In this document: positions 1 through 35,549 of the stretch, piece by piece
How positions within the stretch are numbered: position 1 is the stretch's first letter
Layout: every line of letters begins with the position of its first letter
Source: a virus
Virus record (IMG/VR): IMGVR_UViG_3300046454_000336
Coordinates: 1 to 35,549 of that record
Length of the DNA stretch: 35,549 nt
Reading direction: 5' to 3' (one strand)
The notes under the pieces: generated by a model
Seen by the model: only the letters and a program-made list of their open reading frames with translations
The model's database searches: none
What the model was told of the DNA's origin: nothing
Position numbers and translations under genes: made by a program

Positions 1-2
1 TT

Positions 3-281
3 TCGGCCCTCGATTGGATCGAAAAAGTCAGCCTGTGGAAAGCGGCCAAAAAGGGCACGCGGGTCAAATCGGATTATTTCACGATCTTGAACTGGGCACG
101 GAAGGATCGGACTCTTGAGGCGCACACACCGAAACCCGCCCCGCTCATCACGGCTGCCGAGCAGTATGATCGAGCTGTATGCCTCATGCACGTGACCGAG
201 CGGGAGGGCGATCCGAAGACGTTGGAAGCGTGCCTGGCGGCAATCGAGGAACTGGACAAGGACCGACGGGGGTTTTACTAA
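3..281 (+). CDS. C-terminal end of a phage replication-type protein (partial)
   Basis: The frame is open from the left edge of the window to the TAA at 279-281, so only the last 92 codons are seen and the start lies outside. The stretch DYFTILNWARKD, followed by a charged tail, resembles the C-terminus of phage replisome-organiser or DnaT/helicase-loader-like proteins, which often end in a similar Y-x-T-I-L-x-W-A-R-K-D motif. That is family resemblance from memory only; no catalytic domain is visible. The neighbours (methyltransferase, VRR-NUC nuclease) fit the end of a DNA-metabolism block. The next gene starts 12 bases downstream, which suggests one operon. Confidence 0.5.
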   Translation, partial: SALDWIEKVSLWKAAKKGTRVKSDYFTILNWARKDRTLEAHTPKPAPLITAAEQYDRAVCLMHVTEREGDPKTLEACLAAIEELDKDRRGFY

Positions 282-292
282 ATGGAGGAATT

Positions 293-499
293 ATGCGATG
301 TGGCTGCACAACCGAATATGACCGAACCGACCATCGGCACTGGCCGGATGATAGCGAGTGCCTCTTGCCGGAAGCGGTGGCAATTCTGAGAGGGGTACAA
401 CATTTTCTGAATCGTCCAGAGTTTTTTCGCACTCACGCGGAGATAGTGGCATTTCTGGAAAAAGTCGATGCTGGCGGCAAAGAGGGGGATGGCGGATAG
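293..499 (+). CDS. Small Cys/His protein of unknown function
   Basis: 68 residues. The ATG at 293 is preceded by GGAGGAA at 284-290, a good but very close ribosome binding site. The N-terminus carries a C-G-C pair followed by acidic, His-rich sequence and one more Cys (about residue 22); the C-terminal half is helical (AHAEIV-type) and ends in a Gly-rich charged tail. The Cys/His spacing could bind a metal but matches no domain I know. A competing ATG at 282 in another frame gives only 36 codons. No function is assigned. Confidence 0.5.
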   Translation: MRCGCTTEYDRTDHRHWPDDSECLLPEAVAILRGVQHFLNRPEFFRTHAEIVAFLEKVDAGGKEGDGG

Positions 500-682
500 C
501 GCCAAGGGGCGGGATTTCGCGCTCTGAACGGCCAAGGACGCGATTTCGACCCTCAGGAGGCTCTGTGACTCGTCTGAGCGGCTTGGATGTGGTTCACGGC
601 GAAAATTGAATTTCAGGATTTGGAGGCATATGGAAGTCGTCAGGCGGCGAATACAGGGAAGCGTGAGTTTGGAGGCCAAGCC

Positions 683-1312
683 GTGAAGCCACAAGCGCCA
701 GTGCCGCTCTGCATAGAGCTTTTTTGCGGAATGTTTGGATGGTCCCAAGGATGGCTCGAAATGGGGGGCCGCGCTGTGGGCTTTGATATCGAGCATCTGC
801 CGCATCACGGGCCGGTGCCGAAGGGTGCGGATCTCGTGATTCAGGATGTGCTTACCCTGCATGGAAGCCAGTTCAGGGATGCGGATTTGATCTTGGCGAG
901 TCCGCCTTGCCAGGAATTCTCTTATCGGGCGCTGCCTTGGAAACGGGCGAAAGCCTTACCGCCGCCGTTCAAAGGAATGGAACTGTTTAATGCGTGCTAT
1001 CGAATCCAGGCGGAAGCGTGTGAAGCTGCTAATCGGCATATTCCCATGATTATTGAGAATGTGCGGGGCGCTCAGAAATGGATCGGCCAATCTCGTTGGA
1101 ATTATGGGAGTTATTATCTCTGGGGGAATATGCCGGCGCTGATGCCTCATGGACAACCGCGCAAGAGTCGGGCATGGTTCAGTCAGCCGAATAGTTCAGC
1201 ACGATTATATTCCGGCCATAGTCCCGAACGCCGCGCCTGGTCCGCGAAGATAGCCAAAATCCCGCTGCCCCTCAGTCGCCACATTGCACAGATCTATTTC
1301 CCCCATGAGTAA
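683..1312 (+). CDS. Compact cytosine-C5 DNA methyltransferase-like protein
   Basis: 209 residues from the GTG at 683, which follows a clear GGAGG at 671-675. An in-frame ATG at 587 would add 32 residues but lacks a ribosome binding site. C5-methyltransferase motifs are visible: motif I IELFCGMFGWSQG (11-23, SAM binding), motif IV SPPCQEFS with the catalytic Cys (about 76) and motif VI IIENVRG (124-129). There is little room for the usual target-recognition domain and motifs IX-X, so it belongs to the short phage-type methylases; DNA methylation against host restriction is inferred. The stop overlaps the next ATG, linking it to the VRR-NUC gene. The start overlaps the stop of a possible 18-codon leader ORF (630-686). 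Confidence 0.8.
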   Translation: MKPQAPVPLCIELFCGMFGWSQGWLEMGGRAVGFDIEHLPHHGPVPKGADLVIQDVLTLHGSQFRDADLILASPPCQEFSYRALPWKRAKALPPPFKGMELFNACYRIQAEACEAANRHIPMIIENVRGAQKWIGQSRWNYGSYYLWGNMPALMPHGQPRKSRAWFSQPNSSARLYSGHSPERRAWSAKIAKIPLPLSRHIAQIYFPHE

Positions 1313-1670
1313 AACCATTAAGCCGTCAGTGCCGCTGGAGAGCGAGATTCAGAAGCAAATCATCGAATACGCCTGGTACACCTTCCGCCTGAAGCTGTAT
1401 CGGCGCAATACGGGGGCAATGAGCGGCACCTACAACGGCAAGAAACGCTTCGTGCGCTTCAGTGAGCCGGGGCAGGCGGATCTGTGGGGGATTCAGCCGA
1501 AGACGGGGCGGCATGTGGAGGTCGAAGTGAAACGCCCCGGCCAAGTTCCGACCGAGGCGCAGTATCAATGGCTTGTCGATTGTATTCAAGCTGGCGCGAT
1601 TGCCTTTTTCGCAGACTCCGTGGACATGTTCGAGAGAGCCTACAAAGATCCACCGCGAATCATTGAGTGA
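1305..1670 (+). CDS. VRR-NUC domain nuclease
   Basis: 121 residues, close to the usual length of stand-alone phage VRR-NUC proteins. The domain fills the protein: N-terminal acidic residues (LESEIQKQIIEY, 11-22), R-R-N-T-G-A (33-38), the catalytic G-Q-A-D (56-59) and E-V-K (74-76), then the Q-x-x-W-L helix. These fit the PD-(D/E)xK fold of this Holliday-junction or flap-type nuclease family. The ATG at 1305 overlaps the TAA of the methyltransferase gene, so the two are probably translated together. A role in resolving replication or packaging intermediates is inferred. Last rightward gene before a convergent junction. Confidence 0.85.
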   Translation: MSKTIKPSVPLESEIQKQIIEYAWYTFRLKLYRRNTGAMSGTYNGKKRFVRFSEPGQADLWGIQPKTGRHVEVEVKRPGQVPTEAQYQWLVDCIQAGAIAFFADSVDMFERAYKDPPRIIE

Positions 1671-1699
1671 GCTTCTTCGCCTTCCGCGCCGCCGAGGGG

Positions 1700-1954
1700 T
1701 TAGACGGCATAGGGATTTCCATCGCGGCCTTTTTGCAGCCGTCCTGAGCTGGTACGTTCCGTAGAATATCCAAAGTCGCGAATGACATAGCCGCCACGAT
1801 AGAGATGCGGAGTGTATTTCGCCGCTGTAATGGCTATGGCTTTCGAAGCAAGTATATCTTGCCCATCCAATTCAATCTGTATGCGATAGGCCTCAATTAG
1901 GTCATCCTTGGTGCGGAATTCTCGAAGTTCTACCGGAATCTTATCGTTACTCAT
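1700..1954 (-). CDS. Hypothetical protein, last gene of the leftward small-gene operon
   Basis: 84 residues; ATG at 1954, preceded on the minus strand by an AGAGG-type site, and overlapping the stop of the gene before it by four bases (ATGA). The sequence is mixed alpha/beta and charged, with no transmembrane segment and no motif I recognise. It ends 29 bases from the converging VRR-NUC gene with no obvious terminator hairpin between them. As the last member of a cluster of tiny genes it is probably an early accessory protein, by position only. Confidence 0.6.
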   Translation of the reverse strand: MSNDKIPVELREFRTKDDLIEAYRIQIELDGQDILASKAIAITAAKYTPHLYRGGYVIRDFGYSTERTSSGRLQKGRDGNPYAV

Positions 1955-2115
1955 AGTGCCTCTTTCTTCAGTTTCTTCGCCGCCGCCGCTTTCCGGCCCA
2001 GTTCGGCATAGTATTCGCGGTCGCCTCGGGATTTGCGTGCTCCCGAGGCTAGACCGCCTTGCTTTCCCTTGCGCTTGAAGAATGCGCGGGTGAGGCGAGG
2101 GGGGTTAGTGGGCAC
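1951..2115 (-). CDS. Small, strongly basic protein
   Basis: 54 residues from the GTG at 2115, preceded by GGAGA with good spacing. A longer GTG start at 2142 (63 residues) has no visible ribosome binding site. The protein is Lys/Arg/Ala-rich with G-G-L-A-S-G-A-R-K-S and a helical tail (ELGRKAAAAKKLKKE), somewhat like small KGG/Con-10-type stress proteins, but too short to assign. DNA or RNA binding would suit its charge and is a guess. It overlaps the upstream gene by about 11 bases and the downstream gene by four. Confidence 0.55.
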   Translation of the reverse strand: MPTNPPRLTRAFFKRKGKQGGLASGARKSRGDREYYAELGRKAAAAKKLKKEAL

Positions 2116-2299
2116 GGGATTTTCTCCGTTGAAGCTGCTCACTAACTTGTCGAGCCAAATTAAGAAAATATTGGCGGTCCTGATGTAGGGCGCATATCTG
2201 TCGATTCGCTGTTGAAATCTGCCCCCTGATTGCAGACAGGCATGCTTCTAACTGACTGATTGGAAGTGCGAGAATAGCTCTTAATTCGATGTCAGTCAT
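2105..2299 (-). CDS. Hypothetical helical protein
   Basis: 64 residues with ATG at 2299, overlapping the stop of the preceding gene by ATGA. The sequence is nearly all predicted helix: LRAILALPISQLEACLSAI, then a Gln/Arg-rich second helix, giving a possible short coiled coil. No catalytic or metal-binding motif is visible. The ribosome binding site is weak (GTGAG), so translation probably depends on coupling to the upstream gene. Confidence 0.55.
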   Translation of the reverse strand: MTDIELRAILALPISQLEACLSAIRGQISTANRQICALHQDRQYFLNLARQVSEQLQRRKSRAH

Positions 2300-2556
2300 A
2301 ATAAATTCTCACTTTCAGATTGGCGATCCGAAGTCCACCCGATATGTCCGCCGTCCTCGCGCCATTCGGTAATAGGCCGCGCCCACTCGCCGTTTCTGAG
2401 CAGAATTCCGGCATCCGACCGCCGTACGATCCAAGCTGAGCAGAATCGGAAAGACACGCGCTGCGCATAGTGCTTAAGATCCGAAGCTATTTCTTTACGG
2501 AATGAGAACGTCTTTGGCATTGGATTGCATGTGCCCATCCATTTCATTTGGATCAT
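2296..2556 (-). CDS. Hypothetical protein
   Basis: 86 residues; ATG at 2556 with GGAG about seven bases upstream on the minus strand and a four-base overlap with the preceding gene. The N-terminus is Met- and Trp-rich (MIQMKWMGTC) and the middle is basic and aromatic. No domain recognised. Codon pattern and the ATGA junctions on both sides support a real gene; function unknown. Confidence 0.6.
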   Translation of the reverse strand: MIQMKWMGTCNPMPKTFSFRKEIASDLKHYAQRVSFRFCSAWIVRRSDAGILLRNGEWARPITEWREDGGHIGWTSDRQSESENLL

Positions 2557-2744
2557 TTCGTCTCCGTTTCTGACGCATCGCGCCGGTTAATTTCTTCCAG
2601 AGTCTCGCAGATCAAGTCCTGCAAGTGATCGTGATGCTTTCGAGCCATTTCTTCGCGCAGCTTCCAAATCGGCAAGCGGTCGCGCAGTTCGTTCAAATAC
2701 ACCTGGAGCTGCTCGGTTGTGGTTTCGTGGGGTTGGGTTGTCAT
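2553..2744 (-). CDS. Hypothetical coiled-coil protein
   Basis: 63 residues from the ATG at 2744, preceded by a strong AAGGAG site; the open frame continues upstream but those codons lie inside the neighbouring gene. After a Thr/His-rich N-terminus the rest is one charged helix (LQVYLNELRDRLPIWKLREE and onwards) likely to form a coiled coil. It overlaps genes on both sides by four bases. No function can be given. Confidence 0.6.
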   Translation of the reverse strand: MTTQPHETTTEQLQVYLNELRDRLPIWKLREEMARKHHDHLQDLICETLEEINRRDASETETK

Positions 2745-2983
2745 GAAAGCTCCTTCAGTGATCGGACATAACATTTCAGTCCGTAATGGTTGTAGGCGAT
2801 ATTGGCTAATCGATGCGCTTCTTTGAATGTGAGCGGGGTGACTTTGGGGTATTCGCTGGTCAATTGCCGGACCCCAAGAAGCGAGGGCCATGCAATCACA
2901 TACTGATCTTCTGTGAAAATATAATAAAACCGCTCGGAAGATCCTCGGTCTCGTAAAACTGCGATACTTTCTAAATTTCTCAT
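2741..2983 (-). CDS. Hypothetical protein
   Basis: 80 residues from the ATG at 2983, with AAAGGAG spaced about eight bases upstream. The sequence is mixed, with aromatic beta-like segments (RFYYIFTEDQYVIAWPS) followed by a helix. No family recognised. It is separated by 66 bases from the upstream gene at 3050, the longest gap inside this leftward operon; that gap contains a GC-rich imperfect inverted repeat (CCCCCGC at 3008-3014 and GCGGGGG at 3036-3042). Confidence 0.6.
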   Translation of the reverse strand: MRNLESIAVLRDRGSSERFYYIFTEDQYVIAWPSLLGVRQLTSEYPKVTPLTFKEAHRLANIAYNHYGLKCYVRSLKELS

Positions 2984-3049
2984 AGTCGATCTCCTTTCAG
3001 TCAGAATCCCCCGCCCGCTTTGACGCTGCACGCACGCGGGGGTGGGGGA

Positions 3050-3217
3050 TTAATCGGCTTCAGTGATTCCGAACGCATTCGCCACAGTGCGCTCGCGTTC
3101 TGGCTGCCAATTTCGCAGTACTGCATATTCGTGCAATGTGGCAATTCGCTGCTCGGTTCGATACACCCATTCGATGTAATTGAGCATGTCGTCTTTGTCT
3201 TGTTCGAGATCTGTCAT
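3050..3217 (-). CDS. Hypothetical 55-residue protein
   Basis: 55 residues. It starts MTDLEQDKDDMLNYIEWVYR, followed by a basic helical part (RTEQRIATLHEYAVLRNWQP) and ends GITEAD. The ATG at 3217 forms an ATGA overlap with the stop of the upstream gene, as at most junctions of this operon, which is the main support. Acidic N-terminus and no motif recognised. Confidence 0.55.
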   Translation of the reverse strand: MTDLEQDKDDMLNYIEWVYRTEQRIATLHEYAVLRNWQPERERTVANAFGITEAD

Positions 3218-3441
3218 CTCAGTTGCCCGACTTCGAGCCGATTCATGGTGTAGGACATTTCAAGATTGTCTTTCGTCTCATATCGTTCACCATTCACAGT
3301 AAGCACGAAGTTCAGATAGCCGTCACGACGCAGCTTTGCGGGTGTTCCATCGGGCAGGCCCAGTTCGTAATCACCGGCATCGAGAATGTTGGTGCGAAAT
3401 GGCGACCAGTGAATGGCGATGTATGTCTTTGCTTGTGTCAT
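3214..3441 (-). CDS. Hypothetical protein with repeated leader (copy A)
   Basis: 75 residues from the ATG at 3441, the first codon after the shared leader sequence (ACGAAAGGAACGAAC then ATG). The frame is open further upstream but that part lies in the previous gene. The protein is beta-rich (YIAIHWSPFRTNILDAGDYE, then LNFVLTVNGERYETK). It may be a small single-domain protein; no family recognised. Starts with M-T-Q like the gene at 3754. Confidence 0.6.
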   Translation of the reverse strand: MTQAKTYIAIHWSPFRTNILDAGDYELGLPDGTPAKLRRDGYLNFVLTVNGERYETKDNLEMSYTMNRLEVGQLR

Positions 3442-3472
3442 GTTCGTTCCTTTCGTGGGGAGGGGGTTAGCA
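3439..3472 (-). repeat. Repeated intergenic leader, copy A
   Basis: Minus-strand unit C-TAA-CCCCCTCCCC-ACGAAAGGAACGAAC-ATG. It holds the stop codon of the upstream gene, the ribosome binding site and the start codon. Copies B (3752-3780) and C (3936-3965) are almost identical. Confidence 0.7.
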
Positions 3473-3754
3473 CTCGGATCGGTGTATTTCAATGTCAATG
3501 GCTTCAGCTTCAGTGACGGGATAACCGCCGAACAGAATCGCGGATTCGAAGAAGCGTTCGGCGGCTTCAAAGGATCGACCTTTCTCGGTAACTGCCAGCA
3601 AGCGGAAATAAGGTTTCATGCCGCCGTCATGGACATAGACAATTCGTTGCACTTTCAATCCTTCGATGGGTTCAATGGTCTTGCCGAAACAATCGATGAA
3701 TCCCGGCATTCTCACATCCTGTCCGATTCCAAAGCCTGCTTTAATCTGTGTCAT
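3467..3754 (-). CDS. Hypothetical protein with repeated leader (copy B)
   Basis: 95 residues, ATG at 3754 immediately after the second copy of the shared leader (one base shorter than copies A and C). The sequence is an alpha/beta mix: VQRIVYVHDGGMKPYFRLLA is strand-like, followed by a helix rich in Glu and Ala. Two cysteines are not arranged as a metal site. No family recognised. One of the larger members of the leftward operon. Confidence 0.6.
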   Translation of the reverse strand: MTQIKAGFGIGQDVRMPGFIDCFGKTIEPIEGLKVQRIVYVHDGGMKPYFRLLAVTEKGRSFEAAERFFESAILFGGYPVTEAEAIDIEIHRSEC

Positions 3755-3780
3755 GTTCGTCCTTTCGTGGGGAGGGTTAG
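3752..3780 (-). repeat. Repeated intergenic leader, copy B
   Basis: Same unit as 3439-3472, with one A missing between GG and CGAAC and a shorter C run. It again contains the upstream stop (TAA) and the downstream ATG. Confidence 0.7.
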
Positions 3781-3938
3781 CGGGTTGCTTTATAATGCCG
3801 GTTTTGGCTTACCACAGGATTAATTGAATCCATCAGGCGCTGCACAAGAGCTACTTGTTCACACAGGCCATATTCCCGATAAAGCCGAGCCCGGACACGT
3901 ACGAGAAGCCGATATGCCGGAGTTGAATAAATGCTCAT
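3777..3938 (-). CDS. Hypothetical 53-residue basic protein with repeated leader (copy C)
   Basis: 53 residues. It begins MSIYSTPAYRLLVRVRARLY and ends SQNRHYKATR; it is strongly basic. The ATG at 3938 sits directly after the third copy of the shared leader (AAAGGAACGAAC), and its own TAA lies inside copy B, the same layout as its neighbours. The leader context is the main evidence that the gene is real. Confidence 0.55.
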   Translation of the reverse strand: MSIYSTPAYRLLVRVRARLYREYGLCEQVALVQRLMDSINPVVSQNRHYKATR

Positions 3939-3965
3939 GTTCGTTCCTTTCGTGGGGAGGGTTAG
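3936..3965 (-). repeat. Repeated intergenic leader, copy C
   Basis: Third copy, differing from copy A only by two fewer C residues. The start at 4168 keeps the last six bases (CGAAC then ATG context) but not the rest of the unit. Confidence 0.7.
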
Positions 3966-4168
3966 TTTGTTTTAACGAATTCCATATTGACGGCAGCGGT
4001 TTTGCCTGTAATGAGGCGAACTTCGGCATTGCATCCGCTGTACTTCGGAAATGTGCGGATGATTTCAAGGATGCCAGTATCAGAACTGGCCCGACGAAAT
4101 GCACCGCCGACTGGATAGTGCGTTGTATCGTAATAACCAAAGCCTTTAGGGATGTACTGATGTGTCAT
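3962..4168 (-). CDS. Hypothetical protein, first gene of the leftward operon
   Basis: 68 residues from the ATG at 4168, which follows GGAGGATACGAAC and so keeps the GAACATGAC start context of the next genes. An in-frame ATG at 4183 would add five residues and would lie almost at the predicted transcription start. The protein is aromatic at the N-terminus (IPKGFGYYDTTHYPVGGAF) and beta-rich later (NAEVRLITGKTAAVNMEF). No family recognised. It is the promoter-proximal gene, reading from the promoter at 4190-4218. Confidence 0.6.
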   Translation of the reverse strand: MTHQYIPKGFGYYDTTHYPVGGAFRRASSDTGILEIIRTFPKYSGCNAEVRLITGKTAAVNMEFVKTN

Positions 4169-4189
4169 GTTCGTATCCTCCATGAACAG

Positions 4190-4218
4190 AGAATAAGGCA
4201 AGGGGGTTGCGGTGTCAA
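4190..4218 (-). promoter_or_regulatory. Consensus sigma70-type promoter of the leftward operon
   Basis: On the minus strand TTGACA (plus 4213-4218) is followed after exactly 17 bases by TATTCT (plus 4190-4195). This is a full -35 match and a 5-of-6 -10 match at ideal spacing. The predicted start lies near 4183-4184, at the 5' edge of the GGAGG of the first gene. It probably drives all eleven small leftward genes early, by host RNA polymerase. Confidence 0.75.
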
Positions 4219-4237
4219 GGGATTATTTGCAGGACCG

Positions 4238-4246
4238 TGATATTAT
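4238..4246 (+). promoter_or_regulatory. Extended -10 promoter next to the ATG of the 4253 gene
   Basis: TG-A-TATTAT (TG at 4238-4239, hexamer 4241-4246) resembles an extended -10 element. The ATG at 4253 follows after six bases, so the transcript would start at or next to the start codon. No good -35 hexamer is seen. Together with 4190-4218 it makes a compact divergent promoter region. Confidence 0.4.
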
Positions 4247-4252
4247 TTGTGC

Positions 4253-4567
4253 ATGGCTCAAATCTCGAAGATTTACCGCCAGAATGCCAATGTCTATCCT
4301 GCCCGTGCCATTGGCGAAGCCATGCCCAAGCACATCTTCCTGGAACGGATAAGCAAGCGGCCCATCTTGCAGAAGATCGGTAATGTCTGGGAGCTTTATT
4401 GCGATTATCACGAGCGAGCGATACCGAAAGCTGCTGGCTTCTGCTGGTCCCCGACTCAGAAGGTATGGTTCACCGATAATCCTAAGAAAGCGGTCACGCT
4501 CATCAAATATGCCGGCAAACACACCAAAGATCATTTGCTGGAACTTTTCGCTTCCCTTCCTGAGTGA
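4253..4567 (+). CDS. Small protein with a helicase-associated-like domain
   Basis: 104 residues from the ATG at 4253. The segment KAAGFCWSPTQKVWFTDNP (about 62-80), followed by a helix, resembles the small domain found at the N-terminus of some phage SNF2/DEAD-type helicases and in DUF5710-like proteins, where a G-x-x-W-D-P-x-x-K-x-W-x-T pattern is typical. Here it stands alone without a helicase. No ribosome binding site is visible at normal spacing (AGGA lies 18 bases upstream), while a -10-like box ends six bases before the ATG, suggesting a leaderless transcript. It diverges from the leftward operon. Confidence 0.65.
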   Translation: MAQISKIYRQNANVYPARAIGEAMPKHIFLERISKRPILQKIGNVWELYCDYHERAIPKAAGFCWSPTQKVWFTDNPKKAVTLIKYAGKHTKDHLLELFASLPE

Positions 4568-4693
4568 AAGCGAGTATCAATGGCACGTTCATGTGATAAC
4601 CTGAATTTGTTCCCGACCCCTTCCGAAGTACCACTTCACCGCGTCCGAAGGAAGGACGCAAGCGAAGCCTTCCCTTCCCATTAATTCTCAGGC
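4568..4693 (+). other. Non-coding gap with a short inverted repeat
   Basis: No gene is seen between the 4253 gene and the -10 box at 4694. The gap holds GGAAGG (4650-4655) and CCTTCC (4668-4673) as a 6-bp stem with a 12-base loop, plus further GAAGG/CTTCC-type repeats. No T tract follows, so it is a weak terminator candidate at best. Confidence 0.35.
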
Positions 4694-4699
4694 TATAAT
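4694..4699 (+). promoter_or_regulatory. TATAAT -10 box seven bases before the ATG of the small terminase gene
   Basis: A perfect TATAAT is followed by seven bases (CCCGCTC) and the ATG at 4707. The expected transcription start is at the ATG itself. No -35 match is seen 16-18 bases upstream. Confidence 0.45.
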
Positions 4700-4706
4700 C
4701 CCGCTC

Positions 4707-5162
4707 ATGAGCATCTCTGCACCTCGCACAGAAAAAGCACATACCTTCCTCAATGCCACTCAGAAGCAGGCACTCATTGCCGCTGTCGCTTCCGGAATGC
4801 CGCAACGTCAAGCCGCTCAAGAGTTTGGCGTTCATCGCAATACTGTCACCATGCTCATGAAGTCCGTGAAGCAATATGCCCATGCTGCGAATCCACTGTC
4901 AAAAGACTGGAAAGACAGTGCTTTAGCGGTCGCGCAAAGTGCAGTGCACAGAGGAATGTTGCATGAGAGTGACCCCATCGGCGCTGCCAACGTTGCACTC
5001 AAACTCATGCACGGTATCGGCTACCTCACGACAAGCAATCAGCTCCAGGTCGATGGTAATGTGAACTTGCAGGTGAGCTGGGGCGCGGTACAAGAGCCTG
5101 ACCCAGAACCCGCGCTGGACGTGGATCACAAGCAGATCAGCGATGGTGCATCGCGTGAGTGA
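4707..5162 (+). CDS. Probable small terminase subunit (helix-turn-helix protein)
   Basis: 151 residues. An N-terminal helix-turn-helix (about 17-55; GMPQRQAAQEFGVHRNTVTM) is followed by a helical middle and a C-terminal tail (LKLMHGIGYLTTSNQLQVDG), an arrangement typical of phage small terminase subunits, which recognise the packaging site and feed DNA to the large subunit. The large terminase lies 2.3 kb downstream rather than adjacent. No Shine-Dalgarno is visible near the ATG, while a TATAAT box lies seven bases before it. A transcriptional regulator with the same fold is the main alternative. Confidence 0.6.
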   Translation: MSISAPRTEKAHTFLNATQKQALIAAVASGMPQRQAAQEFGVHRNTVTMLMKSVKQYAHAANPLSKDWKDSALAVAQSAVHRGMLHESDPIGAANVALKLMHGIGYLTTSNQLQVDGNVNLQVSWGAVQEPDPEPALDVDHKQISDGASRE

Positions 5163-5424
5163 AGCCACATAAGATACGTTATGCGTAGTCAGATTCCGAT
5201 ATAACGGAATCCGATATAGTGGAAGTCGAGAGGGGGGGATACCCCACCGGCCTTCGAGCCTGGTCGAGTCGAGTCGGGGGATGCGTATACCCCGCCATCG
5301 ATGTGAATGTATATGCTCTCCCCGTGTATACCACTTCTGTTTCTCTGTTCCTCGGTGGCATCCTCCGTGGTTCCCATGCGGCAAGAGCCTTTCCGTTTTC
5401 TCTGGTAGTTTGGATTCTGTTTAT
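5163..5424 (+). other. Non-coding region with inverted and direct repeats
   Basis: Just over 260 bases with no convincing gene. It holds ATTCCG-ATATAA-CGGAAT (5193-5210), an overlapping direct repeat of TCCGATATA (5195-5203 and 5210-5218, period 15), and two palindromic GGGG...CCCC elements (5235-5245 with a 3-base loop, 5277-5293 with a 9-base loop). It lies directly after the small terminase gene, so a packaging (cos/pac) or operator role is possible; neither is shown. Confidence 0.45.
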
Positions 5425-5430
5425 TATAAT
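5425..5430 (+). promoter_or_regulatory. TATAAT -10 box before the Cys-rich gene cluster
   Basis: A perfect TATAAT is followed by seven bases (GAGTAGC) and the ATG at 5438, the same geometry as at 4694-4707. The -35 region (CTGGTA at 17 bases) is poor. It would drive the rightward cluster that leads into the terminase gene. Confidence 0.45.
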
Positions 5431-5437
5431 GAGTAGC

Positions 5438-5623
5438 ATGATGAAGCGAATGAGCGTGGAAGTGTTGAACCAGACGGAGGAGAACCGGGGGATGGCGGGG
5501 GTGAGGCCGTTGGCGTTTCGGGGGCAGGTGCGGTGTGGGAAGTGCGGGCATGCGTGGTGGTCGCGGGTGAAGGTGCCGAAAGCGTGTCCGCGGTGCAAGC
5601 GGTACGATTGGAGCAAGGGATGA
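5438..5623 (+). CDS. Zinc-ribbon protein
   Basis: 61 residues from the ATG at 5438 (ATGs at 5429 and 5441 are also in frame). The C-terminal half is a zinc ribbon: C-G-K-C-G-H-A-W-W, a basic linker and C-P-R-C-K-R-Y-D-W. The N-terminus (MKRMSVEVLNQTEEN) is short and charged. Such single-ribbon proteins are common in phages and probably bind nucleic acid or partner proteins; the exact role is unknown. The stop overlaps the next ATG by four bases. Confidence 0.65.
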   Translation: MMKRMSVEVLNQTEENRGMAGVRPLAFRGQVRCGKCGHAWWSRVKVPKACPRCKRYDWSKG

Positions 5624-5796
5624 GGCATGGAGATATCTATGAAAGTCTTGAGCAATTGCTGCCGGGACTGGTGGTGATTGTGGCATTGGCGATTTTCGGT
5701 TGGTGGTATTGGTCGGCATCCTCCGATTGCGACAGAAGGCATGGGGTCATGGTCCGGACCGTGATGTGGTATGGATGCGTCGAGGGAGCGAAGTGA
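5620..5796 (+). CDS. Small single-span membrane protein
   Basis: 58 residues; ATG at 5620 inside the end of the zinc-ribbon gene (ATGA). One hydrophobic segment, LLPGLVVIVALAIFGWWYW (about 14-32), is followed by a short basic, Cys-containing tail. It probably sits in the inner membrane with one span. No family recognised. The junction to the next gene is TGATG, so translation is coupled. Confidence 0.55.
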   Translation: MRHGDIYESLEQLLPGLVVIVALAIFGWWYWSASSDCDRRHGVMVRTVMWYGCVEGAK

Positions 5797-6068
5797 TGAT
5801 AGTCCTTCGCGACAAGTTCAATCCGGAGGAGGGGCGGGAGTGGGATTTCGCATTTCAGATGATGCCGGAGGTGAAGATGGGAACAATGGAACGGGAATGG
5901 AACTATGTGGGGCATTTGAATGTGGCCTCGATGCGGGTGGCGATGGAAGTGCGGCCCTCGCGGTGGAATTTGTTCTGGATGCGGGTGCTGCTGGGATGGA
6001 CGTGGACCGCGTATCCGGAGGTACGGCATGCGGTCCTGGGACATGGGGAACGGGGGTTTTCCAGTTGA
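5796..6068 (+). CDS. Hypothetical Met/Trp-rich protein
   Basis: 90 residues from the ATG at 5796, which overlaps the TGA of the preceding gene by one base, with GAGGGAG upstream. The sequence is rich in Met, Trp and Val. A hydrophobic patch near residues 65-75 (WNLFWMRVLLGWTW) could be a membrane-associated helix. No domain recognised. The same stretch is open in another frame, but only this frame fits the overlap pattern. Confidence 0.5.
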   Translation: MIVLRDKFNPEEGREWDFAFQMMPEVKMGTMEREWNYVGHLNVASMRVAMEVRPSRWNLFWMRVLLGWTWTAYPEVRHAVLGHGERGFSS

Positions 6069-6070
6069 GC

Positions 6071-6337
6071 ATGGAGGATGAGGAGAAGACCTTCGAGGCG
6101 CATCTGCTGCACTATGGATGTCCGTGGTGCCGGCGGTCGTTTGGGGAGGAGCACCGGGCGTTGATCGAGTCCGAGCAGCAGGAGAAGTTGCAGAACCAGA
6201 ACATGCGGGGGACGATTCGGAGTTATCAGATGTATCAGGAAGCGTTGCAGGCCCAGATTCGGGAGTTGACGCGGAAGCTGGAGAAGATCACCATGGCGGT
6301 GACGGAGACAGACGACCATGCGCACTTTCCTAAATAG
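6071..6337 (+). CDS. Small C-x2-C and coiled-coil protein
   Basis: 88 residues from the ATG at 6071, two bases after the previous stop. Near the N-terminus is H-Y-G-C-P-W-C (about 14-20), half of a zinc site or a thioredoxin-like pair. The rest is a long Glu/Gln/Arg-rich helix (residues 30-75) that should form a coiled coil. No family recognised; it may dimerise. The next gene begins 20 bases before its stop. Confidence 0.5.
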   Translation: MEDEEKTFEAHLLHYGCPWCRRSFGEEHRALIESEQQEKLQNQNMRGTIRSYQMYQEALQAQIRELTRKLEKITMAVTETDDHAHFPK

Positions 6338-6536
6338 ATGGGTGGACCTGCCGATGACGTTTGAGATGGAATGCACGGAGAGGATCGATACCCTGCACCG
6401 GATGGAACCCTCAACGAACTGTGAGACTGGCCCGCACTGCTTTTGCCTGGTGGATGAGTATGGGCGTCCGAAGTGCCACTGGTGTGGGTGTGTGAAGCCG
6501 TGGGATGAGAATCTGGATGGGGGAGAGAATTCATGA
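6318..6536 (+). CDS. Cys-rich small protein
   Basis: 72 residues from the ATG at 6318; an internal ATG at 6354 is an alternative start (60 residues). The C-terminal half has a cysteine cluster: C-x4-H-C-F-C, then K-C-H-W-C-G-C, which suggests a compact zinc-binding knuckle. No enzyme motif. It overlaps the previous gene by 20 bases and the next by four (ATGA). Confidence 0.5.
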   Translation: MRTFLNRWVDLPMTFEMECTERIDTLHRMEPSTNCETGPHCFCLVDEYGRPKCHWCGCVKPWDENLDGGENS

Positions 6537-6739
6537 CGGAATGCAAGTGTCCGAAATCCATCCGATTCTCGATTCAAGTGCATTCCCCTGATTGCGAGAA
6601 CCGACCGATTCATTGCAGCGGCCCATGTCAGAAAACATACTGGGCATGGGAGCTGGATTTTCGGGGATATTGTCCAACATGTCGAAAGGCGGAGAGGTCA
6701 AGGACTAGGGGGAGAATTCGTAAACGAGATTGTGGGTAA
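6533..6739 (+). CDS. Cys-rich zinc-binding-type protein
   Basis: 68 residues; ATG at 6533 with GGGGGAGAG upstream. Cysteines fall as C-x-C near the N-terminus, then H-x4-C, H-C-x3-C (about 27-32) and C-P-T-C (47-50), followed by an Arg-rich tail (RSRTRGRIRKRDC). The Cys pairs could form one or two zinc ribbons and the basic tail could contact nucleic acid; both are inferences. It is the last gene before the structured leader at 6740. Confidence 0.55.
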   Translation: MTECKCPKSIRFSIQVHSPDCENRPIHCSGPCQKTYWAWELDFRGYCPTCRKAERSRTRGRIRKRDCG

Positions 6740-6820
6740 CCTGGTTCGACTCCAGGGCGTGCGGGCGGGCACGTTGCCGGCTGGTAGGCTGGCCGATGGG
6801 AACGCGACCCATCACCGCCC
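6740..6820 (+). ncRNA. Candidate structured RNA leader: four adjacent hairpins
   Basis: Four perfect or near-perfect stems follow one another almost without gaps: CCTGG/CCAGG (6740-6744 with 6752-6756, loop TTCGACT), CGTGC/GCACG (6758-6762 with 6769-6773), GCCGGC/GCTGGC (6776-6781 with 6788-6793, one G-U) and GATGGG/CCCATC (6795-6800 with 6808-6813). The second loop GGGCGG (6763-6768) is fully complementary to CCGCCC (6815-6820), a possible pseudoknot or alternative stem. The element ends six bases before the GAGGAGG that serves the 6837 gene, so a cis-regulatory role is plausible. It is not a normal tRNA. Confidence 0.5.
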
Positions 6821-6836
6821 AGATTGAGGAGGAATC

Positions 6837-6968
6837 ATGCCCGTGAGTGCCTATTTCGGTGGAAAAGGCGATCAGGTGTTGGCGAAGATGGTGCGCGAGT
6901 ATGGGAAGAAGGGCAAACAGGTCTTCTATGCGACGGCGAATGCCCAGAACCAGACGCCGAAGAAATGA
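6837..6968 (+). CDS. 43-residue phage protein
   Basis: 43 residues with the best ribosome binding site of the region (GAGGAGGAATC then ATG). The sequence (YFGGKGDQVLAKMVREYG, then QVFYATANAQNQ) matches from memory a small family common in tailed phages, in which a short protein with K/Y-F-x-G-x-G and V-F-Y-A-x-A-N motifs is encoded near structural genes; its function is not known. Its stop overlaps the next ATG (ATGA at 6965-6968). Confidence 0.65.
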   Translation: MPVSAYFGGKGDQVLAKMVREYGKKGKQVFYATANAQNQTPKK

Positions 6969-7222
6969 TCCACCATGCGGAGGAGTGTGGCTGCATGCAG
7001 TGCGTGAAGCGGGTTCGGCAGACAAGCGATTATGCGGTACTGCGGAACGTCTTGCGATTGCCGAAAGAACCACATGATGAGACCCTCCGTATGAAAGATG
7101 AAGGCATGGGTCAGGTGATGGATGCGATTCTGGCGCGACTGCGGCGTGCCGAAGCCGAGATCGTGCTGCTGCGCCGCGAGAATGAGCGGTTGCTGCGGAT
7201 GTTGAAGCGAAAGAAGAAATAG
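6965..7222 (+). CDS. Coiled-coil protein with an N-terminal Cys motif
   Basis: 85 residues from the ATG at 6965 in the ATGA overlap. The frame is open further upstream but that part is occupied by the 43-residue gene in another frame. The N-terminus has H-H-A-E-E-C-G-C-M-Q-C (3-13); the C-terminal 45 residues form a leucine-zipper-like coiled coil (ILARLRRAEAEIVLLRRENE) ending in KRKKK. It probably forms dimers or oligomers. No family recognised. Confidence 0.6.
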   Translation: MIHHAEECGCMQCVKRVRQTSDYAVLRNVLRLPKEPHDETLRMKDEGMGQVMDAILARLRRAEAEIVLLRRENERLLRMLKRKKK

Positions 7223-7444
7223 ATGGATGTCTTTGAACAGCGTCAGCGGCGCTCCATCCGATTGCGTCAGGCGATTCGGGATCGAATCCAAGCCGAAGTG
7301 CGGGCGCACCATCGCTCCGCATGCGAACATGCCGATGCCGATATCGAATGGTCCGATCGAGGCAGATTTGGGTTTCACTGCTTTCATTGCGGGTTGACGC
7401 TGGTGGGCCGGACCGATGAACGCAATCCCGATATTGATGCCTAA
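7223..7444 (+). CDS. Hypothetical protein with a C-terminal C-x2-C knuckle
   Basis: 73 residues; its ATG follows directly on the previous TAG. The N-terminal half is a basic helix (RQRRSIRLRQAIRDRIQAEV). The C-terminal half has H-x2-S-A-C-E-H and F-H-C-F-H-C-G-L, a likely zinc site built from Cys and His. No known family. It overlaps the start of the large terminase gene by a few bases. Confidence 0.55.
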   Translation: MDVFEQRQRRSIRLRQAIRDRIQAEVRAHHRSACEHADADIEWSDRGRFGFHCFHCGLTLVGRTDERNPDIDA

Positions 7445-8840
7445 GCCTACCAAGATCGTCCAACTCCCCTACAATCCCCGCCGCGCCTTCATGCCGTTTC
7501 ATGAGAGAACCCAGCGGTGGGCCTGTCTGGTCGCGCATCGCCGTGCCGGCAAGACCGTGGCGGCAGTCAACGACATCATCCATCGCGCCCTCAAGCAGGT
7601 TGGACCCTATGCCTATATGGCGCCGTTTCGCCGTCAGGCGAAGGATGTCGCATGGGAGTATTGTAAATACTACTCGACCGGCGTGAGGAAAAAGGCCAAT
7701 GAATCGGAACTCACCATCGATCTGGTGAATGGGTCCACGATTCAGTTGTTCGGTGCGGATAATGCCGATGCGATGCGCGGATTGGGATTTGCCGGTGCCT
7801 ACCTCGATGAATATGGCGACTTCAAGCCCTCCGTCTATGGAAATGTAATTCGGCCCGCACTCTCGGATCGGCAAGGGTGGGCCGTGTTTGGCGGCACGCC
7901 GAAGGGTCACAACCAGTTCTATGATGTGCATCGTTCCGCGCAGACCACGCCGAACTGGTATTCGTTGGTATTGAAGGCATCAGAATCCCGGATTCTGAAA
8001 AAGGAAGAACTCGTCGCCGCCCAGCAGCAGATGAGCGAAGACCAGTATGCGCAGGAGTATGAATGTAGCTTCGATGCCGCGATTCTCGGTGCGTTTTATG
8101 GGAAAGAGATGTCTCGCGTCGATGCCGAAGGCCGGATTCGTCTCGTGCCGCACAACCCGGACTTGCCCGTTTCGACGGCATGGGATCTGGGACACTATGA
8201 CGATACCGCGATCTGGTTCTATCAGAATGTCGGTGATGAGATTCACATCCTCGACTGGTATTCCGAAAGTGGCGGCACGATCGAAGACTATCGCGATGGC
8301 GGATTCGCCCCCGGATCGCTGACAATGGCGGTGATTTCTCGGTATTCCGAGCGCGGTTACCGCTATGACCGGCACTGGCTCCCGCATGATGCGCGGGCCA
8401 AGACCTTGGGCAGCGATGGGAAATCCACAGTCGAGAAGTTGTCGAAGTATTTGAAGTTCGAAACCCTTGCGATTGCGCCAATGCTCTCGATTCAGGATGG
8501 AATCCAGGCCGTGCGATCCGCGCTGGGCCGCTGCTTCTTCGATACCCGCTGCGGGTTGCATCCCGAGACCGGCGAACCCTATTCGCGCAGTGCGATTGAG
8601 GCGCTTCGCCAGTACCAGCGGGAATACAATGAAGACACGCATGCCTTCCGCACGACGCCCCTTCACGATTGGACTAGCCATTTGGCCGATGCTTTTCGTA
8701 TGCTGTCGGTGGCCGAGCGGCGAAAGCAGGCAACCGTCGAGATCAAGGAAACGCCGAAGTTCATCCAGACCGATCAGATGACGCTCGATGAACTCTGGGC
8801 CGCGACGGAAGAAAAACAGGCGATGGAGGTTCGGATCTGA
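7437..8840 (+). CDS. terL: Terminase large subunit (packaging ATPase/nuclease)
   Basis: 467 residues from the ATG at 7437; an in-frame ATG at 7416 is possible, and neither has a clear ribosome binding site. The ATPase domain shows Walker A H-R-R-A-G-K-T (34-40), Walker B A-Y-L-D-E (121-125) and the coupling-type motif G-G-T-P-K-G (152-157). The RNase H-like nuclease domain has acidic positions in T-A-W-D-L-G (about 250), H-D-A-R-A-K and S-H-L-A-D-A-F near the C-terminus. It pumps DNA into the prohead through the portal and cuts the concatemer. Length and motif order are normal for the family. Confidence 0.95.
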   Translation: MPKPTKIVQLPYNPRRAFMPFHERTQRWACLVAHRRAGKTVAAVNDIIHRALKQVGPYAYMAPFRRQAKDVAWEYCKYYSTGVRKKANESELTIDLVNGSTIQLFGADNADAMRGLGFAGAYLDEYGDFKPSVYGNVIRPALSDRQGWAVFGGTPKGHNQFYDVHRSAQTTPNWYSLVLKASESRILKKEELVAAQQQMSEDQYAQEYECSFDAAILGAFYGKEMSRVDAEGRIRLVPHNPDLPVSTAWDLGHYDDTAIWFYQNVGDEIHILDWYSESGGTIEDYRDGGFAPGSLTMAVISRYSERGYRYDRHWLPHDARAKTLGSDGKSTVEKLSKYLKFETLAIAPMLSIQDGIQAVRSALGRCFFDTRCGLHPETGEPYSRSAIEALRQYQREYNEDTHAFRTTPLHDWTSHLADAFRMLSVAERRKQATVEIKETPKFIQTDQMTLDELWAATEEKQAMEVRI

Positions 8841-9116
8841 ATGAGCATCTATACCCTTGAAGGATTCACCGCCTCCGATATCACCGGCACCACCGCCGTC
8901 ACGTCCAAGCCCTGCACGATGGCGGGGTTTTATGTGAACTCCACCACGGGCGGGACGCTGGTCTTCCGCGATGGCGGCGCATCGGGCACGGTGCTTAGTG
9001 GCACGATCACTCCCGCGATTGGCTTTCACCGCTTCCCCGCCCTGATTGGCACTTCTCTTCATGCCACGATTGCGAATACGCTGGATGTGACCATTTTCTT
9101 TCAAGGACAAGGCTAA
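8841..9116 (+). CDS. Small virion-type beta protein, paralogue 1
   Basis: 91 residues starting directly after the terminase stop. The sequence is Thr/Gly-rich and beta-stranded: KPCTMAGFYVNSTTGGTLVF, D-G-G-A-S-G-T, then T-I-T-P...F-H-R-F-P. It is clearly related to its neighbour at 9116. Small beta proteins of this kind between terminase and portal are often head decoration or fibre-associated proteins, which is inference. The junction to the next gene is TAATG. Confidence 0.6.
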   Translation: MSIYTLEGFTASDITGTTAVTSKPCTMAGFYVNSTTGGTLVFRDGGASGTVLSGTITPAIGFHRFPALIGTSLHATIANTLDVTIFFQGQG

Positions 9117-9394
9117 TGAGCATGTACACGGTCGAAGCGGGCTTTCCCATCAATCTCGCCGCAAGTGCCGTCATTTGCGCTAAACCCTGCACGATTCTGG
9201 GCTTCTATGTCAACTCGACCTCATCGGGCACCATGAACATTCTGGATGGCGGATCGAGCGGCACCGCGCTCTGCGGGACAATCACCCCGGCGGCGGGCGC
9301 ATTTCACCGGTTTCCCGCCACCACGAGCACGGCGGCCTATTTCACGATTGTCAGCGGATCGCTGAATGTGACGTTCTTCTATCAACCCTTATGA
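9116..9394 (+). CDS. Small virion-type beta protein, paralogue 2
   Basis: 92 residues, the second copy of a tandem duplication. Shared blocks with the gene before it are K-P-C-T, G-F-Y-V-N-S-T, D-G-G-x-S-G-T, C/S-G-T-I-T-P and F-H-R-F-P-A. The pair is diverged, so the duplication is not recent. Length and order are conserved throughout. Probably a virion surface component, unproven. Confidence 0.6.
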   Translation: MSMYTVEAGFPINLAASAVICAKPCTILGFYVNSTSSGTMNILDGGSSGTALCGTITPAAGAFHRFPATTSTAAYFTIVSGSLNVTFFYQPL

Positions 9395-9564
9395 TCTTTC
9401 CCAAGGTTGAACTTTATATTTACGGCGATCTCACCCCGGAACAGATGGATATGATTCGTCCCATCATGGCGACGACGAGTGCATGCGCGAGTCCTGATTT
9501 TCGGGATGCGCCGCACTTCCATATCTATATGGATCGGGATACTGTGATTGAGGCTCCGATATGA
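9391..9564 (+). CDS. Hypothetical 57-residue protein
   Basis: 57 residues, MIFPKVELYIYGDLTPEQMD at the start and ending DTVIEAPI. ATG at 9391 overlaps the previous stop (ATGA) and its own TGA overlaps the portal ATG (ATGA at 9561-9564), so it fits exactly between two real genes. Alternating beta strands and one Met-rich helix suggest a small ferredoxin-like fold; no family recognised. Confidence 0.65.
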   Translation: MIFPKVELYIYGDLTPEQMDMIRPIMATTSACASPDFRDAPHFHIYMDRDTVIEAPI

Positions 9565-11942
9565 GCACCACCGAAAACGACGAAACCGCGATTCCCTCTC
9601 CCTACAGCCCCGAATCGTCCGGTCGTTTCTGGCATGAGCACATCACCCATGCCGAAGGCATCTTCGATACATGGTTCACCCGCGCCAACAAAGTCGTGGA
9701 GCGTTATCGCGATGAACGCGATGCCACCGGACGGCTACGATCCAAATACAACATCCTCTGGTCGAACACGCAGGTCATGCGGCCTTCCTTGTATGGGCGG
9801 CCCGCCAAACCGGAAGTCTCCCGCCGCTTCATGGATTCTGACCCTGCCGCCCGCATGGCTTCCTTGATGCTCGAGCGTGTGCTCGAATATGAAATCGAAC
9901 AGTTCCCCGATTTCCATTCCGGCATGGATCAAGCCGTGGAGGATCGCCTGCTTCCCGGTCGCGGCATCATCTGGATGCGGTATGAACCACTCATCGAGAC
10001 CACCGAAGAACCGCAGGTCGAGAATGTCGTCGAATCGCCAAATGAGCGGATCGTCGAAGCCCACTCCCCGGTCGATTATGTCTATTGGAAAGATTTCCTG
10101 CACTCCCCCGCCCGCGTCTGGGATGAAGTCTGGTGGGTCGCCCGCGCTGTTTATCTGACCCTCGATGAGGGCATTGCCCGGTTCGGTGAAGTGTTTCGCA
10201 ATGTGCCGCTCCATGAAGTCAAGGAAGACAACAGCAAGCGGCCGAAGGATCGGTATGAGAATTCCGGCATCGCCAAGAAGGCGAAAGTCTGGGAAATCTG
10301 GGATAAGCGCGATGGGAAAGTCTGCTGGCTGGCAAAAGACTATCCTCTCGCTCTCGATGAACGCGATGATCCGCTGGGATTGGAAGAATTCTTTCCGTGC
10401 CCGCGCCCGCTCTATGCCACCACCACGAATGGCAGCTTGATCCCGGTTCCGGATTATGTCGAATACCAGGACCAGGCCGACGAACTCGATTCCATCACGG
10501 GCCGGTTGACCCGGCTGGTCAAGGCAGTCAAGGCGATTGGCGTCTTCAATGGAGAGTTCAAGGAACTCGGACGGCTGCTTTCCGAAGGCGTCGATAACAA
10601 GATGTTCCCCGTGTCGAACTGGGCGGCGCTGGCCGAGAAGAACGGACTCAAGGGCGCGATTGACATGCTCGATGTGTCCGCCGTGGTGCAGGCGATCAGC
10701 GTCTTGCAGGCCCAACGCGATGCCGTGATCCAGACGATTTATCAGATTTCCGGTATCTCCGATATTATGCGCGGCGCGACGAAGGCCGAAGAGACGCTCG
10801 GCGCGCAGCAGTTGAAAGCCAATTTCGGCAACCTGCGGATGCGGACCTCGCAGGCCGAAGTCGCCCGATTTGCTTCCGATATCTTCAAGCTCAAAGCGCA
10901 GATTGTCTGCAAGTTCTATCCCCCCGCCCTGATTGTCCAGATGTCGGGGGTCATGCAGATGCCCGAGGCGCAGCAGAATCCCCAGATTGTCGCCTCTGCC
11001 ATCGCGATCTTGCAGGATTCCCGCGTCCGCGATTTCCACATCTGCGTCGAATCCGATTCGCTTGCCCAGATTGACGAACAAGCCGAAAAGCAGGCGGCGA
11101 CTGAAGCGCTTACCGCACTCGGCGGTTTCTTGCGCGAATCATTGCCGCTCTTGCAGGCGGCACCGCAGTTTCTACCCGCCATGCGGGAATCGACGCTATT
11201 CCTGATGCGCCGGTTCCGTGCAGGCCGTGAACTGGAATCCTCGTTCGAGCAGAGTTTCAAAGCCATCGCGGAAGCCGCTGCCGCGCCGAAAGGTCCATCG
11301 AAAGAAGAAATCGAGGCCCAGACGCAGGCGCAGATTGCGCAAGTGCAGGCGCAAGCCCAGACGCAGGCCGCGCAACAGAAAGCACAGTTCGATGCGCAGA
11401 CGCAGCAGAGCAAATTGGCGGCGGAAGCGCAGTTGGAACAACTGAAACAGCAGATGGAAGCTGCCGCTCGGGAGCATGAAGCGCAGATGAAGATGGCGAC
11501 GGAAGCGCATGGAATGGAGTTCGACAAATACAAAGCCGAACTCGATGCGGCGACGAAGAAAGAAGTCGCGGAGATGTCCAATGCGACTTCGATTCGTGTC
11601 GCGATGATTTCCGCCAGCAAAGGCACATCCGAAGATCCAGGCGGCTTGGCGACGAATAGTTCCGTGACCGATGCTGCCGAGCAATTGGCCGAACGCTTCG
11701 AAGCCGCAATTCCATTGCCCGAACCGAGCCATCATGCCGAACTGGCGTTGGCCTTGACTGGATTGCGCGAAACCTTGAGCCAGATTCCCTCAATGATGAT
11801 GCCACCGGCCCAAGGAAGTCCCTTCGCACTCCACGGCGCGACCCCGGCGGCAACACCTCCCACACCAGCGGCGGGGAAGGGATTCAAGATCGTGCGCGAT
11901 GAATCGGGCCGGATGAGCCATATTGTTCCAGCGGAAGACTAA
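9561..11942 (+). CDS. Portal protein
   Basis: 793 residues, the size of P22-like podoviral portals. The N-terminal part has the typical R-S-K-Y-N-I-L-W-S-N-T (about 53-63) and R-P-S-L-Y-G region; the centre has the portal-type D-Y-V-E-Y-Q-D-Q-A-D-E-L-D and the long helix with T-K-A-E-E-T-L-G-A-Q-Q-L-K. Residues about 575-650 form a Gln/Ala-rich coiled coil, then a Pro-rich tail. Twelve copies would form the DNA entry channel, docking the terminase and the tail adaptor. Position after the terminase agrees. Confidence 0.9.
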   Translation: MSTTENDETAIPSPYSPESSGRFWHEHITHAEGIFDTWFTRANKVVERYRDERDATGRLRSKYNILWSNTQVMRPSLYGRPAKPEVSRRFMDSDPAARMASLMLERVLEYEIEQFPDFHSGMDQAVEDRLLPGRGIIWMRYEPLIETTEEPQVENVVESPNERIVEAHSPVDYVYWKDFLHSPARVWDEVWWVARAVYLTLDEGIARFGEVFRNVPLHEVKEDNSKRPKDRYENSGIAKKAKVWEIWDKRDGKVCWLAKDYPLALDERDDPLGLEEFFPCPRPLYATTTNGSLIPVPDYVEYQDQADELDSITGRLTRLVKAVKAIGVFNGEFKELGRLLSEGVDNKMFPVSNWAALAEKNGLKGAIDMLDVSAVVQAISVLQAQRDAVIQTIYQISGISDIMRGATKAEETLGAQQLKANFGNLRMRTSQAEVARFASDIFKLKAQIVCKFYPPALIVQMSGVMQMPEAQQNPQIVASAIAILQDSRVRDFHICVESDSLAQIDEQAEKQAATEALTALGGFLRESLPLLQAAPQFLPAMRESTLFLMRRFRAGRELESSFEQSFKAIAEAAAAPKGPSKEEIEAQTQAQIAQVQAQAQTQAAQQKAQFDAQTQQSKLAAEAQLEQLKQQMEAAAREHEAQMKMATEAHGMEFDKYKAELDAATKKEVAEMSNATSIRVAMISASKGTSEDPGGLATNSSVTDAAEQLAERFEAAIPLPEPSHHAELALALTGLRETLSQIPSMMMPPAQGSPFALHGATPAATPPTPAAGKGFKIVRDESGRMSHIVPAED

Positions 11943-11961
11943 ATACTGAGGAGACCTATTC

Positions 11962-12309
11962 ATGGCATTCAATCACATCCATTTCAATCGGGGTTCGCAG
12001 TATGGCAGTCGTCTCGCTCAAAGCCTGTCGGTCATGGAATCGGCGGACGATCAGCAGGCCGATGTGCGCGACATGCTGCTACAAATGATCGATGGTGATG
12101 GCTCGCTGATCAGCATGTTCGATGAAGTCGTGCGACGGCTGGAAGTGCTCGACTGGGTTCCCAATCAAGCCGTCACCGATCCGCAGCGCACGGCGGCGCG
12201 AAACCTGTGGCTGCAAGTCGATTCCGCCTATGCGAAAACTTCTGGCGATGGAGCCGTATCCAGCGTCCGGTCGGCACGCAACCAACTCTATTCCTTCCTG
12301 AGAGGCTAA
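11962..12309 (+). CDS. Hypothetical virion-region protein
   Basis: 115 residues; ATG at 11962 with GAGGAGACC upstream. Mostly helical, beginning MAFNHIHFNRGSQYGSRLAQ. Small phage proteins of similar opening and length follow portal genes in related podoviruses and are thought to be structural; no activity is known. No motif or membrane segment is visible. Confidence 0.6.
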   Translation: MAFNHIHFNRGSQYGSRLAQSLSVMESADDQQADVRDMLLQMIDGDGSLISMFDEVVRRLEVLDWVPNQAVTDPQRTAARNLWLQVDSAYAKTSGDGAVSSVRSARNQLYSFLRG

Positions 12310-12317
12310 TCCGACCG

Positions 12318-13520
12318 ATGGCCGATTATACCGCCGCCTCCGCCTCTCGCGCCGATGTCAATACCGCCATTGGGCTGAGTTCCGCTGGAGACCGCGTGTT
12401 CGTCCCCGCCGGTACCGCCGACTGGACGGGCGATATCAGCATCAATGGGATTCAGTTGATCGGTGCCGGAACTTCGACATGGCCCGCCACCTCGACTTCG
12501 GGAACCATCATCACGGGCGGCAAGGTGAATATCACCAAACATGCCACCCAATATGTCCGCATGAGCGGATTCAGCTTCACCGCCGATGCGCAGGATCTCC
12601 AGATTCATGGATTGCGCGGAAGCAAAGCCTATATTGTGGATCATTGCTATTTCTGGACAGGTGGAAGTTATGTCTGGGGTTCGACCATTACCAATGGCGG
12701 GCTATTTCACCACAATTATATTGATGCTGCCGATGCAGGCGGTCTTGGGGGTCCCGACATCCTTCCGCTGAATACCATTGGCGGCGATGATCCTGAAGAC
12801 TGGACCGATGCGCCGACATTCGGCGCAGATGACACGACGGGCGAACGCAATATCTATATCGAAGCGAATACGTTCAACAACATCATCGAATCCGCTCCCG
12901 ATGGCAACTCCGGGGTACGGCTGGTCATTCGATACAATTTGCATCAGGATTCCGCGATTTCCCTGCATGGCGGAAGTCCATCGGATTCCGGCTCGAATGG
13001 CGGCACGCGGCATTTTGAGATTTACAATAATACCTTTTCGCGCCTCTCAAATACAAACCCGCTGGACAAGTGGATCTGGATTCGCGGAGGAACCGGCGTC
13101 ATTGCGAACAATTCTATCGATGTCGGGCAATCGCCGGACTTCTCCAGCTATACTCCCGTCTCGGAAATCAAGCTGAGTCTTGCCTGTCCGAATGCCTATC
13201 CGATGCAGTATCAGGTCGGCCAGTCGAGTTCCACGCCCGAGAATCCACCATCGCATCCACTTCTGATCTTTGGCAATGTGGCCGGTCCTCACAGCAATGG
13301 AACCACCGAATCCGATTTCATCGTGACCACTGCAATTGAACCGGGCGGCTTTTATGACTGTTCCGTGCCATCTACCTATATTCAGGTGAATCGCGATTAC
13401 TATCTATCGAATCAGTGGAGCTGGACAGCGTATACCTATCCGCATCCATTACAGTCGATTGGTTCGCACACGGATACGAATGCTCCAGCGGTACTGATCC
13501 CGATGAGGATGATTCTCTAA
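12318..13520 (+). CDS. Right-handed beta-helix protein (tailspike-like)
   Basis: 400 residues from the ATG at 12318, nine bases after the previous stop. Residues about 20-350 show parallel beta-helix character: A-G-D-R-V-F-V-P-A-G-T, then I-Q-L-I-G-A-G, I-I-T-G-G-K, V-R-M-S-G-F-S-F, I-V-D-H-C-Y-F, I-E-A-N-T-F-N-N, Y-N-N-T-F-S and I-A-N-N-S-I, the ladder seen in pectate-lyase-fold tailspikes. It may bind or cleave surface polysaccharide, but no catalytic residues can be named. It lies between portal and scaffold, away from the other tail genes. TAATG joins it to the next gene. Confidence 0.75.
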   Translation: MADYTAASASRADVNTAIGLSSAGDRVFVPAGTADWTGDISINGIQLIGAGTSTWPATSTSGTIITGGKVNITKHATQYVRMSGFSFTADAQDLQIHGLRGSKAYIVDHCYFWTGGSYVWGSTITNGGLFHHNYIDAADAGGLGGPDILPLNTIGGDDPEDWTDAPTFGADDTTGERNIYIEANTFNNIIESAPDGNSGVRLVIRYNLHQDSAISLHGGSPSDSGSNGGTRHFEIYNNTFSRLSNTNPLDKWIWIRGGTGVIANNSIDVGQSPDFSSYTPVSEIKLSLACPNAYPMQYQVGQSSSTPENPPSHPLLIFGNVAGPHSNGTTESDFIVTTAIEPGGFYDCSVPSTYIQVNRDYYLSNQWSWTAYTYPHPLQSIGSHTDTNAPAVLIPMRMIL

Positions 13521-14218
13521 TGGCGATTGCACAGGTCCAGGCTCCCACCATCAAGGATACAACCGCAGCCGGAACGACATTGGCTTATGCCAGCAATGTG
13601 ACGGCGGGAAGTTTTCTCTGCATGGGCATCCGCATCGGTGGCGCGGGTGGCGATCAGACCGTCACGGTATCGGGCACGGGGTCGGAAACATGGACCCGCG
13701 CCGTTCATATTTTCGATTCCGCCTTTGGCATTGTCGATATCTGGTATCGCGAAAATACGGCAAGTTCGACATCCTATACGGTAACGGTGACGTTCTCGAC
13801 ATCCACGACCATCCGCATGTCGATTCATGAATACAGCGGTGTCGCAACATCCTCAAGCGTCGATCAAACCAATTCGGGCAAAGGCGATTCGGTGCCGACC
13901 TCGGGGTATGACATCACGACCACGAATGCGAATGATTTGATCTTTGCTGCGATGGGCAATCAGGCGGTCGATACGGTATCGGCGGAATCTGGTTACACCT
14001 TGCGTGTGCAGAATCCCGCAGCCCCGAATACCCGCATGGCGGTGCAGGATCAAATTGTGTCGGCCACGAGCACTTATCATGGAGCATTCAGTGAAACGCA
14101 GGATGTGGGTTCGACGCCGCGATGGATGGCGTGTATTGCCTCGTTCAAGCAAGCCAGTGCCGGTGGTTCGGTGGTTGGCGCATATTACTATGAAAAAATG
14201 GCAGGAATGTTAGGATAA
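13520..14218 (+). CDS. Beta-sandwich virion protein (hypothetical)
   Basis: 232 residues; ATG at 13520 overlaps the previous TAA by one base. The sequence is Thr/Ser/Gly-rich with regular beta strands (FLCMGIRIGG, TVTVSGTGSETWTRAV, SYTVTVTFSTSTTIRMSIHE), matching a common family of phage proteins of jelly-roll or Ig-like type found with tail fibres. The end (VVGAYYYEKMAGMLG) is unusual. A fibre or adhesin component is the likely role; no enzyme motif. Confidence 0.6.
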   Translation: MAIAQVQAPTIKDTTAAGTTLAYASNVTAGSFLCMGIRIGGAGGDQTVTVSGTGSETWTRAVHIFDSAFGIVDIWYRENTASSTSYTVTVTFSTSTTIRMSIHEYSGVATSSSVDQTNSGKGDSVPTSGYDITTTNANDLIFAAMGNQAVDTVSAESGYTLRVQNPAAPNTRMAVQDQIVSATSTYHGAFSETQDVGSTPRWMACIASFKQASAGGSVVGAYYYEKMAGMLG

Positions 14219-14222
14219 CCCC

Positions 14223-16034
14223 GTGTTTAAGAATGTCGCATCGCAAAGAGTCTATGTGTTCGCGTTTGATTCGACCACGAATCTGCCCAAGACCGGCGAT
14301 GGTGCGCAGATTACCGCCTATATCGCGAAAGACTACGCCACGACCGTCACGCAGTTGACCGATACCAGCGCGACGGAAGTCGATAACGCGAATGCGAAGG
14401 GACTCTATGCGTTCGATATCTCGCAGACGGAAACCAATGCGGATGCGATTCTCGTCACGGGGAAATCCACCACGTCGAACATCGTCGTGATTGGCGCACC
14501 GGCGATGATTTACACGCTGCCGAATAACTTCACGACAACTTCGATTGACAGCAATGGGCGGCTCGACATCATCAAGGTGAATGGCACCTCGCAGACGGCG
14601 GGCGACATTTACTCGAAAGTCTCCGCACTGACGTTCACCGTCGCCAATCAAGTCGATGTGAATGTGAAGGATTGGGCGGGAACGGCGGTATCGACTCCGG
14701 CGACGGCAGGCATTCCGGAAGTGAATGTGAAGAACATCAACAATGTCGCAGCCGCCACTCCGGGCGCATCCGGCGGCATCTTGATCAGCGGATCGAATGC
14801 AGGCACCACAACCTTTGGCGCACTGACCGTCACGGGAGTATCGACCCTGACCGGCAATCTCGTGCTCTCCGATGGCTTCACCGTTTCTGCACCGTCAACC
14901 GGAAATCGTGCGGGTATCACGGTCACTGGAAATGGAACAGGAGCAGGCTTGTCCATTACCAGCGGTAATGGCGCAACTGCGAATGCAGTGGATTTTATTG
15001 CCGCATCGACTACCGGAAATGGATTAAAGGCCACCGGAATTGGCGCATCTTCGTTGGAATCTTGTGGCATTCGGGCACTCGCCGCAGGAACCGGAGGGCA
15101 GGGAATTCGCGCAACCGGAGCTGGAACTGGACATGGATTTCAAGCCTCTGGAGGTACGACTGGAAATGGCTTAAATTTTAATGGCGGTGCCACTTCCGGC
15201 GATGGAATTTCCATTACCACCACCTCGGGGCATGGAATCAATATCTCGAATGTGCATGGAACCAGCATGCACGGAATCTTGTCCCAAGGCGGCGATGCGG
15301 GAACCTCCGATGGCATCAAGGCCGTGGCGGGAACCGGCGGCGTCGATATTCGCGGCAACATCACGGGCAATGTGACGGGCACCATCACGACCGCAACGAA
15401 TGTCACCACCGTCAATGGGCTGGCCGCGGGTGTGGTCACGGCATCCTCGATTGCGGCAGATGCGATCACCGCTGCCAAGATTGCCAATGCCGCCATCGAT
15501 GCCGCCACCTTCGCTGCCGATGTGCCCAGTCTCGCGATGCGCACGGGAACTGCCGTGGCGGGCGGTGCGACCACCATCACCCTTGATGCGGGAGCTTCGG
15601 GAACCAATAGCTTCTATAACAGCACGCTCATCATGCTAACCGGCGGCACCGGTGCCGGACAGTCTCGATTCATCACCGCTTATGTCGGGGCGACTCAAGT
15701 TGCAACGGTTGCGGCATGGGTCACGAATCCCGATAGCAGCACGACCTTTGCGATCCTGCCCTTCGATGCCGTGGTCGCCAGCGTGGCATCCTTATCGTCC
15801 GCCGGAAATAATGCCGTGGCCGATGCATTGCTGGATCGTGCCGATGCCATCGAAACCGGCATCACCCCTCGCGGTGCATGGCGGATTGGCGTGGCGGCGG
15901 ATGCAGGCAAGACCGATGGAATGGCTTCGGCGGGCACGGCCCATCTGCGCAATGTGGCCGATACCAAGAATCGCGTGACGGCGACCACGGATGGAACGGG
16001 TAATCGCACGGCGACCAGTGTGGATACAACCTGA
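14223..16034 (+). CDS. Large fibre-type protein with repeated beta-helix region
   Basis: 603 residues from the GTG at 14223. The N-terminal 110 residues (VYVFAFDSTTNLPKTGDGAQ and the A-K-G-L-Y-A-F-D-I strand) form a domain common in environmental phage fibre proteins. Residues about 185-385 are a glycine-rich repeat with G-N-G, G-T-G and G-H-G every 10-14 residues, a beta-helix or collagen-like shaft. The C-terminal part has A-D-A-I-T-A-A-K-I-A-N-A-A-I-D-A-A-T-F-A, the usual linker of such fibres. No adhesin tip is recognised. Confidence 0.7.
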   Translation: MFKNVASQRVYVFAFDSTTNLPKTGDGAQITAYIAKDYATTVTQLTDTSATEVDNANAKGLYAFDISQTETNADAILVTGKSTTSNIVVIGAPAMIYTLPNNFTTTSIDSNGRLDIIKVNGTSQTAGDIYSKVSALTFTVANQVDVNVKDWAGTAVSTPATAGIPEVNVKNINNVAAATPGASGGILISGSNAGTTTFGALTVTGVSTLTGNLVLSDGFTVSAPSTGNRAGITVTGNGTGAGLSITSGNGATANAVDFIAASTTGNGLKATGIGASSLESCGIRALAAGTGGQGIRATGAGTGHGFQASGGTTGNGLNFNGGATSGDGISITTTSGHGINISNVHGTSMHGILSQGGDAGTSDGIKAVAGTGGVDIRGNITGNVTGTITTATNVTTVNGLAAGVVTASSIAADAITAAKIANAAIDAATFAADVPSLAMRTGTAVAGGATTITLDAGASGTNSFYNSTLIMLTGGTGAGQSRFITAYVGATQVATVAAWVTNPDSSTTFAILPFDAVVASVASLSSAGNNAVADALLDRADAIETGITPRGAWRIGVAADAGKTDGMASAGTAHLRNVADTKNRVTATTDGTGNRTATSVDTT

Positions 16035-16318
16035 TGTGGAGTGGACTCTATTGGGCTAAGAATTTCTTCAGCGGTTTGTTCTGGGGACCGCCCTCGGGAA
16101 CAATCCCGCCCGTCATCACGGTGCGGCATGGCGGGGCATATCCACCGAAGAAGAAAAAGAAACAACCGGCATTGGCCTTCTGGGAACAGCGCAACGAGGA
16201 TGTGCGGGACAGCCTCATGGCGGTAGTTCGTGCAACCGAGCAACGCAAGCGTGATGCCATCGAACGCCAGGATGAGGAAGATGTGATCGTCATGATGCAA
16301 ATGGCAGGACTGCTATGA
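16034..16318 (+). CDS. Hypothetical protein with a polylysine linker
   Basis: 94 residues; ATG overlaps the fibre stop (TGATG). The N-terminus is aromatic (MWSGLYWAKNFFSGLFWGPP), the middle holds PPKKKKKQ, and the C-terminal half is a charged helix (DVRDSLMAVVRATEQRKRDA). It may be a small accessory protein assembled with the fibre; no family recognised. The last four bases overlap the next gene. Confidence 0.55.
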   Translation: MWSGLYWAKNFFSGLFWGPPSGTIPPVITVRHGGAYPPKKKKKQPALAFWEQRNEDVRDSLMAVVRATEQRKRDAIERQDEEDVIVMMQMAGLL

Positions 16319-16737
16319 AATACATCTGGGATGCCGAGCGTCAGGAGTTTGTTCCCAAAGAGCGAAAGGCTTCCGATCTCCACTATGTGCAGGGTGATCT
16401 TGAAGAGTTTCGCAATACCGATGGCACGATGATCGGCGGTCGCCGCCAATGGCGGGAGCATTTGAAATCCACCGATACGATTGAAATGACCGCGAAAGAT
16501 TTGCAGCTCAGCCGCGAACGGTGGAACAGTCGAAAGGCGGATTTTCAGGATCGGATTCGGCCTTCGGAGAAGTCGGGAGTGCGCCCCGTGAATGTCGATG
16601 TGATGAGTGCGCCCGACCCACAGGCATCGTTAATTCAGCGTGAAGTGATGAATCGTCTTGACGGACGCCCCACACCTGAACGTAAGATGCTCATTAAGAT
16701 GACATTGGATGCCGCACGCATGCTGAGGGGACGATGA
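16315..16737 (+). CDS. Conserved phage head-region protein
   Basis: 140 residues. The opening (MKYIWDAERQEFVPKE, then D-L-H-Y-V-Q-G-D-L) and the I-G-G-R-R-Q-W-R-E-H-L block (41-51) match from memory a family of small podoviral proteins usually encoded just before the scaffold and capsid genes; its role is unknown. It is hydrophilic and mostly helical. The stop overlaps the ATG of the inserted endonuclease gene. Confidence 0.65.
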   Translation: MKYIWDAERQEFVPKERKASDLHYVQGDLEEFRNTDGTMIGGRRQWREHLKSTDTIEMTAKDLQLSRERWNSRKADFQDRIRPSEKSGVRPVNVDVMSAPDPQASLIQREVMNRLDGRPTPERKMLIKMTLDAARMLRGR

Positions 16738-17144
16738 AGAGAGGTCCAAAGCCGTTAGAGAAATGTATTTTAGCCGGTCATAATATGGCGGAGACCAGAA
16801 GATTTGTACCGAGTGGAAAATCGTTCTGCTCTCTTTGTAAAAAGGCGAGACCTCGATGGAAAGAGAAACTAAAGCGAGACAAAGAAGCCGTAAGAAAGAT
16901 GAAATTGAAAGCAAAATGGGGATTAACAATTGATGCTTTCAATGAAATGCTTGAAAAGCAGAATCACAAATGCGCGATTTGTCTCACCGATAATTGGGGA
17001 ACCCCCAATGCAGCGGTGGATCACAATCATGAAACTGGGAAAATTAGAGGCTTACTTTGTAGGAGATGTAATATCGTCCTTGGGATGTATGAAGATAATT
17101 TGGATCTGTTTCAGAAATCCATTTCATATTTGAAGCAGAACTAA
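16734..17144 (+). CDS. Endonuclease VII-type HNH nuclease, free-standing mobile gene
   Basis: 136 residues. Zinc cysteines at C-S-L-C (32-35), C-A-I-C (80-83) and C-R-R-C (109-112) surround the active motif D-H-N-H-E-T-G-K-I-R-G-L-L-C (96-109), the signature of recombination endonuclease VII-family HNH proteins. The gene is visibly richer in A+T than its neighbours and sits between conserved head genes, as expected of a free-standing homing endonuclease. A junction-resolving role as in T4 gp49 is the alternative. ATG at 16734 overlaps the previous stop (ATGA). Confidence 0.85.
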   Translation: MKRGPKPLEKCILAGHNMAETRRFVPSGKSFCSLCKKARPRWKEKLKRDKEAVRKMKLKAKWGLTIDAFNEMLEKQNHKCAICLTDNWGTPNAAVDHNHETGKIRGLLCRRCNIVLGMYEDNLDLFQKSISYLKQN

Positions 17145-17196
17145 TTAAACAATTTTGACCACCGGAGGCATTCGGTTTAAGGTCATTCAACGAGCT

Positions 17197-17241
17197 AAAA
17201 GCCCTGCGTACTGTCTAGACAGCAGATACGTAGGGCTTTTT
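17197..17241 (+). terminator. Rho-independent terminator before the scaffold gene
   Basis: AAAAGCCCT (17197-17205) pairs with AGGGCTTTT (17232-17240), followed by further T. The upper part adds a perfect 12-base palindrome CTGTCTAGACAG (17211-17222) and a CGTA/TACG pairing. The A run on the left makes it usable on both strands. It separates the inserted endonuclease gene from the scaffold gene, so readthrough or a separate capsid promoter is needed. Confidence 0.8.
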
Positions 17242-17257
17242 CGTTGCATAGGAGAAT

Positions 17258-18343
17258 ATGTCCACAGTCGAAAATCCAACCGCCATCGAAACACCATCCG
17301 CCACTCCGCCACCGTCAACTCCCGCGCCTTCTGCTCCTGCTGTGGACACCCCTTCTGCGCCGCCGCTCGATGTCACCAATCGCCGCGATGTGATTGTTGC
17401 CGCGATGAAGAATCCCATCCCGCGATCCGAACGGCCACGCGATCCGACTGGAAAGTTTCTACCCCTTGCGGGGGTGCCGACCTCTCCCGTGCCGGCCTCT
17501 CCTTTCCCGACACCTGCGGCACCCCGCGCCCCCATGCCCAAAGCCCTGAAGATGGAACTCCAGCCGCACTGGGATGCGGCTCCCGATGAACTGCGTCAAG
17601 CCATCATCCAACGCGAAGCCGATTCCGAACGTGGCATCCAGCCGCTTAAGGAAAAAGCCCGTCAGGCCGATGAGTTCATGCAGGTCTTTGGCCCCTATCA
17701 GGACATGATCCGCAACGAAGGCGGCACGCCCACGGGCGCGATGACCGAACTGTTAAGGACTGCCGCGATCTTCCGGTCCAACAATCCGGGACTCAAGGCG
17801 CAGGCCATCGCCGCCATCATGCGGCAATATCAAATTCCGCTGGAGCATATCCAGTCGATGCTGAGCAACAACTCAGCGCCCAGCGTTCTCTCTCCGCAGC
17901 CACAACTGTCGGGGATCGATCCGCAGCAAATCAGCCAACTTGTTCATCAAGAGCTGTCGGCCTTTCAGCAACAACAACTCGATGCGCAGAGCCAATCGGA
18001 AGTCGATCGCTTTGCCAGCAATCCCGAACACAAGTATTTCACCGATGTTCAGGACTGGATGGCAAGCCTGATGACTTCAGAAAAATTCGTCACAGCGAAT
18101 CAAGGCAAGACTCCGCAAGAGAAGCTACAGGCCGCTTATGAGACCGCCCTCCGCGTGGACCCGGAAATACATAACCGATACCTGGCTGAACAACAGGCAG
18201 GTGAAAAAGCGCGGCAACAGGTGGCCTCTGCCAAAAATGCGGCGGTGCAGGTGAAAGGCGCTCCCGCGTCTGGTCCTGCTCCAAAACCGAATCCTACAGA
18301 CCGACGGGCTGTGATCGCGAATGCGTTTCGCACCAATCGGTAG
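17258..18343 (+). CDS. Capsid scaffolding protein
   Basis: 361 residues; AGGAG lies just upstream of the ATG. The N-terminal 95 residues are Pro/Ala/Ser/Thr-rich and disordered. Then comes PKALKMELQPHWDAAPDELR (94-113) and R-E-A-D-S-E-R-G-I-Q, the signature of podoviral scaffolds, with helical and Gln-rich C-terminal parts ending in basic residues (RRAVIANAFRTNR) that could contact the capsid protein. It would template prohead assembly and then leave. Its place directly before the capsid gene agrees. Confidence 0.8.
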   Translation: MSTVENPTAIETPSATPPPSTPAPSAPAVDTPSAPPLDVTNRRDVIVAAMKNPIPRSERPRDPTGKFLPLAGVPTSPVPASPFPTPAAPRAPMPKALKMELQPHWDAAPDELRQAIIQREADSERGIQPLKEKARQADEFMQVFGPYQDMIRNEGGTPTGAMTELLRTAAIFRSNNPGLKAQAIAAIMRQYQIPLEHIQSMLSNNSAPSVLSPQPQLSGIDPQQISQLVHQELSAFQQQQLDAQSQSEVDRFASNPEHKYFTDVQDWMASLMTSEKFVTANQGKTPQEKLQAAYETALRVDPEIHNRYLAEQQAGEKARQQVASAKNAAVQVKGAPASGPAPKPNPTDRRAVIANAFRTNR

Positions 18344-18352
18344 GAGTATCCC

Positions 18353-18433
18353 ATGAGTTTTGCGAATAGTAATTACTCGGACATACTCGCGACAACGATC
18401 GAAAGTCGATCAGGAGTTATTGCAGATAACGTT
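18353..18433 (+). CDS. Major capsid protein, exon 1
   Basis: 27 codons beginning MSFANSNYSDILATTIESRS, the conserved N-terminus of a podoviral major capsid family (N-S-x-Y-S-D-I-x-A-T-T-I). TAGGAG lies just upstream. Read straight on, the frame meets TAA at 18434-18436, but that TAA is the first triplet of the intron. The last six bases AACGTT (18428-18433) pair with GACGTT in the intron to form P1, with the U-G pair at the splice site. Exon 1 joins exon 2 at 19141, giving A-D-N-V-R-K-N-N-A-L-L. Confidence 0.85.
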
Positions 18434-19140
18434 TAAATTATGGACGTTGTAAAATTGGGTGAATTCGGTGAACGCTGAAATGCCAATACCGAGCCAAGCT
18501 GCGGACCTGAAATGTCGCAGAAGGTGTAACGACTAGATGGTGACGAAAGAATAATCCATCCACGAGCGCCCAACATTTGTTCGAAACCAGAGAGGAGAAT
18601 TCCGAATGGTAAAAATTTACGCGATTGAGAATACGAGGAACTATAAAGGCTATGTGGGCTGCACAGCCGGAAAAATACAAAAGAGATGGCGAGAACATCG
18701 CTGCCTCTTGCGTGCCGGAAAGCATCAATGCCGCAAGCTTCAACAAGATTGGGATGAAATGGGGGAGGAGCGATTCAGAATCATTGAATTGGATGAATTG
18801 CCGCCCGGATCATCCGTCCTCGATAAGCGGATTGCAGAATTGGGTTGGATGCGAATTACGAAAGAACAGCATGGGCTGTATAACGAATTCGAGATTTCAT
18901 TCCAACCCCCGCCGGGATTCCATGATAAGGCCATCGCCTCTCGAAAAGCTAATGGCTATAAACCGACTCCCGAATCGAATCTCAAGCGTCGATTGGCCCA
19001 GCTTGGAATCCCAAAAGGACATGGCGCGAAAATCAGCGCAACCAAGCAAGCGCGTAAAAACAAGTGATGAGATAGTCTGCTCTGCATCGAATCGAAAGAT
19101 GCAGAAGTCGGGGATAAAGAGCCTCGGCGATAACACCAAG
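18434..19140 (+). mobile_element. Group I intron in the major capsid gene
   Basis: 707 bases. P1: ATAACGTT (18426-18433) with GACGTTGT (18443-18450), the U-G pair being 18433/18443. P10: exon 2 CGTAA (19141-19145) with TTATG (18438-18442). P4: ATACC (18486-18490) with GGTGT (18523-18527). P6: CTGCG (18499-18503) with CGCAG (18516-18520). P7: GACTA (18531-18535) with TAGTC (19073-19077). P8: CATTTGTT (18574-18581) with AACAAGTG (19059-19066). P9: TCTGCATC (19081-19088) with GATGCAGA (19098-19105). Intron ends in G. The GATAGTCTGCTCTGCAT block resembles the 3' core of the T4 td intron, so subgroup IA2 is likely. The loop of P8 carries a GIY-YIG gene. Confidence 0.9.
18606..19067 (+). CDS. GIY-YIG homing endonuclease encoded in the intron
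   Basis: 153 residues; GAGGAG lies upstream of the ATG at 18606. The GIY-YIG domain is at the N-terminus: K-I-Y-A-I (3-7), G-Y-V-G-C (15-19, a YVG form of YIG), catalytic-type Arg in K-R-W-R-E-H-R (26-32) and the metal-binding-type Glu in I-A-E-L-G-W (about 78). The C-terminal third (PESNLKRRLAQLGIPKGHGA) is basic, as in NUMOD-type DNA-binding tails. It should cut intronless capsid genes and so spread the intron. Its last codons (AAC AAG TGA) also form the 3' strand of P8. Confidence 0.9.
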   Translation: MVKIYAIENTRNYKGYVGCTAGKIQKRWREHRCLLRAGKHQCRKLQQDWDEMGEERFRIIELDELPPGSSVLDKRIAELGWMRITKEQHGLYNEFEISFQPPPGFHDKAIASRKANGYKPTPESNLKRRLAQLGIPKGHGAKISATKQARKNK

Positions 19141-20037
19141 CGTAAGAACAATGCACTCCTGACGCGGCTCAAGGAACGTGGACGCGAGAAGACCTTTTCG
19201 GGTGGTTCGACCATCTTGCAAGAGTTGTCATTCCAGCCCAATTCCACCGCCATGTATTACAGCGGCGCGGAAACATTGAACATTTCTCCTGCGGATGTGA
19301 TTTCCGCAGCGCAGTTCCCGATCAAGCAGGCCGCCTGCGCGGTCACGATCACCGGATTGGAAGAACTCCAGAATGCCAGTGAAGAGGCCATCATTGACCT
19401 GTTCGATGCCCGTTTGGACGTGGCCGAAGGATCAATGGAAAATCTCATCACGACTGGAATCTATTCCGATGGCACGGGTTCCTCCGGCAAGCAGATTACC
19501 GGAATCCAGGCCATGCTGACCACGACCGCATCCGGCGTGGTGGGCGGCATCGATAAAGGCACATGGTCGTTCTGGGCCAATCAGGTCACGGACTTCTCTG
19601 CCGATATCGGATCTTCGGCACTCGCAACGACCATCAATGCAGGCTTCAACAACCTGTATGCGAAAACGTCTCGCGGGTCCGATGTGGTCGATCTGATTCT
19701 GGTGGACAACTTCTACTGGTCGATGTACATGGCCTACCTCCAGAACATCCAGCGGTTCACGACCGATTCCAAGATGGCCGATTTGGGATTTGTCGCGGTG
19801 AAACACATGAACGCGGATGTCGTGCTCGACGGCGGTATCGGCGGGAACATCCCGACCCATACCGGCTATTTCTTGAACACGAAGTACATTTTCTTCCGGC
19901 CCCATTCCAAGCGGAATTTCGTTCCGATTGGCGATGACCGGATGAGTACCAATCAGGATGCGATTGTGCGCTTGATTGGATGGGCGGGTAACATGACAGC
20001 CTCGGGACTCCAGTTCCAAGGCATTTTGGTGGAATAA
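19141..20037 (+). CDS. Major capsid protein, exon 2
   Basis: 298 codons and a stop; with exon 1 the protein has 325 residues. It begins RKNNALLTRLKERG, then K-T-F-S-G-G-S-T-I-L-Q-E-L-S-F, D-V-I-S-A-A-Q-F-P-I-K-Q-A-A-C-A-V-T-I-T-G-L-E, Y-S-D-G-T-G and the V-G-G-I-D-K-G-T-W-S-F-W block, matching a podoviral HK97/P22-fold capsid family. The open frame continues upstream into the intron, but those codons are intron and not capsid. Position after the scaffold gene is as expected. Confidence 0.9.
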   Translation, partial: RKNNALLTRLKERGREKTFSGGSTILQELSFQPNSTAMYYSGAETLNISPADVISAAQFPIKQAACAVTITGLEELQNASEEAIIDLFDARLDVAEGSMENLITTGIYSDGTGSSGKQITGIQAMLTTTASGVVGGIDKGTWSFWANQVTDFSADIGSSALATTINAGFNNLYAKTSRGSDVVDLILVDNFYWSMYMAYLQNIQRFTTDSKMADLGFVAVKHMNADVVLDGGIGGNIPTHTGYFLNTKYIFFRPHSKRNFVPIGDDRMSTNQDAIVRLIGWAGNMTASGLQFQGILVE

Positions 20038-20046
20038 GGAGAAACC

Positions 20047-20634
20047 ATGTCAGATACATCCAATTACCGAGATTACGTAACGGATGGAAAGATTGGCATC
20101 GATCTCACCGCCACCTATCCGTCCATGTCCGCCGGGAGCACGACCGTGTCTCCCTACAAGCCGGGAGATCGCACGACTGGCAACAACAACAGCCATTACG
20201 TGTTCGCCCGCGCCCAGTCCGATATCACGCAGTTCCAACTGGTTGGATTTTCCAGCTATGCGGATTCTTCGTTGTCCTCGGATTCGGCCCGCGCTCCGAT
20301 TCTGGCCTGCGCCCCCATCAGCGTCACGCTGGCGGTTCCGGCAGGAGTCTTCGGCAGTGCGGCCATCTTGGGGATCGCGCAGATTTCGATTGCATCCAGC
20401 TATTACGGATGGATCGCCCTGTCGGGGACGGCGCTCCGGTGCAATGCCGTGGCCGGTGCCAATCCCAAGGTCGCCCTGTATTGCAGCACAACGGGAGGCG
20501 CAGTGACATCGACAACTGCATCTTCGGCTTACATTGCAGGGTTGACGTTGAATACCTCGGCCACTTCGGCATCCGCTCCGTGGTGCTATGCGAACTTTCC
20601 AAAGATCGTCATGGCGCAAACCTCCTCAACCTAG
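20047..20634 (+). CDS. Probable capsid decoration or minor head protein
   Basis: 195 residues; AAGGAGA precedes the ATG at 20047, nine bases after the capsid stop. The sequence is Ala/Ser/Thr-rich and beta-stranded (LACAPISVTLAVPAGVFGSA, GIAQISIASSYYGWIALSGT), with a Gly/Asn-rich loop near the N-terminus. Position directly after the capsid gene and composition fit a head decoration protein; this is inference. The gene ends just before a strong terminator, so scaffold, capsid and this gene form one unit. Confidence 0.6.
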   Translation: MSDTSNYRDYVTDGKIGIDLTATYPSMSAGSTTVSPYKPGDRTTGNNNSHYVFARAQSDITQFQLVGFSSYADSSLSSDSARAPILACAPISVTLAVPAGVFGSAAILGIAQISIASSYYGWIALSGTALRCNAVAGANPKVALYCSTTGGAVTSTTASSAYIAGLTLNTSATSASAPWCYANFPKIVMAQTSST

Positions 20635-20640
20635 TCCGGT

Positions 20641-20664
20641 GGGGTGCCTTCGGGCACCCCTTTT
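20641..20664 (+). terminator. Strong rho-independent terminator after the capsid unit
   Basis: GGGGTGCC (20641-20648), loop TTCG, GGCACCCC (20653-20660), then TTTT. An 8-bp GC-rich stem with a stable UUCG tetraloop. It separates the capsid genes from the glycan-type island. Confidence 0.9.
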
Positions 20665-20681
20665 CATACTTTGGAGAAATC

Positions 20682-20972
20682 ATGAATCACAACCATAAGC
20701 ACGACCACTGCAAGCACGAGCACCTGAAATACTGCGCTCACTGTGACAAGCCCTATTGTCTGGATTGCACGAAGGAGTGGAATCTGAACGAGCCGAAATG
20801 GCATTGGTATAGTAATACCCATCCGCAGGTTACTTATATGGGAACGGGCCAGCCTATGTCCGGCGGAATATCTTGGTCAAATAAAGTTCAAGCTCTGGGT
20901 AGTTCGACCACGACTTCCGCTCCACAGCAGAATCAAATGAACTGTCAGCATGGGGCGACTCCCAAGCAGTAA
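20682..20972 (+). CDS. His/Cys-rich metal-binding protein
   Basis: 96 residues; TTGGAGA precedes the ATG. The N-terminus is loaded with metal ligands: HNHKHDHCKHEH (3-14), then C-A-H-C (18-21) and C-L-D-C (26-29), likely to bind zinc or another transition metal. The rest is Ser/Thr/Gln-rich and probably disordered. No known phage family. It is the first gene after the capsid terminator and overlaps the next ATG by one base (TAATG). Confidence 0.6.
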   Translation: MNHNHKHDHCKHEHLKYCAHCDKPYCLDCTKEWNLNEPKWHWYSNTHPQVTYMGTGQPMSGGISWSNKVQALGSSTTTSAPQQNQMNCQHGATPKQ

Positions 20973-22666
20973 TGGAATCGCTTCCCATTCAAATCCAAGG
21001 CTCCTGCGTTCTCTCCGAAGATGGCATTTTTCGCAATATGGCAAAAGCCTGCCTTCGCGGACTGCCGGAAATCACGCACATCCATTTGCCGAACACGACG
21101 GTCTTTTGTCTGGTGGGGTCCGGGCCGAGTCTCGCAACTCAACTGGAACTCTTGCGGGCGCTCCAGCATCAAGGCGCAAAGGTCATGGCAATCCGCGATG
21201 CGCACGACTATTTGATTGCCAACGGCCTGATCCCCGACTATGCGCTATCGGTGGATCCGCTGCCTTCCGCGGCGGACTGCTTCAAAGCGCCGCACCCCGA
21301 TGTCCACTATTTGATTTCCTCGCAGTCGGATGATGCGATGTTCGAATTCCTCAAAGGTGCGAATGTGACCCTCTGGCATGGCTATGTCAAGGAAGGCCAG
21401 ACCGAACCCAAGGGCAAGTTCCTGATTGGCGGCGCGACGACTTCCGGCTTGCGCGGTTTGGTCGTGGCCTATGTGCTCGGCTATCGGGATTTCCGGCTCT
21501 TTGGCCTCGATTCCTGCATGAACAAGGAAGGAATTCTGCGGATCAACGGCACGGGCCCTGGCGTCGATAAAGAAATCTTTCCGATTCAAATTGAACGCGG
21601 GGGGCGCGAATTCCACTGCAATGCCTCAATGGCGCTTCAGGCGCAGAACTTTCAGGATCTTTACGAACATCTCCCTGAAGCCACATTTACGGGATATGGC
21701 GATGGGTTGATTCAGGCCATCATCCTCCAGCGCAATGCCAATCGGAAACGGCTCGAGGCGATTCGCCCGATCACGAAGAATGATCGTGTATCCTTCATTC
21801 ATGCGGGAGGGCCGCAAATGGCCTCTTACCGCTATCGAGCGGCGATTCCGGCGCAATACCTGCGGGCCGAGATCAACGACTGGACGGCCTCCACCCTGAT
21901 TTTCAGCAAGCCGCTCCCGCATGAATTGATCCAAATGGCGGAAGCGCGTTTGAAAGGACAGCGGGTCGTCGTGGATTTCTGCGATGACCATTTCGAGTGG
22001 ATTCATTATCAAGAGGCTCTCCGGTTGGCCGATGTCCTCGTCTGCGGAACTACCGTCATGGCCGAGCGCATCAAAGCCTGCCGAAAATGGATCGATAAAC
22101 CCGAACCCATTGTGATTCCCGATCCGTGGGAGTTTCCCCTCCAAGCCCCTCACGCTGCCGGTTGGCGCACCTTGTGGTTTGGTCATGCTGTCAATCGTCC
22201 TTCACTGATGCGGATCTTGCCGGATCTGGAAGGCATGGATTTGCGGGTTGTCTCGAATTTCGAAGGAGCGATCCCGTGGTCGATGGAAACGCTGTATCAT
22301 GAGCTGACCCTTGCCGATATTGTGGTCATGCCGGCGAGTGACACCTATAAAGGCGCGAATCGCACGGTGGAGGCCGTTCGCAGCGGTTGTTTTGTGATTG
22401 CCGAACCCCATCCGGCGATTGCCGATATTCCCGGAATCTATATTGGAAATATCAAGGAAGGAATCGAATGGCTGAAACAGCAACCCCTCTTGGAAGTCCA
22501 CCGCCGAATTTCTATGGCTCAGAAATACGTGACGGACGCATTCTCGCCCTCAACAGTGGCATCTGCATGGAAGACTGCTATCGGGTCGCCTACAACCTTG
22601 GAAGTGGTCGAAGTCCCTGGCCCGGATGGACCAATGTCGATATCGCCGGAAGTGGCGCGGATTTAG
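20972..22666 (+). CDS. DUF115/Maf-like protein fused to a GT-B glycosyltransferase
   Basis: 564 residues, two domains. Residues about 40-260 look like the DUF115 (Maf/MptE-like) fold: V-F-C-L-V-G-S-G-P-S-L (44-54), A-H-D-Y-L-I-A-N-G-L-I-P-D, S-V-D-P and G-G-A-T-T-S-G-L-R-G. Residues about 265-540 look like a GT4-type glycosyltransferase: FIHAGGPQMASYRYR, V-V-D-F-C-D-D, the P-D-P-W-E-F-P loop and E-A-V-R-S-G-C-F-V-I-A-E near the C-terminus. In bacteria Maf proteins add nonulosonic acids to flagellin. Here modification of a virion or host glycan is inferred. The C-terminus overlaps the next gene by up to 199 bases. Confidence 0.75.
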   Translation: MESLPIQIQGSCVLSEDGIFRNMAKACLRGLPEITHIHLPNTTVFCLVGSGPSLATQLELLRALQHQGAKVMAIRDAHDYLIANGLIPDYALSVDPLPSAADCFKAPHPDVHYLISSQSDDAMFEFLKGANVTLWHGYVKEGQTEPKGKFLIGGATTSGLRGLVVAYVLGYRDFRLFGLDSCMNKEGILRINGTGPGVDKEIFPIQIERGGREFHCNASMALQAQNFQDLYEHLPEATFTGYGDGLIQAIILQRNANRKRLEAIRPITKNDRVSFIHAGGPQMASYRYRAAIPAQYLRAEINDWTASTLIFSKPLPHELIQMAEARLKGQRVVVDFCDDHFEWIHYQEALRLADVLVCGTTVMAERIKACRKWIDKPEPIVIPDPWEFPLQAPHAAGWRTLWFGHAVNRPSLMRILPDLEGMDLRVVSNFEGAIPWSMETLYHELTLADIVVMPASDTYKGANRTVEAVRSGCFVIAEPHPAIADIPGIYIGNIKEGIEWLKQQPLLEVHRRISMAQKYVTDAFSPSTVASAWKTAIGSPTTLEVVEVPGPDGPMSISPEVARI

Positions 22667-23073
22667 AATCCGATCTCCGGAAGCTGCCCATCGAGAGCGA
22701 TTCTGCCGATGCGGTGGCGGCGATTCACGTCTTGGAGCATTTTTATCAATGGGAAGCCGAACCATTGCTTCGGGAATGGCGGCGCATCCTCAAGCCCGGG
22801 GGCGTCTTGATTCTGGAAATGCCCTCGATGGATAAAGTCTTCAGTTACATCGCGCACTGCGTGAAAACCAAGGAAGATATTTTCGACTTCATGACCATGA
22901 ACGCCTTTTATGGAGATCCGAAGCACGAAGATCCGATGATGACGCACAAGTGGGGCTATTTCAAAAACTCGATTCTGGATCTCTTGGAGAAGGTCGGGAT
23001 GCGGAATATCGTCTTCCCGGAAGTGCGCTATCATTTTCGTTTTCGCGATTTGCGTGTCGAATGCAACAAGTAA
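22468..23073 (+). CDS. SAM-dependent methyltransferase (class I)
   Basis: 201 residues from the ATG at 22468, which follows AAGGAAGGA; a second start at 22567 is possible. Motif I is Y-N-L-G-S-G-R-S-P (about 42-50), then W-T-N-V-D-I with the acidic ribose-binding residue, A-D-A-V-A-A-I-H-V-L-E-H-F (80-92) and I-L-K-P-G-G-V-L-I-L-E. This is the Methyltransf_11 pattern found in sugar and glycan clusters. The target is unknown; a sugar or lipid carrier is more likely than DNA given the neighbours. It overlaps the preceding gene by 199 bases. Confidence 0.75.
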   Translation: MAETATPLGSPPPNFYGSEIRDGRILALNSGICMEDCYRVAYNLGSGRSPWPGWTNVDIAGSGADLESDLRKLPIESDSADAVAAIHVLEHFYQWEAEPLLREWRRILKPGGVLILEMPSMDKVFSYIAHCVKTKEDIFDFMTMNAFYGDPKHEDPMMTHKWGYFKNSILDLLEKVGMRNIVFPEVRYHFRFRDLRVECNK

Positions 23074-23969
23074 AGACCGCGTTTTATGATTTGCAAATCT
23101 GTCCGGTCACATGGAGTTTCGCCGATGCGATCCTTCGGGCCAAGGATGCCGGATGCCAGCGATTCGTGATTGTGGATGGACAGCGCCATGCCAAGTTGAC
23201 TCACTTTCCGCCCCATGAAGTGAAAATGCGGATCAATAGCATTGCCCGTCCCCTGATTGCCAATGCGGGCATGGAATATGTCTTCATCAAGAATCGCGAG
23301 GATGTGATTCGGATTTGGAGCAAAGACTGTTATCCCCGATGGTACAAACCGCACATGCCCAAGCGGGCTTACCGCGGAACGACGGTCAGCAGCCGCGTAG
23401 AAGTCAAATCCCGCTTTCAGCCGAATCCGGATCTCATGCAACAGTTGCGAACCGAATATGGCAATCCGATAGTCATGACAATCCGGCAGCAACGCTTCCA
23501 GCCCGAACGCAATGCGAACATCCCGGAATGGATTGCGGCAGGACAGGAATTGGAACGTCAGGGTTTCTCGGTCGTGATTGTCCCGGATTTCGAGAACCCA
23601 AACACCGAGTTTGGTGGTCTGCGGGTTTGCCGCCAAGCGGCATCGAATATGGAATTGCGGCTGGCCTTGATGCACACCGCGATGGTGAATTTTTTCGGCT
23701 CGAATGGTCCGGTTGCCATCGCCATCAGCGATGAGCGGATTCCCGCGATTTATATCCACTGGCTATTTCCCGACTGTGCCAATAGCAATGCGGATCTCCT
23801 CGCCTTGATGGGGTTCTTTGAAGGCCAGCAGCCGGAAGGATTCGGGCCGAATCAGTGGATTGCATGGTCTACCGATAATCGCGAAGGCATTCTGGAATCG
23901 TTCCGCCAATGGTGCGCTTTGAACCCAGAAAGGGTAGAATCGGCGCGAACAATGGAGTGCGTGAAATGA
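23061..23969 (+). CDS. Probable glycosyltransferase-like protein of unknown family
   Basis: 302 residues; ATG at 23061, 13 bases inside the methyltransferase gene. The N-terminal part has a Rossmann-like start (AFYDLQICPVTWSF), the middle P-I-V-M-T-I-R-Q-Q-R-F, and the C-terminal part has F-G-G-L-R-V-C-R-Q-A-A-S-N and N-F-F-G-S-N-G-P-V-A-I-A, reminiscent of the donor-binding half of GT9/heptosyltransferase-type proteins. I do not recognise a precise family; the sugar role comes mainly from context. It ends in ATGA with the next gene. Confidence 0.55.
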   Translation: MQQVKTAFYDLQICPVTWSFADAILRAKDAGCQRFVIVDGQRHAKLTHFPPHEVKMRINSIARPLIANAGMEYVFIKNREDVIRIWSKDCYPRWYKPHMPKRAYRGTTVSSRVEVKSRFQPNPDLMQQLRTEYGNPIVMTIRQQRFQPERNANIPEWIAAGQELERQGFSVVIVPDFENPNTEFGGLRVCRQAASNMELRLALMHTAMVNFFGSNGPVAIAISDERIPAIYIHWLFPDCANSNADLLALMGFFEGQQPEGFGPNQWIAWSTDNREGILESFRQWCALNPERVESARTMECVK

Positions 23970-24148
23970 GCTTAATGACAGTCGGAGAATTGAGGTTCGA
24001 GCAGGATCTCTGGATTCTCATGGTGGAATCCTCCTGCGGACACAACTGGATGCTGTTTTATCCGAAGGATCACAAGCCGGGAGAAAATGAGATTCAGGTG
24101 CAATTGGAGCATGCGAAATTGACTCCATGTAAGGCGTGCACGAAATGA
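23966..24148 (+). CDS. Small Cys-containing protein in the glycan island
   Basis: 60 residues from the ATG at 23966 (ATGA overlap). Two cysteines occur at S-S-C-G-H (about 23-25) and a C-K-A-C pair near the C-terminus, so a zinc site is possible. It is beta-rich between them (WMLFYPKDH). Its place between two probable glycosyltransferases, with overlaps on both sides, marks it as part of the same translation unit. Function unknown. Confidence 0.55.
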   Translation: MSLMTVGELRFEQDLWILMVESSCGHNWMLFYPKDHKPGENEIQVQLEHAKLTPCKACTK

Positions 24149-24801
24149 ATGAGCGACTAAGGATTTTCATCGGCATGGACAAGCGGCAACCGATTGCCTA
24201 TAACGTCCTGCGTTCATCCATTGAGAATCATGCTTCGGCTCCAGTTGATATCCAGCCGCTCAATATCGACTTCATTCCCATGAAGCGAAGGGGCCTTACT
24301 GATTTTTCATTCACGCGCTATATGGTTCCATTTCTCTGCGAATATTCCGGATCTGCGCTGTTCATGGATGCCGACATGATTGTGCGCGATGACATTTATA
24401 AACTTCCGCCGATTGTTCAAATGGATTATGCCGTTTCTGTTGTAAAGAATCCAAGGCGCTTCGAATGGTCGAGCTTGATGTATTTCAATTGCAATGATTG
24501 TCGCGCTCTCACGCCAGAACTAATTGAACGCGGAATTCCGCAGAACTTCGATTGGTCGAAATGGGGAGTTGGCGAACTTCCGACAGAGTGGAACCATCTC
24601 GTCGGTTATGACGAACCAAATCCGAATTCAAAGATCGTGCATTTTTCGATGGGCATCCCCATATGGAAGGAAACCGCAGGCTGCGAGTTTGCCGAAGAAT
24701 GGCGCGATACGTTCCGCCGCATGAACTCCTCCGTGAGCTTTCAGGAACTCATGGGGCGCAGCGTCCATGTGCCGCATTTGGATAAGCTGGTGGCGAAGTG
24801 A
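24145..24801 (+). CDS. GT8-like glycosyltransferase
   Basis: 218 residues. The ATG at 24145 overlaps the previous stop by ATGA. The GT-A features are F-I-G-M-D (8-12, start of the nucleotide-sugar fold), F-T-R-Y-M-V-P (56-62) and the D-x-D motif in F-M-D-A-D-M (73-78), where two Asp bind metal and the nucleotide sugar. Y-F-N-C-N-D (115 onwards) and V-H-F-S-M-G-I-P (about 171) fit the GT8 layout. Acceptor and sugar are unknown. The stop overlaps the next GTG. Confidence 0.75.
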   Translation: MNERLRIFIGMDKRQPIAYNVLRSSIENHASAPVDIQPLNIDFIPMKRRGLTDFSFTRYMVPFLCEYSGSALFMDADMIVRDDIYKLPPIVQMDYAVSVVKNPRRFEWSSLMYFNCNDCRALTPELIERGIPQNFDWSKWGVGELPTEWNHLVGYDEPNPNSKIVHFSMGIPIWKETAGCEFAEEWRDTFRRMNSSVSFQELMGRSVHVPHLDKLVAK

Positions 24802-25562
24802 GCATCGTTCTTCCCTCCATCATGACCACCGAAGAGCGCCATGCGCAGATGGCGGCGGCACTCCGAACCGGGTTACCCTTCCTCCGAAAGCTGGGCCAAT
24901 TTCATGACCAATGGATCAATATTGTCTGCTATGGCCCATCGCTGGTGGAAACATGGCATGACATTAACCGCCGTGATTATCTTCCGATTCTTACCGTCTC
25001 TGGTGCGCATGATTTCCTGATCCGGCGAGGACTCACGCCCAGCATTCATGTGCATATTGATCCCCGACCCTATCAGAAGGAAATGCTGGAACTGCCCACT
25101 CCCTCCACGCGGTATCTCATGGCAACCGTATGCCCGCCGGATTTCTGGCTGGTCTTGGCGGGGTTCCATACCGAACTGTGGCATCTCATCAATGATGATG
25201 AAACCGTCGAATGGCTGCATCTTCATCATCCCGAAGGCATGAAGTCCGCCATCGGCGGCGGCTCGACTGTGGGGCAGCGGGCCATGAATGTCGCTGCGGC
25301 TCTGGGATTCCGACGATTCCGGGTTTATGGCATGGATTTCTCATTTGGGGATCACCATTGGGCAGGTCCGCATCCGGGCAATGATGAACCGATCATTCAG
25401 GTCGGGCTTGGCAACAAAACTTACACGACGACACCGCATCTATGGAAAGCCGCACGCGAGATGATGGACTTTCTTGGCTCTGCGGATGTTGAAGTCGAAT
25501 TTCACGGGGACGGTTTAATGCAGGATGCCGCCCGAACACTTCAGAAAGGTAAAATCCGATGA
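24798..25562 (+). CDS. DUF115/Maf-like protein (second copy, single domain)
   Basis: 254 residues from the GTG at 24798 (GTGA overlap); an in-frame ATG at 24822 is the alternative. The motifs repeat those of the 20972 protein: N-I-V-C-Y-G-P-S-L (41-49), V-S-G-A-H-D-F-L-I-R-R-G-L-T-P (about 68-82), H-I-D-P, then G-G-G-S-T-V-G-Q-R-A and F-R-V-Y-G-M-D. This is the DUF115 fold without a fused glycosyltransferase. It probably acts on the same glycan as the other island genes. Ends in ATGA with the next gene. Confidence 0.7.
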   Translation: MSIVLPSIMTTEERHAQMAAALRTGLPFLRKLGQFHDQWINIVCYGPSLVETWHDINRRDYLPILTVSGAHDFLIRRGLTPSIHVHIDPRPYQKEMLELPTPSTRYLMATVCPPDFWLVLAGFHTELWHLINDDETVEWLHLHHPEGMKSAIGGGSTVGQRAMNVAAALGFRRFRVYGMDFSFGDHHWAGPHPGNDEPIIQVGLGNKTYTTTPHLWKAAREMMDFLGSADVEVEFHGDGLMQDAARTLQKGKIR

Positions 25563-26164
25563 GTAGCGAAATGATTGCGGCCTGGACGAATGCGAATTTT
25601 CACGATGACCACAGCGGCAAGCTGATTGTCTTTTTCCATCAGTTCCAGAAAAAGATGACCCATCAATCTGAACTCGAAGGCCGTCCGGTTTTCAAAGAAG
25701 TCACTTATATCACCAAGATCGTTCCCGGAACCAATGGGCATACGGTGGACCGGGAGATCCGTCAGGCCGATAAAGAGGAGTTCGCGGAAAAGTGGGAATA
25801 TTATCAGCGGACGCAGCAGAACAAGGTGACGGGCATTCCGCTGGATTACTGGCCCGCGCTGACGGACAACCAGAAGATCACCTATAAGGCATCCAATATC
25901 CAGACGGTCGAGCAGTTCGCCAATCTCTCCGATGGCACCTGTCAGCAGTTGGGAGCCGGAACGCTGGACCTGCGTCGAAAGGCACAAATTTTCGTTGAGG
26001 CTGGTAAAGATGCCGAACTCCTTGGTACAGTGCGGGCGGAAGCCGAAAAGCGGGAGCAGGCGCTCAATGACAAACTCGCTGCATTGGAAGCGAAACTCGA
26101 AGCGATGACGGCCGGCGGCGAAGCCAAGCGCGGCCCCGGTCGCCCGCCGAATCCGAAGGAGTAG
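25559..26164 (+). CDS. Conserved phage protein with a basic tail
   Basis: 201 residues. The N-terminal 80 residues are beta-rich (FEKPVFKEVTYI-type strands), the middle is helical with W-x-Y-Y-Q-R-T, and the C-terminal 50 residues form a charged coiled coil (KREQALNDKLAALEAKLEAM) ending in R-G-P-G-R-P-P, an AT-hook-like patch. Proteins with this layout sit before the head-tail adaptor gene in several environmental podoviruses from memory; the role is probably structural or in assembly. Confidence 0.6.
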   Translation: MSSEMIAAWTNANFHDDHSGKLIVFFHQFQKKMTHQSELEGRPVFKEVTYITKIVPGTNGHTVDREIRQADKEEFAEKWEYYQRTQQNKVTGIPLDYWPALTDNQKITYKASNIQTVEQFANLSDGTCQQLGAGTLDLRRKAQIFVEAGKDAELLGTVRAEAEKREQALNDKLAALEAKLEAMTAGGEAKRGPGRPPNPKE

Positions 26165-26165
26165 C

Positions 26166-27080
26166 ATGGCTTACACGTTGCTGCAACTGGTCGATCAATC
26201 CTCGGGAGAGATGGGATTGCTTCAACCCGCATCCGTGATTGGATCGTCCGCCAACCAGACGATTCAAATGCTGGCATTGGTGCAGCGATTGGGCAAAGAC
26301 CTGATTCGGGAGTTCGAATGGAACAAGGCGGTCAAAGCCTATATCTTCCAGACCACCGCCGCGACCGTCCTGACGGGCACGACCACGAGCGCATCGAAAG
26401 TCGTGACAGGGCTATCCAGCACGACTGCCCTTTCGGTGGGCAATGTCATCACGGGCACGGGCATTCTCGCCTATACCGAAATTGCCTCGATTGATTCTTC
26501 CACCCAGATCACGATGAATGTTCCAGCTACAGCTTCGGGTTCGGTCAGCCTGACTTTTGCCGTGCAGGATTATGCGATGCCGACCGATTACGACCGGATG
26601 ATCTCGGATACGAACTGGGACCGCACGAATCACTGGCGCAATCTGGGAACGAAGTCCTCGCAGGAGTGGCAGACGCTTCAGGGCGGTCTGATCTCGACTG
26701 GTCCGCGTGAACGCTATCGGATTTACAACGGCAACATGCGGATCTTCACCGCCGTCACATCCTCGCTGAATATCTCATTCGAATATGTCTCACGATTCTG
26801 GGTGCTGGCCTCCGGGGGGACGGCGGCAACGAAATCGGAGTTTTCTCTCGATTCCGATACCTGCATCTTCCACGACAACCTCATGACGGCGGGGCTGAAA
26901 TACTATTTTCTCCGTGCCAAGAAGCTCGACTTCATTGCGGAGATGATGGAATTTCAGGAAATCCTCTCCGCCTGCAAGGCTCAGGATGTGCCGCAGCCGA
27001 CACAGAGTTTGGCACCGGAAGCCATTCCGCCTTATGTGGGGCCGTGGTCGGTGCCTGACGGATCGTGGCCAACTCAATGA
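26166..27080 (+). CDS. Head-to-tail adaptor / tail tubular A-type protein with an Ig-like insert
   Basis: 304 residues. Helical N- and C-terminal parts (QMLALVQRLGKDLIREFEW; MEFQEILSACKAQD) enclose a Thr/Ser-rich beta insert (about 60-130: TTTSASKVVTGLSSTTALSV onwards), as in many podoviral adaptors with an Ig-like domain. The Y-A-M-P-T-D-Y-D-R motif (137-145) is typical of this family. It would sit between portal and nozzle. The end overlaps the start of the HNH gene by four bases (ATGA). Confidence 0.75.
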   Translation: MAYTLLQLVDQSSGEMGLLQPASVIGSSANQTIQMLALVQRLGKDLIREFEWNKAVKAYIFQTTAATVLTGTTTSASKVVTGLSSTTALSVGNVITGTGILAYTEIASIDSSTQITMNVPATASGSVSLTFAVQDYAMPTDYDRMISDTNWDRTNHWRNLGTKSSQEWQTLQGGLISTGPRERYRIYNGNMRIFTAVTSSLNISFEYVSRFWVLASGGTAATKSEFSLDSDTCIFHDNLMTAGLKYYFLRAKKLDFIAEMMEFQEILSACKAQDVPQPTQSLAPEAIPPYVGPWSVPDGSWPTQ

Positions 27081-27532
27081 CAACAAAGCACTTAGCACTA
27101 GCACCTGAAATCAGATTCGAACGATTCATTGAGAAGATTCCATTCTCCGAATGTTGGATTTGGACTGGTCAGACCATGAACAGCGGTTATGGGAACTTTG
27201 GCATTGCAAAGCATGTCTCCGATGGTGCTCATCGCTATTCCTATCGGATCTATAAGGGTGAAATTCCCGAAGGGCTATTTGTCTGTCATACCTGCAATGA
27301 AAAGCTGTGCGTTAATCCCCGCCATCTCTATGCGGCCACTTGTCTACAAAATACCCGCGATGCCCAGCGAGATAATCTGCTCGCAAAGCAATTAAATCCC
27401 GAAAAAGTCTTAACAATTCGACGACTTCGCAAAGAAGGCTGGAAGCAAAAAGCCATTGCCAGAGAAGTTGGTTGCGGAAAATCAATGATCCAGTTTGTAT
27501 TAAGCGGTCATTCTTGGTCCCACATCCAATGA
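27077..27532 (+). CDS. HNH endonuclease inserted between adaptor and nozzle genes
   Basis: 151 residues from the ATG at 27077. HNH_3-type motifs: W-I-W-T-G (27-31), G-A-H-R-Y-S-Y (50-56), V-C-H-T-C (69-73) and C-V-N-P-R-H-L (78-84). The C-terminal 40 residues contain a helix-turn-helix (RLRKEGWKQKAIAREVGCGK) likely to position it on DNA. It is richer in A+T than its neighbours. Both junctions are ATGA overlaps (27077-27080 and 27529-27532), so it sits in the reading order without disturbing either neighbour. Free-standing homing endonuclease. Confidence 0.85.
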   Translation: MTTKHLALAPEIRFERFIEKIPFSECWIWTGQTMNSGYGNFGIAKHVSDGAHRYSYRIYKGEIPEGLFVCHTCNEKLCVNPRHLYAATCLQNTRDAQRDNLLAKQLNPEKVLTIRRLRKEGWKQKAIAREVGCGKSMIQFVLSGHSWSHIQ

Positions 27533-29079
27533 TCTCCGGCACCCTCAAGCAGCCACGCCCGCAGGCTCAGGTTGTCTCCATTGCGGCCCCAGTCCGTGGC
27601 TGGAACGCAAAAGATGCTCTGGGCGATATGGACCCTCTCGATGCCATAACGCTCCAGAACTTCTGGCCCGGCACCAACAGCGTCATCCTCCGCAATGGCT
27701 ATACTCAGCACGTCACCGGCATCACCGGTCAGGTGGAAACGCTGATGGAATATTCGGGCGGTTCCACCAGCACCTTGTTCGGCGCAGCCGGATCAAAGAT
27801 TTACGATGTCACCACGGCGGGCGCAGTGGGTGGGGCTTCCAAATCCTCGATGACCAATGCGCGGTTTCAGTATACGAATTTCACGAATGCCGCGGGCTCG
27901 ACATTTCTTCTCGCGGTGAATGGGCAGGATAAGCTGATCGGTTGGACCGGTTCGGCATGGTATGTCGATGGTGATGGATCGCATGACATCACGGGCATCG
28001 ATACGGCAGCATGCAGCAACATTGAAGTCTTCAAGCGGCGAATCTGGCTGATTCCGAATGCCTCGCTCAAGGCATGGTATTTGCCGATTGATGCGATCTC
28101 GGGAGCGGCGACCGCCCTGGATATGTCCTCGATTGCGCAGTTGGGTGGCTATATCATCGCGGCGATGACATGGACGATGGATGCCGGGTATGGCATCGAT
28201 GACATGCTGGCCTTCATCACCAATCAAGGCGAAGTGATGATTTGGAGGCTGACCGATCCCACCGCCCCGACTGGGATTTCGCTGATTGGCGTCTTCCAGA
28301 TTGGCGCTCCGATTGGGCGGCGCTGCTATGTCAAATATGCAGGCGATTTGCTGATCATCACGCAGGATGGTCTGGTTCCGATGTCGGGCGCGATTCAAAG
28401 TTCGCGCTTGAATCCTCGAGTGAGCATTACCGATCAGATCCAATATGCGGTGAGCGCGGCGGTGGATCAGTACTCCTCCCATTTCGGTTGGCAGATTTTG
28501 CCTTATCCGAAAGGCAACCAGCTTTATCTGAATGTGCCGATTGCGGAAGGTTCTTCGCAGCAGCAGTATGTCCAGAACAATATCACGAAGGCATGGTGCA
28601 ACTTCACGAACTGGGCGGCAAACTGCTGGGAACTGTTCCGCGATGATCCCTACTTCGGTGGCAATGGATTTGTGGGCAAAGCCTGGAATGGAACCACCGA
28701 TGCCGGCGCGGCGATTCCCGGATTCGCGCTTCAGGCGTTTCAGACGTGGGGCGGGGCGGCCCAGAAGCAGTGCAAAATGATCCGTTTTCATCTCAGCAGC
28801 GATGGAAGTCCGGAAATCTATGGTAATGTCAACGTCGATTACGACCTGAGCGATTCATCGGCGCAGTTATCGGCGGGAACTGGCGGCACGGGTGCACTCT
28901 GGGATTCGGCCTTATGGGATGTCGGACTATGGGGATCGGGACTGGAATCGCAGGCATTTTGGCAGGGTGCAACGGGAATTGGGTATGCCTTTGCGCCGAT
29001 CCTGAAGTCCTCGACCAATGGGATTCAGTTGCAATGGGTTTCGACGGATTTGATGTTTGAGCGCGGAGGCGCGTTGTAA
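27529..29079 (+). CDS. Tail nozzle / tail tubular B-type protein
   Basis: 516 residues from the ATG at 27529, overlapping the HNH stop. The N-terminus (A-P-V-R-G-W-N-A-K-D and L-Q-N-F-W-P) and repeated beta segments (TLFGAAGSKIYDVT, FLLAVNGQDKLIGW, KRRIWLIPNASLKAWYLP) fit the beta-propeller-like nozzle family of podoviruses. A GIGYAFAPILKSS segment lies near the end. It would close the tail tube after the adaptor. No truncation seen. Confidence 0.75.
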   Translation: MISGTLKQPRPQAQVVSIAAPVRGWNAKDALGDMDPLDAITLQNFWPGTNSVILRNGYTQHVTGITGQVETLMEYSGGSTSTLFGAAGSKIYDVTTAGAVGGASKSSMTNARFQYTNFTNAAGSTFLLAVNGQDKLIGWTGSAWYVDGDGSHDITGIDTAACSNIEVFKRRIWLIPNASLKAWYLPIDAISGAATALDMSSIAQLGGYIIAAMTWTMDAGYGIDDMLAFITNQGEVMIWRLTDPTAPTGISLIGVFQIGAPIGRRCYVKYAGDLLIITQDGLVPMSGAIQSSRLNPRVSITDQIQYAVSAAVDQYSSHFGWQILPYPKGNQLYLNVPIAEGSSQQQYVQNNITKAWCNFTNWAANCWELFRDDPYFGGNGFVGKAWNGTTDAGAAIPGFALQAFQTWGGAAQKQCKMIRFHLSSDGSPEIYGNVNVDYDLSDSSAQLSAGTGGTGALWDSALWDVGLWGSGLESQAFWQGATGIGYAFAPILKSSTNGIQLQWVSTDLMFERGGAL

Positions 29080-30129
29080 ATGGCAACCCAAACATTCTCC
29101 CCTTATGGCTTCGGTGGCCCTCCGCTTCAGACGCAGTTGAATCTCTCCGGTGTCGCGCCCATGCCCATCAATCCCGGCATGACGGGACAGCAAGCGATTC
29201 TTTCTCGATTGCAACCCTCGCTCGACCGGCAGCGGACTTCCTTGCAGACGCAGCTTTCCAATCAGGGGTTGGTTCCCGGCGGGGAAGCCTATACGAATGC
29301 GATGACCGATTTCGGAAATCAGGAAAATGATGCCCGCCAGCAGGCGATTCTCCAAGGCTTGACCCTCGATCAGAATGCGAATACCCAAGGGTTCAATCAG
29401 GCCGTGCAGTCGGGAGATTTCAGCAATCAGGCGATGGGCCAACAGTTCAATCAAGGCTTGGCCGGAGCGCAGTTCGCCAATCAGCAGCAGCAATACAATC
29501 AGGGCATCAATGCGGCGCAGCACAATTCGACCATGCAGGGCTTGTTCGGGTTGGGTTCGACAGTCGGCGCACCGCTTCTGACTAAAGCCTTCGGACTTGG
29601 CGGCGGTTTATCGAAGACGGCGGGGACAATTGGCGGTGCGGCAGGAACGGCGGCATCTGCATTATCTCCTGCCTATACAGCGGCACTGACAGCTGCGGGA
29701 TTTACCGCAGATACGGCTCCAGCGTCAGCAGCCGCGTTGGCAGCGGCAGGTGCTCCAAGCGTCGGAATGGGTGGCGGATTGGTTTCCAGCCTTGGCGCAT
29801 TGGCATCCAATCCAATTACTTGGGCAGTCGGGGGTGCAGTCGGAATTGGACTTCTCGCGAAGCATTTCTTCGGCAATGGCGGGGACCGGCAAGCGGCGAA
29901 TCAACTCACGGGTGCGGGCGGCGTGCATGACTTCTTCGATCAAGCCTCGCAGCAGATCAATCAGATGCCGGATGGTCCGGAGAAGCAAGCCGCAATTGAC
30001 CAGCGAGATCGCACCGCCGAACAGCAGCTTGTCAATTTCAGCAAGATCGACAAGAACCATTACTATCAGGCCAAGCAAACGCTGGAGCAGCTTTCGCAGT
30101 TCTCGACTGTGAAGCCGTTGCTGGGCTAA
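29080..30129 (+). CDS. Internal virion / ejection-type protein 1
   Basis: 349 residues starting right after the previous TAA. The N-terminal 150 residues are Gln/Asn-rich helices with L-S-N-Q-G-L-V-P-G-G-E-A-Y (about 62-74), a motif of podoviral internal proteins. The middle (150-265) is Ala/Gly-rich and hydrophobic (AALTAAGFTADTAPASAAAL, then NPITWAVGGAVGIGLLAKHF), suited to membrane interaction during DNA ejection. The C-terminus is helical. The role is inferred from composition and order. TAATG joins it to the next gene. Confidence 0.65.
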   Translation: MATQTFSPYGFGGPPLQTQLNLSGVAPMPINPGMTGQQAILSRLQPSLDRQRTSLQTQLSNQGLVPGGEAYTNAMTDFGNQENDARQQAILQGLTLDQNANTQGFNQAVQSGDFSNQAMGQQFNQGLAGAQFANQQQQYNQGINAAQHNSTMQGLFGLGSTVGAPLLTKAFGLGGGLSKTAGTIGGAAGTAASALSPAYTAALTAAGFTADTAPASAAALAAAGAPSVGMGGGLVSSLGALASNPITWAVGGAVGIGLLAKHFFGNGGDRQAANQLTGAGGVHDFFDQASQQINQMPDGPEKQAAIDQRDRTAEQQLVNFSKIDKNHYYQAKQTLEQLSQFSTVKPLLG

Positions 30130-31475
30130 TGGCAACCGCCTATATCAATCCCGATCAGCAGAGTATCGATCGCCGCCGCGCCATTGCGATGGCCTTGCAG
30201 CAAGCCTCGATGCAGCCGCTCGAGTCGCCCGGAGTTCGGGGTGCGCGGATCTCGCCATTGGAAGGCATCAACAAGATCGCGCAAGCCTTGATGGCGGATT
30301 ATCAGAACAAGCAACTCGATCAACAGCAAGCCGCACTGTCGGGTCAGCAACAGCAGAGCCGGGTGGCGCAGGCGCTCGCACTCTCGAATGCCGTCACGCC
30401 GCAGCCGCAAGGATTACCCGCGCCGATGGCACAGCCGCAGGAAGCGGCAATTCCTGGAGAGAACGCCGTGCCGCCCATCAGCGCACCTCCCGTCATGACC
30501 CAGCTTCCGGTGGGTCCGGGACAAGTGCAGCAGCGCAATGCCTCGATGAGTGCATTGGCGCAGGCACTCTCCTCGCAAAATCCAGACATCGTGAAATCCG
30601 GTCAGGATGTGCTTCAGTCGCAACTGATTGGCAATCGCGAACAGCAGACGCGAACAGCGGAAATGGCGCAGGCCGCAGCAGCCCAGCAGCATGCTGATGA
30701 GCAGGCGCGATTATCGCGGATTGCGGAGAATGCGAAAAGCCAGAATATGATTCTTAATGAGAATCAGCGGGCAGAAGAAAAGATTGCCAGCGAAGAAAAG
30801 ATCGCGGGGATGAAACCGGGTGCCGTGCAAACCGAATACGACAAGAAGGTGGAGGATTTCAATAAGCAGGCCGATCTGGTCCTGAAGTTTGGCCCCGGAC
30901 CTACCGGTTATGAGAAATGGCTGAAATCCATTCCCCAGACATCGGGTTCTGGCGATCAAACGACCGTCACAGTCATTGACGATCCCAATCATCCCGGCCA
31001 GCAAATGCCCGTAGTCGTCAATAAAGGGAATGCGACAGGACAAGTCGTGACATTAAGCGGAGGAGTGCAGGCGACCAAAACGCCGGGCGCTCAAATTGCC
31101 GCAGATGTGAAGGAGGCTGAAGACTATAAGACTTCCGCAAATTCACTGAGCGCAATGAAGACACTGGCATCCCAAAAAACCTATGAAGCCGATCAGGCAA
31201 TGGGCGATCAGTTTTTCAATGTGGTGAAACCGGGAACTGGCGCACGCATGAATGGCACGCAGATTGATCGCTTTATGACGGCCGGACCGCTGAAGGAAAA
31301 GATGAAGGTCTGGGCGCAGAAGCTCGATCAAGGCCAGCCTCTCACCGATGCAGCGCGTAAGGAAATGCTGGATGCTGCGGCGGCGGTTGTGATTAGCAAG
31401 AAGCCCAAGGCGACTGCACCAACGCCAGCGGGAAATGTGATTCATTATGATGCGCAAGGAAATCGGCTTCCATGA
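30129..31475 (+). CDS. Internal virion / ejection-type protein 2
   Basis: 448 residues. A long Gln/Ala-rich region (residues 15-230) with coiled-coil stretches (MAQAAAAQQHADEQARLSRI), a Pro-rich part around 95-125, then a more regular domain with V-I-D-D-P-N-H-P-G-Q and a helical C-terminal half. The composition is typical of podoviral internal proteins ejected with DNA. No lytic transglycosylase motif is visible. It overlaps the next gene by four bases. Confidence 0.6.
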   Translation: MATAYINPDQQSIDRRRAIAMALQQASMQPLESPGVRGARISPLEGINKIAQALMADYQNKQLDQQQAALSGQQQQSRVAQALALSNAVTPQPQGLPAPMAQPQEAAIPGENAVPPISAPPVMTQLPVGPGQVQQRNASMSALAQALSSQNPDIVKSGQDVLQSQLIGNREQQTRTAEMAQAAAAQQHADEQARLSRIAENAKSQNMILNENQRAEEKIASEEKIAGMKPGAVQTEYDKKVEDFNKQADLVLKFGPGPTGYEKWLKSIPQTSGSGDQTTVTVIDDPNHPGQQMPVVVNKGNATGQVVTLSGGVQATKTPGAQIAADVKEAEDYKTSANSLSAMKTLASQKTYEADQAMGDQFFNVVKPGTGARMNGTQIDRFMTAGPLKEKMKVWAQKLDQGQPLTDAARKEMLDAAAAVVISKKPKATAPTPAGNVIHYDAQGNRLP

Positions 31476-32569
31476 GTAAGCAGGCGCAGCTTCCTGATGG
31501 AACCATTCTTGATTTTCCGGACAATACTCCGGATGCCATTATGGATATGCGAGTCAAGGAACATCTGACTGCGCTTCAAACTCCCGACAAAGGTGCTGTT
31601 TCCACCGATCAAGCCAAGGCCGCATTCGCGGCGAAACCCTACGGCCCCGATGATCGCAGTCCCTCGCAAGTGCTTCAGGATTCCATCGGAAATAATCTTG
31701 AAGGTGTCGGGCAGTTCGTCATGGGAATTCCCGGCATGATTAAGCAGGGCGGCAGCATGATCGGAGATGCCTTCAGTCCCGAAGGAATGCAGCGGAATGT
31801 GAATCGCGGCACTCAGACATTGGATGCAATGGGTCATGCTGTTCTGCCAATGGTCGATAATGCTGCGAATCTAGCGATGAATGTCCTCAACTTTCGCTCA
31901 AAGGTTCCTCAGGTCACGCAGGAACAAAATCGAGCCTCAGGTAATTTTTCGGGACAGTTTGCGGCTCCTCTGATTATGGGTGCGGGGCTTTCGGCAGCTC
32001 CCGGAGCGGCTGGATCGCTGGCGGATGCGATTCGCAATCGCCCGACGATGGGAAATGTGAATGCTATGAAAGCCAATGCGGGAGCGAATTTTACGAAAGC
32101 TCTGACTGCTGCCAGGAATATTCCAATTGATCTGACCGAACCCGGTAATGCGGCAATGCAAGCGCAGCAATTGGGATCAACCGGCGCTCAATTGCCAAAA
32201 GTGATTTCAGACTATGCCAAATATCCAGTCGATCCCGTGAAGCCGATGACCTATGAAATCGGTCGGGATTTTGCCAAGAATGCCGGAGATGTAGCCTATG
32301 GTGAAAGGGCCTTGCTCAATGAGCAAATGAAAATGCACGTTGAAGATTTTCGCAGAGCCATGAATGATTCGAATCGCGTTGCTGCTGAGAAAGCGGGAGT
32401 CGTCAATGAATATGATGCTGCCATGAAGGAATATGCGAAGGCCAGCAATCTCGAAGAACGCAATGCGATCATCAAGAAATGGGCCGGGCGCATCGCGGTT
32501 AGCGCCGCTCTTGGCGGAACAAGTGGAATGGCAGCAAAAGCCGCATGGGAACTATTCCATGCGAAATAG
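31472..32569 (+). CDS. Internal virion / ejection-type protein 3
   Basis: 365 residues from the ATG at 31472 (ATGA overlap). It opens Q-L-P-D-G-T-I-L-D-F-P-D-N-T-P-D, a motif often found at the start of phage ejection or injection-related proteins. There are hydrophobic Ala/Gly-rich segments (FAAPLIMGAGLSAAPGAAGS, and AVSAALGGTSGMAAKAA near the end) and a charged helical region before the C-terminus. It closes the block of three similar genes. Function by composition and position only. Confidence 0.6.
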   Translation: MSKQAQLPDGTILDFPDNTPDAIMDMRVKEHLTALQTPDKGAVSTDQAKAAFAAKPYGPDDRSPSQVLQDSIGNNLEGVGQFVMGIPGMIKQGGSMIGDAFSPEGMQRNVNRGTQTLDAMGHAVLPMVDNAANLAMNVLNFRSKVPQVTQEQNRASGNFSGQFAAPLIMGAGLSAAPGAAGSLADAIRNRPTMGNVNAMKANAGANFTKALTAARNIPIDLTEPGNAAMQAQQLGSTGAQLPKVISDYAKYPVDPVKPMTYEIGRDFAKNAGDVAYGERALLNEQMKMHVEDFRRAMNDSNRVAAEKAGVVNEYDAAMKEYAKASNLEERNAIIKKWAGRIAVSAALGGTSGMAAKAAWELFHAK

Positions 32570-32572
32570 TTT

Positions 32573-32659
32573 TTATTTGGGCAATCGCGATTCAATCTTG
32601 TCCAGTTCGTGCAAGATCAAAACTGCGGCGGCAACGACGATGCCAATGAGTATGAACAT
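32573..32659 (-). CDS. Possible 28-residue membrane peptide on the opposite strand
   Basis: 28 codons, MFILIGIVVAAAVLILHELD and then KIESRLPK. One clean transmembrane span with a charged cytoplasmic-type tail, in the 143-base gap between the ejection and fibre genes. The ATG (plus 32657-32659) is preceded on the minus strand by GGGGG only, a weak site. It is surrounded by rightward genes, so expression would need its own promoter. The composition looks protein-like; a chance ORF cannot be excluded. Confidence 0.3.
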   Translation of the reverse strand: MFILIGIVVAAAVLILHELDKIESRLPK

Positions 32660-32712
32660 GCCCCCAGACTGTCATGCCGAAGGACGATTGTCAAATTCGG
32701 GAGGAATCCATT

Positions 32713-33489
32713 ATGGGTTATAACGGATCAGGAACATGGGTTTATGCCACATCCGGGATACCGGTAGTGACTTCCACGACAATATCCTCCACGGTGCAGA
32801 ACAATGTCCTGACCGAACAGGGAACGGGATTCTCGACTGCCATCTGCAAGGATGGGCAAACGGCCACGACCGCCCGCATTCCCTTCATCTTCGGCATCAA
32901 TTCAAGCCTTACCACCGATTCCACTTCGACGGGTACGGGTTCGATTATTACCGCTGGTGGCATTGGTATCACGAAGGCGCTCTGGGTGGGTACGACCGCG
33001 ATGGTAGCCGGAAGCGTGATTTATCTGGGCGGCACGACATCGAGTGAACTCAGCCTCCGGCGCAGCGGTACTTCATTATTGGTGCGCACCGGAGATGACA
33101 GTGCCTATGTGCAGGTCAATGCGGCGCAATATATTACCTTCAGTTCCCTGATTTATATGGGTGGGACGACTTCCAGCGAAGTCAGCTTGAGACGTTCGGG
33201 AGCGAATATGTTAGCCCGTCTCGGGGATGACTCCAATTATTGCAATTTCCTTGCCGCTCAGATTACGGCGGCATCCGATGTCCTTTATTTCGGCGGCGCT
33301 TTGGTGACGACTGCTCTGATCAAGCGCAGCAGCACGACCCTATTGATTCGCAAAGGCGATGACAGCGCCGATGCGGGAATCACTTGCGGCAATCTGACGA
33401 CGACCGGAACGGTCAATTTGAATGGAACCAGTGGAACCTTTTTAAACAGCGTCATTGTGACCAATGGCGTCGTGACGGGCGGAACTTAA
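32713..33489 (+). CDS. Tail fibre-type protein with three internal repeats
   Basis: 258 residues from the ATG at 32713, with GGGAGG nine bases upstream. The N-terminus (G-S-G-T-W-V, then P-V-V-T-S-T-T-I-S-S-T-V-Q-N-N) is typical of phage tail fibres of short type. Three repeats of about 45 residues follow: YLGGTTSSELSLRRSG, YMGGTTSSEVSLRRSG and a diverged YFGGALVTTALIKRSS, each followed by L-x-R/V-x-G-D-D-S. The end (NLNGTSGTFLNSVIV) is beta-rich. No receptor-binding tip is recognised. Confidence 0.7.
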   Translation: MGYNGSGTWVYATSGIPVVTSTTISSTVQNNVLTEQGTGFSTAICKDGQTATTARIPFIFGINSSLTTDSTSTGTGSIITAGGIGITKALWVGTTAMVAGSVIYLGGTTSSELSLRRSGTSLLVRTGDDSAYVQVNAAQYITFSSLIYMGGTTSSEVSLRRSGANMLARLGDDSNYCNFLAAQITAASDVLYFGGALVTTALIKRSSTTLLIRKGDDSADAGITCGNLTTTGTVNLNGTSGTFLNSVIVTNGVVTGGT

Positions 33490-33499
33490 GGAGAATGGA

Positions 33500-33733
33500 A
33501 TGAGTAAAGATCCGATGGATGTCGATCCCAAACGGATCAATATCCTCAAAACATTACAGGCCAATTTGCAGATTGCCACCGACCGCGCCGTCTCCGCAGA
33601 AGCGGATCGCGTGCAGGCCGAACAGAATCTCAAGACGCAAATTGCCGATGTCTGCTCCCTGGGCGGGGTCAGTGCCACCGACTATGGCATCGATCCAGTC
33701 ACTTTCAAATACGTCCCGACGCCCAAAGTCTGA
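33500..33733 (+). CDS. Hypothetical helical protein after the fibre gene
   Basis: 77 residues; AAGGAGAATGG precedes the ATG at 33500. Acidic and mostly helical with a possible coiled coil (LQANLQIATDRAVSAEADRV, then Q-A-E-Q-N-L-K-T-Q). The tail is Y-V-P-T-P-K-V. It may be a fibre chaperone or regulator by position; no family recognised. Eight bases separate it from the next gene. Confidence 0.6.
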   Translation: MSKDPMDVDPKRINILKTLQANLQIATDRAVSAEADRVQAEQNLKTQIADVCSLGGVSATDYGIDPVTFKYVPTPKV

Positions 33734-33741
33734 AGCTCTTG

Positions 33742-34044
33742 ATGATGCTGCATGACATGGCGGCGATGCTTCTTGAGGGCAATGCCAACGATTGGCCCGC
33801 ACTCGCCGGCATGATCGTGGCCTTCGGAGGCATTGCGGGCATCGTGGGTGCGGTGATTGCCGGTATGATCGTGGAGCCAATTATCCAGAAGGCCAAGGAC
33901 GAGATTGCGCTGAAGATCGAGAAGGTCATGCAGACAATGGTTTCTAAAGAAGTCTTTGAAGTATTTGCCACCAATGATCGCGCCGAGCATGAAGATATGA
34001 AAGAGCAGCTTCGGGAGCTGGCCAAGAATGGGAACCACCGCTGA
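33742..34044 (+). CDS. Single-span membrane protein of the lysis region
   Basis: 100 residues; tandem ATGs at 33742 and 33745 (a TTG at 33739 is also in frame) with a weak ribosome binding site. One hydrophobic segment rich in Gly and Ala (IVAFGGIAGIVGAVIAGMIV, about 25-44) is followed by a long charged helix, a type I layout with a cytoplasmic or periplasmic coiled coil. It may be a holin or spanin-like protein in the cassette with the endolysin. TGATG joins it to the endolysin gene. Confidence 0.55.
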   Translation: MMLHDMAAMLLEGNANDWPALAGMIVAFGGIAGIVGAVIAGMIVEPIIQKAKDEIALKIEKVMQTMVSKEVFEVFATNDRAEHEDMKEQLRELAKNGNHR

Positions 34045-34460
34045 TGCCATATACCGCTGAACAGTCCTACGAATTATCGCTATTGATGCTCTGCATCTGG
34101 CGCGAAGCCCGTGGTGAATCTCCCGATGCGCAGTTTGGCGTGGCATGGACAATCAAGAACCGTCTCGCGCTCCAAGGGTGGATGGGCAAGACCTATCCAG
34201 CGGTCATCCTGAAGCCTTATCAGTTTTCATCGTTCAATGCGGGCGACCCGAATGCGACAAAGTTTCCGGTCACTCCGACCGATCTCGCGTTCCAGCCATG
34301 CCTCATGGCCGCGAAGGCGGCTTATGACGGGCTTGGCGTCGATCCGACGAGCGGAGCAACCCACTACTTCGATGACAGCATTGCGGCTCCCTCATGGACG
34401 GCTGGCGCGACAAAGACAATCAAGATCGGGCATCTGACTTTCTATAAGGACGTGAAGTAA
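34044..34460 (+). CDS. Endolysin: SleB-like cell wall hydrolase
   Basis: 138 residues. The Hydrolase_2 (SleB-like) pattern is clear: C-I-W-R-E-A-R-G-E-S (17-26) with the catalytic Glu at 21, A-W-T-I-K-N-R (34-40), Q-F-S-S-F (58 onwards), and G-A-T-H-Y-F (104-109). It would act on peptidoglycan as a lytic transglycosylase or glucosaminidase type enzyme. No signal peptide, so it needs a holin, which follows directly (TAATG). Compact length is usual for phage forms. Confidence 0.85.
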   Translation: MPYTAEQSYELSLLMLCIWREARGESPDAQFGVAWTIKNRLALQGWMGKTYPAVILKPYQFSSFNAGDPNATKFPVTPTDLAFQPCLMAAKAAYDGLGVDPTSGATHYFDDSIAAPSWTAGATKTIKIGHLTFYKDVK

Positions 34461-34906
34461 TGGCACTCGACATCGGCAGCATACTCGGCGGCTCCCTCGG
34501 TTCGGCGGTAAAAGATATCGTCGGTGCATTCAAAATCGATCCAACCAAGAAAGCCGAGTTTCAGGCGTCAGTGGATGAGAACGCAGCGATTCTCGCGCAG
34601 AAGCAGTTGGAACTGAATGGGAAGATACAGGATGCCATCACCAACGAGATTCAATCGGCGGCGGAGATCATCAAAGCCGAGGCCGGTTCCCAGAGTTGGC
34701 TTCCCCGCAATGTCCGACCATTGCTGTTGCTGCTCTGGGGTTGCCTGATTACCTTCAATCAAGTCGTTCCCATTATCGCCCGATTCTGGATTCACGATAT
34801 TCAGCCGATTCCCGTCGATCCTTGGGTTTATAAATTGACGGCGATTGGATTCACCGGATATGTGACAGCGCGAACATGGGAAAAGGTCAAGGACGCGGAT
34901 CAATGA
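34460..34906 (+). CDS. Holin of the three-transmembrane type
   Basis: 148 residues. The N-terminal 70 residues are amphipathic helix (FKIDPTKKAEFQASV, Q-L-E-L-N-G-K-I-Q-D). Then A-G-S-Q-S-W-L-P-R-N-V-R-P-L-L-L-L-L-W (76-94), a hallmark of the 3TM holin family, with hydrophobic segments around 86-107 and 120-140. It would permeabilise the inner membrane for the endolysin. The stop overlaps the ATG of a 38-residue membrane protein. Confidence 0.8.
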   Translation: MALDIGSILGGSLGSAVKDIVGAFKIDPTKKAEFQASVDENAAILAQKQLELNGKIQDAITNEIQSAAEIIKAEAGSQSWLPRNVRPLLLLLWGCLITFNQVVPIIARFWIHDIQPIPVDPWVYKLTAIGFTGYVTARTWEKVKDADQ

Positions 34907-35019
34907 ACTGGCGCGATTCCGGTTTACTCGCGATCCTTGCCGCGCTGGTCATCTTCGTGGCCGTGCTGTTCGGAGTCTGGCTGGTTGCCGATGCGATGCG
35001 ACGGCTGCTGAACGGCTGA
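34903..35019 (+). CDS. 38-residue membrane protein after the holin
   Basis: 38 codons from the ATG at 34903 (ATGA overlap with the holin stop): short polar start (MNWRDSG), one transmembrane span (LLAILAALVIFVAVLFGVWL) and a basic end (MRRLLNG). Likely an inner-membrane component of the lysis cassette (holin partner or antiholin). It overlaps the tail of the leftward gene at 34924-35442 on the other strand. Last gene of the rightward late operon; no terminator hairpin is seen after it. Confidence 0.6.
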   Translation: MNWRDSGLLAILAALVIFVAVLFGVWLVADAMRRLLNG

Positions 35020-35442
35020 GTCCATCGTCAAGCGGGTGATGATGCAGTCGGGTTTGTGCTGAAACTGATCCATATTATTGACTGCCATTCCGGCGCACAG
35101 CTGACAACTAAAAAATGAGCCTCGGTCATCGTATTCAATACAGCTTTTGACTACCGCCTCCCTCAACTCCCGATTCTCCGCCTCCAGCCGCTGAACCTGT
35201 TCGTGCATGGCTGCGAACTGAGTTTCGATTTCGACCTCTCGCGGCAGGGCATTGCGGCGATAATGCTCAAGTTGCTTCACCGCCTGATGCCGACTTTCAA
35301 CCAAGGCGCGGATGGCTTCGCGGAGTCTGGAGCGACACCCTTCCACCCTTTCACGCGGATAGTGGTTCGCTGTATCCGTTGCCAGATCCCGCGCCAGTTG
35401 CATGATTTCATCCACCGAATCGGTGTGCTTCGATTCGCTCAT
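34924..35442 (-). CDS. Coiled-coil protein with a C-x2-C...H-x2-D-C motif
   Basis: 172 residues; ATG at 35442 with GGAGA upstream on the minus strand and an ATGA overlap with the preceding gene. Residues about 35-100 are a long coiled coil (MHEQVQRLEAENRELREAVV). The C-terminal part has C-Q-L-C (about 114-117) and H-K-P-D-C, a metal-binding pattern seen in several small phage proteins of unknown function. The last 33 residues are polar and antisense to the 34903 gene. Function unknown. Confidence 0.7.
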   Translation of the reverse strand: MSESKHTDSVDEIMQLARDLATDTANHYPRERVEGCRSRLREAIRALVESRHQAVKQLEHYRRNALPREVEIETQFAAMHEQVQRLEAENRELREAVVKSCIEYDDRGSFFSCQLCAGMAVNNMDQFQHKPDCIITRLTMDSAVQQPSHRIGNQPDSEQHGHEDDQRGKDRE

Positions 35443-35549
35443 TGAGTTCTCCGTTTCCGAGCAGCAGCCCGTTTTTTACTTAGATCATCTCGATATTTGA
35501 AGTGATCTAAGACTAGCTTTTCAATCGCCAGCGCACTCTTCACGAACTC
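35439..35549 (-). CDS. C-terminal end of an unknown leftward gene (partial)
   Basis: Only the last 36 codons are inside the window, ending in TGA at 35439-35441 within an ATGA junction. The visible part is EFVKSALAIEKLVLDHFKYR followed by a Lys/Arg-rich tail. It contains a 9-bp inverted repeat (35479-35487 with 35503-35511). The basic tail might contact nucleic acid; nothing more can be said. Confidence 0.5.
   Translation of the reverse strand, partial: EFVKSALAIEKLVLDHFKYRDDLSKKRAAARKRRTQ

Follow-up and report, generated by a model that had tools for sequence, protein, structure and literature searches.

Organization of the interrupted capsid gene

The window analyzed here, a 35,549-nucleotide (35.5-kb) IMG/VR virus record that comes from a public collection without reads, contains a major capsid gene that is interrupted close to its 5′ end. 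The capsid ATG lies at 18353 and is followed by 27 codons up to 18433, where an in-frame TAA (18434–18436) ends the frame. The insert that begins with this stop codon comprises 707 bases (18434–19140, final base G19140) and splits the gene after codon 27; the capsid frame restarts at 19141 (CGT AAG AAC) and reaches its stop at 20037. The following features were located at gene level.

18342–18346, AGGAG ahead of capsid exon 1
18353–18433, + strand, capsid exon 1, 27 codons, MSFANSNYSDILATTIESRSGVIADNV; N-terminus continuous in 80/80 closest relatives
18434–19140, + strand, predicted group I intron, 707 nt, opening with an in-frame TAA and ending in G; RF00028 match, 36 homologous introns, covariation
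18592–18597, + strand, Shine-Dalgarno GAGGAG of the endonuclease gene, 8 bases ahead of its ATG
18606–19067, + strand, GIY-YIG homing endonuclease, 153 aa, within the P8 loop; Pfam, PHROG and I-TevI matches
19141–20037, + strand, capsid exon 2, 298 codons and stop; PHROG 9953 match, HK97 fold in an intronless relative

Exon 2 matched PHROG 9953 (major head protein) at 5e-89, with the match beginning at position 30 of the 329-position profile; about 29 residues are therefore absent ahead of exon 2, which is what one would expect of a protein whose N-terminus comes from exon 1. A model of the intronless relative L001, built by AlphaFold2 with 36 relatives (mean pLDDT 74), resembled the capsid of cyanophage A-1(L) (Z 20.8) and that of HK97 (1ohg, Z 15.9). 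Judged by this profile match and by the modeled fold, the product is an HK97-fold major capsid protein. In the L001 model, residues 27 and 28, which flank the junction, lie at the beginning of the aligned fold, and residues 1–23 have low confidence. The initial annotation, which had described a major capsid gene split after 27 codons by a stop and 707 bases and then resumed, was thus right about the host gene and exact in its coordinates.

Empty sites and the splice junction

The interruption is absent from the closest relatives: the stretch ...ADNV-T-KNNALL is unbroken in 80/80 of the closest IMG/VR capsids, whereas the window has ADNV, the 707 bases and then RKNNALL. A wider set of 320 capsid loci was collected with the window's query and three further capsid queries; 306 were uninterrupted (...ADNV-T/S-KNNALL), nine carried the intron, corresponding to an occupancy of about 3%, and the other five were at an edge or broken. 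Capsid relatives, which might have held an extra segment at this position, thus showed the clean gap that the initial annotation had counted on.

We also compared 36 distinct introns with both exons, including that of the window. In all of them the insertion follows the GTT of ..DNV, and the intron, whose last base is G, is followed by ACN or TCN, the window alone having CGT. A U·G pair at the 5′ splice site and the final G were common to all 36 introns kept; the final G served as a filter in this set, having already been seen before filtering. Near the end of the insert, as read from the sequence, 19141 is the sole in-frame junction that has a preceding G and adds no residues. These empty sites and the shared junction support the splice proposed initially, 18433 joined to 19141, and the predicted spliced junction would read GAUAACGUU joined to CGUAAGAAC in the window and ..GUU joined to ACN in relatives. 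The Arg codon at 19141–19143 is peculiar to the window, as Thr or Ser occupies this position in 304/306 intronless and 35/35 other intron-bearing loci.

In two contigs, L478 and L479, the capsid N-terminus and body were found in different frames near the DNV junction, apparently owing to a one-base difference.

Structure of the intron RNA

The insert aligned with the full Rfam group I intron model RF00028 (positions 1–253) at 46.7 bits and E=1.3e-10, and relatives scored higher (L224, 72 bits; L237, 66 bits; L232, 61 bits). The insert falls just below the curated cut-off of 50 bits, and a scan of the whole window at that cut-off gave no match; the covariance-model check proposed in the initial annotation was accordingly positive by E-value and not by the curated cut-off alone. 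The structural elements assigned to the RNA, all on the + strand, are listed below with their conservation in an alignment of 18 introns.

18426–18433/18443–18450, P1, AUAACGUU / GACGUUGU, spanning the 5′ splice site, with U18433·G18443; 98% paired
18438–18442/19141–19145, possible P10, 5 bp
18455–18461/18567–18573, P3, 7 bp; 99% paired, four pairs with compensatory change
18465–18492, P4/P5 domain (18465–18470/18487–18492 and 18474–18475/18482–18483); P4 100% paired, four compensatory pairs
18493–18525, P6/P6a, 9 bp; 100% paired, compensatory change in 8/9 pairs
18529–18536, P7 5′ strand, ACGACUAG, with its 3′ strand AUAGUCU at 19072–19078; invariant
18536–18560, small stem between P7 and P3, GAUG/CAUC; 100% paired, three compensatory pairs
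18574–18580/19060–19066, P8; 92% paired, compensatory change in 7/7 pairs, 3′ strand within the last codons of the endonuclease
19083–19103, P9, UGCAUC/GAUGCA; 90% paired, compensatory change in 6/6 pairs
19107–19128, P9.1-like stem, GUCGGGG/CCUCGGC; 95% paired, five compensatory pairs

For this alignment the cores of 18 distinct introns were used, pairing and compensatory changes were counted, and the 3′ partners were slid as a control. Predicted pair cells were paired in 96.6% of cases versus 34–42% in the slid controls, compensatory changes occurred in 39/57 pairs versus 10–18, and further pair types numbered 98 versus 39–44, all for a structure that was derived from the same alignment and is favored by it. 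The differences in P3, P6, P8, P9 and P9.1 are too large to be explained by that alone. P7 carries no covariation information because it is invariant. Taken together with the RF00028 match, the covariation upholds the original assignment to group I, and, as far as can be judged from sequence, the RNA of the insert is almost certainly a group I intron that splices itself out.

P1 is present as originally drawn, including its closing U·G pair. The 5-bp P10 drawn with it likewise exists in the window, but most of the family has 0–1 bp there, and we rejected P10 as a family feature. We presume that the GAUG/CAUC stem between P7 and P3 is P7.1, which would suggest subgroup IA, and the intron probably belongs to this subgroup. 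IA2 is the subtype of more than half of the viral group I introns that have been catalogued (PMC11835236). The motif AGGTGTAACGACTAG was considered as a family marker and discarded, being too common in group I introns among the matches listed.

The intron-encoded endonuclease

The open reading frame in the P8 loop matched PF01541 (1.5e-7) and a PHROG homing endonuclease (4.5e-10), and a six-member family profile matched the I-TevI catalytic domain 1mk0 (E=2.2e-10). The family keeps I4-Y5, Y16, G18, R27, R29, H31, K39-H40, E78 and N93 as well as the C-terminal block GIPKGHGAKISATK. The window's frame is intact and has the invariant residues I4-Y5, Y16, G18, R27, H31, H40, E78 and N93, in agreement with its earlier identification as a GIY-YIG homing endonuclease. 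We regard cleavage of the intronless allele and the promotion of homing as the inferred function of this protein.

Relatives have GAGGAG or GAGGGG at the equivalent place ahead of the endonuclease gene. A search for a hairpin that would hide this ribosome-binding site gave a local fold no better than shuffled sequences (z=1.05). The TGA stop (19065–19067) falls in the 3′ strand of P8, so that, as had been noticed before, the end of the gene also serves the ribozyme; since P8 covaries in all seven pairs, the end of the frame is constrained by the ribozyme. Endonuclease-free forms of the intron measure 233–295 nt, and L224, L232 and L238 are members without the endonuclease.

Distribution of the intron

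The P1 sequence pattern was used to search viral and bacterial genome contigs. It was found in 65 viral contigs (IMG/VR), 52 with capsid exon 1 at the site, and in 40 bacterial genome contigs (MAGs), four with capsid exon 1 at the site (L267, L286, L289 and L291; labels Caulobacterales, beta proteobacterium, Sulfuricaulis and Latescibacterota). Matches that lacked a capsid exon (13/65 viral and 36/40 genome contigs) were set aside as probable chance occurrences or other sites. The identical codon junction is therefore occupied in 52 IMG/VR and four MAG contigs, whose capsids are down to 33% identical to that of the window. The search of isolate phages gave none whose capsid gene contains the intron core, and isolate phages with a related capsid, such as Stenotrophomonas phage BUCT555 and Myxococcus phages Mx8 and Mx9, matched at 25–55% identity.

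When presence or absence of the intron was mapped onto a 102-row capsid tree, 16 changes were required, at least 11 of which were forced by strong branches; shuffled labels required about 20. Core identity correlated weakly with capsid identity (Spearman 0.26): the cores of the window and L245, for example, are 77% shared, while the capsids are 38% identical. The intron core tree had little support, with 2/15 inner branches starred. The scattered occupancy on the capsid tree and the weak correlation between core and capsid favor repeated movement into one conserved capsid site, with losses, over vertical descent, a pattern that would fit homing.

Discussion

The element is very probably a mobile group I intron, likely of subgroup IA, that sits between codons 27 and 28 of an HK97-fold capsid gene, splices itself and spreads by endonuclease-driven homing. 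The RNA structure, the exact empty sites, the shared insertion point, the scattered distribution and the intact GIY-YIG motif residues, which are all seen directly, point to splicing, cleavage and homing. The capsid transcript would fold into the P1–P9 core, guanosine would attack after U18433, and the freed exon would then attack after G19140, giving the full-length capsid frame with V27 joined to R28. As a stop codon stands at the very beginning of the intron, an unspliced transcript would yield a 27-residue peptide only. The endonuclease would be translated separately, using the ribosome-binding site within the P8 loop, and would cut intronless capsid alleles of co-infecting phages near the conserved junction, after which repair would copy the intron in. 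Several observations count against this explanation, namely the score of the window just below the curated Rfam cut-off, the lack of conservation of P10, the Arg that the spliced product would carry at a Thr/Ser position and the poor resolution of the intron core tree.

Other explanations must account for the same observations. The capsid gene could be split without any splicing, exon 2 being translated from an internal start in the insert and exon 1 being a relic. The window itself lends this some plausibility, as a frame of 470 codons starting at TTG 18625 stays open as far as the capsid stop and the frame ahead of exon 2 has 176 codons without a stop. However, that frame is closed within 2–47 codons in 32/36 introns and exon 1 is conserved in sequence in intron-bearing loci, for which reasons we rejected an internal start for exon 2. 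Moreover, intron length varies in reading phase, in the window no Shine-Dalgarno sequence accompanies any of the four start codons closest to exon 2, and the covarying group I core would be left unexplained, which makes such an arrangement highly improbable. Even less credible is a non-working insert, produced either by misassembly or by an unrelated endonuclease that has inserted into the capsid gene and killed it: the window is a public record without reads, but dozens of separate contigs carry this element with identical boundaries, and its ribozyme core covaries.

A less remote alternative is that the intron splices but is immobile, the endonuclease being inactive and the distribution reflecting vertical inheritance or ongoing loss. 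The low occupancy of capsid loci and the members that have no endonuclease would fit this. On the other hand, the window's GIY-YIG frame is intact with the invariant residues of its family, and the distribution on the capsid tree requires many gains or losses. We therefore consider immobility unlikely and retain the mobile intron as the preferred reading.

The architecture of the element is, we assume, similar to that of the T4 td intron with I-TevI. Both endonucleases are intron-encoded, and the GIY-YIG family profile matches the I-TevI domain; the T4 td intron interrupts thymidylate synthase, whereas the host gene in the window encodes the capsid and the open reading frame has 153 aa. Phage group I introns sit mostly in DNA-metabolism genes (PMC12908238), which bears out the initial remark that a capsid gene is a less usual host, and capsid cases exist (PMC3706429). 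The capsid-gene intron of the Cluster J mycobacteriophage LittleE, most likely group I, was shown to splice in vivo by RT-PCR and N-terminal sequencing (PMC3706429). It resembles the present intron in carrying a homing-endonuclease frame within a major capsid gene and in having U before the 5′ splice site and a final G (PMC3706429). It differs in its length (about 820 nt) and position (nucleotide 496 of the gene, versus codon 27 in the window), in its endonuclease, which is on the opposite strand and described as LAGLIDADG-like, and in its presence in 1/6 Cluster J phages, compared with many capsid lineages for the window's family (PMC3706429). Lactococcal phage Tuc2009 also has a capsid-gene intron, as cited in PMC3706429. 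Many group I introns occur in the genes of Jug phages, with splicing of some supported by metatranscriptomes; the accessible part of that report places them in terL and nrdD, describes split DNA polymerase genes as well, and reports no capsid-site family (PMC12363816).

Since LittleE, and Tuc2009 as cited, carry capsid-gene introns, the kind of element is already known, including capsid-gene group I introns with endonucleases; what is unusual is how widely a single element occurs at one capsid junction. We found no paper describing this family among open-licence papers, and a widespread capsid-junction intron family apparently remains undescribed. As a tentative proposal, on which we place distinctly less confidence, a single intron–endonuclease lineage may have specialized on one capsid codon junction and, with an occupancy of about 3%, may move between tailed phages that have diverged widely, and its endonuclease may be used as a weapon that targets the capsid genes of rival phages during co-infection. 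For comparison, interference with a co-infecting phage has been reported for an intron endonuclease of phage PhiPA3 (PMC11620839).

An intron at this position demands very efficient splicing, since few phage genes are expressed as heavily as the capsid gene. Across many phages the family offers occupied, empty and endonuclease-free alleles of a single site, a natural series in which homing, loss and endonuclease decay can be compared directly. Gene annotation of intron-bearing phages will overlook where the capsid gene really begins.

Other endonuclease and intron-like loci

Two further endonuclease genes were observed in the window. An Endonuclease VII-like gene (16734–17141; PF02945 3e-24, PHROG 2914) lies just before the gene that precedes the capsid gene, and an HNH endonuclease with a helix-turn-helix end is encoded at 27065–27529 (PF13392 1e-7; PHROG 826 7e-25). 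The latter is apparently a second homing-type endonuclease and free-standing. In Bacillus phage SP-15 (KT624200), a stretch at 1801–1919 of locus L545 shares 80.7% DNA identity with a 111-nt part of the window's intron core and lies 51 bases after the annotated end of the RecA gene. This stretch, which gave no Rfam match at the curated cut-off, is a possible unannotated group I intron beside recA.
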